A stretch of 64,000 bases of DNA from Branchiostoma floridae (lineage: Eukaryota; Chordata; Leptocardii; Amphioxiformes; Branchiostomatidae), in assembly GCF_000003815.2 (NCBI RefSeq), contig NC_049984.1:5917258-5981257 (forward strand). Reading direction: 5' to 3'. The position numbers were made by a program, and so were the translations under genes. The notes beneath the pieces were generated by a model that made no database searches, was not told the origin of the DNA, and saw only the letters and a program-made list of their open reading frames with translations. Positions 1 to 64,000 of the stretch are shown here, piece by piece. Every line of letters begins with the position of its first letter. Positions within the stretch are counted from its first letter, which is position 1.

Positions 1-438
1 AAAGTGATATAATGGAACAAATACAACAATGGATAATATCATGTATACATGGAATGGTATAAAAATAATGGAAAAGCATAATGTAAACTTCGTCTTATTT
101 AGCTTCTTTAGCTCCCCTCAAGAAATGATCTTCAATATTCAATGTTCAATATTTTGTACCAACTGCCAAGGACATACTGGAAGAACACAAGAACTGTGGC
201 ATGAAGTGCAGCAGCCCCACCTACCAATTCAGACACAAACTGCACCCATCACTGGATCATTGATGTTGGGACAATGATTATCTTTTTCCCACGTTGTTGA
301 CTTAACAAACATTTAGAATATTCTGGATACTAGAACTGTGAAACCACAATGGTGCATTCAATCGCCAAAATTATAATTGATATTACTGCATCATACATTT
401 GATAAATAAGAAAGTAACATGCTTTCACAAGAGCCCAC

Positions 439-617
439 CTTGAAGAAAGTCTCCAGCTTGGGTGGAGAGAACCTGTACCCTTCTTTAACTCCTACGTTCC
501 GTTTTAAGAAGGATCCGGTAGCCAATCGTCGTGTGACCCATTCGATGGGAATCATGTCACAGCGCTGGGCGATGAAGGACTTGTCGTCATGTTGCCGTAC
601 GAAGTGGTTCTTTATAC
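439..617 (-). CDS. PAICS: PAICS coding exon 3
   Basis: Bounded by a cag acceptor at 618-620 and a gtgggc donor at 433-438. The 179 nt encode residues 69-128, with the signature region [18 protein letters not shown] and the end FFK. The exon closes in phase 0. The next exon was not found in bases 1-438 and should lie outside the window. Confidence 0.92.
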
Positions 618-2852
618 CTGGGAAACAAAAGGGACAATTCGTCAATCTGGTCGGGTTGCAGCTCAGGTGCAGGAGACTGTTGTTGTTTCAATGCACCAAG
701 GCCACTCCTAATTAATTTCTTGGTCCTCGGATTTAGAAGAATAACATCTGAGAGGACAGTCTTCTCATTACTTACTGCTCAGGTTTCAAGGAGAGAACAG
801 ACTCGATGCAAGTTTTCTTCCCTGTAATCTTTTTCGTAATGTCGTCATGTCTCTGAACTAGAGGATTTACATGTAACTAGTGTGGCTAAACATAGGACTT
901 CTCTACTTCATGCTACATTAACCTGATTGAATCACGCTTATAGGGGCCTGCCAACAACATTAATATTTTCAGTAACGGCTCCCTTGGCTGATGGTAAAAG
1001 GTGCACCAACTCTGCGAGGAGGGGCCAGTTACAGCCCAGACATTTGCATTACACAGATTAATGCTACATGAACATGCACTTGCACAATGTAGATGTACAA
1101 GGCTATGACCTACTACATGTTGGTACGTCTCATACTACTCACCTGCACTGGTCAGGAGATGGAAGATGGAAGTTGCGGTTGCCGTGGAGATGACGGCCTT
1201 GCCCTCCAAGTCGTTTGCACGTGCGCCATCTCCGGCAGTGATGCGGTCCTTAGACAGGATGTAGACATTTGCGGGGTCGTCGGGGAGGGCGTAGACGATC
1301 TTGGTCTTGCCTTCGATGATCTTGTCTCCAAGCTTTAGTCCTGAATATAAGAAAAAGATTGCTACTATTCAGAGTACTGACAAACTCAAAGCTATGTATT
1401 CTATTTTCTGAAATTTATCAGAGTGTCTGTACAGTGTATGTGTTACCAGATATTTCAGGTTAGCATAGCACAAGAAGCGCTGGATGGATTGTGATGATAT
1501 TATGCATGTATTGTTGGTAGTTTTTGGAAAGACGGGAGTCCAGGTCATTTATGGACCTTCTGGCAGATTTCCTAATTTATATTAGGAGTGTTTCTGTAAC
1601 CCTGAGTTGGGGATTGCATGGGTGTACTCGTTTCAGCATTCAGATTTATCGTCTTGGGTAGAGTGTTGATTCGAGTCATGTCTTTGTAGTGACTTCAGAC
1701 TTATATATGTGTGACCCCAGGGCTTAAAAACGGAGATGGGTGCCGGGCCTACGCATCACAATGTGGCGCATGGCAACTTTAGGAAATACTCTTACTTCTT
1801 AGTCCTAGGCTACATTGAACTTGACACATACAGATAAGAGCGGGTGTTTGACCCAGTGTGCTTGGCCAAATTTGGGGGCACGATTTACAGGCAAATGTGT
1901 CCCACTGTCACTCGGTATCAGAATGAAGAGGAGCGTGCACTAATCCATGGTGGATTGTACAGTAACTGAGTAAGTGCCTGAACATTTGTACAGGTTTCAA
2001 ATTTATGGCAAAACTTCCTGCCCTAACACTTACAGGGGATGCAATAACATGCGACGAATGCGGTCTACTGACATCTGATATGACCATGGTGAAACCTGAT
2101 ACAGCCGTAGGCATTCTATCCACACCTGATATGCCCATATCAAATTTTGTACAGCACTACAGGTGGTCAAGTGTACTGCAAAAATTGAGCACATGTGCCA
2201 CAAGTCAATGCTCTAGGGACAGGGGGGAAATGGTTGCTAAGGAAAGGGTGTAAAAAATGGACAGGTCTGTTCTAACGTAATATGACTGGTGATAAAATTT
2301 GAGAATGTCTATCACTAGTATCAGTGTAGTTGGTCGTCTGTCTGGGTTTCTTTTGTCATGAATAATTTGGGCCCCAAAAGATAATTTAGCTCCCCAGTAA
2401 TAATAGTAACTAGTTCAGAATGCCGCAACTAGTGGCCATATGGCTCTAAGGCCTGGGGCAGTTGGTTCCTAAATCCTACAGTCTTTCTCTCTCTTTAGAT
2501 CCCCCTTTCTAGTGGCTTGAGCTGGACAGTGCACCATTCATATATATTGCCAGATATATCAATATTTTCGTACACTTACAATTTATTTATTTACAAGGCT
2601 TATCTATTGTCCCTGATGCAATTCGGATATCAAGTCAAAGTATCAAGGCTTCTAAAAACTAAAATCTACTGTTCCCAGACTTGTAACAGAATTCCACCAG
2701 AAATTCGCACGTGTTATTCACACCCTGGTTCATTCATAAGCCACGCGTTCGGGACGTGATCATAAATCAGCTCGATTTTGGTCGTACAGGAAATATAAAA
2801 TGGCTTCCTAAATCCAGGCAACATGGTCGTATGATCCACACTTACCTGCCAT
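439..2852 (-). CDS. PAICS: PAICS, 5' part of the gene (coding exons 1-3, partial at left edge)
   Basis: Bifunctional purine-synthesis enzyme of the cytosol; the N-terminal part seen here is the SAICAR synthetase domain, which joins CAIR and aspartate in an ATP-dependent step. Three minus-strand exons splice with GT/AG borders: 2846-2852 (ATGGCAG), 1143-1340 and 439-617, giving 384 nt or 128 residues with no stop. The joined protein starts [16 protein letters not shown]; residues 12-16 (EGKTK) are the conserved phosphate-binding motif of the family. SKDRITAGD follows at about 40, and exon 3 carries [11 protein letters not shown], another family hallmark, before ending in FFK. The remaining SAICAR synthetase exons and the AIR carboxylase domain would lie left of base 1. 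The identification rests on recognised family motifs across two exons and on exact phase agreement. Confidence 0.93.
1143..1340 (-). CDS. PAICS: PAICS coding exon 2
   Basis: Bounded by a cag acceptor at 1341-1343 and a gtgag donor at 1138-1142. The 198 nt encode residues 3-68, including EGKTK, the ITAGDGARA stretch and LEGKAVIS, which are highly conserved in animal SAICAR synthetase. Enters and leaves in phase 1. Confidence 0.92.
2846..2852 (-). CDS. PAICS: PAICS coding exon 1 (7 coding bases)
   Basis: Reads ATGGCAG followed by a gtaag donor on the minus strand. Its last G completes a glycine codon with the first two bases of the next exon. The 5' UTR continues to the right into a moderately CpG-containing stretch up to about 3100 that probably holds the promoter. 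No TATA box is obvious. Confidence 0.8.
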
Positions 2853-5800
2853 GACGAATCAGACGATATTTTGTGGTTTTGAGAGAGAAAATCTCAGCTC
2901 TCTGCTCGAAGATACGAACCTGTCTGGTGCTCGACTAGTAATGAGACCGCACGTGACCACCAGACACCGGAAGTGATCCTTTTTTTCGCGCCAAAATCTT
3001 TGTGTCATGTTACAGGGTCTATAGCTAGTTCCTCCGTAGAGCGTTTGGCTTGCACTAGCGACATCTAGCGATTTTAAGGTAATGCGCAACAAGCCTTGCA
3101 TTATCCGCGGAGTACAGTTCACTGGTGCTGTTTTCATGAAAAGGCTCACATGGTGGCGCTGCCGTTCTGTTCAGCATACCATGATCGTGCGGTTAGTATT
3201 GCAGAATCTAGAAAGGTCGTTGGCTTGGAACCCTGGCAGGCCCTGCGTTGCACTCTTATATTTTGTAGGAAGGGCATTTGACACCTAGTGTCACTTGACT
3301 CACATGAAGCTATACTTCATCTACTTTCAGTCAGGCAGATTTTCTAGAATAAGATGAAAGTCCGTATTTCAGGAGAGTCACACGTTGAAAGCCTGAAGTA
3401 GGAGTCCATCCCAATGTGAATGGTGTGGTCTTACAGCTTGTGCTTACTGTACAAAACTGGTTTACCGGTTAAACGGAAACCAAACCAAACCAAAGCTTGT
3501 CTCTATCAGACTTCGCACTGGCCAAATAGTGATATGGGACTTTGGCCAAGTTTATAAAAATAAAAGCCTAGTAGGAGTTAATTGGCCTAGTAGTGAACTG
3601 ACCGGCTGGCTTGTCCCAACTTATTCGGCCAAATTCTGCTATGGCACGTCTGATGGGAGACTAAGCCAAACCCGCGATGGTCATGAAGTGCGTTGGCATT
3701 TTAGCGACCGAGTCTTCGCCATGACATACTTTCAAGTCTGGCGTATCTTTTATCACATACTAGTAGACGGTCTGATGTGTCTGTCTTTCTCACCATGCCC
3801 TCATAGTGGGTCTTATCTTCCCCTACTCGTAGGTACTAAGAAGAATGATCAAGGCAGCGTGATTCCTCTCTTGGCAGCGCTGTTACCGACAGTCTCCGCT
3901 TCTTACTTTGAAATCCTCTTCAAAAACGCAGGACATAACACTTCAGAGGTTTTAACTTTCAACATGTCGCCGGCCTTCACAAGAAAGCTCGTCTCAGGCC
4001 TTCGGCACTCACTAGTCTAGCTATGGTCCCAACAATCTATGTACCCCCCACCTCAAGAAAATCTTGACTATGGGTACACGGGTATGATTACTGTTTCGAA
4101 AGAAACTCGGCACAAAAAAATGGAATATCAACTTTCCTTGATCATACAGTATTTCCGTTGTTTCTGCATAAATGTCGATGTATCATATATCAATAGAAAG
4201 CTTGTGTGATTTTCTTTTCGGTGGTATAAAATCGTTATCATTGTAAACTCATGGAACGAGCACCTGGCTAACGTGAGTGGGTCACCAAAAAAATTTCCCC
4301 AAATTTCCCTTCCCTCTGTTTAACACTGTATCGTCCGGTTGGTATAGCTGTATCTGTATCTGTATCTGTATCTATATAGCCGGTATAACCGCCGTTCGGC
4401 GTAACACACCAGCTGCGGGTGTTAAAGGTTCAATCAATTCTTGTTTTCATGTAAATTTTGGTATACAGAACATCCAAGTTTATTTTCAGCTTTTCAGTTT
4501 TATTTTTGGTATATAATACATTGAAATTTATGCTGAAATAACGGAAATATGATCTACCAAAGTTGATATTCCAAACTTTTTGTGCCGAGTTTATATGTCC
4601 AAAGGCACGTTATAGGCGTTCCAGAGGCTTTACATTCGAGAAGAGCAACTTTAAATTTGCATTGCCTACAGAACACCTCAGAAGTTTGTGAGCAGCGACT
4701 AACATTGGATTAACCTGGGCATATCTCAGATGATTTGGGGCTGGCAATGCATGCAGCTGTCTGATTGACCTACATTGATATGCGCCATCATGGGTTGTAC
4801 GAACAATGTTAAACTGACAGCCGTACAATCTCTCTCGACACAGTGATAATTGGTATAGTGCATCAAAGCTCAATATCGATGAACTTTCAAACTATTAATG
4901 ATAATTGATTACCTCGTGAGTCAGTTTCGAGGGACGCCGAATCCGCGGTGATTTGCGATAACCGGTCACCTGTAATTGGTTTACAGGGGTCCACATTAGC
5001 TCGTGATTATTGATCGTTTCAGCCGACTGACCCTGGATTACGGTTCACAAGACTTTGCCAAAATGCCAATCTGCTACGAAAGACACGATAGCGCCGTTCT
5101 GTAGTGGCTGTGGGGTATTGAAATAAATCATACCTGTTCCCTGTCCCAGTTAGCAAGCGAGGAGACGGAATATGTTGGTGGATTTCCTTTGATTGTTCTT
5201 CATTTATATTCTTGTATGGATTTACAAACTCTTGTATTGATTTTGTGTTGGTGTAGGCATGAAAATGAGCTAATGGTTTGAGTATGCTGTCAGCAGGTGT
5301 TGTCAAGACTCCTATGTATTCAGTGTCTACACATATAGCTAGCTTTCTTAAACATCTTTTAGATAGTGAATTGTGTACCAAAGGTGATGTGAGACACATA
5401 TTTTGATTATACAGTTCCATTATAGAGATTAGGAAAGTCATTTAACTACTTTGAATGATAAACAAAGGACTCACTAGAACATCATGTGAACTTGGAAAAA
5501 TAGAGTGGACGTAACTTGGGTCTAGACACCAGTGGTGGTGATAATGATTTAGGTAGACATCGCTCTCTTTAGCAAGCAAAGATGATTATAATGGCAAAGG
5601 GAAACTTGGCCCCATCTGCGTACCTATAGACCAAGAGAATACAATGGACGCAAACAAAGTCACAGCATTCAATTCTTATGAACTGTTAGTTCGCTCACCT
5701 ATCGGGCATCGTTCCATCTCAGCATCCAAGTTCATTTCAAACTATGAGAAATCGTTGTAGGGCGTCGATTCACATACAAGTAGACTTGTATTGTGTGTTT

Positions 5801-6573
5801 CACCCGGTCAAAAGCTAGGCGCAACTGTTACAGTCACCAGACCAGAAGATTTAACTGGCGCCGGTCGATCGTCTGGCTAGGAAAACATGAGGCAACGGTC
5901 TTTCTCTCCTAATAAAAACCACACAATAAAGACGGGAGGTGTGTAGATATTTCTTGTAGACCTTCGGCGATAAGTTTTGTAATATTACAAACGTGTTAAG
6001 TTTGTGCGCTTCACTATGAAGTACAGTGTGTTGGTAATCTAAAGTAAATAGTTGTCATTCGTAACTTTAAAGTTTTAAACTATGGGTATCACTTAAGCAC
6101 CACCACCATGGAGAAGAGCAAAATAACAGGACTAGACACTTTAAGACAAATCGAGAATGTCTGTGTGTATTTTCTTGATATTTGGTGTGTGAGTAGGTTT
6201 TGAATAAAGCTTCTACATTGTGATAAATGCGATGGTGTACCTACGCCGACATGTACAACGATTCCGTACAGTTTGGAATGAACTTGGAAGTTAGATGGAA
6301 CGATGTCCGATAGCTGAGCAGACTAACAGTCTACAAGTATTGAATGCTGTTGCTTTGTTCACATTCATCGCATTTCTCTTGGTCAAGGAGATAGGCCGAA
6401 AGCTTGGGCAGTTTAAGGTTTTTTTTTGCTGTGCAACAAATAACTTTATTTCCATTCATCAAATACCAGTAATTTATGCGTTTAAGTAATTCTCTCCCCG
6501 TCAATTGTCGTCTGCTCGTCACATTACAGGGCCTGTATGACTCCCTCGGGAACAATCGAAATCGGTTCATGAG
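2853..6573. other. Intergenic DNA between PAICS and the repeat-rich left region
   Basis: No coding exon is supported here. A 163-residue open frame at 3529-4020 has no recognisable domain and is probably chance. The only readable items are the PAICS 5' flank (2853-3110), the LINE tail near 4330-4410, and low-complexity AT-rich sequence. Confidence 0.5.
4330..4410 (-). mobile_element. 3' tail of a non-LTR retrotransposon (LYRLYR family) with hexamer microsatellite
   Basis: On the minus strand the stretch reads RRLYRLYR followed by a run of about four CAGATA hexamers (4349-4379). The same RLYRLYR-coding tail occurs at 42180-42323 (plus strand) and, decayed, near 22280-22330. A C-terminal coding tail followed by a short tandem repeat is typical of 5'-truncated CR1/L2-type LINE copies. 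The family name is inferred. Confidence 0.5.
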
Positions 6574-6754
6574 TAGTCTCCAAGCAGACCCTACGGTGCC
6601 TTAGAAATAGTATCAAAGCTGGCAAGGGACTTAGTATAGCGGCTCCGGTGCCCGTTTGACTCCCTTTGGTCGGCTATCTCCCTTTGGCCGGCTATACTCC
6701 TTTGGCAGCTTTGATACTATCTCTTTAGGCACCGTAGGGTCTGCTTGGAGACTA
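6574..6754. mobile_element. MITE with long terminal inverted repeats and 9-bp target duplication
   Basis: Starts TAGTCTCCAAGCAGACCC and ends with its inverse; about 60 bp at each end are complementary, through the stretch AGTATCAAAGCTG. It is flanked on both sides by GTTCATGAG (6565-6573 and 6755-6763), a 9-bp target-site duplication. A 9-bp duplication fits a Mutator-like element, though other superfamilies are possible. It has no coding capacity. Confidence 0.85.
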
Positions 6755-7044
6755 GTTCATGAGTTCATTGCACCCGCCAAGCGACCTCTTCACGTTTGGA
6801 GTTAATCTCTGTTGATCGATGTCGTCTGCACTACAAAACCGGGGCTTTGACGTATCGACACCTGATCTGTCATTGTCAGAAGTGATGTATTATGGTGAGC
6901 AGTATTTTATGTAGAGCATCCTTCATGGCACCAAACATGTAACCCAGAGCCCTTACACTAATCAACCCCCCGGCAAACCTAATTTGTAGCAATAACCTCC
7001 TTGTTGTGCTAGTTAAATATCTCATTCTCTGAGCAGAAGAATTG

Positions 7045-7232
7045 GTCGGGGTCATTTTGTGGTCTCTTGTGGTGTTTTCTGCGTTTTTCGGCTTTTGCTA
7101 ATGGCGTAGGCTTTTGGGGGGCTTTGCTGGCCCACTGTACCAGGAAAGCATACGCCATTTATTTATCCAAGTCATTATAGAGATATGTAGAAAGGCAGCA
7201 AAGTTCACAATAGACCACAAAATTACCTCGAC
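7045..7232. mobile_element. Fold-back MITE
   Basis: The left end, beginning GTCGGGGTCATTTTGTGGTCT, has its near-complement at the right end (AGACCACAAAATTACCTCGAC). The inner part is also complementary (AATGGCG...CGCCATT). The whole 188-bp unit can fold on itself and has no open frame of its own. A target duplication could not be identified. Confidence 0.7.
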
Positions 7233-10200
7233 ATGCAGATTCGTCTGCAAGGCGGACTGGATGGGAGTGAGGCCATGTGGATTCGACTACTCGTATATGA
7301 ATGGAATACTCTGAGATCTCAGAACTGATGCGGGGATGCGGGGAAAATAAAAGTTCGGAAAATACGCTGCCGTCATCGTGAAATGAAACTTTTCACTCAG
7401 GGATAGATACCGTAGAGCCAACAAACGTGTATTTGTACACCTCATGAATCTTTAACATGAATATAATCAGTCATGGAAAAGATTCTGATTTAAAAGAAAA
7501 CAAAACTTCACTTCCACTTTAATTTTCGCTTCAAAAATACATTGCTTTATCAATTAATTCGAAATTCGTTGAATTGCTGAGATAATTGGTGAACTCAGTG
7601 GAAAATTGGAAAAGAAGTGTTCCATATAGTATAGGGTTTCATTAGTGATTGGAATCATGGGTAGAGAGCCAAGCCGTCTCCTCAAAGTGCCCTCGATTAT
7701 TACACATTCCTCGGAAGGGTTGGAAACAGCGCGGGGGGTCACTGGGTCACGCAGGTGATTGACATCTCCGGTCATGCGTGAGGACTCGGCAATAACCGCC
7801 TAAGTGTCGTGGGAACCACACGCCTTACTTAGGGGACCACCTGGTACGAAATTAGATAGGCGTACTATCCAAGCAGATGTAATAATCGTACTCTTTTTTA
7901 GCATTTTACGTCTGTTTTTGCAACATTTGTAGTAGATGTGTACTGTTTCCTTGTACTGTGTGTTTCAAGAATTACCCTTCTTATAGGAAAGAGTCCAATG
8001 TGGTAATCTCCAAGCAGATTCACCGGTTTTAAGACTGTATTCATGTGCCAAACAATATGCATCGCTCATGAATCATATGGGAAAAGGGTCAAAGGAGCCC
8101 ACATAAGGTCTAGGGCAAAGTAGAATAAACGGAAAGAGGAATACTCTAAACTTGTTCTCAACCTAGAAAAGGAAAACAAACATAAGCAAATCAAACTAGA
8201 TAAACAAAAAAGAAGAGAGACGGGGACATCTTCGATCAACATGACATTTTTGCAGAAACTGAAAACTTAAATCTGTTAAGACAATGGATACTGTACATGT
8301 CTTGCATTTACGGTAGATATGCTCAATGGATATTAGTTTGGTACGCTTGATATATTGCTGAATATAAGTTTTATCAGTCGTCGTGTAGAAACGAGAAGGT
8401 GTATTGACACAATAAAAAGAACAGCGACTTCCGTACGGTCAACCACGAATAAAAAATAAATGTTAGAAGCAACTTACTAAGTAATAAAGTCTGACATGAG
8501 CGAATCCGTGATATCCTATAACAGCCCGGTACGGTGGTAGGGCTAGCTGATCATGGGTTTCAGGAGGTTTTCCAATAGCAAGGTAATTTCAGATATTGTT
8601 TTGGAGGCCGCAAGGAGAGAGGCGTGTAAATCCGCCTCCCAATAACCTGCCCCACACTATGGATTGGATCCCGTACGGACTCAAAAAGACATATACTCGT
8701 ACATGACCTTTACTTTAAAGTTCTCTCTTTAAAACTCAAGCAAATGGCGTTAGTTTGACATGTTTTGGGCCTTTCCATTAAGCAGCTTTCCTGACTCATT
8801 GTTTTCCCGAGATACCTGACCCCGAAATACCGGAAAGGTTCTCTGATGTTTACAGAAACGACTTTGTTCATTTCTTTGCACTAGCCTGAGCTCCACCCCG
8901 GTCTCCATCAGACCAACTAGGGTGTCTATAAGGGAAAATGAATTGCCAGGAGATTTTGGTCACCGCAAAGGTTTATTTGCCCCCAGCTGCTTGTTTGTAA
9001 AACTTTGGTATGTAACGTTACAACTTTGGTAAGTCCACTAATAGCTATGTAATTGGTGCCCCGTAGCGTACTAATCCTCTCTATTGCTATGTGAGTACAA
9101 GAAAAATGATAAGCTTCCGGCCAACTGACTGGCAAATTAGTCACCCAAATGTTACCGGATTCTGTCATCATTAAAGCAGTAAAGTTTTTCTTATTTTATC
9201 CACCCTCGATTGAATCTTTTGGCCCATTATTCAGTCATTTTTTTGGGGGACCGGATTCTGTCATCTTTAACCTAATAGGAAGGCCTGGTGGGGGTTATAA
9301 ACATCATACTCCGGTTTACTTCTCTGATTACTTCTCCAATTTTAAGTCTCTACAAGACTTCACTGGTTACAGGGGGAATATTCGCCATCGAAGGGCGTCA
9401 TGTAATAGCCTCTCCTTCGATTGAATCTCCTGGACAAATATTCACTATGTTTTGCCGAATTCCATAGCCCGTTTTGCCGAATTCCATAGCCCGTTGTGCC
9501 GAATTCCATAGCCCTCTATAGCTATACAGCATGGTAGAGGCCATATTCAGTTCAGGTCAGTTCAATTCATTGGCTTCGTTCTTTGAGAGGTGGGATCACA
9601 GCCACCACGAGGCTATATCCATCCTACTCTATCTTGATTTCACTCCTCTGATTAAATTTCTACAGACTATATATATGGCATTAGAAACGATCTGAGGAAC
9701 GAGCCGAGTACCAGGAAAATTTCGCACAAAACGGAAAAGAAATGTTAGCAACAGTAGTAAGTGGGTATAAACGTGTTCTAGTTGTTCAGTTTGTCCATTA
9801 GTCTACCACGCCCCATGGATCGCGCTGAAAGGGGTTGCCTGGTGGATGTCACACACTTTTACACATGTAGGGCAAGGTGAGCACGTGTTCTGACTTCACC
9901 TTTACACGGAGATTACACTGGTCGCATATTTCCGCTGCAGCTCGATCATCTGTCTCACACTGGTCAGCACTGATGAATGTATTGACCTCCACAGTAGACT
10001 GGATCATTTGTTTGGCTTCTCATGTTTATTCTGTCTAATAATGTATCAATTTGCTACTTGGCTCCAGACGGATGAAAAACGTCTTAATCTCATATATCGT
10101 TCAAGACGGTGAATTGGTGCAGGTGAAATAGAATGCTGTCAGACGCTCGGTAACAATCAGTACCAAACGGATACAGTAAAAAAACAGGACAAGAATAAGC

Positions 10201-10991
10201 TAAACGATTAGTCTAGCTCTGCACGTTCATCACTGCTGACAAGGCCGGTAGAAAGTCTGTTCTGGCCTTGGTGCTGAAGAAGTACCCAGTACCGGTTCAG
10301 CACCGAGAAAATCATGAAGGTACAGGTTTGAATTCCAGGAAAATCAATAAGCGAAAGCTACTCTTCCAGGAGTAACATGGACACAGAAAACATGGACACA
10401 GACAACATCCCACAATTACAAGTAATAACAATCGTCCATACAAAATATCATAAAAACGCATGTGCCTTATCAAGTATCTCAATGTCGAGCCAAATGTATA
10501 TATCGCCGGGTATTATACTTGGATAGACTTACATAAGTGTTTAACTGTTTGACGTGGTGTATTCATATGTATAATCTACGGCCAATTATGAGCACAATGA
10601 GTTCAATTCAAAGAAAAACACAGAATTGCACGTTTAAGACTGGTGTTACAAATATGAAAACATCATCAAACTATTTTCTCAATATTCAGGTATTAATCCA
10701 TTAAATGAAACACTACGAAAGCCCCTTAGTAACAACTGAGAGCCACTATGTACACATATTCCCCAGATTGCCTGATAAAAGTAATGTATTTTCTCTAATA
10801 ATAAGTTTATGACATTTTACAATATATATCATATATTCCATGTCGATCTCATACTCATAAACCATCGTGAGCCAAGACAAATTGTCATGTTGTTGATGAG
10901 CATTTTTGAGGAAGAGCAAATTAGACTTTCTTTTGTTAAAGTCCCCCAGAGTAACAAAATCATTAGGCGCTTCAGCATCATTCATCAGTGT
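7233..10991. other. Intergenic DNA left of the LRR gene
   Basis: No exon is supported. It contains the 22-bp minisatellite and a near-direct repeat of ACCGGATTCTGTCATC at about 9153 and 9250. A possible minus-strand AATAAA polyadenylation signal at 10025-10030 could end the LRR transcript with a 3' UTR of about 1 kb. Confidence 0.4.
9449..9514. repeat. 22-bp minisatellite, three copies
   Basis: The unit GTTTTGCCGAATTCCATAGC plus CC is repeated exactly at 9449-9470 and 9471-9492, with one change at 9493-9514. Each unit contains an EcoRI-type GAATTC site. No coding role is visible. Confidence 0.9.
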
Positions 10992-12571
10992 CTACTCATC
11001 TAACCTACTGTACGTGTAAGGCTGATTGCCACCGTTGATTCCGACAGAAACTGTCGAAGTTGCTTGGTTATACACAACACTTTGGCCTGAAGGAGACTTC
11101 TTTTTTGGTCCCCGTAATATCCAGAAGTATATTACTGAAAATATAAAGGCACAAACAAAGAGAGTTCCGGCTACTGCTGCAAGAAGAGGCCTGACGAAAA
11201 TAGGCAGTGAGGACGGACCAGGAGCATTGTTTTCTGCCCTTTCTGGATGGAGGAGGGAAACAGTTCGTGAAGTCAATGGGCTACTTAGATGAGAGTTAAT
11301 TGTTGTTTGTTCGCAGATGGAATCTCCAAGACCTACGTCCTGTAGCAAATTTTTACCTTGAAGATTACTCGGTCCATCGCATGTGATCTGCCACTCAAAT
11401 GCGAAGGCACCTTTCATTCTTTGCCTAAAGGAAACCATCCCACAGTCACACTGCCAGGGGTTATTGCCAATACTTATGTTTGTGATGGACGCCAGTATGT
11501 CATATGCCGTAGCGTTTTCATTTCATTGTCCTCAATCTGAAGATCTGTCAGCGAAGAGATATCAATATTTGATAAGGCCTCGGCGGGGAAGACGTTGATC
11601 TTGTTGTGGGACAGTAAGAGTGCCTGGAGCCGTGGCAGATTCACAAACGCGTCAGCGGCAATGCTGCTGATGTTGTTGTACTCCAGGTCTAGGTGCTGAA
11701 GTTTCGGCGTGCCGCTGAAGGCGCCTGCCTCGATACTACTGATGTCGTTCCTGTGCAGGTCCAGCCACTCCAGGCTATCCAGGCCCTCAAAGGCGTCAGC
11801 TGGGAGGCTGGTCAGCTGATTGTTGTCAAGATGCAGGGACGTCACGTTATGGAGGCCCTGAAATACGTTAGCTGGGAGACTGGGCAACTTGTTCTGGCCA
11901 AGCCACAGTTCCCGCAAGCTCCCGAGTCCTACAAATATGTCAGATGGGAGACTGGCTAGCTCATTTTGTCCGAGCCACAATTCCTGAAGCTTACCAAGTC
12001 CCGCAAATATGTCAGCTGGGAGACTTCGCAGTTCGTTCTGGTACATGTCTAAAATCGCGAGGTTACCAAGTCCATTGAATATATCAGCCGAAAGACTGGT
12101 CAATTCGTTCTGGTAAAGATCCAGGCGCTGCAGATGACCGAGTCCGTTGAATATGTCGTTTGGTAGAGCGGACAATTTGTTGTGGTAAAGCTCCAAGCGC
12201 TGAAGATGACCAAGTCCTGCAAACGCATCGGCTGGGAGACTGGCAAGTTGGTTCTGGTAAAGATACAATTCAGTTAAACTAGTCAAGTTACTGAATGTCT
12301 TACTCTCGATTAGAGATATCTTGTTATTCCCAAGATGTAGGTATGTTACATATCGGTACTTTAAGAAGTCAGACTGGCGTAATGTGGTGATGGCGTTGTC
12401 GCGCAGGTCCAGACGGACGATGCTGGCAGGTAGGTCCTGAGGAACACTGGTGAGGCCTGACCCGCGGCAGTCACAGGTTAGAGAACAGCTGCTGCTGCAG
12501 GCTGTGGTCGGTCCGCTTTCCTTCAGGATGACCAACAGGAGAAGGAGCACCCATTTCACTTTGTTGGACAT
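10992..12571 (-). CDS. Leucine-rich-repeat type-I membrane protein, one-base frameshift
   Basis: Single coding exon for a secreted-pathway receptor or adhesion-like protein. From the N terminus it has a signal peptide (residues 1-25, WVLLLLLVIL core), a cysteine-rich LRRNT cap (CSSSCSLTCDC), about 12 LRRs of 24 residues (LxxLxLxxNxLxxLPxxxFxGL), an LRRCT cap (NPWQCDCGM...ITCDGP...ICEQ), a Ser/Thr-rich stalk and one membrane helix (LLAAVAGTLFVCAFIFSVIYFWIL). The tail is about 40 residues with several tyrosines (VVYNQA, YTYSRLDE). Two frames are needed: the LRR frame stops at 11474 and the cap-to-tail frame continues from about 11530. Total length 1580 nt is one base short of 527 codons, consistent with one lost base in an A-run. 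Domain order resembles amphioxus LRR receptors and VLR-like proteins; ligand and function are unknown. Confidence 0.85.
11515..11530 (-). other. Frameshift site in the LRR gene
   Basis: On the minus strand the sequence GACAATGAAATGAAAACG lies where the LRR frame (ending LRHMTYWRPSQT then stop) must switch to the frame reading NATAYDILASITNISIGNNP and the LRRCT cap. One missing A in the first A-run would explain the shift. It could be an assembly or homopolymer error, a polymorphism, or an inactivating mutation; codon quality on both sides argues for recent origin. Confidence 0.75.
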
Positions 12572-13960
12572 TGTGCCTATAACAAAACAGAAATGAGAAT
12601 CTGAAGGTTGAAAGACAACATCATCTGAGCGTTATCTCTGTATATCTCTACATGTGCAGGAAGTGCTTATATTTTGGCATATATCAGGTAAAAGACGCAT
12701 ACATGTACTAGAAAAAAATAGTTCACCTCAATTCACAATTCAAAAAGTTTCTTTTGCTCGTAAAGGTTGCTTTAGTCTTGCCTATATAGTGACTACACAC
12801 TATTGTGGTAGTAGCAGCCCATGGATTAAGGGGTTTAGTGGTCATTCTGTTAAGTAATGTAAAATTAGAGTGGTGGATGCAGCTCGGTGTTTGCAGAAAG
12901 TTCAACCCCTTTACTTAGGTTGATCACTCCGAATTCAGGCCTAGCCACTGACGTCATCCCTTCGGGCTTTCGACTAACGTTAGATATGCATTATTATATA
13001 TTCATATTCATTATAGATTTACATTGACTGGAGTTTCTTGGTGTATTAGATCTTACGGTACGTTTTTCCTTCTATATAGTGTCGTTTCGGGGGATATTTT
13101 TCTTGCAATACGGTGACAATGGAAAAGTCTCTTGAAAGTGTAGCTATATGTTTCAACAAAGGGCTCAAAACTATGCCGTGTCCCATTTCTAGATGAGTGT
13201 CAGACCGGTCCATCCGCTTGTCACCGTGTTTGTTTGTGTAAGGCGCCTCTTACTGGGTGCACGCAAGTAACCGTACCCAATGACGTAGTCTTGATTTGTA
13301 CTGGTTAGGAAACGTTAAGCATGGTCGTTGACCTTTTTTCTGCACAGATTTCACTATATTTTCAAAATTTTGTTGTTGCTATCATTTGCTATCTGTAGAA
13401 TATCTATGTTATACTTATTGTGTCAGTAAAGCTGACTTGAATATATCCCAAAACGTTAGAAATAAACAATCAATGAATGAACTTTATTGGATGGCAATTA
13501 TGAATGAGCAGGCAGTTTATTGAAGTATCAATTTGCTTACAACTTCTTGTCATTGCTATCGTTATTGGATGGGCCGACTACATTCTTTTCTCAGTCAGGG
13601 TTTAAAACTCTGTTACATTGCTGACACCTTGTGACATGGTGACAGTTCCAATTCCCATTTCCTCGACGCCATTTTTAAATGACATTCGAACCAAACATTT
13701 AAGCTGACAACTGTTCCTACACCAGAGTTTCCTTTACCTGCAACGAATCGTAGAGACATTACGTTTTATGTAGGATAATTGAAGACTTACCTTGGTGTAA
13801 GCGCCTGATTGCCCGGAATCTATAGAGATCTTCTCAGTTCACCTGAAGTGTCGGGAGCCTGTCTGGTGCAGTGTTCTTCACCACTGTGACGTGTCTGATC
13901 TGATCATGGTTGAACCTGTGATTATCGGGTCCGATCAAGGCGTTGGCTTCAGTTCAACAT
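12572..13960 (-). other. Probable 5' UTR intron and non-coding first exon of the LRR gene
   Basis: Five bases upstream of the ATG there is a good acceptor (tatag then GCACAATG; ag at 12577-12578). A strong donor, gtaagt, is found on the minus strand at 13785-13790, so a non-coding exon probably ends at 13791 and starts somewhere to its right, perhaps near 13960. This would give an intron of about 1.2 kb. The transcription start is not visible. Confidence 0.5.
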
Positions 13961-14777
13961 TGCATGATACGTAACATGCCTACAGGCTACCTCCGTGGTT
14001 TGTGTATTTACCTGTAGCAACCATTTAAGAGTTCTGCGGCACATGCGTGACGCAAACATACCATTGATAAGATCAACAACAGAGTCCTTTAGGAGAATAG
14101 TTTTGACATGCCAAAAGAAGAGGTATTACGTACATACGAATTCAGTCTTAGAGAGACTATTTCTCTCTTTAGAAATCTTCCGTCAAACTGGCGTTTTCGA
14201 AAAAGTAGATGCAAACCGCTAACGTCAAACGAATGCCAGATGTCATGACCTCTCTTCACACAATAGAACCTCTGACGTCACTCAGCCCTGTGGCACGCAC
14301 TGTAGGTCAGCTGCTGTAGTGTCCACAATCGTCAGGTGTGTTAATAAGGTATCCTCAGGCGATAACAGCGGGTTTCTGTATCAGTATAACTGATATAATC
14401 GTCCTTTGGCTTAACACATCACGTCAAGCGGGTGTGTTACGCCGTGCGTCAAAAACATCGCTTTTATTTTTAGGATCTACAACATTTCTTGCTTTAAGTC
14501 ATGCATCGACATGTACAATGGTCGCATCTATTACGTTGCTTTGAGAACCACAGTGGTATGTATCAATTCATGCACGACATGTAAGATCTAGATATAGGAT
14601 AGTAAAGGCTTTTCATATTAACTGACATATACACCGTGCATCATCAAGTTTATGCTCTACGTGACGAAAGAGTTGTTTCTTTTGTAATAAAAAGAAAATT
14701 GTTTTGCATCCTGCTAAACAGGGCTAAGCACCGGGCTCTTCAAGACGGTAACTGTTATAATCAGTAAATCACCTAGA

Positions 14778-14837
14778 AGACTGTGGATCGTAGTCAGTCT
14801 ACTAGAGACTACAGTCTATTAGAGATCCACAGTCTTT
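14778..14837. repeat. Perfect-stem hairpin repeat
   Basis: AGACTGTGGATC at the left is matched by GATCCACAGTCT at the right, with a second inner inverted pair (GTAGTC...GACTAC). The unit is about 60 bp. It may be a very short MITE remnant. Confidence 0.6.
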
Positions 14838-15564
14838 TACGTTATACCTTCTCAGTCATGCGCTTAATAAGGCCAGGTGATCAGTTTTCTGGCTAATAGA
14901 GAGAATTGTTATTGTTATTCTTATTGGAGCCATTCAGCGCGACTCAGGTAGCCATGGGACTGAAGGGTTTGCTTCGGTTTGCAGTGGATGATCGCTGACT
15001 CAAAAATTTTTCTTCATATGTAAGTTTAAATATTTTATTAGTTCTTAGCTTGTTTCCAAGATTCCCCGTTTTATCACAAAGTTGCCTTTTAGTCTTTGTT
15101 TTAGCTCAGATTGAGCAGATGAAGTGTTTCGGTCTTAAATAATCAGAATGCAGACAAAACCGGACTCCTCAAGGATTCTACTAACATTTGAAAGCCAGCA
15201 TTTGATTTAAACACTTTTGGTTCGCCTCAACACGCTGCTAGAAGTGCTAGCCTATAGGTGTCACCGGTCGATAACTGCAGAAAGCTTCTTACACCCGGTG
15301 TTCCCTTTGCTCGTCTTTTATCGGCTACTTTAATTAGAAATTTTCCCCTTCCCCATACCCCACAGGACGATCCAGAGGTCCGCAATGGTCTTCTTCAAGT
15401 GGACAGAAATGCATCACTCTGCGGCGAAGTGGTCAGATAGTCCCATGTGCGTCGCTTGCAGGGGATCTATAGATAACTTTGCGTCTTGCGTGACAGCTAA
15501 TTTAAGGTGGGGTCACACCTGCGTATATATTTAAGTCCGTATGAGGCGCGCATGGGAGTACTCG

Positions 15565-15753
15565 CCTCCACCAGGCTCCACAGGTCGTTGTAAAAATAAT
15601 AGAAATTGGACAAACGTAAACAGGTAACATGTCAGACGAGCTAGCTGGGTCGCTAACCATACTTCTCGGTCAGCTAACTGACCTGGCAGGTTATGTATCT
15701 ATATTTGTCCAATTTGTGCTATTTTTCCCGCAACCTGTGGAGCCTGGTAGAGG
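15565..15753. mobile_element. Fold-back MITE, 189 bp
   Basis: The left end CCTCCACCAGGCTCCACAGG is complementary to the right end, which reads CCTGTGGAGCCTGGTAGAGG. The complementarity continues inward (ATTGGACAAA against TTTGTCCAAT) for about 50 bp. There is no coding sequence. The same segment is AT-rich in the middle. Confidence 0.75.
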
Positions 15754-16021
15754 GTTGTGAAATGTGAGCTATGAAGCCTAACGACTCAATTCGTTGAGCC
15801 CTCACATCGCTTAGTCATACCGCGATCGCAACAAGGCGGTTGTAAATTAAGTATTGATGGTCTGCGACGTCGATGACTACTGATGAATGATTAGTTACCT
15901 GTGGGCAACAACGAAATCGATACTACGACCGAAGGAGGCCATATACTGGCCAGGTTCAAAGCCACCAAGATCAAGTCCTGATCTCCGGTCCCAGATTAAT
16001 CATGGCCGCGATGAGGAAAGT

Positions 16022-16470
16022 TTGACGACAGCCGCTGCAGTCGTCAGCAAGAAGTTTGCTGACGTCTCCTGACTCAGCAGGTAGCCTTAAATGACATTAC
16101 ACTCGCGACTCAAAATGTGATGCTTCACCCCTAGACTGTCATGATCAGGTTTAACAAATGAGTAAACACAGAGTACGGTATACCAAATAATAGTCTTCAT
16201 TTTTGTTCTTTCAAATATTTTCTTTGACGTTTGAAATGACTTTTTTGGGCATCCTATGATTAAGTTTTCTGCATTTTTTTGCAATCTACGGCATATATTT
16301 GCTCATTTTACAGCTGCTTTGTACGTTTCACAGTATGGTTGAAAACTTTGAAAAGATCGACTACAGCCGCTGCAATCGACAGCAAGAAGTTTCATGACTC
16401 AGCATGTAGCCTGAAATGAGATTACATTCGCGACTCAAAGCGTCACGTTTCACCCTAAGACTGCCAGCAG
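16022..16470. repeat. Direct duplication, two diverged copies about 335 bp apart
   Basis: The blocks around 16022-16140 and 16357-16470 share ACAGCCGCTGCA, CAGCAAGAAGTTT, GACTCAGCA, GTAGCCT and CGCGACTCAAA in the same order and orientation. The first copy has an extra inserted segment. It is a local duplication or two adjacent copies of one repeat family. Confidence 0.65.
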
Positions 16471-16624
16471 TGCAAAGTAGGTACTAATGCCTGCAATCCC
16501 GTAATTAGAAAGCATGATCGCAAATCGTTAAACGCTCAGTCCGTTAGGCCGATATTGCCCTCACATGCTCTCGCTATATGGCTCAGATGTTCGAGGGTCT
16601 GCATGTTTTTTTGGGAAAGGTCCT

Positions 16625-16800
16625 GGCAACGCTTAACAGTGAATTCGGGATAACAAATAGCGCTTAACGTAGAATTAAAACGACCAATAACACTTCACGA
16701 AGAATATACCGATAACGCTAGATGTTGAATTAGAGCGGGTCGGTAACGATTAACGGTAAATTGAAATGGGTCGTAGCGCTTAACGGAAAAAGGCATACAG
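16625..16800. repeat. Degenerate minisatellite with TTAACG core
   Basis: About five irregular units of 30-37 bp repeat the pattern GCGCTTAACGxxxAATT followed by a GGTCGATAAC-like end. Divergence between units is high. No function is indicated. Confidence 0.5.
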
Positions 16801-17953
16801 ACCGTCATGTTCGATCGAATTTTCTTACTTTTTGTGAATTTTGTCGTCCTCTAAGTCATGCTTTTCAGTCTTACGCAATATCTAAATTTTTTTTTTTAAA
16901 TCAGAGAAAATAACAAAACAATGACGCAGTGAAGGAACCCCGCAGTGACGCAAGCTTGATTCAAGTGCAGTGAGTGTGCACCTCAACTATTAGGCCTATA
17001 TTTCCGCCCTCACTACTACGCCCTCACATTCCCCTTGCCATGTCTCCGATCTTGGATCGGATGTTCCCACCAGGCACGTCATCCCTGACGACACAGACCC
17101 TTTGTCTGTCACACGGGGATTCAGGTTTGATGGAGAACTCACTCCCGATACTCAGCGAGGGGATTAACCTTTTCCCTGCATTAGTCGTGCTCTAGATGCT
17201 GCACTAGTCCTGCTCGAGATGGTCTCGTACTCCACAGTAAGGCTGTGAGAAAAACAAGTTGTGTTTCCAATTATCTGAACTACCCTAGCAAAAAAGCTGC
17301 AGACCGGAGTCTTTTTCGGGTCGTCAGCTAACAAGGACACAAAAGTTTCGATCCGATTGATGAAATTAGCTTAATTCACATTCTGTTAACTTCTTAGGGC
17401 TTTGGACAGTTAATGTACGATTGTACATGTGTAGCAAACATTGTATTTCTCGTAATATACTTGTGCTTACAATGTATATCGGTATAATTACATCATGATG
17501 TTGAAAATCCCAGTGTTCCGATGCATTTTAGTTTTACATGGTAAAACATTGTATTTGTTGGATTATCTCGGCCGAAATCTAGAAAAAGAAAAGAAAAAGC
17601 CCAAAATAAACATCCATACCTACATACCGACCTTACATTTTCAGGGCAGGCTTTTTTCAGAAACACAATAATAGCGTACCCAGGCCTAAGCTACATTCCC
17701 AAATACCCATAGGGTTCGACAAAAATGCATTAGGTTCCGCCCGAATGGTATGTCGAATGAAAGGCCTGACTTGAGACCACTGTTGAATAGAAGGAGACTT
17801 GATGATACGCGTGGGCGTGACTCAGTGATGATGTTCTTTTATCTCATTGTTTGCAAAATATGCATGACGCCATGCCCATAAGTTGGATAAACGACGTCAG
17901 AGTTGAGAGGTTTCTCTATACGACATGATTTCCCTCTTTCTTCTTCTACTTAG

Positions 17954-17955
<2 letters not shown>

Positions 17956-18025
<70 letters not shown>
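17956..18025. repeat. (TA)n microsatellite
   Basis: About 35 uninterrupted TA dinucleotides. This length is prone to slippage and to assembly error. Confidence 0.95.
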
Positions 18026-18028
<3 letters not shown>

Positions 18029-18129
18029 AGGGTAAAGGCTGCAATTTGCTCACACGGATTAATCTCGCTTAAGACGATTAAGCCCCGACATAGAGAATAA
18101 GGTTAACTCATTCACCACATCCTGTTACA

Positions 18130-18450
18130 GAATAATGTTCCTTAATCGTGTGAGCAACAGACAGATATACGGAGTGACAGACGTTAACACCCAGCCTCTT
18201 ATCTGCAAAGTCAAGCATATTGGACACGACCTCAGAATGTCTAGACATAGAGGAGCCTCTGCGGACGTATGCCTTCTATGTCCCAACCCACGGCAAACGA
18301 CGCCCTGGTCGTCAGAAGACGAACTACCTGACCTACATACAGAACCTGCTGCGGGATACGGAAGGCGACCTGCTGAGACCTGGCACTATTGCTGCACTGG
18401 CTGCGGACAGACAGAAGTGGACAAGACTGATTGACTGATGATGATGATGA
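18130..18450 (+). mobile_element. 3' end of a non-LTR retrotransposon with (TGA)n tail
   Basis: In the frame beginning near 18220 the sequence reads GKRRPGRQKTNYLTYIQNLL, then AALAADRQKWTRLID and a stop. It is followed by a (TGATGA)n tail. Basic RPGRQ plus YLxYIQ and a terminal ADRxxWxxL segment are typical of the C-terminal end of LINE polyproteins. The coding tail is 5'-truncated and there is a frameshift upstream. Confidence 0.65.
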
Positions 18451-19210
18451 AGCCATAAAACTGATTTGCAAACGAAACGAAACGTTAACTTCAAGCTGAG
18501 TGTACCATGTTCCTCAGAACTGTTGATAAGGGAAAACACTGCCTTATTTTGTCTCAGCTGTACTATATTGTACCGTCTTCATGTCGTTTGTATCGTACGA
18601 GTGTTGTTTATGGATAAAGCCAATTAAAGGTCATCTTGCGAGTGTCATCCGCGTCTGGTCGAGACTTTGGTAGAGTACCTTTAGTGTACCAATTTGTCAT
18701 CCTACTCGCCTCCCTAGCAGACTCTATGATAAATTTAGTATGGCCTTCCCTCTGATAGCACATCGCCTTCAGAGTACTCAGCCTTTATTGCATCGGCTCG
18801 TTGTTGCCAGCCTCTGCATTTGCAGTACAATAGAATTGATATGCCATGAGAGAAAAGACACAAAAAGGAGGTTAATAGAATGCAACCTTATCACACTCAC
18901 ATGGCCGCTAATGATCCCCGTACATTGGCTTATTTCCACCGATGCTGTGCAGGATTTAGCCCAATCCTTGAATGTGCCCGGTGAATCCGTGATTCATGTC
19001 GCAATCTTCACTCTCATCAGCATGGAGACCTGTTAGCAGATTAGCTTTTACCGCTCTGACGTGCAGGACATAGGAAGAAACATGTCCAAACTTTTACTAA
19101 CATAACATAACATAACATTACTCTTAACAATCTCTTTCTAGTTACGCTTACGACGGTCGGTATAGTTTGCATGAAAATAGGCCTTCGCTCTTTAGTTTGA
19201 CTATATACAT

Positions 19211-19374
19211 ATATCTTATTCTCCAAACAAGGGCTGACTCGCGGAGACATAGTATTAGTCGGAATTTTTACCGGCTCGCTCCGTTTTGGGGCAGAGGTGA
19301 GAAGAGCGAGCTGGTAAAATGCTCGATTACTACTATGTCTCCGCGACTCAGCCTCTGCTTGGAGAATAAATATA
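19211..19374. mobile_element. Fold-back MITE, about 165 bp
   Basis: The left arm (TATTCTCCAAACAAGGGCTG followed by ACTCGCGGAGACATAGTA) is complementary to the right arm (TACTATGTCTCCGCGACTCA then GCCTCTGCTTGGAGAATA). The inner AGCGAGC pair extends the stem to about 75 bp per arm. There is no coding capacity. Confidence 0.75.
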
Positions 19375-19489
19375 TCTTATTGAGTCGGCGAATGCAGCGA
19401 TGTACCTGCGAATTCAATAAACCGGTCTTATATACCGGTATTACATAACAACACTGAAATAAATCCATTCCATAAGCGAGTTTAGATCG

Positions 19490-19912
19490 ATAACATGGAC
19501 ACCTTGGTGCTGGGGTCACAGAGACGATTCCTTTGTAGACATGACCGAAAAATTTCCATATCAAACAAGTGTTTTTGATAAGTGAAATATACAGATATAA
19601 TAGATGACCAGAGAGATTGTTTCTTTGCATAACGCGATTGTAAATTAAGATTAAAAAGGTACTTGGGAGAAAAATCACGACATAGATGAATGCACGACGA
19701 CAGGCTTTTTGTTCTTGTCTCGGAGGAATCGTTCCATATCAAATAAGTGGTTTCTAATAAGTGAAATTAAATGACCATTGAGATTGTTTCGGAAATCATC
19801 TGTGCATAACTTGTATTGTTTGTAAAAGGTACTCGGGATGAAAATTACGACATAGATGACTGCACGACGACACGCTTTTGGTTCTTGTCGCGGAGGGATC
19901 GTTCCCCGCGGA
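19490..19912. repeat. Tandem duplication of about 180 bp, two full copies plus part of a third
   Basis: Blocks starting near 19550 and 19735 share ATATCAAA-AAGTG, GATTGTTTC, AAAGGTACT-GGGA, ACGACATAGATGA-TGCACGACGACA and TTGTTCTTGTC-CGGAGG. A partial unit precedes the first. Chance open frames on the minus strand of each unit look alike only because the DNA is duplicated. Confidence 0.75.
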
Positions 19913-20695
19913 TTCACATTTTACAGTTAAATCAATCCTTATCGCATTCATGGTGTTGTCCATGGAGGATTCGCAAAAGTTAAAACTAGTTTTAGATATA
20001 CCAAAAGAATCAAAGAAAAACAAAGCTTGCTACTGAATTTCAAACATCAATTTAAAGTAAAGACACACCTTCTGCTAAGATCATCGAATCAATCTATCAT
20101 AGAAAATGTGGGACATTTTATTTTCAACTGTTTTCAAAAAAAAAAGAAGTCAAACCCCGCAATAGTAATATAGGTTTTAGAATCGTACTCGATATTCTGT
20201 ATGCACGTACAATCAGTTAATCTTTGTATGTTAGCATTTAGATTATTTACTCGTTTTCAATCACTCCATGTATTTGATTTTGTTCACTTGCAATTAGCCC
20301 CATAGGCATGAATTCGCATTAAAACATTTCAATTGAAACAGAATCCACGTGCCCCAACCTCCCTCTGAAGTAAAGCGCCTCTCCCTCATTCGGTAAGCCC
20401 GTGGAACTGTTACAGGTCACCACATTAGCATGGTTTCCAGTGAAAAATTCTTTCTATCTATACTGGCTGGCCAGACTCTACAGCTACATCAAAGCCGTGA
20501 CGCTTAAAGCTGTGTGAAATGTTGATAAGATGGCAGATGCGCCTTGAAATATAATTGAATATTAACATGTCGGTCTGCCCCGCCTCCTCGCCCGTGGTGA
20601 AGAGGGTGGAGTGAACGAGCCTGCCGTGTGCTCACACGTGATCGGTGAGCGATAGATGTGCTACGAGTGGTTCTGTCCGCCACCCACCACAGGTG

Positions 20696-20703
20696 CTATA
20701 AGG
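20696..20703 (+). promoter_or_regulatory. TATA-like box of the receptor gene
   Basis: CTATAAGG lies about 75 bases before the ATG at 20778, in a GC-richer stretch (20580-20960) that stands out from the AT-rich surroundings. It would place transcription start near 20725. Positional inference only. Confidence 0.4.
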
Positions 20704-20777
20704 AGCCGAGCTGTTGCTTCTGAGGATCATTCCCACCAGCCGCGTGAGCTAGCTAGACGTCTCCAACACCACCAGGC

Positions 20778-20955
20778 ATGAGGAGGGTTGGCTGGACGTG
20801 CGGCAAGGTCCTCGCCTTGGCCTGGATCCTGCTCTATATGGGGAAGGCCGGCTCGGACAGTCCAAAGAACAGCACCAGCCGCAGCCGGAGCCGCAGGTAC
20901 TGGATGCTCCGTCCTCCAGAGGGATACCAATACACCGTCAAGCCGCCGGTGCCAG
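20778..20955 (+). CDS. Receptor exon 1: signal peptide and N-terminal segment
   Basis: Starts [10 protein letters not shown] and has a hydrophobic core [12 protein letters not shown], then a basic SRSRSRR stretch and [19 protein letters not shown]. The ATG at 20778 is the first in frame after the TATA-like box. Ends at CCAG before a gttagt donor, leaving one base of the next codon. Intron 1 is 13.7 kb. Confidence 0.85.
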
Positions 20956-23900
20956 GTTAGTGCTGTTATACACCACGATGTTATACGTCAATGTCTTACG
21001 GAACAACATCACTGAGGCTGCAAGAAGCGCTCCATCTCCGAGGACTTTTAGAGATAGCATATGGAAGCTTTGGTCTTTGCATGTTGACTGACTTAGACCA
21101 GGAATGCGATTATGATTTTTGGATGATTAGTTACTGGTAAAGTATTTATTCATTTTTGTATCAATTTATTTATGTTCCCGTTACAACCTATCCCTCACAC
21201 TGGACCGCTGGGAAGAGCGGCTTTGACCGACAGGGCTAAATTGAAAATTCACATTTAACGACATGCAGTCAAGCCTGTGTGCATGACCATCTCTGCATTA
21301 GGACCACCATACTGTTTAAACGAATTGAGGTAATTCACTATGTAGCATTCCAAGTACTTTTCTCTGCAATGAAGAAATCCAAACGTAATGCCTTTGCATG
21401 AACTCTTTTCGATCTTAATCGCCCCCTCAACTAAACGCGACTCAGTTGACTCTCATGAGTGAGTGAACGATGCGTACCAAGGCTTTCGCGATAAGCCGTT
21501 GGGCTGGTCAATGATTTTCATTTATCTTTTTATTAGAGATTCACAGGGAGATATCTCTAAGGTACCGAAAACAGGATCGTAGGACGTTCTTATACAAGCG
21601 ATGTTCAAACATGCAGATCAGATCAGATCATGCAACTGATGAAAATTGATACTAACAAGCACAATAACGAAGAAGACACAACGCATTATAAGTATATACG
21701 TCCTGATAAAACTAGATGAAACATAACGGTCGTCATGGATATTTACGGACCGCACCCAGCACAACCAGATTGCACGATAACGGATTCTTTCACAGCCAGG
21801 ACAGCCTATTTCAGTTATTTATGAAAGCAAAAGAAAGCAAGATGAAAGTTTAGACTTAACGAAATGCCGGTGTAAGTGACCATCTCTGCATTAGGACCAC
21901 CCGGTTATTGATATGCAGTCAAACCTGTACTAGTGACCACCTCTGCATAAGAGCAACCCGGTCATTGATACACAGTCAAAACTGTACTAGTGACCACCTC
22001 TGCACCAGGACCAGCTGGCCACTGTGGCTACTTATTGGTAGTCCCTTGAATGATTTTACCCATGAATCCAAGCATTTTAGAATCCTTCCTATAATGGCCT
22101 ACCTATCCTGTCTATAGCTATGCTGGCTGGCGGAAACAACCAGAGGCAATTTTCCCGAAGTACCCCTCTGCAATATCACCCAGTAATCCTGAAATCTTTA
22201 TCTAAGCTGTGTTCTGCGCTGTTATTAGATTTATTCAATAAACCTTCTCTGGTGGGATATGAAAGCCTATTTTATATCCGAATAGCCGGTATAACCGTCC
22301 TTCGGCGTAATCCACCAGCTTCACAGGCAAGCGACGAGGAAGCAGCTGGGTATATTACACACATAAAGCGACCTGTCATTCTTTGGCTATCTAACTTCAA
22401 GCGTTGTTTGAAGCTATCTGGTGAGGACGCTTCTCCAGTACTTGGCGGTATCGAGTTCCATTCTGCGACAGTTCTAGGAAAAGACTCTCATCCTAAGTTC
22501 TAGGAAAATGCTCTCACCCTGCTTTGATGACTGAACTGTGAAGGGTGGGCGTAATGGCATCCCCAGGGAAGGCTGATGTACATCGCGATGGACAGATAGG
22601 TACAGATCACGTCTAGACAGATTTAACGGTATAGTATAACTTTACAATGAGTTTGAGTCTAGTGTCATCACTCCACTGCAGGAATCTTCCTATTTCGTGC
22701 CATCACTACACTTTAGCAGTTGTAGTGATGTGGTAGAAGGATTCGCAGGACGAGCCTGACAGGGACAGCGACGAGAACGCTCCTTCTATGGCCCCACTGC
22801 AGCAATGCGGGTAGTTCAGTGGTTAGCGACCCTGCTTCTCGACCAAATGGCCGTGATTTCAAATCCCGGCTGTTGTCGTTCACCCGGCTGGAATATGTAT
22901 GCTACTGGACATGGCTGCAGGCCTTAAGATGGGCCGTCAAGCAGAGGTCAACTGTTCATTGCGCTTGTCAAAAAGTAAGAGCTATAGGGCTTTTCCAGGT
23001 ACAATGAACCTGTATGAACTGTAAATAGTATCTGTCGTTTCTGCCACGACCAATGGAAGACATCATTTTCATCTTCATTTTCACTGCAGTCGTAGTCCCA
23101 AGGAAAATAGATGTTTCAATTCCACGTCTCTTTATCTGGTATCAGCTCTTTGTTTTTTTGTTAATCACTCGTGTAGTTTAACCATTGAAATCGTAGAGAA
23201 GCTGCTACATCACCGTTAGCTGCCTTTTACACGAAACTGCACATAAATGACTAGTGACGCTACTGCCAATATCTATCGTTCTCTAAAAGCGAGCCGTAAT
23301 GGCTAACGTCCTTGTGGTACAGAGGAACCACGGGAACTACATTAGCAGCTTAATGGAGAAGTCGGAAATCCCTACTTAATAAGTGAACCTTATAGGAAAC
23401 GTCAAAGGCACACGAGAGACAGTGGGTAGCCCGGAGAACCTACACGGACATTTTACGAGCTGACGACAATTCAAGATGCAAAATCGCCGAAGGAGGTGTG
23501 CAGTGGAAAAGGCTTTCCGTTTTGTTTAGGAAAGCATTGTAAGCGAATACTTACTTGACTTAGCAAATACAAACTGTAGGCTGTATATACGTTGATACGT
23601 GTGAAAACGGGGATCAATTACCATGTTATAATCCATAGCCGGGGATGCAGGTGAACAACATCCACTGTTCTCGTTTTTGTACAGAGAACCACTTTGACTT
23701 TGACTTTATTGTCGATGAGACAAAGGGTCTGCCTTTGAGCAGCTTTGGGCTTTCAAGTTGAAAACTACGGGACTACATCTGCATCTTAATGGAGAAGTCG
23801 ATAAGTCCTACGTAATTACTTACGGAAGGGCCGATTTTCCTCTAGTGATGGTTTCGTTTGTTGTTCTCAAATGGCTCCATGACGCAGTGGAGCTGGCTGA

Positions 23901-26900
23901 AGTAGATTGTTTACGAGCTTAAAATGTAACGTTAAGTTGGGAAGGAGCTGAAGAACGTAATATCTAGTGTAGGAAATGATTATAAATGTCTTAAGCTGTT
24001 GGTAATGGGCATTCACTAGGACCTTCTGAGCGCAGCAAGGAAACACAAAGACGATCCAACCAAATTGCACTTGTCCGTCTTGATTTACTCTGCATCAGGC
24101 TGCAGTTCCACCGCACATAAAATCAGAGTAGCGCCGTAAATTGCGTTATTTTGTCTGGTAAAATTTACTCTGCGTTAACTAACCGCACATAAAGTCTGGA
24201 TAGTACCGCCAATGCTGTGATTTAAGGCACAACTAACGACCGTAAAGCTCTTTATGGCTCCTACAGGCATTTGTGGGGCCTCTTCTTGACGCGAGAGCTA
24301 CTTTGCTATTGGTATGAAATAGTTGAAAGTTACGGCATGTGGTCCATATCTGGGATTGCCAGAGAATCGTGTAAGAAGAAGCACAGGAAGACAAGTTGAA
24401 TTAAAAGGAATGTGGCCCTCGGGGGAAGAAGAGTTGTTCAACTGTTGGGATCTCGCAATTATATTGCATGTTCTAACGTTATCCCCTCTATCGCCTGATT
24501 TCGTGCATGTACGACAGAAAGTGATAATGGACGGACACGAGGCAGCCCGCCTGTACTTCCGGCCCAGGAAAAAGTGTACAATGAAACAGTTGGTGAGAAG
24601 TGCCATGAGTGCTTTAGGCCGATATACCACAGCGCTAAGACAGCTACTTCCACTGCGACAATGACACTCGTATTTCAGGCGAACTGTGTTTAAAGTGTGC
24701 CATATGCATAGGAATTTTGTGGGCCGTTGGACGAGACACTAAATTGACGAATTGAGTGTCGCAGAGACTGTAAGATGTTTTTTTTGCTTCAAAATTAGTT
24801 TGTATCTTCATTATGTCTCTTTGAGTCCCACAAATCAATTACAGTATATCTCAAACTTATTTCAAATTAATTCCACGGAGAATATTTGTGATATACATGT
24901 ATAATGTATTTCCACTCTCTACTCAGAGAACTGTATCATAATATATAGTAGAATCTTTGATAACAGCATTACTTTTTACGAATTCTTTTCTTTTTCTTTC
25001 ATGAATTACAGCCAAAAAGAAAAGGTCATTTAGAGCTATTTCATATGAACAATGATGATGCAGCTAATGACAATATCTCCAAATACATATGATGCATGTG
25101 CGCCTGTTTAGCCTTAGTCCATTAGTTGTAGGAACAATATCGTAGTAGAAAGCGCACAGAATGCAATAATAGTTGCCACAAATCATATTGGGACATGTTT
25201 CGGCATTAAATTTGCAACCTTAAACATGATTATGATCACCGTTATTACGTCGACGCAGTTCAGTGACTGTGATGTGTGTCAGGTTAGTGTGACGGCGCAA
25301 CAGGCTGTATCTGGAGACGTTATCTCCTTTATACCTCGTTACGTGTGAACTGTGCTCCAAGGATCTGAGCTGTTCATTTGTATTCAAGACGGTTCCTGTT
25401 CGCGTTGCACGTCCCACACTTCAACGAATTCCGGCGGAGGCTGGTGATTATCTTTGATTATCTTTGATTCCCTTTAATCCGTCTCGCAGATCTCAGCAGT
25501 GCGTGGAGACAATTCCGGGAACCGCCACCATTGATCTGACCTCCCTGGTTTAGTGTGATGTATATCTTGATCCATGTATTAAAAGAATAATACCGCCTGA
25601 CCAACAAAACACAAAAGAAAGTACGTAAGGGGGTCGTTGGAGCATGAGCTTAGGGATGTGCGCAGGAGAGAAGGCCATGAAATGAACGATGTCTTCTCGA
25701 GCACAGTTCCTCTTCCTGCCACTACACCGACTAACTGCGATTTGTCATATTTCTTGTACGAAATTGCGATGTATGGTCAGAAATGACAAATATCGGCAGG
25801 TCGAATTCCGAAAAATTACAACCACTTTTTCTCTAAAATATCGGCCTCACATGCTCTGCTGACATATAGCCGTCAGATATCGTTTTTTTAGCGATGTCAT
25901 TTAACGCTTCTACTACAAATATCTGAAGCTTTTTTTCTGCAGTAATGTCGAGAAACGTTTATTCCAAAATTTTAACCTTTTCTAGATTCTTAGTTGTGTT
26001 GCAAAGATATAACATCACAAGAGGGCGGAGATCATAGTCCTCACCGTGGACAAATAGGTTCACTTGCGACAATACTATTCAAGACTGATTCTTCTCCTTG
26101 TATCTAGCTACAGTTGGTTCAAAACATTAGCTGGTATCATTATGACCAGTTGTCTGTCCGTTGAGTTGAAGATATTCAAATACGACCCCAGGGAAAATGA
26201 AAGTGATCTGGAAGTGACAGCAGTAAATAATTCTACCCAGAGTGGCGTGAAACTCTGCCTCAATTTCTCAAAGACTTGATGAATGTTTGGCATATCTAGA
26301 TTAAAATCTGTTCCCAGACTTACTTGAAGATGATTGTCTGCCTGAGAGCGACTGTCCTTCCTGGGAACTCGGCCAAACGCTATAGCTCTCGGCGTGAACA
26401 CCCAGGTGCGGCAGTAACTTTGGCTGCTAGCTACGGGGGTGAAAAATGATGAGATTGCCAGGAAAGTACAGTGTCTATCCAAACTTTCTCCCGTCTTTTA
26501 GGCTGGGACTGACTACAACTAAAAAAGGGCGATGCCTTTGATCAGTCTCAGCCTCACGCCTGTGACGGTCAAAGGGCATCAGTTCCCATACAAATAATGC
26601 GACTTCGCTTTGCTTGTTATGATTGAAGATCCAAAACAGAACCATCAGGCAGCCATGGCTGGGTGAAAAATCTCGAAATACGACTTCGGGGAGTAGTGAA
26701 TTGGCCCTGAAGTGTGTACAGTAGATTAGTCTGAACAGATGACTGTGATGGTCGAAAACTTACAATTGTTACCGCTCTTTGTGAACAGCAGAGGTGGCCT
26801 TTATGGAGAGGTGCTTACAAGGGTTTCACGAGTACGTTGACATGTTCTTGGTGGCACCTCTGATGCGAGCCTAAAGGTAAAGTATTCTGTGCAGTAAGGA

Positions 26901-29900
26901 ATTGTACAGGAATGTGTACACGGGAATGTTTTGAATTTAAGGAAGTACGAGTACCTCAGGAACCGTAGAAAGTGAGTGAGTCAGGCTCCATGGAGGCAGC
27001 TTTCGTCTTAGATAACCGGGACAGTCGGTCACAGATGTTAGCTAGATGTAGTCCAATCGTAGGTATGGAAACTTTGTACAATTCATTCATCACATTTTCT
27101 TGGATGTTTTGTTCTAAAATACGTATTTTCTGTAACTCAGAAAATGACTTGTTGTTCTAGTTTCAGTTATTTCAATAAAAATGGTCTCCCCCCATCAATG
27201 TCCCTGATGCCACCATGTCCATCGATGTGTACGCGATCCAGCTTCGATTGCCACTTCCTCTGTTTAAACCCCTCGTAATATTTTATTGGCCTGTAGTTAT
27301 TTGGTCAATGTTACCGGTCTTTCAGAAATTCCCTGGGACACAAATACAATGCACAACAATGGGAAGTCAAGCACCATCGCATGGATTTTTCTGAATACAT
27401 CACAGCAATACCCTTATGTAAATGTCATTAGTAAAATGTGGAGAACATGCGCCGGTATAAATGTGGGTGTTGAGTCACGGTTGAGATATCACTGGAGTGA
27501 GCCAAGTGCTTTTGCAATCAAAGGATTCACCAGAGCATGTGTGATTGATGAACATGGTTCTGTAGACAAGGCCGCGTGTGTCGGACATCCAAATTTGCAT
27601 GCCAAGAACTTCGTGCAGTGTGTTGGAAATATTTGGTCGATGGAGCTACATCCTATTTGGAGTCGTTTTCTGACGGCTGATGAAGTATTCAAGCTTTTTT
27701 GTCAATATTTCAATGAATAGAGTGGGAAAAAATGAATTCAAGGGGAATAAGTTAAAGGTGTAAATCATGTATTTACTTGTCACTGTCTGACTAAGATAAC
27801 GTTGAGAGCGTTTATCGTATTTAAATGTTGATTCAGCTATCTTGAATACGCCTCCAACGAACGGTAACGGGCGAATCATCCACCTGAATTGTTTGCTTCT
27901 TTATTGAAGATCAGATTTGATATGAAAATCACTATAAGTTGCAATTTAAATGCACGGAGAGTGATTTATTAGATGCCCGCAGTCAACAACAACAAAACTA
28001 GAGTGGATCGAAAGAATCTATTGATTGTGAGAGAAGCGAAGGCTGCCAATAGGCTAGGATTTACTTATTACTTTCGTGTCCACTAGATATAAACACTGCG
28101 CGGAAGAGCAAAAGAGAGTCAGGCCAGAGCGACCTGCACTGACATTCTACGATCTGAAACCAATATGGAAGGAGCAAAAGACACGGAGGACGGTGTGAAG
28201 TAGAAAAAACAACACTTTTCATTGTTTTTTAATGGGGGCATTGTAAACGAATACAAATGATTCTATATACGTTGTTACATGTGAAAATGGGGATCAATTA
28301 CAATGATACTAAGCCAAAGTCAAGCTGAATGGAAACGTCCGTTTTGCAACCTCCAGGGGATGCAGATGAACAGCACCCACCGTTCTCGTTGGTATTGTCG
28401 ACAATATCCATCAATCATCTGTTGAATTCTATAGCAGTTAATCGGGTTGTTCTTGCGTTTTGTGTGATGTCTAGATAATACGTCTAGAGAATAGCGATAA
28501 AGAGAATCAATTCCTTAAAGACGTACAGACATGCATATCTTCAACCTGTATCGTTAAGATATGATATTACTTAGAAAAAACGTTTGCTGTTGGCTGCCGC
28601 CTCGATAGCTACAATGCACTACTGGCGTATTCTTGTTCCCTTTGGACACTGCAGTAGATAAGCAATCCATTGTCAGCCATTTTACCCAGAGGCATGCTGC
28701 CAAAGGTGTTTGCCTTTGGTGATGAATCTTTGTTCACCGCGGGACAAGCCAGATGGGACCACGCGCGGTAGCTCCGTCTGTTAGTCTGAATGAGTAGGTC
28801 CTGGCAATAGGAATCGTAATGTGGACTGTGTGACCTTTCCGCCATGTTTATTCATCATATGTTACTCTGAACTATGTCACACAAATAACATGCACTGCAT
28901 AGCATCCCAATAGATACAAAAATGCAAACCTGAGAAAGCAATTACTGTTGTGTGGTATATATTCCATGATTTTATTTTCTATCATCGTATATATGTACCT
29001 ATATATATCTACCGCATGTTTTTGATCGTTTGCTTATGTTACCTAGTCTCATCCTCATGCCTGAGGCTCGGGGACTAATTCTTCAAAAACAAACTTTCTG
29101 AGAGAGTATTAAAGGATGACGTTCTTTCCGTCAGCCTTGATGAATAAATGCGCAAGTCAGTCTTTAATTTGCTCTGATTGCCGCTGGGACGGGGGTTAAT
29201 TCAGAACAGTCTGCTTGCATTTGAGGAGGCAATTAGAGGCGACGTCGCGGGTAACTAAGACATGCTCTGATTTACTTCATCAAGCATCTCACGCACCGCA
29301 ACAGCAGTCAGAGAACGTTTGACCCGACAGGAAGTTTCTGACAATGAGCAAAATCCAGAGCTTTTGGACCCTGCGCAATCCCACATTGTAACCGAACCAA
29401 GTATAGTAATGATTTGAACCATCATTTGTATGGTTCAGTCAGATTTGGGATGTCTTTATACCCTTTTACCTACCCTCACACGGAGTTCGAAAGTTAAGGA
29501 AGATAATGATTTAAAACTTCACACGTACATCATGCTATGCTTGATTTGGCGGAACCCATACCAAACCATTCCACCATAAAACACGGAATGAGTAGCAATG
29601 TACTAAGGATAAAAGCATTCTTAGTTTTGGTTTGACCACCACATAGACGAATGGAATATCTCTTGGCCACAGCTGTTTGATATAATACTATGGGCTTCAC
29701 GTGATAAGCTTCATGTGGGGTGAATTGACGGCCGAATAAGGCAAGAGGCTGAAATATGCTATGTAATAAAACCAGTAACTGTTGCATGGTTGAATCTTAG
29801 GATCACCTGGTCGATATGCCGTCTTACACTAGAAGGAAAATTTATCGGAGCTTTGTTTCATGTTTCTCATAAGAGTTAGTTCTGGAGTCCAGATCAATGG

Positions 29901-32900
29901 ATATTCCAGTGTGGAAGTCCCACTGAGGTGTGATACTGCTCGCGGTGGTGCCGCAAACGTTTGCAAACTTAACGGCTTTCCGTCTGCCTGCCTCGTTGCC
30001 GGTTCCCTGCAGGAAAGCCTTATGAAAATGAATGGGTGTGTAAACATAACGCAAAGGCAGGACTTAGCAGCAGATAAAAAGGTCCGTACCAAGAGTTTTC
30101 AGATTATTTTTGACCTTTGCATTCTACAGAGAGCAATTTGTGAGATACAGTTAGTTGTGACCTGTGTGACTTGTCATAATAACAACTCCGCAGAGCCCGA
30201 CTGTTCCTGACATCTTCCCCCTTTCGAGACGTCTCAATTCGCTGTGGTTACCCTCTCCATCCTTGCTATCACGTTTAAAGAAAGTATTGTGATATCGATG
30301 TACCCACCAGATGATGATTTGACACGAGGGTGGCGAGACAGAAGATTGCCAAACAAAGCTGGCATTAAGGACGACCCGCTTCGGTCTCTTTGCAAAGTTT
30401 ACCAACTCTGGGCAGACAACCCACCGGTTTGTGACCCAGGGTGGTCAGTCATTATCTTATTTTGGCTCGAAGGGCACAATTGTTGCGCTGAAACCAATTT
30501 CTAATGGCGCCAGGACCATTTCAGGAAATAGGTCCCCAGGGAAGAGCGAGACCGTCTCGAGAATATAGAACATGTTTCCGACTGACCTCGAGTACACCCC
30601 TGACAGTCCTCACTAGATCAGACGACACACACACAGTTGTAGCCGACGTAAGGCTAGGTAAAGTCGACACCAAAAGTCTCCCGCTGCTTATTCAACAACC
30701 ACGATTTATACCAATTACTTATTTGACCAGACTGTCACCATATGATCCCATGTATGTCTCGATACGACCAACAGCTTTGGAACTTGTTCCTAGAATAGAT
30801 ATTCCATCTAAGTTTCGCACAGAGAAATACCACAGAACGTAATTCCTCTTCCGTCACCTTTACTGCTTTGAGTTATGAGTTGGCTTAGTAATCTAGTCTC
30901 CGAAACTCTATTTGTGAGGAACTTAATATCAATTCGAAGAATCTTCGATCTTCGTTGTTATCTAAAGGCTCAGTAACTTTTGTGGTAAGAATCGGAGTAC
31001 AACAGAGACAATATTTCACGGCTTTATTACACAGCCGGATCCAGCTAGGGCAGGAGAGGGGCTCATTTCTCATCTCAATGGGCACATTGCCTCAGGTATC
31101 GCTCCATGGATGCCGTCACTGGCTGCATGCCAAGGCGGAAATAGGGAGCGCTTTTTTATTCAGTACTGGTCTATAGACAGCAATCTCATACTCTGGATAC
31201 AGATGCACGGATATTCACGTGTTAGGAGACCTCAATAGGCATGTACAGACTAACTTGTAATGAATTCAGTACATACTGTCATACACAGTATCAGGGAAGA
31301 CAGGGACGCTAGAAAAAGTAGAGTAAACTTAGTTTGTAATGGTGATGATGTAAAAAACAACATTTCATTTCCATTCATCCTATGTGGAGGTGGCAAGAGC
31401 CAAGAGTTGCGCCAGAAGCCCCGTCAAGCAGGACAGAATGTCGTTCAGCGTCATGAAGTCCAACATTCTTCTCAATTACCTTCTTAAGAGTAAAAAACAA
31501 CAACTACGTCTACGACTTTGGTTTCCTGAGAAAAGAAACATATCAGCTATTTCCGATTTCCAACAGGAATAACGGCCAAGAAGCCATACATTGAAGTTCA
31601 CTGTTACCGTGTGTAATGTATGTGTGAAGCAATAAAGTTCTCTCTATCAAATTGACTCGCCATGTTAGAAGGCGAAGAAGCATATTTCCCCAAAGGCTCG
31701 CGGTCTGATGCATTGCTCCACTACATAGAAGAGAAAGTACAAAATGATGAGATATCCCAGCTTCTGTAAATGTCAAAGGTGCGGGTTTGTTTTCATCTAG
31801 GTTAAAGGTCGGTAATCCAGGTCAAAGTAACAAATCACTTTAGTAATAAATGAGAGATCCACCGACGCTACTTGTCTCATTCCAGTAGCCGAGTCGCGGC
31901 CTACATCTTCAAATGACTCCACATTCTTCTTCATGGACCGTGTAAGATTTGAATTTGTTGCCTAAAGGGCATCAACATGTTGCCTACATTCCGGATAATG
32001 CAATTCTGCACTGCTACAAGACTCCGTTACAGGCAGACAGGGGTCATGAACTTTGGCAAGTGGAAATGCAGATCTCCAAATCGTGAAGGTCACATTGGAA
32101 CTACTTTTGATAACTCACTGACGTTTCTTTACTTACTGTAATCACCCGATGGTGACAAAGAAGTCAAATGAAACTAAGGATGCCCTTAACAGATTGGTTC
32201 GAAACCTGAACCGTACTTGACTAAATTACATGGTAGTGTATTGCCGAGTATAAGTAGCCCTTTAATGATAGGTTACCGTATCAACCACGCGTAGAAAGGA
32301 CGCCTTTGAACTTCTAAGTTGTTCCTGTTCGTGCGTAGCAATGAGCATAATTGCCAATGACATTAACATGTGGTAACTGAATTGCCGGAAATTACCGTGC
32401 ACGCTTTAAAGCACGTCTGACATGATAGTTACATTTTAGATGTGCTGTGAAACATGTAATTTTGGGAAATAAAGGAGCTAGAAAAGGGTGTGCTATATCA
32501 TTTAAGAAGTAATAACGACAAGCTGTGGGAGTGACGGGCGGTTTCTACAAAGTGTTCACCTCGGATGACATCCACATACAGTTATACAGAATGCTCTTAA
32601 TGCTGTACCTGGAAAATCAGCATGGGTTAAGCCTCGTGAAACATGGGTTATGAAAGGGCTGTTCTCGCTTTCAACACCATGCAACCGCAGCGAGTACGGG
32701 GCCTTAAACGTTTTATAGGCTGAAATTGTCTCTTCATGTTGAAGGTATCTTCTATCTATTTCTGCACATTTAAAGTTGCCACATCGTCAGATGATACGGC
32801 TCGCTTGCATTTGGCATACAGATAGTGATGATTCGTTTTGGGTTAATGACCCAGTCACGATATCAAAGCTGCCAACAACCTTGGTGCCGGCTTTGCATGG

Positions 32901-35900
32901 ATGTGAAGAATATCCGTGCAGTCAACGAGGTGTATGATTTAATCATACCGTGCCAGTCTTCTTGACATCAAACCAAAATTCCCGGAACAGCAAATCCTCC
33001 GTGGGATGGATGTTTAGATGAAGTGGTATAAACCTGCCCTGTAACGTCAACGTTAGCGTCGCGCATAAGCTGCTCTCTCGTTTCTTTTCATACCCCGTGG
33101 AAATGAAATAATAAGTGGATGCCTCGTTGATCCGATTGATCAGCAGACTGCTTTTGTTGTGATAAAATTATCCTTTCATGTCGCTACGGGTTGTAACGTA
33201 GTTAGCAATCTGATAATACAGGCGCCAATGATACCGAGACTCCCGCATAATGCATCAGTTGGGAGCAGGCTGTAAGCCGGCGGGAATAGACAGGGTGCTT
33301 TCAAGCATGCACAGTGTTAGAGCCAGAGTCTTCCGTGGCACCAAGTCAAGGCTAACTCTGCTACTCGCGGCGGTGACATAAAAGGCATTCTTATTGTCAC
33401 CTTGAGAGAGACGTAGGTAGTGAAGCAGAACGTACAGGACTTACGCAAACGACTAACGCAAAGACAGTCATCCATAGCTGCAAACTGACTCGTATGGAAA
33501 CTACTGTCACTGCCACGTGTGTTATATCGAATCGTGCTTTTTAATCGAATAAGTATTATATAAACGATCCAAATCCAATACGACAAGATTGGATACAGTA
33601 ATAAAACACATTAGTCCGATCTTAACGAGTCTACTCTGTCCATGTACCATAATACAGGTCAATACGTTTTGTATTGATTAGAGGTACTTACTACGGGCAA
33701 CCGTGTGTGTAACATTTCAGGTAACCGGGTGGATAACCATGGCAGGATATAAGGCCTTGCCCTGTGATGGGAATCATTGATACCCTGTACACACCAAGGA
33801 GCATAGATCGCAGGAGTGTAATCAGGCTATTTGTAAACCGACCTGTCATTAAAAAGATGCGAACTCCGCCTTTTGATCGATCACCCAGCCCTAACTTATT
33901 CTCCCGTGGACAAATTCGTGATGCGGTAGGACACTTCCGTCAATTCAAGGTTCCTCTGGCGTGCAGGGAACATTCGTTTGCCGTCAAAAGCATCCAGTGG
34001 TCGATATTTTCCTTGATGTTAGCACAGGGTCGCATGTCACGTCAGTTTTAAGTTCTAGAGATGTACATGTAGTAGTTGTTGACCTTTCCTACAGCCGTGG
34101 TAAAGTGCGCGCCAACCATTCTTGATCAAAAAGGCTTTTGAGTTAATGGGCGAGAAAGGTGGTGGACTTGACATAAATATATTCAGTTGCACGTCCGCGT
34201 GATGTAAGCCTTGAAAACCTTTCTATGTACGCGTTAGTTACACCAAGTCTGGCTCATTGCTCATCGATTGGTCTGAAGCGTTTGGGTTGAAAGAGTGAGT
34301 TGGAGCGAAAACAAAGTTCAGCCTCCATTATTCCTCATCGTAAATTGTGTTATTCGGGTCCTTTTCAACTGAACATGTTACTTTTTTAATCAGTTTCTTT
34401 TTGGTGCAGTGGGGCAACCTTTTCGCATCAGGAGTCAAGGGGAGAAAGTTTCCTGCTTGTTCATTGTGATGTGAAACATGCCCGGCGAGTCAGCTAACCA
34501 ACAACGCATGGGTGGAAGGGAGTGGTTGTTCGTGGTGCATTTTCGCTGTGTATTTGACAAGTAGCGTCTTTAGTGTAAGGCTTGTACAGTCTTCTTATTC
34601 TTTCGAAATGATGTCTCTTCTTTTCAGATCGCTGGTTGAACGTCACCGTGGCAGCACATCTACAAGGCTTCGGCTCGGTGTCTGAGGAAACAATGGTACA
34701 GTCCGATTTACAACAAGTAAATAAACTTATCCAATATGGTGCTTATATTAACTTGTACAATATTGTGCTCACTTTCCCAACTGCCATTCAAAGGAACCGT
34801 CATTCAAGTTTTATCGTACCCTAAGAACAACATAAGGACTCCACTTGCCTTGGTGAACTCCCTAATAGTATCACAATTTACATATCTATTCATGGCATTA
34901 CCTTCTCCTAGCGCCAAGTTCTTTAAGGAGTATGAGAAAAAGATATTCAATTTCATTTGGAATGGGCGCCCAGAAAAGATTAAACGCAAGGTTATATATA
35001 ACACCTATGACTGTGGTGGTCTGAAATTAATACACTTACCCACTTTTGATCTCACTCGTAAGGCATCGTGGATACCTAGACTATGGCAAGCAAAAACACC
35101 TTTAAGTAAATACTTGACTGATTTCCCAGATCCGGTATGTAAACTTTACCCTTTCTTGCAATTATCTAAATATCATATAGACTGTATTTTTACTAAGTTT
35201 TCTCGGTCTGTTAGTCCTTTCTTCATCAATGCCCTTAAAGCATGGCTTTCCTTCCAATTTAAGCCACCTGAAACACACCAGGACATACAATCACAGCTTT
35301 TATGGCTCAACTCAAATATTACTATAGACAGCAAGCCTATTCACTTTAGAAAGCAAGCTACTGGTTAAATATTATTTATAAGTGACCTTTTAGATACAAA
35401 TGGAAAATTTTTGTCATATAAGGAATTATCGCTGAAATTTGGGAAAACTCTTCGAATGATGGAATATAATCAAATAATCTCCGCTATCCCAAGCACCTGG
35501 AAAAGACATCTTAAGGATAAACCACTTACTATAGGACCTAATGCACCCTTCATATCAAACTATTCCTGGTTGGGGGCACGTAAGATAAATAAAGATATAT
35601 ACATGACAACTCTTTTAACAAATAACGTAGTCCAAACCCCAGTTAAAATCCAAACATATTGGGAAGAAATACTTGACATAATAATACCATGGAAACAAGT
35701 TTTTAGACTGGTATACAAGACTACAATATGTCCGAGACTAAGATTTTTCCAATTTAAGATGTTACATAAATTTCTACCTACCAGAAAAATGTTATATATT
35801 TGGAAACTCTCGGACAGCCCTATTTGCATACACTGTGGAAATGAGCAAGAAGATACACTGCATCTATTTTGGGAATGTCCAAGAGTTTCCCAATTTTGGA

Positions 35901-38900
35901 GAGATGTTAAGAAATGGCACGAACGAGTATCGAGTGAACCATTACACATAGATTTAGCAAGTGTAATTTTGGGTGATCTAACAGTAAATTCCCCTAGGCT
36001 AAACAATACACTAATATTAATGGCAAAATTTTTTATTTACAAACAGCAAGAAAAACACCTATCATTAAACCATTTTATCTCTTATATTAAGACTTCTTAC
36101 AAATTGGAATTTATAATAGCTTCCAGAAAGAACAAATTGGCAGTTCACTACAGTAAATGGGGAGAAATACTTCACATCATTTCTTAAACCCCTCTATTTT
36201 CTTTTTGTCTTTTGTTACTCTTGTGGTTTAGCATTATTCAATTATTTCCACTAGTATTTGAAGCGAAATGTTGTATTGATGGTTTCTTATGTGTCTGTAC
36301 TTTTATTTGAGATTATTCTTGTTTACAATTTACCATTAATTTACACTGATGTTACTTTTCTTATGTAAACGATACTACCTTATACTGCTGTATTAGTTTA
36401 TTTGGTTGGTATTATTTTCTTCCCGCTGTAGTATTGTTATCTATTTTTGGATCCGTGGTTTATGTTTATGTTTTGTCTCAGTTATTGTCTCCATCTCTAT
36501 TGTCATTATGTATTCCTCTGTTATTTCTGTTTATTTGAAATGCAATAAATATAAAAAAAAAGGACTCCGTCATACTAATTGCAGCCCCTTGAGCAACCAA
36601 AAGTGGATCTGTTCGACCTTCTGTCGTTATGGGTGGAATATCATCCGTCATGGTAAGCTATAATTTGGAAATAGCAAAAGATATACTTTTTCAATGAAAT
36701 TTATTAGAACTGATAATGAGGTGTTTGGTCACTTAATAGTCGCCACCTTAAGAGGGAGTGGGGATACACAGGGTTGCTTCGATTTTTATTTCAGTCTTCA
36801 TTGTTGTTCTCATGTTTTTCGTATTGATAACGTCTCCGGAGATCCTATTACGTTGCTACTAACCATGTCTTATAGCAGTTCCCAGCTTATGCCAGGGTTA
36901 CATATCCAAACCCGGACCGAACGAAATCGTATGATAGAAAACACAGCAAAGGGCAGGAAAGCCAGCCAAATTTATTCATAAGCATAAATTTGTGTATACT
37001 TCTTGAAATTTACTTACTTACTTGAAATACCCTTCATTACTTCGAATTCATTTCCAAAAATAGCCCTGTCGGGTTCGGAAACGCGAAGATAGTGAATGGT
37101 TGCAAACTCCGCGCGGAGGAGCTCCAAAGAGCCCCAGACAATGAGAGTTAGTGTCACACAGGGTGACCTTATCCATGTGAAAATCGACCTGTAATTCGAG
37201 AGATGGTTGGACGATTCAAGCCGTCTCATTACTCGTCTTGCTGAACAGATACCTTTTTGACAGGGGCTAAATTGGATACTAAGGAAATTGATGTGCCCTG
37301 GTTTCACGTTTTCTCTTCAAAGGTTAGGTTTGAAGGTATAATCTATATATCGAATCCGTGTAACTAAACTACTGTTCAGGTTACGGATGGGTAGAACCTT
37401 CGGACCTCACCCTTGGGCCGTGTCCTGACACAACATTTCTAGTTTGATCTTGCGAAATGTTGGAAACATTGAGATCTTGAAATGTAAAAATCAATTGTAA
37501 GCATGTTGCTTCATTGTATACATGTAGTGCTTTACGAAGTAGTATGGTTTCCCAAGTTTGTTGTCGCTGAGTTACGTACGTACTTCTGTTGGTCAAAATT
37601 TCACCCATTCCTTGTTTTGTGTCCAATCCTATTGTTCTTTGTCATGACTATCTCCGAGCTTGTAAGATAGACATTGGTCCATGTGCAATATAGTAGATCG
37701 TTGAGACTTGTTTGAATCGTTGTAACTCTGTGTCGTGTACACCAAGAAACTTAGATGAATACGTCATGAGCCAAAAAGCAGTTACTCAAGCAACTGGATA
37801 TGATTTTGGAAACGGTCAGACGTTTCAACTGGAATCCACCAGTTTTCTTCAGTGACACTGAAGTGATCTGGAAGAAACAGGTCTTTTATACTCTAACTAT
37901 GAATGAAGACAATTTCAGATGTCCAATAGGAAACAGATGTAGAATACGACATGAATCTCCTTGGCCTGTGAATGTTCCCAGGACTTCCAGGCGACCATCC
38001 AGATCGTCCGTGAGTGGCGCGACCCCCGGCTGCTGCCGCTCCCAGAAGGCAGGCCGTTCCTCCCGGTGGACCCCCAGGCCAGGCTGTGGACTCCTCACAT
38101 CGACTTCTCCAACCTCAAGGAGGTCAAGGTTGCCAGCGTGCCGCACAAGGAGTTCCAGAAGGAACCCAACATGTGGGTCACCGCGGACGGCAACGTCAAC
38201 GAGTTGTCACGGTTTGTCCTGCAATGCAAACTTAAACTAAGATTCCATTTTTACAAGACAGAGAGCTAGCAAGGGGCTGCCCTAAGGCAACCGAGGTGCT
38301 AATTGACAATCTACGGGATCACTGGGAGACCTTGTAGATCATTGAGCGACCAATAAAAAACCACTGTGGAGTCTGTCAGATGTAAAGACAGTAAACAGTT
38401 TCTACTCCTCTACTCTACTCCTGTTGTTTATAGCTTGCCTGGGTACCTAATCGTTAATTTTATCAGGCAATGTGGAAACAAAGTTTAACATAAAAAAATT
38501 ATGTACTGCAAACAATTGATCACAGGTGAATGATGTTTATCTTCGTACTTTTTTGCCACAGGTATGAAATAAAGGTGACGTGCAGCATGAGTCTACAGAA
38601 CTATCCCCTGGATAACCAACTCTGCAGCATCAGGATGGACGGATGTGAGTACAACAAGTTGCATCTAACGTTCTGTACAACGAGCAAACCAATCAACACC
38701 ACAAACAATTGAATTGACATGAAAAGTAAGCAACAGCTACTCAAGCAACTACAAAAATTCGGATGCTGTCTGAAACGTCTGTTTCCATATTCTATCAGGT
38801 GTCTGAGCCGTCGTTACCTTGCGTATCATATTACCTGCATGTTCAGACTTCATCGACGTTGACAGTTGACATTTTAGCATTTGGCATAGCAAAATAAGGT

Positions 38901-41900
38901 GCATCTCTAGAAGTTGGAACGAAAACGTACGTCTACTTAATGCACTGTAACCGGATATAGCTAGAGAAAGGAAGGTACCCTATCTGTCTTGTCCATATCT
39001 TGCTAGGCTGCCTCAATGTCCAACGGTCATTTGCAAACGGAAATTGTAGCCTTGATATTTGTTAAGTAATGGAAGCCAACCTGTGGAGTAAAATTGCGTA
39101 AAGCCCTCACCAATGGTCCATGATAGGCTATTTTGGCTGCATAATTCTCTTTCAAACCACTCAAAATCCCTAAAACCATAACTCTTTTCTTGACCGATGA
39201 TTCTATCTACTTGAAGTACATCATGATACGCTTTCGCCTCCTGTCAAAACCCAAATTAAAGTACATCACGATACGCTTTTACCTCCTGTCAACATCCAAA
39301 TGCCAAGGCTACTTAAGACATACGTTAACAATATAAACTGGTGATCCGTTTTCGGGCGTAATCAGTCCCAGCTCCCAGGACATTACATGGCTTCATTCTT
39401 TACTCAATGTTCTGTGACGACCTTCTCCTGTTCGCAGAATTTGATCACCAACAATTCAGCCGAACCTACGCAAAATCAATATGTCTCTTCAACTTAAGGC
39501 CATCAAACATCTTAATGCACCATGGCCTTTCTTATAATGGGTCGTTCATTTTTGATGACATAATCCTCCCCAAGCAGTGCCCTAACCTTTACAGTTTTCG
39601 TCACGCACACTGGGGCTGCAGATGAGCAGAATATGAACCGATTTGAAGATGAGTCAGATTTCCCTGTAGAGTAACTCTTCTGGGCCTGCTGTCATGACTT
39701 CGTAGATCGAACTATGGTGACATATGGCGGTTATTGTACATCATTGCCAGATGGTTATTTGCAACAAGCTGTTCTTTCAGGCGCATATCCAATGTTGGAG
39801 ATTGTCACCATTAAGTACGTCTAATTGTTCAGCCGGCTAGCCAGTCCTTATACGCCTATCCTGTATGACTTTAACAATAATAGTGTTTGCAAAAAATCTC
39901 ATACATACGAAAGTAAGGCTATTGTCATTCTTGTAGACATTGACACATTAATCAAGGACCTTGCATATATATTGATCAACTAACACGAGTTCATGATGTA
40001 CCCATTGTGGTGGAAATTATTTTCTTTATCCTGCCTCATCATGCCCTATACTCATTGTAGGTGCCATTGAAGCGATAATTGAGTTCATTCCAAATGCCCC
40101 GATGCATGTTGATTGCCTACGAAGAACATGACTCTTTCTTCCAAATAGATCAGTATAGAAAAAGATTTAAAAGAGGTTAGAAGAAAAGGTTGTTTGCATC
40201 AGCCACGACAATCGAGCCAATTTCCATACGTTGATGGTGTCATGAACAGATAATTTGTCACCAGAAGAGTCAAGCCATCAATCAAGCTCATCAGAAAGTT
40301 AAGCCAGAAATCTAAGCACTCTCTATTTTCGAAGCAGCACTATATAGCAGCAATGGCAGTGTCGCAATTACCTTTCTCTACCCCTTTTTTTTAATATTTG
40401 TGGTGCAACTTTCATCCCTCGAGGAGTAAAACGTCTAAGAAGTAAGAAGTCTACCTAAGAGAGCTCAGCATGTCTGAAGAAATCGAGTTGTAGAAAGTTA
40501 ATTACCTTTAAATATGCAGTAAAAGTCATTATCTTCTCTCCACAGTTGAAGGCGTCCTCCTGGCCTGGGGATACCCATTCATATGGGGTGGTCACGGAAC
40601 AGAGCCGTTACTGACTGACGCCACAGCCATCCACTCTCAATTCAGGCTGAGGGAAATAGAGATAAAGGCTTATGTTAACTCGTTCGACGTCAGAGTGGAA
40701 GGTAAATATTTCAGATTGTACATTTTTAAAAGTCATGGCGTGGCGTTATGGGCAAAGACAATTAATTGAATGCCGAGTACCATTCGTGATGAGTTATGAT
40801 GTCAAGACCTGTGTGCATCACTGAGGACATCACTGAAATACGATGTGCAGAGAGCAGGCAAGGATAATGGGTGGAAATGTCAGAACACACAAAGGCACGT
40901 TATACCCACTCGGGGGAACCTATGTGCGCGTAACGTTATATTGACCACAGTCTGGTATAGTGGACAGGACGAACCTTAATGGGTATCAGTACTTCTACTG
41001 GAGACTGCGGAGGCTTTATACTGCATAGTGAGAGCGATCGATATGTGCTCTGGAGACATCCAAAGGACCCCGACGAGCTGATGCTTGAAGTTTTAGATGG
41101 CAAGACAAACAGTCAGACCTGCGCTAGTGATCACCTCTGACACCTCTGCATAACGATGGCCTTATCACTTTTGACCCAAGCATTAATCATCTTGTTTGTA
41201 ATTGCCACCTATCTATTGTGGCCACTTCCCTCAAGTCCTTTGAGTGGTCACTTTAGACAGTTGTTGAAACACAATGTGTGGCAACATATGGTAATTTATG
41301 GATGGTTGATGCATCGGCAATAAAATGTATAAAGAAACATGACGCCACTGACAATTCGCATATAGATAAAGCACCATATCCTTTCACAGTAAAATTAAAA
41401 GTCAATGTCAAGGTGCTTCTATTTATTTTCTCCGCTTACTTATCCAGCTGCTTGATGTCAAAGTCTAGCCTCTTCAATTTTGTTGAGGCGTGTCCTTTCA
41501 AAGGTCATGTGCAAGCTTGGTTGATTATCAAATGGCAATCTTTGCAAAAGCAATCTCTCCTATGTTACCAGCAATTAGTCCACGGGCAAGAATTTGCAAT
41601 AAACTTATTATCAATTATTGATTATCCTCTAATTTAGTTTCCATCAGATTGCCTTTGATGCCGTAGTTATTTCCCCCTGCAGGGAAAGGCTGTAAGTACT
41701 CCAGTTTCGTCTGTGACTACCGCGCGGCTGACGCGTGTCTGGTGGATAACTCCCGGTGTGCGGACACCCTCAGCTCTCCGGAGTGTGATTACTGCACGTC
41801 CTTCCCGGGAACATGTGACAAACACACACAGACGTGCAACCTGCTGGCGGAAGGTATATGTAAATGTATTTAAGTTCGCGGGGATTTAATTTCGCGGTAG

Positions 41901-44504
41901 CGGGACCATGAAAAATGACTTTTCGCGGTGGTTCTAAGTTCGCGGTATCACAATGCACTGTAGTCTCTTACTTCCATGGAAAAATGTTCGTGGTGGTTTT
42001 AAGTTCGCGGTGAAGCGGCAACCGCGAAAACTGCGAAGATTGAACCACCACGAAAGTTTCTGCATTTAAATTCTGTGTAACTCAAAACTAGAATCAGTCA
42101 TGCCTTCAAGTTCCAGAGTTACCAACCTAGGATTGATGTCTTCAAAAATTCTTATTTTCCCAGAACTATGATCTTAAAGTGGAATATGTTATCACGAAGC
42201 ACAGTAGGAGAATCTTCCCTGGATAGTTTTAAAGAACACTTGCAGATAGATGTGCAAAAGCTAGGTGTGACAGGCCAAGGGCGGTTATACCGGCTATATA
42301 GAGACATTTACAAACAAATGTAGGGCGTACACTGATCAATATCTTTGTCTTCGCTCAATGTTCATCTTGCCATTGCTGCATCATTTCAAAGGTACAATTG
42401 TGAGGAAACGCCGTCCTGAAGTTATAAAAATGGGAAATCGATGAATGGAAACTTGCCGTGCAAGTAGAGCTATTTCAACTTATGCCAGATAGCTAGAACA
42501 GCGTATTTTACCAACAACCAAGTTCATTTTACTCATCTGAACTATAGAAACCTGGCATGACTTTGACCTTAGATCAAACGCTTTATCAGGAATCTTTGTA
42601 CATACGTAAAAGCCTATCAAAGTAGTGTGTTTGTGCACCAGAAAATTGTTATCTGAGCTCTATTCTATGGAAAAGGCTCTCAGCAACACACTTACATATT
42701 TTAATGCCAGGGACGATAAGCAATAATTCAAATGTTCGAAGCGGAGCATATTCAAGAAATTGCGGTGACGATAATGCCAACCATGTTAAAAGAATATGAT
42801 TATCCAAGACTCAAAGGTCACCCATCCGGTAGACACGCTCAGATTGTCTGCCAAAACGTACTTTGCCGAACAGTAATCAGACTTGCAAAGGCGCATGAGT
42901 TCACCTCTAGTGTAAGCACTAATGTACTTGTTGGTTGCATGCCAAATCTCAGCCGACAACTTGCATTGTGAATCATACACAGGTGTACATACGCCTATTC
43001 ATATGCGAACAAAATAAATCGTTAAGTTTCTCTACTTGTATTGCCATTGGTATAAAGTGATATTTTATCACTGAATAGTGCTATGAGCACAGGATTAAAA
43101 GCAGGTGAGGTGTTAGGAGGTAATATGTCCCATTTGAAGGAAGGAAAACAATGCCCATCACATGCTTCCTGTTTGTTGCATCGCATTCCTTTGAATTGTT
43201 TAAGACTTGAACAGCATAACAGACCCATAGCCACCTGTTACTTAGCAACCATTTCGTCTTAATATGTGACTTGCTTTGGATGCTCTTCGACTGTGAACAA
43301 AGGTGTGCATGCCAAATACCCACCATCATAGTTCCTCGAAGTAGGTTGGGTCGATGTGATATCTTGTGCTCCCCACGGGAAAGTCTGACACAGGAAAGAG
43401 TGAGCTCGAATGTTCAAAGGAGGGGTTCTTCCTCATAGTGAACAACATCATGAGATAATGATATCCTATTAATTGCGCTAGTTTAACTCCCATCTTTCCT
43501 CCTCCCCACAGCTACCTCCAAGACGTTCACGTCTGTGGAGATCCAGCTTCACCTGTCAAGACGTCTGGCCTACCATCTCATGCAGATGTACATCCCGTCC
43601 ACCTCCATCGTCATCATGTCCTGGATCTCCTTCTGGTTCTCCATAGACACCGTGCCGGCCCGGGTTTGTCTGGGCGTCACCACCGTTCTGACCATGACGG
43701 CGCAGAGCTCCCGTACGGCGCCCATGCCCGAAGTGTCTTACGTCCGCGCCGTGGACGTCTGGGTCGTCGTCTGTCAACTCTTCGTCATCTCGGCGCTGCT
43801 GGAGTACGCTGCCGTCGACTTCATACGCAGAAGGGAGGAACATAGACCGCAGGTATCAAAGGTTTATTGTATTGTCTCCCAGTGCTTGACACTTGCTATC
43901 CATCCCTGTCATATATTCCCGAGTTGGACAATCACACTAGCAAAGGTGTCATTGTACAAGTTATGGGCTCAAATACACATTATGGAAGACCCCCAGAGAG
44001 AAAGAGTGGAATTTGATATGTCATAACACTTTCAGAAAGTATTCCAAACACCAGTTACGCAAGCAACTGGATATTATTTTGCTTGAGTAACTGCTTTTGG
44101 CGTATCTTTTTACCTGGATGTCCATAACCATAACCTTCAGCGAAGTACAGAGTATTGATGTGAACTAACTTATCTTTGTATTGCCACATTTTGTTGAACC
44201 GAAATCGCAGAACATCTATTGATTGGAAAAACGTCCAGACCAGATTGGCTACTGGTAGCCATACGCTGTATTTCATAAGCTTACTTTTCTCACTTAGACA
44301 CTGAATCACAACAACGGAACGCTCCAGGTTGTGTGTACGGACCCCAAGGTGCCTGACCCCGCCTCCAGCTGCAGTACGTCCCCACGCCGATCGCGCAGTC
44401 CCGCCGACAAAGCCAAGAGAATCGACTACATCTGCCGAGTGGCCTTCCCCACGCTCTTCATCCTCTTCAACGTCATCTACTGGGCGTTCTACTTGTGTTA
44501 TTGA
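20778..44504 (+). CDS. Glycine-receptor-like Cys-loop anion channel subunit with cysteine-rich loop-C insert (8 exons, complete)
   Basis: Subunit of a pentameric ligand-gated chloride channel of the plasma membrane. Exons 20778-20955, 34628-34695, 37982-38211, 38562-38644, 40546-40701, 41683-41853, 43512-43852 and 44298-44504 have GT/AG borders and join in frame to 1434 nt (477 residues plus TGA). Layout: signal peptide about 1-25; ligand-binding domain 60-305 with WRDPRL, LWTP and MWVTADGNV; Cys-loop C166-C180 with 13 residues between; an 8-cysteine insert 239-295 inside loop C; TM1 318-338 (MQMYIPS); TM2 344-365 (PAR then [12 protein letters not shown]); TM3 374-395 (LLEYAAVDF); a short loop; TM4 456-476. 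The PAR motif at the inner pore mouth is the anion-selectivity signature. Closest known relatives are glycine receptors, but the ligand cannot be told because the loop-C cysteine pair and much of loop B differ. Confidence 0.93.
21260..22080. repeat. Tandem copies of a dispersed repeat (CAGTCAAACCTGTACTAGTG family)
   Basis: Between 21880 and 22010 the motif CAGTCAAA-CTGTACTAGTG then ACCACCTCTGCA occurs in tandem about 60 bp apart. A diverged copy lies at 21262-21310 and another at about 41108-41160. It lies in receptor introns 1 and 5 and is probably a non-coding transposon family. Confidence 0.6.
22270..22335 (-). mobile_element. Decayed LYRLYR-type LINE tail
   Basis: The complement contains GGACGGTTATACCGGCTATT, the same coding tail as at 4330-4410 and 42180-42323. 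It lies in intron 1 of the receptor gene. Confidence 0.4.
22807..23060 (+). mobile_element. tRNA-derived SINE, copy 1
   Basis: The head has an A-box-like GTAGTTCAGTGGTTAGCG and a B-box-like GATTTCAAATCCCGGC. The body carries TTCATTGCGCTTGTC, AAGAGCTA and TCCAGGTACAATGAACCTGT and ends near GCCACGACCAATGGAAGAC. All these blocks recur in order in the copy at 46453-46724. Confidence 0.7.
23330..23830. repeat. Dispersed repeat A, first locus (one long copy plus part of a second)
   Basis: The stretch 23405-23700 is homologous to 28110-28400, sharing GACATTxTACGA, GAAAACGGGGATCAATTAC, GGGGATGCAG and CACTGTTCTCG in order. The leading part (ACTACATTAGCAGCTTAATG, GAGAAGTCG) returns at about 23764-23810, so a second partial unit follows. 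No protein is encoded. Confidence 0.65.
24080..24215. repeat. Two-copy tandem repeat of about 80 bp
   Basis: TTTACTCTGC, CCGCACATAAA and TAGxxCCGxxAATG/GCG occur twice in order, about 80 bp apart. Confidence 0.5.
28110..28400. repeat. Dispersed repeat A, second locus
   Basis: Diverged copy of the 23405-23700 segment in the same orientation within intron 1. It shares the GGGGATCAATTACxATG and GGGGATGCAGxTGAACA blocks. Confidence 0.6.
34628..34695 (+). CDS. Receptor exon 2
   Basis: Acceptor ttttcag at 34621-34627; donor gtacag after 34695. Encodes [20 protein letters not shown] ending ETM, matching the first beta strands of glycine-receptor domains (V..I..FGS..E..M). NVT is a possible N-glycosylation site. 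Joins exon 1 in phase 1 and exon 3 in phase 0. Confidence 0.88.
34834..36568 (+). mobile_element. 5'-truncated L1-clade LINE with target-site duplication
   Basis: The element body (34843-36559) encodes the C-terminal part of a LINE ORF2. After the thumb region ([13 protein letters not shown] and IFNFIWNG) comes a C-terminal [19 protein letters not shown] zinc-knuckle-like motif followed by FW, typical of the L1/Tx1 clade. The frame is open to TTCTTAA at about 36187 except for one in-frame TAA at 35366-35368. A short A-rich tail ends at 36559. The body is flanked by AAGGACTCC at 34834-34842 and 36560-36568. It inserted in the sense orientation in receptor intron 2, 140 bp after exon 2, and looks fairly young. 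Confidence 0.9.
37768..37875. repeat. Dispersed repeat B (AGTTACTCAAGCAACTGGAT)
   Basis: Contains AAGCAGTTACTCAAGCAACT then GGATATGATTTTGG and CGGTCAGACGTTTCAACTGG. Related pieces are found at 38736-38800 and, as an inverted pair, at 44052-44103. It lies directly before receptor exon 3 but outside its acceptor. Confidence 0.6.
37982..38211 (+). CDS. Receptor exon 3: core of the ligand-binding domain
   Basis: Begins [17 protein letters not shown] after a cccag acceptor. [21 protein letters not shown] and [14 protein letters not shown] are conserved positions of Cys-loop subunits. The exon is strikingly GC-rich compared with its introns. Ends in phase 2 at a gtttgt donor. Confidence 0.93.
38562..38644 (+). 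CDS. Receptor exon 4: Cys-loop
   Basis: Encodes [20 protein letters not shown] then LCSIRMDG. The two cysteines are separated by 13 residues, and the NYPLDNQ centre matches the FPMDxQ type Cys-loop signature. Borders are cacag and gtgagt. Ends in phase 1. Confidence 0.93.
38736..38800. repeat. Dispersed repeat B, second copy
   Basis: Short copy with CAGCTACTCAAGCAACT and CTGTCTGAAACGTCTG; sits in intron 4. Confidence 0.5.
38801..40545. other. Receptor intron 4
   Basis: No exon is supported. It contains one near-exact duplicated 20-mer-scale block (AGTACATCA-GATACGCTTT at about 39217 and 39259), otherwise AT-rich intronic sequence. Confidence 0.5.
40546..40701 (+). CDS. Receptor exon 5: loop B to strand before loop C
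   Basis: Encodes [18 protein letters not shown], then a linker and [20 protein letters not shown] with RVE. The segment aligns with the QF.L.E......Y stretch before the loop-C cysteines of glycine receptors, but a valine follows the aromatic residue where the first cysteine is expected. Ends at GAAG before gtaaat, phase 1. Confidence 0.85.
41683..41853 (+). CDS. Receptor exon 6: cysteine-rich 57-residue module in loop C
   Basis: A 171-nt exon entered and left in phase 1, so it can be skipped or gained without frame change. It encodes residues 239-295 with eight cysteines spaced C-6-C-7-C-6-C-8-C-2-C-6-C-6-C. It contains no hydrophobic span. It sits exactly where loop C caps the agonist site. 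Typical glycine receptors have here only a short hairpin with two cysteines. I do not recognise the fold; EGF-like, laminin-like or a clade-specific knot are possible. Confidence 0.9.
41857..42066. mobile_element. MITE with TTCGCGG motifs abutting a splice donor
   Basis: Imperfect terminal inverted repeats (TGTAAATGTATTTAAGTTCG at the left, CGAAAGTTTCTGCATTTAAA at the right). Several internal copies of TTCGCGGTGG or AAGTTCGCGG are present. The left end begins only about 3 bases after the end of exon 6 of the receptor gene, so the donor sequence gtatat partly overlaps the element border. There is no coding capacity. Confidence 0.65.
42180..42323 (+). mobile_element. C-terminal remnant of a CR1/L2-type LINE polyprotein
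   Basis: Open frame of 47 residues beginning [20 protein letters not shown] and ending [14 protein letters not shown] then TAG. WN.L......SL..FK..L is the usual C-terminal end of CR1-type reverse transcriptase proteins. It lies in receptor intron 6 in the sense orientation; the rest of the element is absent. Confidence 0.65.
42324..43511. other. Rest of receptor intron 6
   Basis: No coding exon or clear repeat is visible. Its 3' end has a good pyrimidine-rich acceptor (cctcctccccacag) before exon 7. Confidence 0.5.
43512..43852 (+). CDS. Receptor exon 7: pre-TM1 to end of TM3
   Basis: Encodes [20 protein letters not shown] then [16 protein letters not shown] (TM1), [20 protein letters not shown] (TM2) and [20 protein letters not shown] (TM3). 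The match to glycine-receptor pore helices is very strong. Position 2' of TM2 is cysteine (C348). The linker after TM2 ([12 protein letters not shown]) is one residue shorter than the usual SSGSRASLPKVSY form. Confidence 0.95.
44052..44103. repeat. Dispersed repeat B as an inverted pair
   Basis: CAGTTACGCAAGCAACTGGA is followed by the complementary TTGCTTGAGTAACTGCTTTT, so the intron-7 RNA could form a hairpin between receptor exons 7 and 8. Confidence 0.6.
44298..44504 (+). CDS. Receptor exon 8: short cytoplasmic loop and TM4
   Basis: Phase 0 after a cacttag acceptor. A basic Ser/Arg-rich loop ([16 protein letters not shown]) leads to TM4 ([20 protein letters not shown]) and TGA at 44502-44504. 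The TM3-TM4 loop is much shorter than in vertebrate alpha subunits. A possible AATAAA polyadenylation signal lies at 45664-45669. Confidence 0.93.
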   Translation, partial: TLNHNNGTLQVVCTDPKVPDPASSCSTSPRRSRSPADKAKRIDYICRVAFPTLFILFNVIYWAFYLCY

Positions 44505-45663
44505 GAGAGACAAAAACAACGACTCAGTACAGAGCTACCCTTTGACCGCTGACTCATTGAAATGTATGATGAAAATATAATATTTTGATACTATTACTAA
44601 ATATACGCATCTTTAAGCCATGAATCCAGGTGATCTTGGCGTAGCCCAGTGTTTTGATATACATGTACAGAAAAGGTTGTTAGTCGACAACAAAAAGTTT
44701 ATGATACGGACAATTATTCTTTCCACGGTTTCCATTTTGTACGTCTCCTCCCACGTGGAACATAAACCTTAATGAGTGTACCAGGTGGTTAATCGTAACG
44801 TAGACAAATTGACACTTAAGGGCTTATTTCACAGTGCATTTAGGTCACAAGAGTACCATTATCATATTTGTAAACAAACTGACAGCTACAAAGTATCTGT
44901 CTGAATCTGCTATATAGCGACAGACTGTCGCCGACACAATCAACAAACCTCACAGATGGGATTTATCAGCGCGAGAAGAAGGAGTTGCCTTGGGGGACAT
45001 TCTTTACCTACTGTGATTTCTCATTTTAAGAGCACTTTATCTTTAAAACTCATGGTTCTGGTATTCTCCCAGAACGTAGAGGGGATCAAAACGTTTTATG
45101 AAGAAGTCCCTTGAGCGTCGCACAGACGGCTAAAAGGTGAGATAAGCTCATGAACAATGGTGGCGCCGATATTTGACGTTTACACAGTGCCCTGAAATAC
45201 TGTACATATTAAAAACAGCACAGGTGGGAAAAAGAATGTTAATAGCTGTGTTGTTGAAATGTGTAGTATGGTAACTGATGTGACAGGTCGTCTGTCACTG
45301 TACTAAAATAACAATACAGTGCTAGCCGAGGGCGTCTTCTGCCTGAAGCACCGTGTGCATGTGCATGTTGAGCAATACACCCAACCTACCCAGCAATATC
45401 AACGAAACCTAAGGTTTTCTCTATCCACATCAGAAAACACATCATCCAAGATGAACTTCCTGTTATAAGTCCTGTATAGTGAACAGTTGAACTGTGTGTT
45501 ATATCGTGTACCGTGTATACAACTGTGCAGACGAGAAGCTTGAAGATTTACATAACTGTTGGCCAGCTGACTTGGTTTGGTTGTGGGAAAATGAATCACA
45601 TTTACATGTACATGATTGAATGGAATTCTATGTAACAACATGAAAATGTCATGAAAAGGATAC

Positions 45664-45669
45664 AATAAA
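45664..45669 (+). terminator. Possible polyadenylation signal of the receptor gene
   Basis: AATAAA on the plus strand, about 1.16 kb after the stop codon. I did not see an earlier AATAAA. Alternative variants such as AATATA at 44574 could be used instead. Confidence 0.35.
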
Positions 45670-45889
45670 ATGTACATAGTTTCAATGGGTTGAAGCTCAT
45701 TGGCGTTTACTTTTACTCTTAGGATGTCACAGAATTCAAAGAAGACGTGCGTTTATCTTATTGGAGCCTGAAAGTCACAAGGAAAAAAGTTAAGAAATGC
45801 CCATGACATTAGTCAGACTCTAGATTCTAGCCAAGCAAAGCACCACCCATGCAAGCCGGCCCACAATAGCATGCAACGCCAGCACTAAA

Positions 45890-47630
45890 TGGAAGCGTCA
45901 TTTGATTGAACAGGTGATTCAAAGAAGCAGACATAGAAATCCATTCCTTATCGAGAAAATAATAGGTAGCAGCTGCTCACGAGACCATACCCAGTCACGT
46001 TCAAGTTCATACCTTGCCCGTCTGAATCTTACACATACAAAAGAGCAGCGTCAGTATGATTACTATGAATGGCTACAACTTTGACTAGCCAGGTAAAGAT
46101 AAATGACTGCAAATTTGACGTGCAAGTTACGGAACTAAACAAAAAATCAGTTCATATACGAACAAAGGGCTTAGCTGCAAAGAGTGCGTAATGAAAGACT
46201 GTCAATGATCGACATGTGGAGAGGGTAATCAGGCGATGTCCACTGACACGGAAGTTCATATTGAGTTTATTTGGTACCGGCTACAGGTTCCAAAGAAAGG
46301 CATCCGTAGAATAAAGATAAAGTAACTACAGAGTAAGGTAGGTAACTACAAAGAGCACGTACACTTCAAGGAACACGGATTCTGCTGAGGGCTGGAGGGC
46401 TTCTAGCGGTCAAGCAACAAAGCAGTTGGCCAGGCGGAAGACCTCCGGACTTGAAGTCCAGTGGTTAGCGGACATACCTCTGGAATTCCGAAACTAGAAG
46501 CCACGAGTTCGATTCCGGCTGTGTCGCTCACCCGACATGTACGCTACCGGAAAGGGTTGTAGTCCTCAGTGGCTTAGGATGGGGACGTTAAGTCGTAGTT
46601 CATTGTTCATTGTGCTTGTAGAAAAGAGCAAGAGCTAGGGGAATTTCCCCGGTTCAATAAACCTGTAAATACTCTACATAGCGCCTGTCCTCACTGTCAC
46701 GACCAGTGGAGGACTAGCTCTTCAGTGAGCTAAAACTGGATCGAGATCACTTTCCTTTTTTGTCGAACGATATGCTCATCAGCCATTCAGTTCTTAGCTT
46801 CTCTTTTAATGACCACAAGCACCAAAGTTAAGTGGCAATATGATAAAGTGCTTGAAAAGACCTCATGGACTTGAAGGAGCACAGATTTATGTACACGTGT
46901 CGGTGATCGATGTGCAGAGGGTCCGAAAATATCAGGTGGATGATTGGTCATCAGACTGTCATCAGATTGCGTCGTATAGCAGTTCATACCTTGTCTGTCC
47001 ACTATAACACGAAAGTAAAGTGTCAGTAATAAGCATAAAGTGCTCGGAAAGAGAGTGTGCCCATTAAGGAACATTAAGTTTATGCACACCATCTGGCCAT
47101 GGGCGGATTATTAGCAAGCAAAACATCTGAAGTAGATTCTGTTCATCGAACGACCATATTTAGAAGTTCACAGATTCTCTGTTCAAGGTTGCGCATAGCA
47201 ACGAATATCGTCAGTGTAAGAGAGATAAGTGCTCAAAAAGAGTGCACTTAACGACCAAAGGCTTATGCACATCTACATGTAGATGTTTAGGCGGCTATTA
47301 TATAATTAGCGAGCAATACATCTGGGGTAGATCTGCTCATCAAATCGCCATCTGACCATACTCAGTCATATAACCGAAGTTCTGATTCTCTGTTCACAGA
47401 GTTTTATACATACAATCATATACCGTAGAACAGTGTCCGTATAATAAAGTGCCCCAAAAGAGAGCATGAAACTCCAGGGAACAAGGATTTATGCACGCCT
47501 GTACAGGTGATCGATATAGCAGTTCATATCTTGCCACACGTACTAAAGAAACGCGTCAACATACTAAAAATAAAGTGTCCGAAAAGGACATACGGAACAA
47601 CGATTTATGCACACCTGTCTGATTGCTTAG
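45890..47630. repeat. Degenerate satellite array, units of roughly 115-225 bp
   Basis: A phrase like GGATTTATGCACACCTGT recurs at about 46886, 47079, 47263, 47488 and 47603. It is accompanied by AATAAAGTGCxxxAAAAGAG, TAGCAGTTCATACCTTG and GATTCTCTGTTCA blocks in shifting order. Weaker units extend left to about 45890. The array is interrupted by the SINE at 46453-46724. Confidence 0.65.
46453..46724 (+). mobile_element. tRNA-derived SINE, copy 2
   Basis: A-box-like AGTCCAGTGGTTAGCG, a good B box (GAGTTCGATTCCGGC), then the body GTTCATTGTGCTTGTAGAAA, AGAGCTAGGGG, CGGTTCAATAAACCTGT and the end CACGACCAGTGGAGGAC. Blocks match the copy at 22807-23060 in order. It is not a functional tRNA gene because no acceptor stem pairs. 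Confidence 0.75.
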
Positions 47631-50600
47631 CTTAAACTTAAAGCTGTTTGTAGATTGCCGGCGATAGTTTCACTACTCTTATATGGGAGTGAGGCGTGTG
47701 CTAAGGGAATTGGAGAGGGAAAAGCACACGAGCGAATCCGCAGCTGCCTGATTAAGCTGTAACTGGAGGGTCACTTGCGGCCAGATGTTACACAATGTCA
47801 TGCGTGTGTTGTATAACCTCCAGGGAGAATGTGGGTGGTGTGGGTGACTGTGGAAGCGGGGCTGTGAAAGGTGAACGTTGTTAAGTGCTAGCAGAGGGCA
47901 CGTGGGGCACATTTACACACGTGTAGAGCTAATCACTAGAACTTGAAAAGCAACGTGACCAGAAAGACTTTGATCAACTTAACAGGAAGTTATCTGTCGC
48001 GGCCTTTAACCAGACTTTTTTGTTGTTGTGAATACAGTGAAAAACACTATGGCATTATCATGACCTTCCTACCAAATGAAAAGGGCGACCGATAACTGAA
48101 CATGGTATAAAGTTAGATATGCCGGGTCACAAGTCATTGGATTAATGGGAACACGCGTTGGCACCGTTCCATGATGGCCTTTGGCAAGGGGTATATGCCA
48201 TAGGCATTAGCTTGTTAAGGTGAAGAAAAACAGGTTACCTATACTTTGAGAAGATTCCATTTGAGAGATTTGTGTACTATGACGTTAAAGACTTGGATTC
48301 GGGGTCAAGCCTTTAACATCTTCTCAAGTCTAAACTGCCTAATATGCAAGTTAAATGTAGTCTGAAATCCCCAGCGGTATAACGTGTTATCGCAAAATCC
48401 TCTTCTATGTCTTATTCTTTGCGATAAGGGGTCCCTTGAAACTTCGCATGCATGCAGTCTAGCGCCTTGATTAGATTCGAGGTTGTGAAGTTGTGCGAAG
48501 GTAATTGGAATTCCACAGTTACCACTTCTAGAGGCGGTGACATAAGATGTCGCGCCCTTGTGTCTGCGTCAGCTAGGGACCCGCAACCACCCGAATTACC
48601 TCGTTTCTACCTGAGGATTATTCAAAGGTAAATCAGGTCTTCGCGGGTGCCAATGTCAATCCGTTTTCTCATTTCATGTTTTAACACATTATGTGTAATC
48701 AGCGGGGATCAAAAGTTCCCTGGTGACCTCAGCACCCAACGTTGTGATATGATCATCAATGTTAACAGCCTATTTGACAATGCTAACCCCAGCCTTTTGT
48801 CAAGGTCTTTTCTTCGTACGTTATGTGTAATAATTTCTATATCAAAAGCATCCAAACAGTATTCTTATTCCAACCTTAGCACAAACTCAACCCTTGCTCT
48901 GCTTGACTAATTAGATTTCAGTAAGGCTGAGGATTTAGCCTTTGGCATATCTAAAGAAATTAAAATCTAGAAAGGAATCTGGAGGTACTAGGCCAATTTG
49001 CATTGACGCATGTAGTTGGGACTTAGAATAAGTTATGAATGCCTGCCGTCTCAAGCAAGGCCCGAGGGAAGTATTCTGAACATGAGAATGCATTGTCGGT
49101 CACATCCATCTCCTTCCACCCTCGTACCTCCCCAAGCGAATTCAGGCACCATTTACACATGACTAGAGTGAGGAACCTGGTGCTTAGAGAATTTCCACAA
49201 CTTCTAGCCAGGAAGCGAACCGATGATCTCTCAGATCCTGTGCCCGATGGCTACTGCCAAACAATCGAAGCCGCCAAAAGGAAAAAAAGCTTTGTTCACC
49301 AGGTAAGTAAGGTGCACATTGAGAAAACTATCATCAAACAAGACATCAATACAAAGTAGAAGACGATGGCGTATTTTTTGCCATTAGTAGTACCTGTGTT
49401 ATCTGCAAACCGATGTAATGAATGATTTTATCAGGTTTTGATGAACGACAAAAGCTTGTACATGATTAATATTCTCACCACATGACGATCCATATTTACT
49501 GCAATTAATGTATCAGTTCTACTCATATGCATTGCCACTGCCAGTATACAGCTCCGAGCCCATCAATTACATGCACCAATGATTGCATCTCTTCAGAAGC
49601 GCTTTATTTCACCATAGTGAAAATTAATGGACGAACCAATCTCTGATAACCATGCCCTCTCATTCGCCATCAAATTAAAGCTCTTTCAGAAGGAAACATA
49701 GTCAATTATAGAAGCATAGAACTAAATACGGATTTTCTAAACGATGTGGCGGTGCGTAAGATGGGACGTATTAAAGTAGCCCTAGTTTCTCGCTGGTTCA
49801 GAAATCCATTTAGACAACTACAAATCATCTGCACTGCTGTGAAACAAGATCAAGCATTCCAGGCATCCACTTCTTTGGAAGTGACTGTCATCGAATGACG
49901 AATGCGGTACCGTAGAGATAGGAAACGTCTAGAGAATATTAAAGTTTTGTTTGACTCGTAACGTCTTTTGGTTGATGATGAAATTCGAAGTAAATTGACA
50001 AAGGACAAAGCGGGCATGATAGCAATATCACCTTTCATCTATATCAAATTGGTAAGACACCCAACATGCACTGATAATTGCATGCAATTCTCGGTTGTAT
50101 AAAGAATGGAAGGAAGTCTGATTGGACTAGTTTGAAACTTTATCAATTTTTTTCCTGGCCTAATCGACAAACCTTCCCAACTGTTCTGGTTCTGTGTATC
50201 TCTTTTACTCCCACCCCATAGAGGGCACTAAGCTCGAACAAGGCTCCTTATTATGTACTGTCGAGCTATATGATTCACGGATAACATAAACACACATGGC
50301 AGATATTCAGTCATTGTTAATAAATGTAGAACATGAAATCATTCTTTCCAATTAAACTGCATATATAACAACCGATTTCTCCGAATTCACAATCATCAAT
50401 TTTCAGAATCTCTCACTGTTTGTAGTGATCATCCGTCATGTTACTGAATGAGGCATCGTTTGACGTTGTAAGCTACTATGTAAGACACCATCCGAGTCAA
50501 ATTAGTTGTAGTAGTTGTTGCTTTGAAAAATGAACATACTCAACGTGCCTGAGCCAGGAAAGTATAGAAATAAAAGGCAGAACAACATGTAAGGCGAGAT

Positions 50601-52430
50601 CATCCATAACATCCGGTGATGACTTCCTTGAGACGCTTTACGCGCCTACGGGAGTTACCCTTTGTGGATGCAGAGGGCCATGTGGATTGTTTTTGTAAGG
50701 ATGATAAGCACTCCCTCTCGGCTGTGGAACAATGATAAACACAGTGTTTAGAATGCCTCATTCATGTTGTTCAATAGTAGACCAGATCCTGTACTGCCTA
50801 CAAAGCATGAATAAAGAAGCAACAGGCATTTTCTCCTCCAAAAACACACCAAAAGCTGAGAGTGATGCAGACTTTATCCAGGACATGATGCGATGGGTTG
50901 GGAAACTGACAAACACGGAGAAGTAGAGAGAAAGCATGAAAGTAGTCTTTCGGAACATAAAACAGATGAAAGCTTTCTGTTAAAGTTATGTTTGCTATTT
51001 GTATGTTGTTTAAAAGCTGAGCCTAAGGTTTCAGCCACCGTAGTTTAATACATGTGAGGCGTGACTGAGATATGCCAGTTATTAGAGCCTTGATGAGTTA
51101 TGTTCCTTCTTATTCTCGCATCTATTTGTCGTATCAGAGAAAATTCTGGTACCCTAACTGTGGTCACATATGCCTAAATATTCCTATATAAAGAAAGGAG
51201 TCTGAATGTTGGATAGAAACGCCTGTGAAGCGAAAAATATATCCTTACATTTAGAATCTCTTCTGGTAATACCTTCACCCAGTCCAAGCTACTAGCAGCT
51301 CTAATGTTCTATAATGATGCTCAAAGGGAAGTACCATATGCATCCACAAATGGAAACACACATTGAAAGGATAGACATGTACGCCTAAGCCATACATTCA
51401 AATGTACAGTAGCTAGGCTATCCACTCCATAATAGCCAGGAAATTCCGTAGCAATATAAAAGTGTATAGCCAATAGCTTTTACCACCACTTTGCCCGAGA
51501 AACCAAGCTGCTGAAATAATGGGTGCCCATGTACAGAGTTACGGAAAGGACGAGAGTTCAAGGCTGCTAAGTGGGACGGAGTATTCAAGTGTAATCCAGA
51601 TGCTTACGCTCTAATTCCTCTTTAAACATTCGAAGTGGACGAACCAATTTTGCGAGGGCCATTGACGTCATGTTTTGCAGGGGGAAATTGCCCCATTGAC
51701 CGACAAATAAATCTCAGTAATTCAGCACGTCGTCTAGCTGGGCAGTGGATAAATGTTTCCTGTCTACTTTATTGCTTGATGTCTGTCTTGTCAAAATTGT
51801 GTACATGGGTCTCTAAACGTTTCCCAAATTAGTTCCGTGCAAATGACCATCATTTAGATATACTATTCCCAATGGTTTACCATGGTGTGAGTGATATTTG
51901 AGTAGAAAAATTTCGTTGATAGAGGTATCCGTACCTATAGGAATCTACTTAGGATGAGAAACTTTTCAATTTTGTCTATACTCTAGGACTCCTCAAGTGA
52001 TGCTAATGCACGTGTTACCCCGGAACAGTGACAGTTTTCTGTGAAACGATTCCATAACGTGGCAACGACGAATATGAGAAGTCATTTGCATGGTCAGTAA
52101 TGATCATGTTTAGACTGAAAGGCATGGATCTCTAATAAAGTACAATTTGTAGCTCCACGATCGCTGGTAATAAGAGTAATAGTTTGGCGAAACTTTGATA
52201 CTTCCTGATGGGACATGCATGGCCTTTCGCTCAGCACACTCCAAAAATAGAATTTAAACACCGGATCTTACAGCTGCATGTAATTGTTGTTGCACTTTTC
52301 CTTAACCTGAAAGACTGAGATTATCGAAGGTAGGAGTTGTCATTTCCGACGAGCATGCCAATGAGTCTCGTGAAGAGGAAGTTTTCAGAGACCAGGAGGA
52401 AGGAAATAATCTCGCTCACCCCAAGGCTAT
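47631..52430. other. Intergenic DNA without supported genes
   Basis: Open frames such as 49039-49359 (106 residues) show no known domain, signal peptide or credible splice partner. No clear repeat structure was seen beyond general AT-richness. Confidence 0.4.
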
Positions 52431-52443
52431 GGAGGATAGGGAA

Positions 52444-52512
52444 TGATGGAGGAAGAGAGTCATGGCCATCCGTGCAACCAGCACCCCCGGATTATGATGA
52501 TTCATAATAAGA
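52444..52512 (+). mobile_element. 3' tail of a non-LTR retrotransposon (KRVMAIRATSTPG family), copy 1
   Basis: The stretch reads in one frame RKRVMAIRATSTPG followed by a stop and a short GATGATT tail. The same DNA block recurs nearly identically at 62604-62668 with a longer (GAT)n tail. Only the end of the element is present. Confidence 0.6.
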
Positions 52513-52527
52513 AACTATCTGAAAAAA

Positions 52528-52549
52528 CAACAACAACAACAACAACAAG
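52528..52549. repeat. (CAA)n microsatellite
   Basis: About seven CAA units. Confidence 0.9.
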
Positions 52550-53049
52550 CAGCATTGTACTAAAACGATCGTGTTTACAACCGGAAACCTTGTCTGGTGT
52601 GGCTCGGGGCGCAGTTTCTACGTGCACGGTGCGGAGCTAAAATAAATCAGCTCATCTGTGCGACTGTTCTGGAAAACACGAAGTGACGCCTCATCATCTC
52701 TGTCCGCCAGGAGCCTTGCTGTAGACATACTAACGAGTCTACAGCAACGATTGTGGGCATTCTAACATTAACGACTTGTCTCTTTTAAACGTGGTAAGTG
52801 GTGAGCTACCAGATAACCTAATGATTTACCGATGGGACGGACGTCCGTTTTCATCGTTCAAGCAAATAAGACCATTGTTAGTCCCACTGCTAATTTCCGA
52901 TACGTCCTGCAGTGGATCAGATCAATACGCTGATGATAATGGACTGTAGCCGCTCGGGGTAGTCGTGTAAATGCCATTACAGGTTCTGGCTTATCAGGCA
53001 ACAAATGAGGTCATTCAAGTCAACTTTTCCTGCGTAGCATCCCGCGGCG

Positions 53050-53215
53050 CTAAAGCTTCCATAAATACTGCTTCACTGGAACCGGATTCTAAAAGAAAAG
53101 TTGGTCGTCCTCATCTAACAATAAGCTACCTCGACAAAGCTGTACAGATGAGACAAACTTTCTAAGAGACGACCAGATGAAAGAATGATATCAGAGTACT
53201 GATAGGAACTTTGTT
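53050..53215 (+). mobile_element. Remnant of a LINE C-terminal segment
   Basis: Reads DSKRKVGRPHLTISYLDKAV before a stop, then a further decayed frame. The KRxxGRPxxxYLD pattern is similar to the basic C-terminal tail at 18130-18450. Weak evidence from a short match. Confidence 0.35.
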
Positions 53216-53249
53216 AAGTACCCACCTATCATAGAAGATTGTACCCAAT

Positions 53250-53400
53250 TTGGAAGGTGCTGAAGCTAGATTACTGTAATGATAACAGTGGAGGCTTAAT
53301 CTCTTTTGGCACTTGATAGTAACACTTTCCTTTTTTTATTGGGGACAGTGCCAAACGTAGCAACGAACCTGTAGAAAGGTTACTTTACTGGCAATATGTC
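53250..53400. repeat. Dispersed repeat C, degraded copy
   Basis: Shares the ordered blocks GATAAC-xx-GGxxCTTAAT, CTTT-CxTTxTTATT and GTGCCA with the copies at 53536 and 55660. Confidence 0.4.
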
Positions 53401-53535
53401 AGAAGAAGAGTTGGTCGTGGTTTTTAACTATTAAGAAGCTTATTGAAGCAGAGACAAAGTTGATCAAACACCAGATAGAAAGATGGAACGAATGGATGAA
53501 TGACAGTCTGGTAGTATTGGAGCAGGAGCTTGTTA

Positions 53536-53745
53536 ATGCTTGAAGCTCGATGTACTCGAAGAAAAATGATGACGATAGGTAGGCCTACTGACTTGTAAGG
53601 ATAACACTTGGCGCTTAATTTCCGGCTTTTGGCTTCAACAACAGCACCTTACTATTATTGAAACTGTGCCACTTTATCTTGTCAAAAGTTAATTTAAAAA
53701 GCGGCAGTCTGCCAGTAGTTTGATTACAACCATAATTGTGCACCC
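53536..53745. repeat. Dispersed repeat C, left copy flanking the reverse transcriptase fragment
   Basis: Shares GAAGAAAAATGA, TGACTTGTAAGGATAACA, TTAATTTCC, TTGAAACxGTGCCACTTTAT and TTTAAAA with 55660-55860 in the same orientation, about 2.12 kb apart. Confidence 0.7.
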
Positions 53746-53953
53746 TGATTTAATGTATGATATTCAGGTAATAGTAGAGAATACCACACTAGCATATGAC
53801 CTCGTAAACCGGGAAGAAACGGGAATAACCTTTATAATCACAACGGGCATAGAAAGACCGGTACCAGGGACCCCAGGGGCCAAAACCTTTTTTTTCCAAG
53901 GCTTTTGACTATTTGCGACACTCTTTGCTCTAGCACCGTAGAATACTATCGTT

Positions 53954-53971
53954 GGGGGGGGGGGGGGGGCT
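53954..53971. repeat. Poly-G tract
   Basis: Eighteen consecutive G residues or nearly so; a possible quadruplex former and assembly trouble spot just upstream of the reverse transcriptase fragment. Confidence 0.85.
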
Positions 53972-55075
53972 GGATACAGAACTTCCTGACTGACCGCCAG
54001 CAGGCAGTAGTGGTAGAAGGCAAATCTCTAGTTTAATCCCTGTACAGTTTGGTGTCCCTTAAGGGTCCGTGATTGGCCCTAGTTTGTTCTTGTTCTACAT
54101 CAACGATCTGCCCTCAAGTCTGTCCTCGATCACCCGCTTGTTTGCTGACGACACCATGGCCCACAGGACTGTCTGTTCCACTCTGGACCAGTAAGCGCTA
54201 TACAGGGCGACCTAGATCGACTTGCAGAGTGGGAAGACAAATGGATGATGCAGTTTCACCCTGACAAATATCCAACACTGCACATCAGCAGGAAGAGGAA
54301 AACGCTGAACTCGTAGCAACACCGCCATGGTCACTCTCAGCTCTGTACAACAGGCGAAGAATCTAGGTGTCACAATTACTTCAAACCTAACCTGGAACTC
54401 ACATATTCCTAACATAGTCAACAAAGCTAATAAAGAACGGTTTTTTTTAAAGACGTAAAGTGAAAGTGAGATCAAAGACAAACAAAGCTGGCCTACAATG
54501 CCCTAGTACGGCCAATTCTTGAATTTGACTGGTCAGTATGAGACCTCTACACAACCTGAGATATTAACTTAATCGAAGGAGTACAGCGAAGGGCAGCGCA
54601 CTGGACGTCGCATCGTTACAGATGCACTTCAAGTGTGAGCGACATGCTGGCGGAACTTGGACCCTACTTCACGAGAGGAACAGAAGAGCAAGATCATATT
54701 TTACAAGTCTCTTAAAGGGTTACTTTTTATGGACTCAAGGTGCAACCCTACCGCCAGTGAGCCCAGGAGTACCAGACATACACACCCAGCTTGCTTCCAG
54801 ACAACATAATACTGACTTTCTTTCCCAGAACGGTTAAAGAGTGGAACAGCCTGCTAGCACAGGTGGCTCTCAGTCCCACTATTGCCAACCTCCAAGTTTC
54901 CTCCGCACCCATCCCTCCCTCCCAGTCACAACATTCCATTTTTGTCCGAACCCAATCTTGAAGTCATAAATAGCTTCCTTCTCTCAATATTGACCATGGT
55001 GAAATCCTAATCGATGGGGGATATCAGCCCTAAAGCGTCGATTATAGCTATAGTATATATATATTATATATATAT
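53960..55075 (+). mobile_element. CR1-like non-LTR reverse transcriptase fragment (decayed)
   Basis: Motifs in order: NFLTDRQQAVVVEG, then GSVIGPSLFLFYINDLPSSL, then the catalytic FADDT at 54141-54155, later AEWEDKWMMQFHPDK, LGVTITSNLTWNSHI and near the end VKEWNSLLAQVALSPTIANL. Frameshifts and stops divide these. The order is that of CR1-type reverse transcriptases from palm to the C terminus. It ends in AT-rich (TA)n sequence near 55050. It is non-functional. Confidence 0.85.
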
Positions 55076-55110
55076 ACCTTGACTGTGTATATATATATAT
55101 ATATATACTC
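55050..55110. repeat. (TA)n microsatellite stretches
   Basis: Two TA runs separated by CCTTGACTGTG, at the 3' end of the reverse transcriptase fragment. Confidence 0.9.
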
Positions 55111-55129
55111 TCCCTTTATAGGGAGCATA

Positions 55130-55573
55130 CTCTTCAATAGGGATGGATACCGGTACAGAAAATTCAGGTCCAGGTCCGGTTCAGGTCCAAAGGATCAGGT
55201 CCAGGTCCGGACTTGAACCTGGACCTGATTCAGTATGACTCATACCAATGTTCCATTTCACTACAAAGAAATATGTTTGGTGGAGTATTAGACTTAAACT
55301 GGCGTTTTGCAATCCTACAACGATAACTGCACCTGTGCGATTGGCTGTAAAACTTGGTAGAAATTAATATAAACTCTACTTCATTCCTGTTATTTTCTTC
55401 CACCTCCAAGCCCCAAAACGTGTGAATGCCTGATGAAATAATCTGTTAATTTTCTAATCGGTCCATTATCCGGTCCAACTAATCTTTTCAAGTCCGGTTT
55501 TTCTGCACCGGTCCAATAAGGAAAAACGGTTTTGTACCGGTACGCTGTACCGATACCCAGTCCTACTCTTCAA
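55130..55573. mobile_element. hAT-type MITE with 8-bp target duplication
   Basis: The element (55138-55565) starts TAGGGATGGATACCGGTACA and ends TGTACCGATACCCAGTCCTA, its imperfect complement. CTCTTCAA flanks both sides (55130-55137 and 55566-55573). An 8-bp duplication and TAGGGxTGGxTAxCGGTACA ends are characteristic of hAT elements. The interior has tandem AGGTCCAGGTCCGG motifs and no transposase. Confidence 0.9.
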
Positions 55574-55659
55574 CATGCTGAAGGCGGCTGGCTTAACCAA
55601 AAGATGAAGTAGAAAGCCTGAATGCCATAGAAGTAGTATTAGAGTCGAAACTTTCTTAG

Positions 55660-55860
55660 ATCTTTAAACTTGATCTACCTAAGGAAGAAAAATGAAGATG
55701 ATGGTTAGGTCTCCTGACTTGTAAGGATAACATTGGACACCTAATTTCCTGGGTTGAGCTTTAACAATAGTGCACTTCTCTTTGATTGAAACCGTGCCAC
55801 TTTATCATTTGAAAAGAGGATTTAAAAGAAGGTAGTTTGCCAGAACTACAACTACGAACC
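55660..55860. repeat. Dispersed repeat C, right copy
   Basis: Direct repeat partner of 53536-53745, with the same block order (TGACTTGTAAGGATAACA, TGAAACxGTGCCACTTTATC). Confidence 0.7.
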
Positions 55861-58800
55861 CAATCGGAGACCAAACGAATTTGACAAGACATACTTAGAG
55901 GGCAGCAACGAATGCCAACCTTACCCATTACCTTGTGTAAACCCAAGAAAACGGAAATGGTCTTTGGTCAGAAATGGAAGATGTTTCCGGTGCTATTGGC
56001 AAAGTACCTCTTCTTAGGATAATTCAGGGAAGGCAATCGTTAAGGCGGTCTTCCACATCTTAGCTGGAACAGAGAGCAACCTAAAAATGCTGCAACGGTC
56101 AAGCAACCTGGAAAAAGAATCACGAACTCGTTTACAATGGAAGTACCAGCTCACACATAATCTATTCCATACACAATAGAACCAACAAGTATGATGCACA
56201 CACAACTGATGACATGTTGACAGCGTTAGAGATCATTCTCATGGTGATATCTCCTGGAGTTTATAAGTATGCTAATGAGAATCAACTATCAAGGGGGGAT
56301 ATTCGAGAGTTTCACGAAAACACTGGAGTAGCAGTTCAGAAGGTATTTGCCTATGTGTTGTATCATCTAGTAGTTCAGCGCACCTCCACAGACTAAGAAG
56401 CAACAGATGCTCAATCTGTCATTGTGGTAAATCAGCTTAAACGATGACAGGGCGGCATCTAGCGGTCCGTATTAAGAAGGCAGTAGTGTGCTATGAAATG
56501 AAAGAAAAAGATTGTGAAGCGTCACTCTTCTGTCTGCGTCAGAATAACAGCGGTTGTGTCGCTCAGACGGCAAACACGATGCTGGAAATGCTTCTTTCCC
56601 ATGACAAAACTTAAATCAGTAGTCGTGCATTGACCAAGGAAAATTTCCAGGGTGTGATATGAACGTGTAAGAGCTGCGTCTGTCTTCACTGCCATTGAAA
56701 GTGTAAGAAAGGCTATTCAATGAGTTTAACCGGATCAAAATGCTAGACGTAAGTATTTTATCTCGGATGGTCATCTGGCAATATCGCATATTCATAAGCA
56801 TGCTAATAAGAATGGATTAAGGGAAGAAGTTCGCCCCCAACTTTCGCAATGAAAGTTTGGTAGTTCAAAGTACACGAATGCAATAGTTGTGGCTGAAGCA
56901 TTCACGGACGGAAGGGTGCCATATACAAAGCATTCACCATACGCATAGCTTAGCTGAATAAACCCCATCTGTGCATGGGCAGAGTCCCCGAAGCCTGGGT
57001 TTCCGAAAGGCTGGGCCGTTGTTGGAATAATCCTGGCTATAACACACTGGTTGAGCTGGATGTTACTCCATAGCAAACAAAAACAGATATGAAATTTTGT
57101 CTTTGCTTCAATACCCTGAGCAATCCTAGGAATGTACATTCAGAAGACTTACTTGAGCAGCTTTGTCGAGACCGTGCTGTTATATGATTCATTCATAAAG
57201 TAGGATAAGACAACCTAAATTGGCTTTAAATCAGCTTGATTGCCGGTAAACCAGACCAGTATGAGCATGCACTAGATTCAAAGCCTGTACCAGCCTAACG
57301 TCACATGTGGGTAGAATTGAACAAATTGTCTGATTGGAAAGCCATGATATACAGGTTTACGGGTCATTGCCAGTATCTAAAGACTATAAAATATCACATA
57401 AACTTATTATTATTCTTAGTGATCTTCATTTGCTAGCACACCTGGGTATACCATGAGGAGAGTCATACAGTCATGCACCGAATCATTGAAGGCCGAACAA
57501 ATGTGGGAGGGGGGCATTGCTAGCTGGTCGACCTTATCATTCCACATTGCAAAAAAGATAGACCCTAAAGAAAATGATAATATACCTCTGTGCTAATATA
57601 AGACAGCAACCATACGATATACGCATCATCACAAGCCTAAACAGAACGGTTCACGAGATAGTTGTGGACATACAAAGACGAACACAGCCATGCCAGCACA
57701 TAACCTCTCCCCTCAGCGTTCGCAGCTGCAGCTTCACAGGTGCAGAATTTCAAGGGCAACCAAACTTTCAGTTTGTATTCATCCGCTGAATCATCCAGTG
57801 ACCATCAAAGTTATAAAATGACACGCAAAAATAGAACGTCACCCCTCTAGTATTTAAGGTAAAGATTTAATCTATCAGAGGTTTATTTTTCAGCTTTCAA
57901 TCTCCAACATTGTCATTTGCTAGGATTAGGCACTATTTTTGTCGGCCCAAGAATACAGTGAAACAACATACAGAAGACGTTCACGGAAGATATCAGTCCA
58001 TGCATGGGGATGGGGTTACACATGATAAGCCTAGATGGATATCATGAGGCACTGCAACTTTGTAATATACTGCTAATTGTAGTTAAAAGGCTGCTACTCG
58101 TGTCCTTAGCAACCTTTATAATAATTATTATTATCATTGCATTATGCCAGAAGACCACCCTCAGGTCATGGTTTGTTACTCTCTTTAATGTTTGCTGATC
58201 ATCTTAAAGCGTGAATCCGAAAATACATTACCACACTGTAGGTGCGACCTGACCATAGTCCCAAAGAGAAGTGGCATAGCTCCGTCATCTATGTTTGAAA
58301 ATGTTGTCTTGACCAGACAGCCACCTTTTCTTCTCCTAAACTCCGCCAGAGGGCTCTCGTAGAACATTACCGTTTTCAAGAATGCAGTTTGCAATTGTTT
58401 GGGTTCGTAGAGATGTAGTTTTGTGGATGACCGGTCTAAAAAATTTCTAGATTTTGGGATTAGAATAGTTTTTCTTGGCAATAGATTTGTCCTGTATTTA
58501 CAAATCTCTCCTGAACATACTGTTATCGTATTTTTGGCTGGTAGATGGCGTTGAAATTTGAAATTACAGATATGGCTTGTTTTATGATGAATTATCCCTA
58601 TTTTTGCTTGTTCAGCCTAACTATTGTGTTGTGATAAACACGGTGCGTTTGTAATCAAGTCGTACCATAAAGTTCCCTGGATACCCAGGCCACACTAATA
58701 GACATGCAATCGCAGAAAAACTGTTCGCATGTTCAATCTTTTTTCTCTAGATAGATGTACGTGTATTGAATTGTTCTGCAAGTTCATTCTAGTGACTCTG

Positions 58801-61800
58801 AAGAAGAGTGATGGGTGTCACTCGAAACGCCCAAAAGTAATTAATTCTCCAATTTTATTCAATTGTAGAGACTTTACATTTGAATATTGTTTACCTGGAT
58901 GTTTAACCTACAGAGTTATATCCCAGACAAACTGTTTTCTTTGACGGTTGATTTCTTTTATCTTTGCCTGTTTGGTAAATCGTTGTCTGTGATAAACATT
59001 CCTGTAGGACAGGTGTGTCCATAATCAGCTTATGAGGCCATGTTGATTTGATTACATGGATGACATCCACATGCACATCAATTCTCGACCGTCCCCCGAA
59101 ATTGCTGTAAATCGTACAAAGTAGCTGCATAAAGAGCACATGTATGCCATAAATTCAATCCCAAATGTTGAAAAACATACACTAACGTTATAGCATGCAA
59201 CAAAATGAGTAACCTATTGTTCGGCATACAATACCCTGTGCGTTTGGTCATTTGTTCAGTCTTCCTGACGAATTAGATTTCATGACAAAGGAAACGTTTT
59301 GGGCGAATAAATATCTTTCTATCAAATGCTCACGCCAGTTTAATGGTTCCTAGAGGATGCTATCATATGATCATATCAATGTAGCCTTACTAGATACTAC
59401 GATTCAAGTCGAATCATGTCATGAGGCCCCCCGGTCATCCAGCAGACGTATCGGCCCCATTCTGCCTCTAACCGAATCTGCCCTGCTGTAATTGGTCCGT
59501 GATTGATGACGTCTGAGGTAACGGTTTCCGCTGCAGGTTTGTTAGCCACCGGTAAGTCTGAGTTATGGAGTTCCTCGGCACTGTGGGGAGTCCATGACGG
59601 GTAATTAAGATTACCCGCAGTCGGGAGGAATTTTGCGGTATTGTCAGCGAACTGCCACGGAGATTACGTCTGTCTGAGGGCCCGTAAGGCTCTATTTATT
59701 GGACAATTTGTCAAGGGCGGTGTCATAAGCCGTGAATGAATGGTGGTAATCAATCTAGCCACAAGGAATATGCAAACTACTGAGACTCCAGGGCCTTAAT
59801 TGATTTATCCAAAACGTGAAACTTAGTGAACGCCTTTCAGTAGGCTTTGTGTTTAACAGGTACTATGTACAGAAAGTTCAGACAACGTACAGATAATTCA
59901 AACTAGAATGAGAACTCATCTCATTTGATGAGATACGCGCGCCATTCTATTCTACTCATTTCCATGTCCATTGGCCTTCAAGTTAAACTTGTTCATGGAA
60001 CTGCTCATCGATCATATGAAAGAAATCCGACTAAATAAGATTTACTGAGCACAAGGTGTGCTAATATTCTTATCCAATCTCACTGGCAGCTGATGACTAT
60101 CTGCAGCAGACTAAGCTCATCACACTGCTCTAATGTCATTATCGCACCCTTATGTTGATATATGTCATATTTCTGTAATCAAATCTTTGTAGATAACTGT
60201 TGTAATCTTGTTATGGAATAATGATGGCTTTAAATCATCGAAGAATATGCGTTTCAAAATTCGTGTGTAACGTTTATCTACAAATGGCAGATGGGCGCCG
60301 ATATAATGACACGAACAATAGAATTAATGACATCTTTATGCCAAATTAAAACACAGGCCGAATGCATCAAGAGAAGAGAGGTTATGCTGTATCCCATCTA
60401 TATCTACAACGTCTCTTCCCTCTTCTTGAAACATATTACAAATTCAAAGAGGGGTTTTCTACCAACTTGTATAGTTTTTTGGATGATATATATGCGCGAA
60501 CGCTTGGACGTCTTGTTTACTTATATATGCATACCGCTGGTCTAGCTGTTGACCATTTACAAGGTAATGTATGCTAAATATTCAAAAACAAAATGTGCTT
60601 AATGTTTATCTAGAATTGGGCTACACATGCAATAGTTGTTCGTCCTAAGTTCTGTCGATCGTGGTAGAATTGAAATTTATCACTGGCACTCTATACGGGC
60701 ACTCCCATGAGTTAGCTTTGAAAAGTTTTTATTACTCACTTGTGCTGCGGGGACTATATTGCTGTCAAGCGATATGGAAGAAAAATGGGTCCGGTCTGTA
60801 TATTACACAATTATGGTCCGCAATCCATCTGGTGGGGTCTCAAAGGTATCGACTTTGCAGAGACACTGATGGATGACGATGTTTGAGTCTGACTCCTGTT
60901 GTATTGGTAAATATACAGGGTATTTCCAGAGGTCGAAAACCATGTGATCAAGTTTGTTTTAAATTGTGAGATGGTTGACAAGACTGCTTCGACATTTTCC
61001 CTAGTGATTTAAGCTGTCTCGACAAGAAGAAATTAGGGAAACCTTGAATCAAAAAGGAGTACAGTATATGTCGAACCCAGATGAGCACTTTAGTCTCAAT
61101 AGATCTGATTTCCTTCACATAGAATGGAGGTAATATTTCAGAGGATATGTTCTCAGAAGGTCCTGTCTCCTTCAGATATTGCAAAGTTTAGTGGATGGAG
61201 CAGTCGCCCTAACGACAGGCCACGCGACAACTTCAGCAATTAGTAAGCCGTTGTTCTGCCACAACACAAAACCTCAAATGGATGCCTGTATAAACATTGA
61301 TGTTCCCTTGACAGTGTACAGGTTCTGGAGGATAGAAGCTCTCATCCATCAAGAGCCAATTAAAAGTGGCAATGACGCTGCGAACACAGGGTAGGGCCTA
61401 TTCACGGTCACATCCATCATTTCCGCCCTGTGAATAGCAACCTCAGGGGACGAAAAGGCTGCCAGATTTCTTTTCTATCAAAATGCTGCTGAAAACGCAT
61501 TGTTTGAAAAGCTAATTATGATGTACGTTACTTTGAATTCGAACCTAGGTGAACCCTATTACGCCCTGGTTCACACCAACGGACATTGTGATAAATCGTG
61601 TGGGGTCCGAATTCATGGCGGTCAGCAAGGCTCGTAGCATGGGACTGCAGGAGTTACCGTACGGGGAGAGGGAGGATTGTTCTAGAGTCATGATGTTTTA
61701 TGAGTGTCATACAGAAGGCACCTTGAGACTCCGGCTGAGTTATGAACACGGCAGAAGAATGACATCCGAGTAACGCATGGGATACGGCTGATCCCAAGCA

Positions 61801-62567
61801 AGCACGTTTGGTAAAATGTCATTACCACGAGGTCATATATAATCCTTATCACAGGGGACAAAAGTCATCAAACCCTGCAAGTATCCAGATGCTACTACCA
61901 GAGACTCAGACACTGTCATCTAAGTATACTAGGGATCATTAGATGACAATTGGACTAATTGGGCTGTTTTATGTTGCGGTTCTATCTCATATGAATATTA
62001 TGTCGAGAATGTCGATGACAGTGAGCAGCTCGTATGCGTTGTATGCGTAGCTTAAGCTGTCTCAATCCCCACGCAGTGGAATGGATAGATAAAGGCAGAA
62101 CAAAACGTTTTTATGCAACTTTAATCAGTGTTTACACCTTGGTATAGAGCAAAATTACGAATAAGATAGTATCAATGGCGGTATGAAGTAGTAGGCTTTG
62201 TCATAGTCATTGGCTATGTCCTTTCTAGACATAGTATGATTCAATGTGTTTTTTTTTTATATTGGTAGGTTTGAAGTCTAAATTGGACACTTTCTGTTAA
62301 ACCGTGCACGTAACAAGATACGGGACATAGAGTCTACTTTTTGCATTTCAGACGACTAACTTTGCGTAAAGATTTGTCATATGAAGTTCAATTGAACGGT
62401 GTATAGGTAAACTTACAAATGTCATGTATCTGTACTTCTACAGAGTACAATGAGTATCTTTATGTACAGACACTGGGTTAGAAATATACCTTTGTGCGTC
62501 AGTCCATGCAGAGAGTGCGTCTCAAGGCGTTTGATATCACCAAATATTGTTCAGATTGATGCATTAA
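55861..62567. other. Intergenic DNA between the two receptor genes
   Basis: No host exon is supported. Open frames here (for example 56792-57139, 60291-60545, 61179-61394) lack known domains. A few candidate regions are locally GC-richer (59430-59690) but give no readable protein. Confidence 0.4.
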
Positions 62568-62603
62568 GTTTCTACCACCTATCATCAAGTATTAGGTCGT
62601 AAC

Positions 62604-62668
62604 TATGGAGGAAGAGAGTCATGGCCATCCGTGCAACCAGCACGCCCGGATGATGATGATGATGATAT
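62604..62668 (+). mobile_element. 3' tail of a non-LTR retrotransposon (KRVMAIRATSTPG family), copy 2
   Basis: Nearly identical to 52444-52512 over ATGGAGGAAGAGAGTCATGG, CCATCCGTGCAACCAGCACG, then a (GAT)n run at about 62649-62668. The near identity suggests recent activity of this family. Confidence 0.65.
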
Positions 62669-62766
62669 TTTCCTTGGATATTGCTTTTCCTTACATATCT
62701 TTCTTTCTTTACGTCGAGTAGTCCTTCAGTATCAAATTTAAGATGACTCTTCCGGTGTACTCGTCG

Positions 62767-62779
62767 GGGGGGGGGGGGG
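62767..62779. repeat. Poly-G tract
   Basis: Thirteen consecutive G residues. Confidence 0.9.
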
Positions 62780-63250
62780 AGGTATCCCAAATGCATGTGG
62801 CTTTCAAGTCCAAAGTTTGATGCACACAGTCGCCCGCACTTTGCACGTATGGTAAGTTGTATCATAGACCAAAAAAGCGTTGTTAAAAAGTACCATAGGC
62901 ACAAAAACAACCTTAACGAGTTTGACCTCCTTGAGCTGTTCACGTCCTTGGGCTGAGCACAATATCTAACATCCTGCGAATCCGGTAACGCCTGGCTCCT
63001 TGGTGAAGACATCGACCTCAGAATAAAGGCTTCCGCACGGGAGCATGGCTTGATGTCAGAGGGAAACTGAGTTTCTGGCATTCATAACTCAATCAGTAGC
63101 GACTCTTGTATGTGATTCTGTCCAAATTACAACAATGATATAGTTGAATCATCATCATACAACTCAAAACGTTGCCGACGAACATGCCGAAGAGTTATTG
63201 GTGACATTTTGATGTCTCTCCAGGCACCCGGTGCTCCTGTGTCGTGCTGG

Positions 63251-63436
63251 CTACGCTGACAGATAGACGGTCCAATACGTGATGTTGAATATGACGAACA
63301 ATGAAGGAAACACCATCCTGCAGACGCGGTCGATGTTCTGGGCAGCGGTGGGCACGAAGTTGCAGCTGTCGCATTTGCCACTGATTTCTATTGGCTGGTG
63401 CTCTGGTGACGCGCCGTTCTCGGTCGGCTTATCCTC
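63251..63436 (-). CDS. Second receptor, TM4 exon
   Basis: Acceptor ccatttacag before GAGGATAAG. Encodes EDKPTENGASPEHQPIEISG, then KCDSCNF and NIDRVCRMVFPSLFVIFNIT then YWTVYLSA and TAG. The C-R-x-x-F-P-x-L-F-x-x-F-N-x-x-Y-W core is shared with gene 1 ([17 protein letters not shown]) and with glycine receptors. Confidence 0.9.
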   Translation of the reverse strand, partial: EDKPTENGASPEHQPIEISGKCDSCNFVPTAAQNIDRVCRMVFPSLFVIFNITYWTVYLSA

Positions 63437-64000
63437 CTGTAAATGGAAGGGTATCAAGTACGAAAAATGGAATGAGAAGATCATATTGTTATTGATAAAG
63501 TCTAACAGTTACTGTTTTGTTTAAATTAGTAGATGTAGCATCAGTCCCGAACTGAGGCACTGAACTGATGGGAAATCAAAAGTATTTATGACGTGGTCCA
63601 TGTAGCGTACAAGTGCTAGTGGGTTGTAACAGTATTGTTCTTCTGTAACATTGTCCGACGTTAAAGAGATGAAGATATGTATGATATAGCCAGTATAACA
63701 GCCCTGATAACAAATCAGTGCCTCATTCATTGATATTGAGCTTTGACTTGACTTGAGCTAAATAGTGCGCAAATAGTAACGTTTGCAGGTATACATTTAG
63801 AGAGTCATAGAAGCCCACGTGCGTCAACATAGACCTAGCGTGGAGTCCAGGCTTGGAACTAAACCTAACAAATTTGGACTCCAGGCTAGGACAATACAGG
63901 CCGAGACAGTAAAGCCACTAACCTTTCCCCAACAGCTCGCACGGCTTTGTGACGTTCCCACAGATTCCAGTGCAGTACAGGCAGTTATCGTGATAGCGGA
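63251..64000 (-). CDS. Second glycine-receptor-like subunit, 3' part (partial, TM1-TM3 exon not found)
   Basis: Two minus-strand exons of a paralogue of the 20778-44504 gene. The last exon (63251-63436) encodes a short loop and TM4 with a TAG stop. The exon at the right edge (63923-64000) ends the cysteine-rich loop-C module. Both have the same phases as in gene 1 (module leaves in phase 1, TM4 exon enters in phase 0). The TM1-TM3 exon, which should start with two bases completing the split codon and end in phase 0, is not visible in the 487 bp between them, in any frame. The gene may be damaged, misassembled or make a poreless product. It faces gene 1 tail-to-tail, consistent with an inverted duplication. 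Confidence 0.75.
63923..64000 (-). CDS. Second receptor, end of the cysteine-rich loop-C exon (cut by window edge)
   Basis: The minus strand reads RYHDNCLYCTGICGNVTKPC then ELLGK and one base, before a gttagt donor (63917-63922). It aligns with the end of gene 1 exon 6 (CDYCTS...C...CNLLAE): CxYCT, two further cysteines and the xLL ending with the same phase-1 donor. NVT is a potential N-glycosylation site absent from gene 1. Confidence 0.8.

Follow-up and report, generated by a model that had tools for sequence, protein, structure and literature searches.

The window, a stretch of 64,000 nucleotides of the Branchiostoma floridae genome (contig C6, positions 5917258-5981257 of a 513-Mb assembly), carries a receptor gene in which seven GT-AG introns part eight exons, and the end of a neighbouring paralogue. 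The joined exons encode a stop-free product of 477 residues. The features are as follows.

20778..20955 (+): exon 1, predicted signal peptide and N-terminus; 78% identity to residues 7-64 of protein P0002
34628..34695 (+): exon 2, start of the ligand-binding domain, from the gene model and comparison with P0002
37982..38211 (+): exon 3, ligand-binding domain including loop D, with valine in place of the glycine-receptor arginine
38562..38644 (+): exon 4, Cys-loop
40546..40701 (+): exon 5, both ends in phase 1, ligand-binding domain as far as the rising arm of loop C
41683..41853 (+): exon 6, 171 nt, phase 1-1, encoding the loop C domain (57 residues, eight cysteines)
43512..43852 (+): exon 7, M1, M2 (with Pro-Ala-Arg) and M3, preceded by the falling arm of loop C
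44298..44504 (+): exon 8, M3-M4 loop, M4 and stop
63257..63436 (-): last exon (M4) of the neighbouring paralogue, locus L009, which also has an eight-cysteine exon; the rest of this gene falls outside the window
63921..64000 (-): incomplete second copy of the L009 eight-cysteine exon, in the intron before the last exon, with a phase-1 donor

Two adjacent LINE-like retroelement open frames (34721-36187, +) were found inside the second intron of the receptor, starting 26 bases past exon 2; the second matches a reverse transcriptase zinc-binding domain, and the first had no Pfam match. A leucine-rich-repeat protein gene is present at 10992-12631 (-), and a second frame overlapping it has a hydrophobic stretch and a weak match to an LRR C-terminal domain, below the Pfam cut-off. 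A reading of L009 as a gene devoid of M1-M3 exons was dropped, as those exons lie past the window edge.

The gene model agrees with the earlier note, in which the eight exons joined in frame to a protein of this length with its pore helices. The product begins with a hydrophobic segment and contains M1-M3 and M4, the latter in the last exon. In a scan of 350 of its residues, it matched the Pfam ligand-binding (PF02931, E 1.6e-18) and membrane (PF02932, E 5.3e-24) families, and its nearest solved relatives by sequence are glycine receptors. The Cys-loop pair is C166 and C180, 13 residues apart; both cysteines are present in 12 of the 14 lancelet rows of the alignment, the other two being truncated or faulty models. 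Pro-Ala-Arg precedes M2 (residues 344-346) and is found in all 13 lancelet rows with letters at that position. As this motif is kept, the pore is predicted to be anion selective, and we assign the gene, on its sequence, to the anion-type Cys-loop (pentameric ligand-gated) channel subunits, as a glycine-receptor-like member.

Exon 6 encodes a domain with the cysteine spacing C-6-C-7-C-6-C-8-C-2-C-6-C-6-C. Gene model, phases and spacing together bear out the proposal that a separate, symmetric exon places an eight-cysteine domain in loop C. The earlier note also described the domain as replacing the usual two-cysteine hairpin. The eight-cysteine domain is indeed there, but the position of the second loop C cysteine of glycine receptors is occupied by serine in this gene, and by S, A, T or N in all 14 lancelet rows (C209); the disulfide in question is C198-C209. 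The domain is therefore carried by a loop C from which the usual cysteine pair is missing. Of the eight cysteine columns in alignment A5, six are invariant, one is nearly so and one is shifted in P0012-like rows. Cysteines and a single glycine make up the invariant or nearly invariant core, and most rows share the signature E-C-x2-C-x3-(F/Y)-x-G-x-C. The eight cysteines are kept in paralogues whose inserts share only 28-46% identity, and in 5.1 Mb of block-shuffled sequence a looser version of the pattern turned up once; chance is thereby excluded.

The identity of the module was sought by several routes. Twelve inserts scanned against Pfam gave no family (best E 0.1; no family matched by more than two inserts). 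Toxin_7 was rejected, as its matches fell far below the cut-off (E 2.5-2.6) and concerned 2 of the 12 inserts. The cysteine spacing is reminiscent of the PSI domain, which was set aside because the same scan of 12 inserts returned no PSI match. Against solved chains, the insert matched a single chain at chance level (E 0.23). A search of phages with the insert and its 3' flank gave no match, as expected.

We searched for related proteins with two parts of the product. Residues 222-300, covering the insert and its flanks, retrieved three proteins from seven candidates, all from Branchiostoma: one from B. belcheri, one from B. lanceolatum and one from a B. floridae x B. belcheri record. The B. 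lanceolatum protein, P0002, is 93% identical to the window product, and the match is unbroken across both insert junctions. Residues 60-240, nearly all outside the insert, retrieved the same three proteins and two paralogues, and the insert was present in all five. A profile search, in which the 7993 candidates sharing most words were scored, gave 147 proteins, the best 120 of which were listed. The combined set held 121 proteins, 15 from lancelets and 106 from other animals, the latter nearly all fish glycine receptors plus one barnacle GABA-receptor-like protein; tunicates, hemichordates and echinoderms are absent from it. The eight-cysteine pattern was detected in 15/15 lancelet proteins found and in 0/106 others, 104 of which have a loop C of ordinary length; the fish models P0059 and P0118 have odd loop C stretches without the pattern. 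In the B. belcheri protein P0001 the opening residues of the domain occur five times in tandem, and the fifth copy continues into the complete domain; this may be an error in the protein model or an expansion in that genome.

The genome of the window was then searched with the insert plus M1-M3, yielding 132 exon-level matches (150 of 166 candidates scored). We read 24 receptor stretches, picked from the match list and not at random, each gene being counted once. L004 and L001 are the window gene itself; L002, L005, L007, L003, L006 and L008 cover shorter parts of L011, L010, L012, L013, L014 and L015, respectively; L021 overlaps L017, L019 overlaps L014, and L020 adjoins L013. An eight-cysteine exon was present in 15 of the 24 stretches, on contigs C4, C5, C6, C14 and C17, after one low-complexity pattern match in L026 had been dropped from the count. 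The 15 loci are the window gene, L009, L010, L011, L012, L015, L016, L017, L025, L026, L027, L028, L029, L031 and L032. All 15 exons can be read as phase 1-1, and the acceptor precedes the first cysteine codon by 8 nt in 12 loci and by 2 nt in three; splice ends were read from the DNA sequence, and an alternative donor is possible in some loci, such as L025 and L028. At locus L018 (contig C9) the loop C exon (7249-7400, +) encodes six cysteines, as if one disulfide had been lost. In the other eight stretches (L013, L014, L022, L023, L024, L030, L033 and L034) no eight-cysteine exon was found, with the proviso that in L013, L022, L023, L024, L033 and L034 the upstream exons were only partly seen and an exon may lie further up. 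L033, a receptor on C9, has three identical translations leading into M1 at 2667, 3054 and 3428 (+), within 900 bases; these could be mutually exclusive exons or an assembly repeat.

These data bear on whether exon 6 is genuine. That it might be spurious, or part of another gene, could be argued from the insert having no Pfam family, but three other lancelet protein records have this domain at the matching position, and such an exon is found in 14 further loci of the B. floridae genome. The conserved exon refutes that reading. A spurious exon had already been judged unlikely, and the domain has now been located at the matching place in other lancelet proteins and persists in diverged paralogues.

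The symmetry of the exon, readable as such in 15/15 loci, also suggested that it might be an optional cassette whose skipping restores a loop C of ordinary length, so that channels would exist in two forms, one carrying the domain and one not. Skipping the exon in the window gene would leave the reading frame intact, and loop C is varied by splicing in the insect channels GRD and pHCl, according to the available part of PMC2064938. However, no insert-free isoform turned up among the five proteins that the ligand-binding domain by itself retrieved, and leaving out the exon would restore neither the loop D arginine nor the second loop C cysteine. We consider an optional cassette improbable. The alternative skipping foreseen in the earlier note is thus not borne out by the proteins, the insert being present in 5/5 matched by the ligand-binding domain and in all 15 lancelet proteins found, in a set of 90% clusters inside which short isoforms may be hidden.

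The receptors without the exon are informative about its origin. In L013, L014, L022, L023, L024 and L030, the exon that opens the falling arm of loop C starts in phase 1, and in L014 the preceding donor is also in phase 1; a cysteine is kept at the second loop C position in L013, L022 and L030. Because these six paralogues, in which no eight-cysteine exon was found, share a phase-1 border in the corresponding part of loop C, the exon most likely entered an existing intron, as the earlier suggestion of exon shuffling would have it. The border is about three codons off between loci with and without the exon, and the linker length therefore changed too. In a tree built without the insert, the 11 insert-bearing lancelet proteins used, of the 15, grouped together, set apart by a branch with 100/100 support. 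The tree is unrooted, its comparison proteins are six from vertebrates and one from a barnacle, with no insert-free lancelet protein among them, and P0014 and P0121 have long branches. A single gain is likely from these sequences, and the simplest history would probably be that one exon entered an old phase-1 intron in loop C and then spread by gene duplication. Besides a complete eight-cysteine exon, L009 has a partial one of closely similar sequence, which suggests that the exon can also be duplicated by itself.

We compared the divergence of the insert with that of the ligand-binding domain. Between the orthologues P0002 and P0003 the two changed at similar rates (50/57 residues identical in the insert, 156/179 in the ligand-binding domain). 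Among the paralogues P0004-P0010, the corresponding values were 23-26/57 and 81-87 of 171-177, and among P0012-P0014 they were 16-17/57 and 45-57 of 135-169. Between paralogues the insert diverges faster than the ligand-binding domain, which suits the binding of a partner as well as a lid.

We then turned to the residues of the binding pocket, with glycine-receptor positions placed on alignment A4 by motif. The loop D arginine is present in 14/14 comparison proteins versus 0/13 insert-bearing lancelet proteins with a letter at that position. In the genome, with regex matches outside receptor exons ignored, it was absent from all nine eight-cysteine loci readable there, which have V (window gene), A (L009), S (L010), I (L012), G (L017), N (L026), T (L027), T (L028) and K (L029). 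The six-cysteine locus L018 has T instead of arginine. The arginine is present in L014 and L030, the only two canonical loci readable at this position. In a cnidarian study, it forms a salt bridge with the carboxylate of GABA (available part of PMC13335744). S129 is absent from 14/14 lancelet rows, one of which is a truncated model. Y202 of loop C is likewise absent from all 14, at a position where, as at T204, the adjacent insert makes the alignment doubtful. At the E157 position nine rows have aspartate, four have asparagine or methionine, and one has a gap; the F207 position is aromatic in 14/14 rows.

Since key amino-acid-binding residues are lost, homomers of the insert-bearing subunits are unlikely, as judged from the alignment, to have a conventional site for glycine, GABA or glutamate. 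Subunits without the arginine can still sit in heteromers in which a neighbour supplies it. The losses, which affect both faces, also raise the possibility that the subunit binds no agonist and serves as a structural partner in mixed receptors, where the domain would fix assembly or bind an extracellular anchor. The cysteine frame, kept while the rest of the domain varies among paralogues, agrees with such a role. Against it, the pore motif and the aromatic at the F207 position are kept, and the many paralogues fit tuned receptors better than one structural partner; we regard a structural partner as possible, and less probable than a receptor with a changed ligand.

In Cys-loop receptors, loop C closes over the agonist. 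An AlphaFold2 model of P0002, computed from 28 sequences, was of moderate quality (mean pLDDT 63.8; insert blocks 56 to 83). Both arms of loop C stay strands in it, and between them the insert forms a strand, two helices, a strand and a short helical turn. Modelled alone, the insert was poor (pLDDT 48.7). A fold search with the whole model had glycine receptors and a glutamate-gated channel among the matches listed and was uninformative on the insert. The cysteines would pair so that the domain folds, probably, as a disulfide-held lid over the subunit interface. Stapled at the tip of loop C, the domain may move with it, offering both a larger lid and a new recognition surface. With the lid and the rebuilt pocket, the site would then likely take another ligand in place of the usual amino acids.

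Our preferred reading is that the gene encodes an anion-type subunit with a disulfide-stapled lid on loop C, a changed ligand being its most likely purpose, and we give it a probability of about 0.5. A change of ligand, one of the roles proposed earlier, is made more likely by the lost amino-acid-binding residues, but the change itself is something we infer. More speculatively, one shuffled exon might have turned loop C into a knotted mini-domain in a large class of lancelet chloride channels; the agonist cap itself would then have become a built-in recognition module that evolves fast and serves ligands of peptide, protein or environmental origin rather than amino-acid transmitters. In Cys-loop receptors it is the movement of loop C that links the binding of an agonist to channel opening. 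An expanded natural family with a disulfide-rich loop C, and sister genes without the exon, would allow a test of how much of loop C gating needs and how a channel family changes its ligand. It would also bear on inhibitory signalling in a basal chordate.

The earlier note knew of no described receptor with such a module. For the cysteine module this stands as far as we searched: no eight-cysteine loop C domain was found in the titles and abstract openings listed, with most subscription journals outside the scope, and none is mentioned in the available parts of PMC4795631 (where the term loop C is not used), PMC8699752 and PMC13335744. Loop C insertions have, however, been described in the insect GRD and pHCl channels, the one in Drosophila GRD being 75 residues long, with splice variants in Tribolium GRD and pHCl (PMC2064938, available part). 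A loop C insertion as such is therefore already known, and the eight-cysteine module appears new within the literature searched.

Glycine receptors are the nearest solved relatives of the window subunit by sequence and came up again by fold, sharing the Cys-loop, the Pro-Ala-Arg pore motif and M1-M3, but they have no 57-residue insert. In fish glycine receptor alpha subunits, loop D has its arginine and loop C its second cysteine, both missing here; without that arginine and the second loop C disulfide, the window gene does not classify as a glycine receptor proper. Like the lancelet subunits, insect GRD and pHCl are Cys-loop channels with extra sequence in loop C, although their descriptions, on which alone the comparison rests, include no eight-cysteine module in the part of PMC2064938 available. 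Lynx1 and snake alpha-neurotoxins likewise place a small disulfide-rich module at or near loop C, in their case that of nicotinic receptors, a likeness of arrangement only, with no sequence match found or expected. According to the available parts of PMC7821949 and PMC9352773, these are separate proteins acting in trans, whereas the lancelet module is part of loop C itself.
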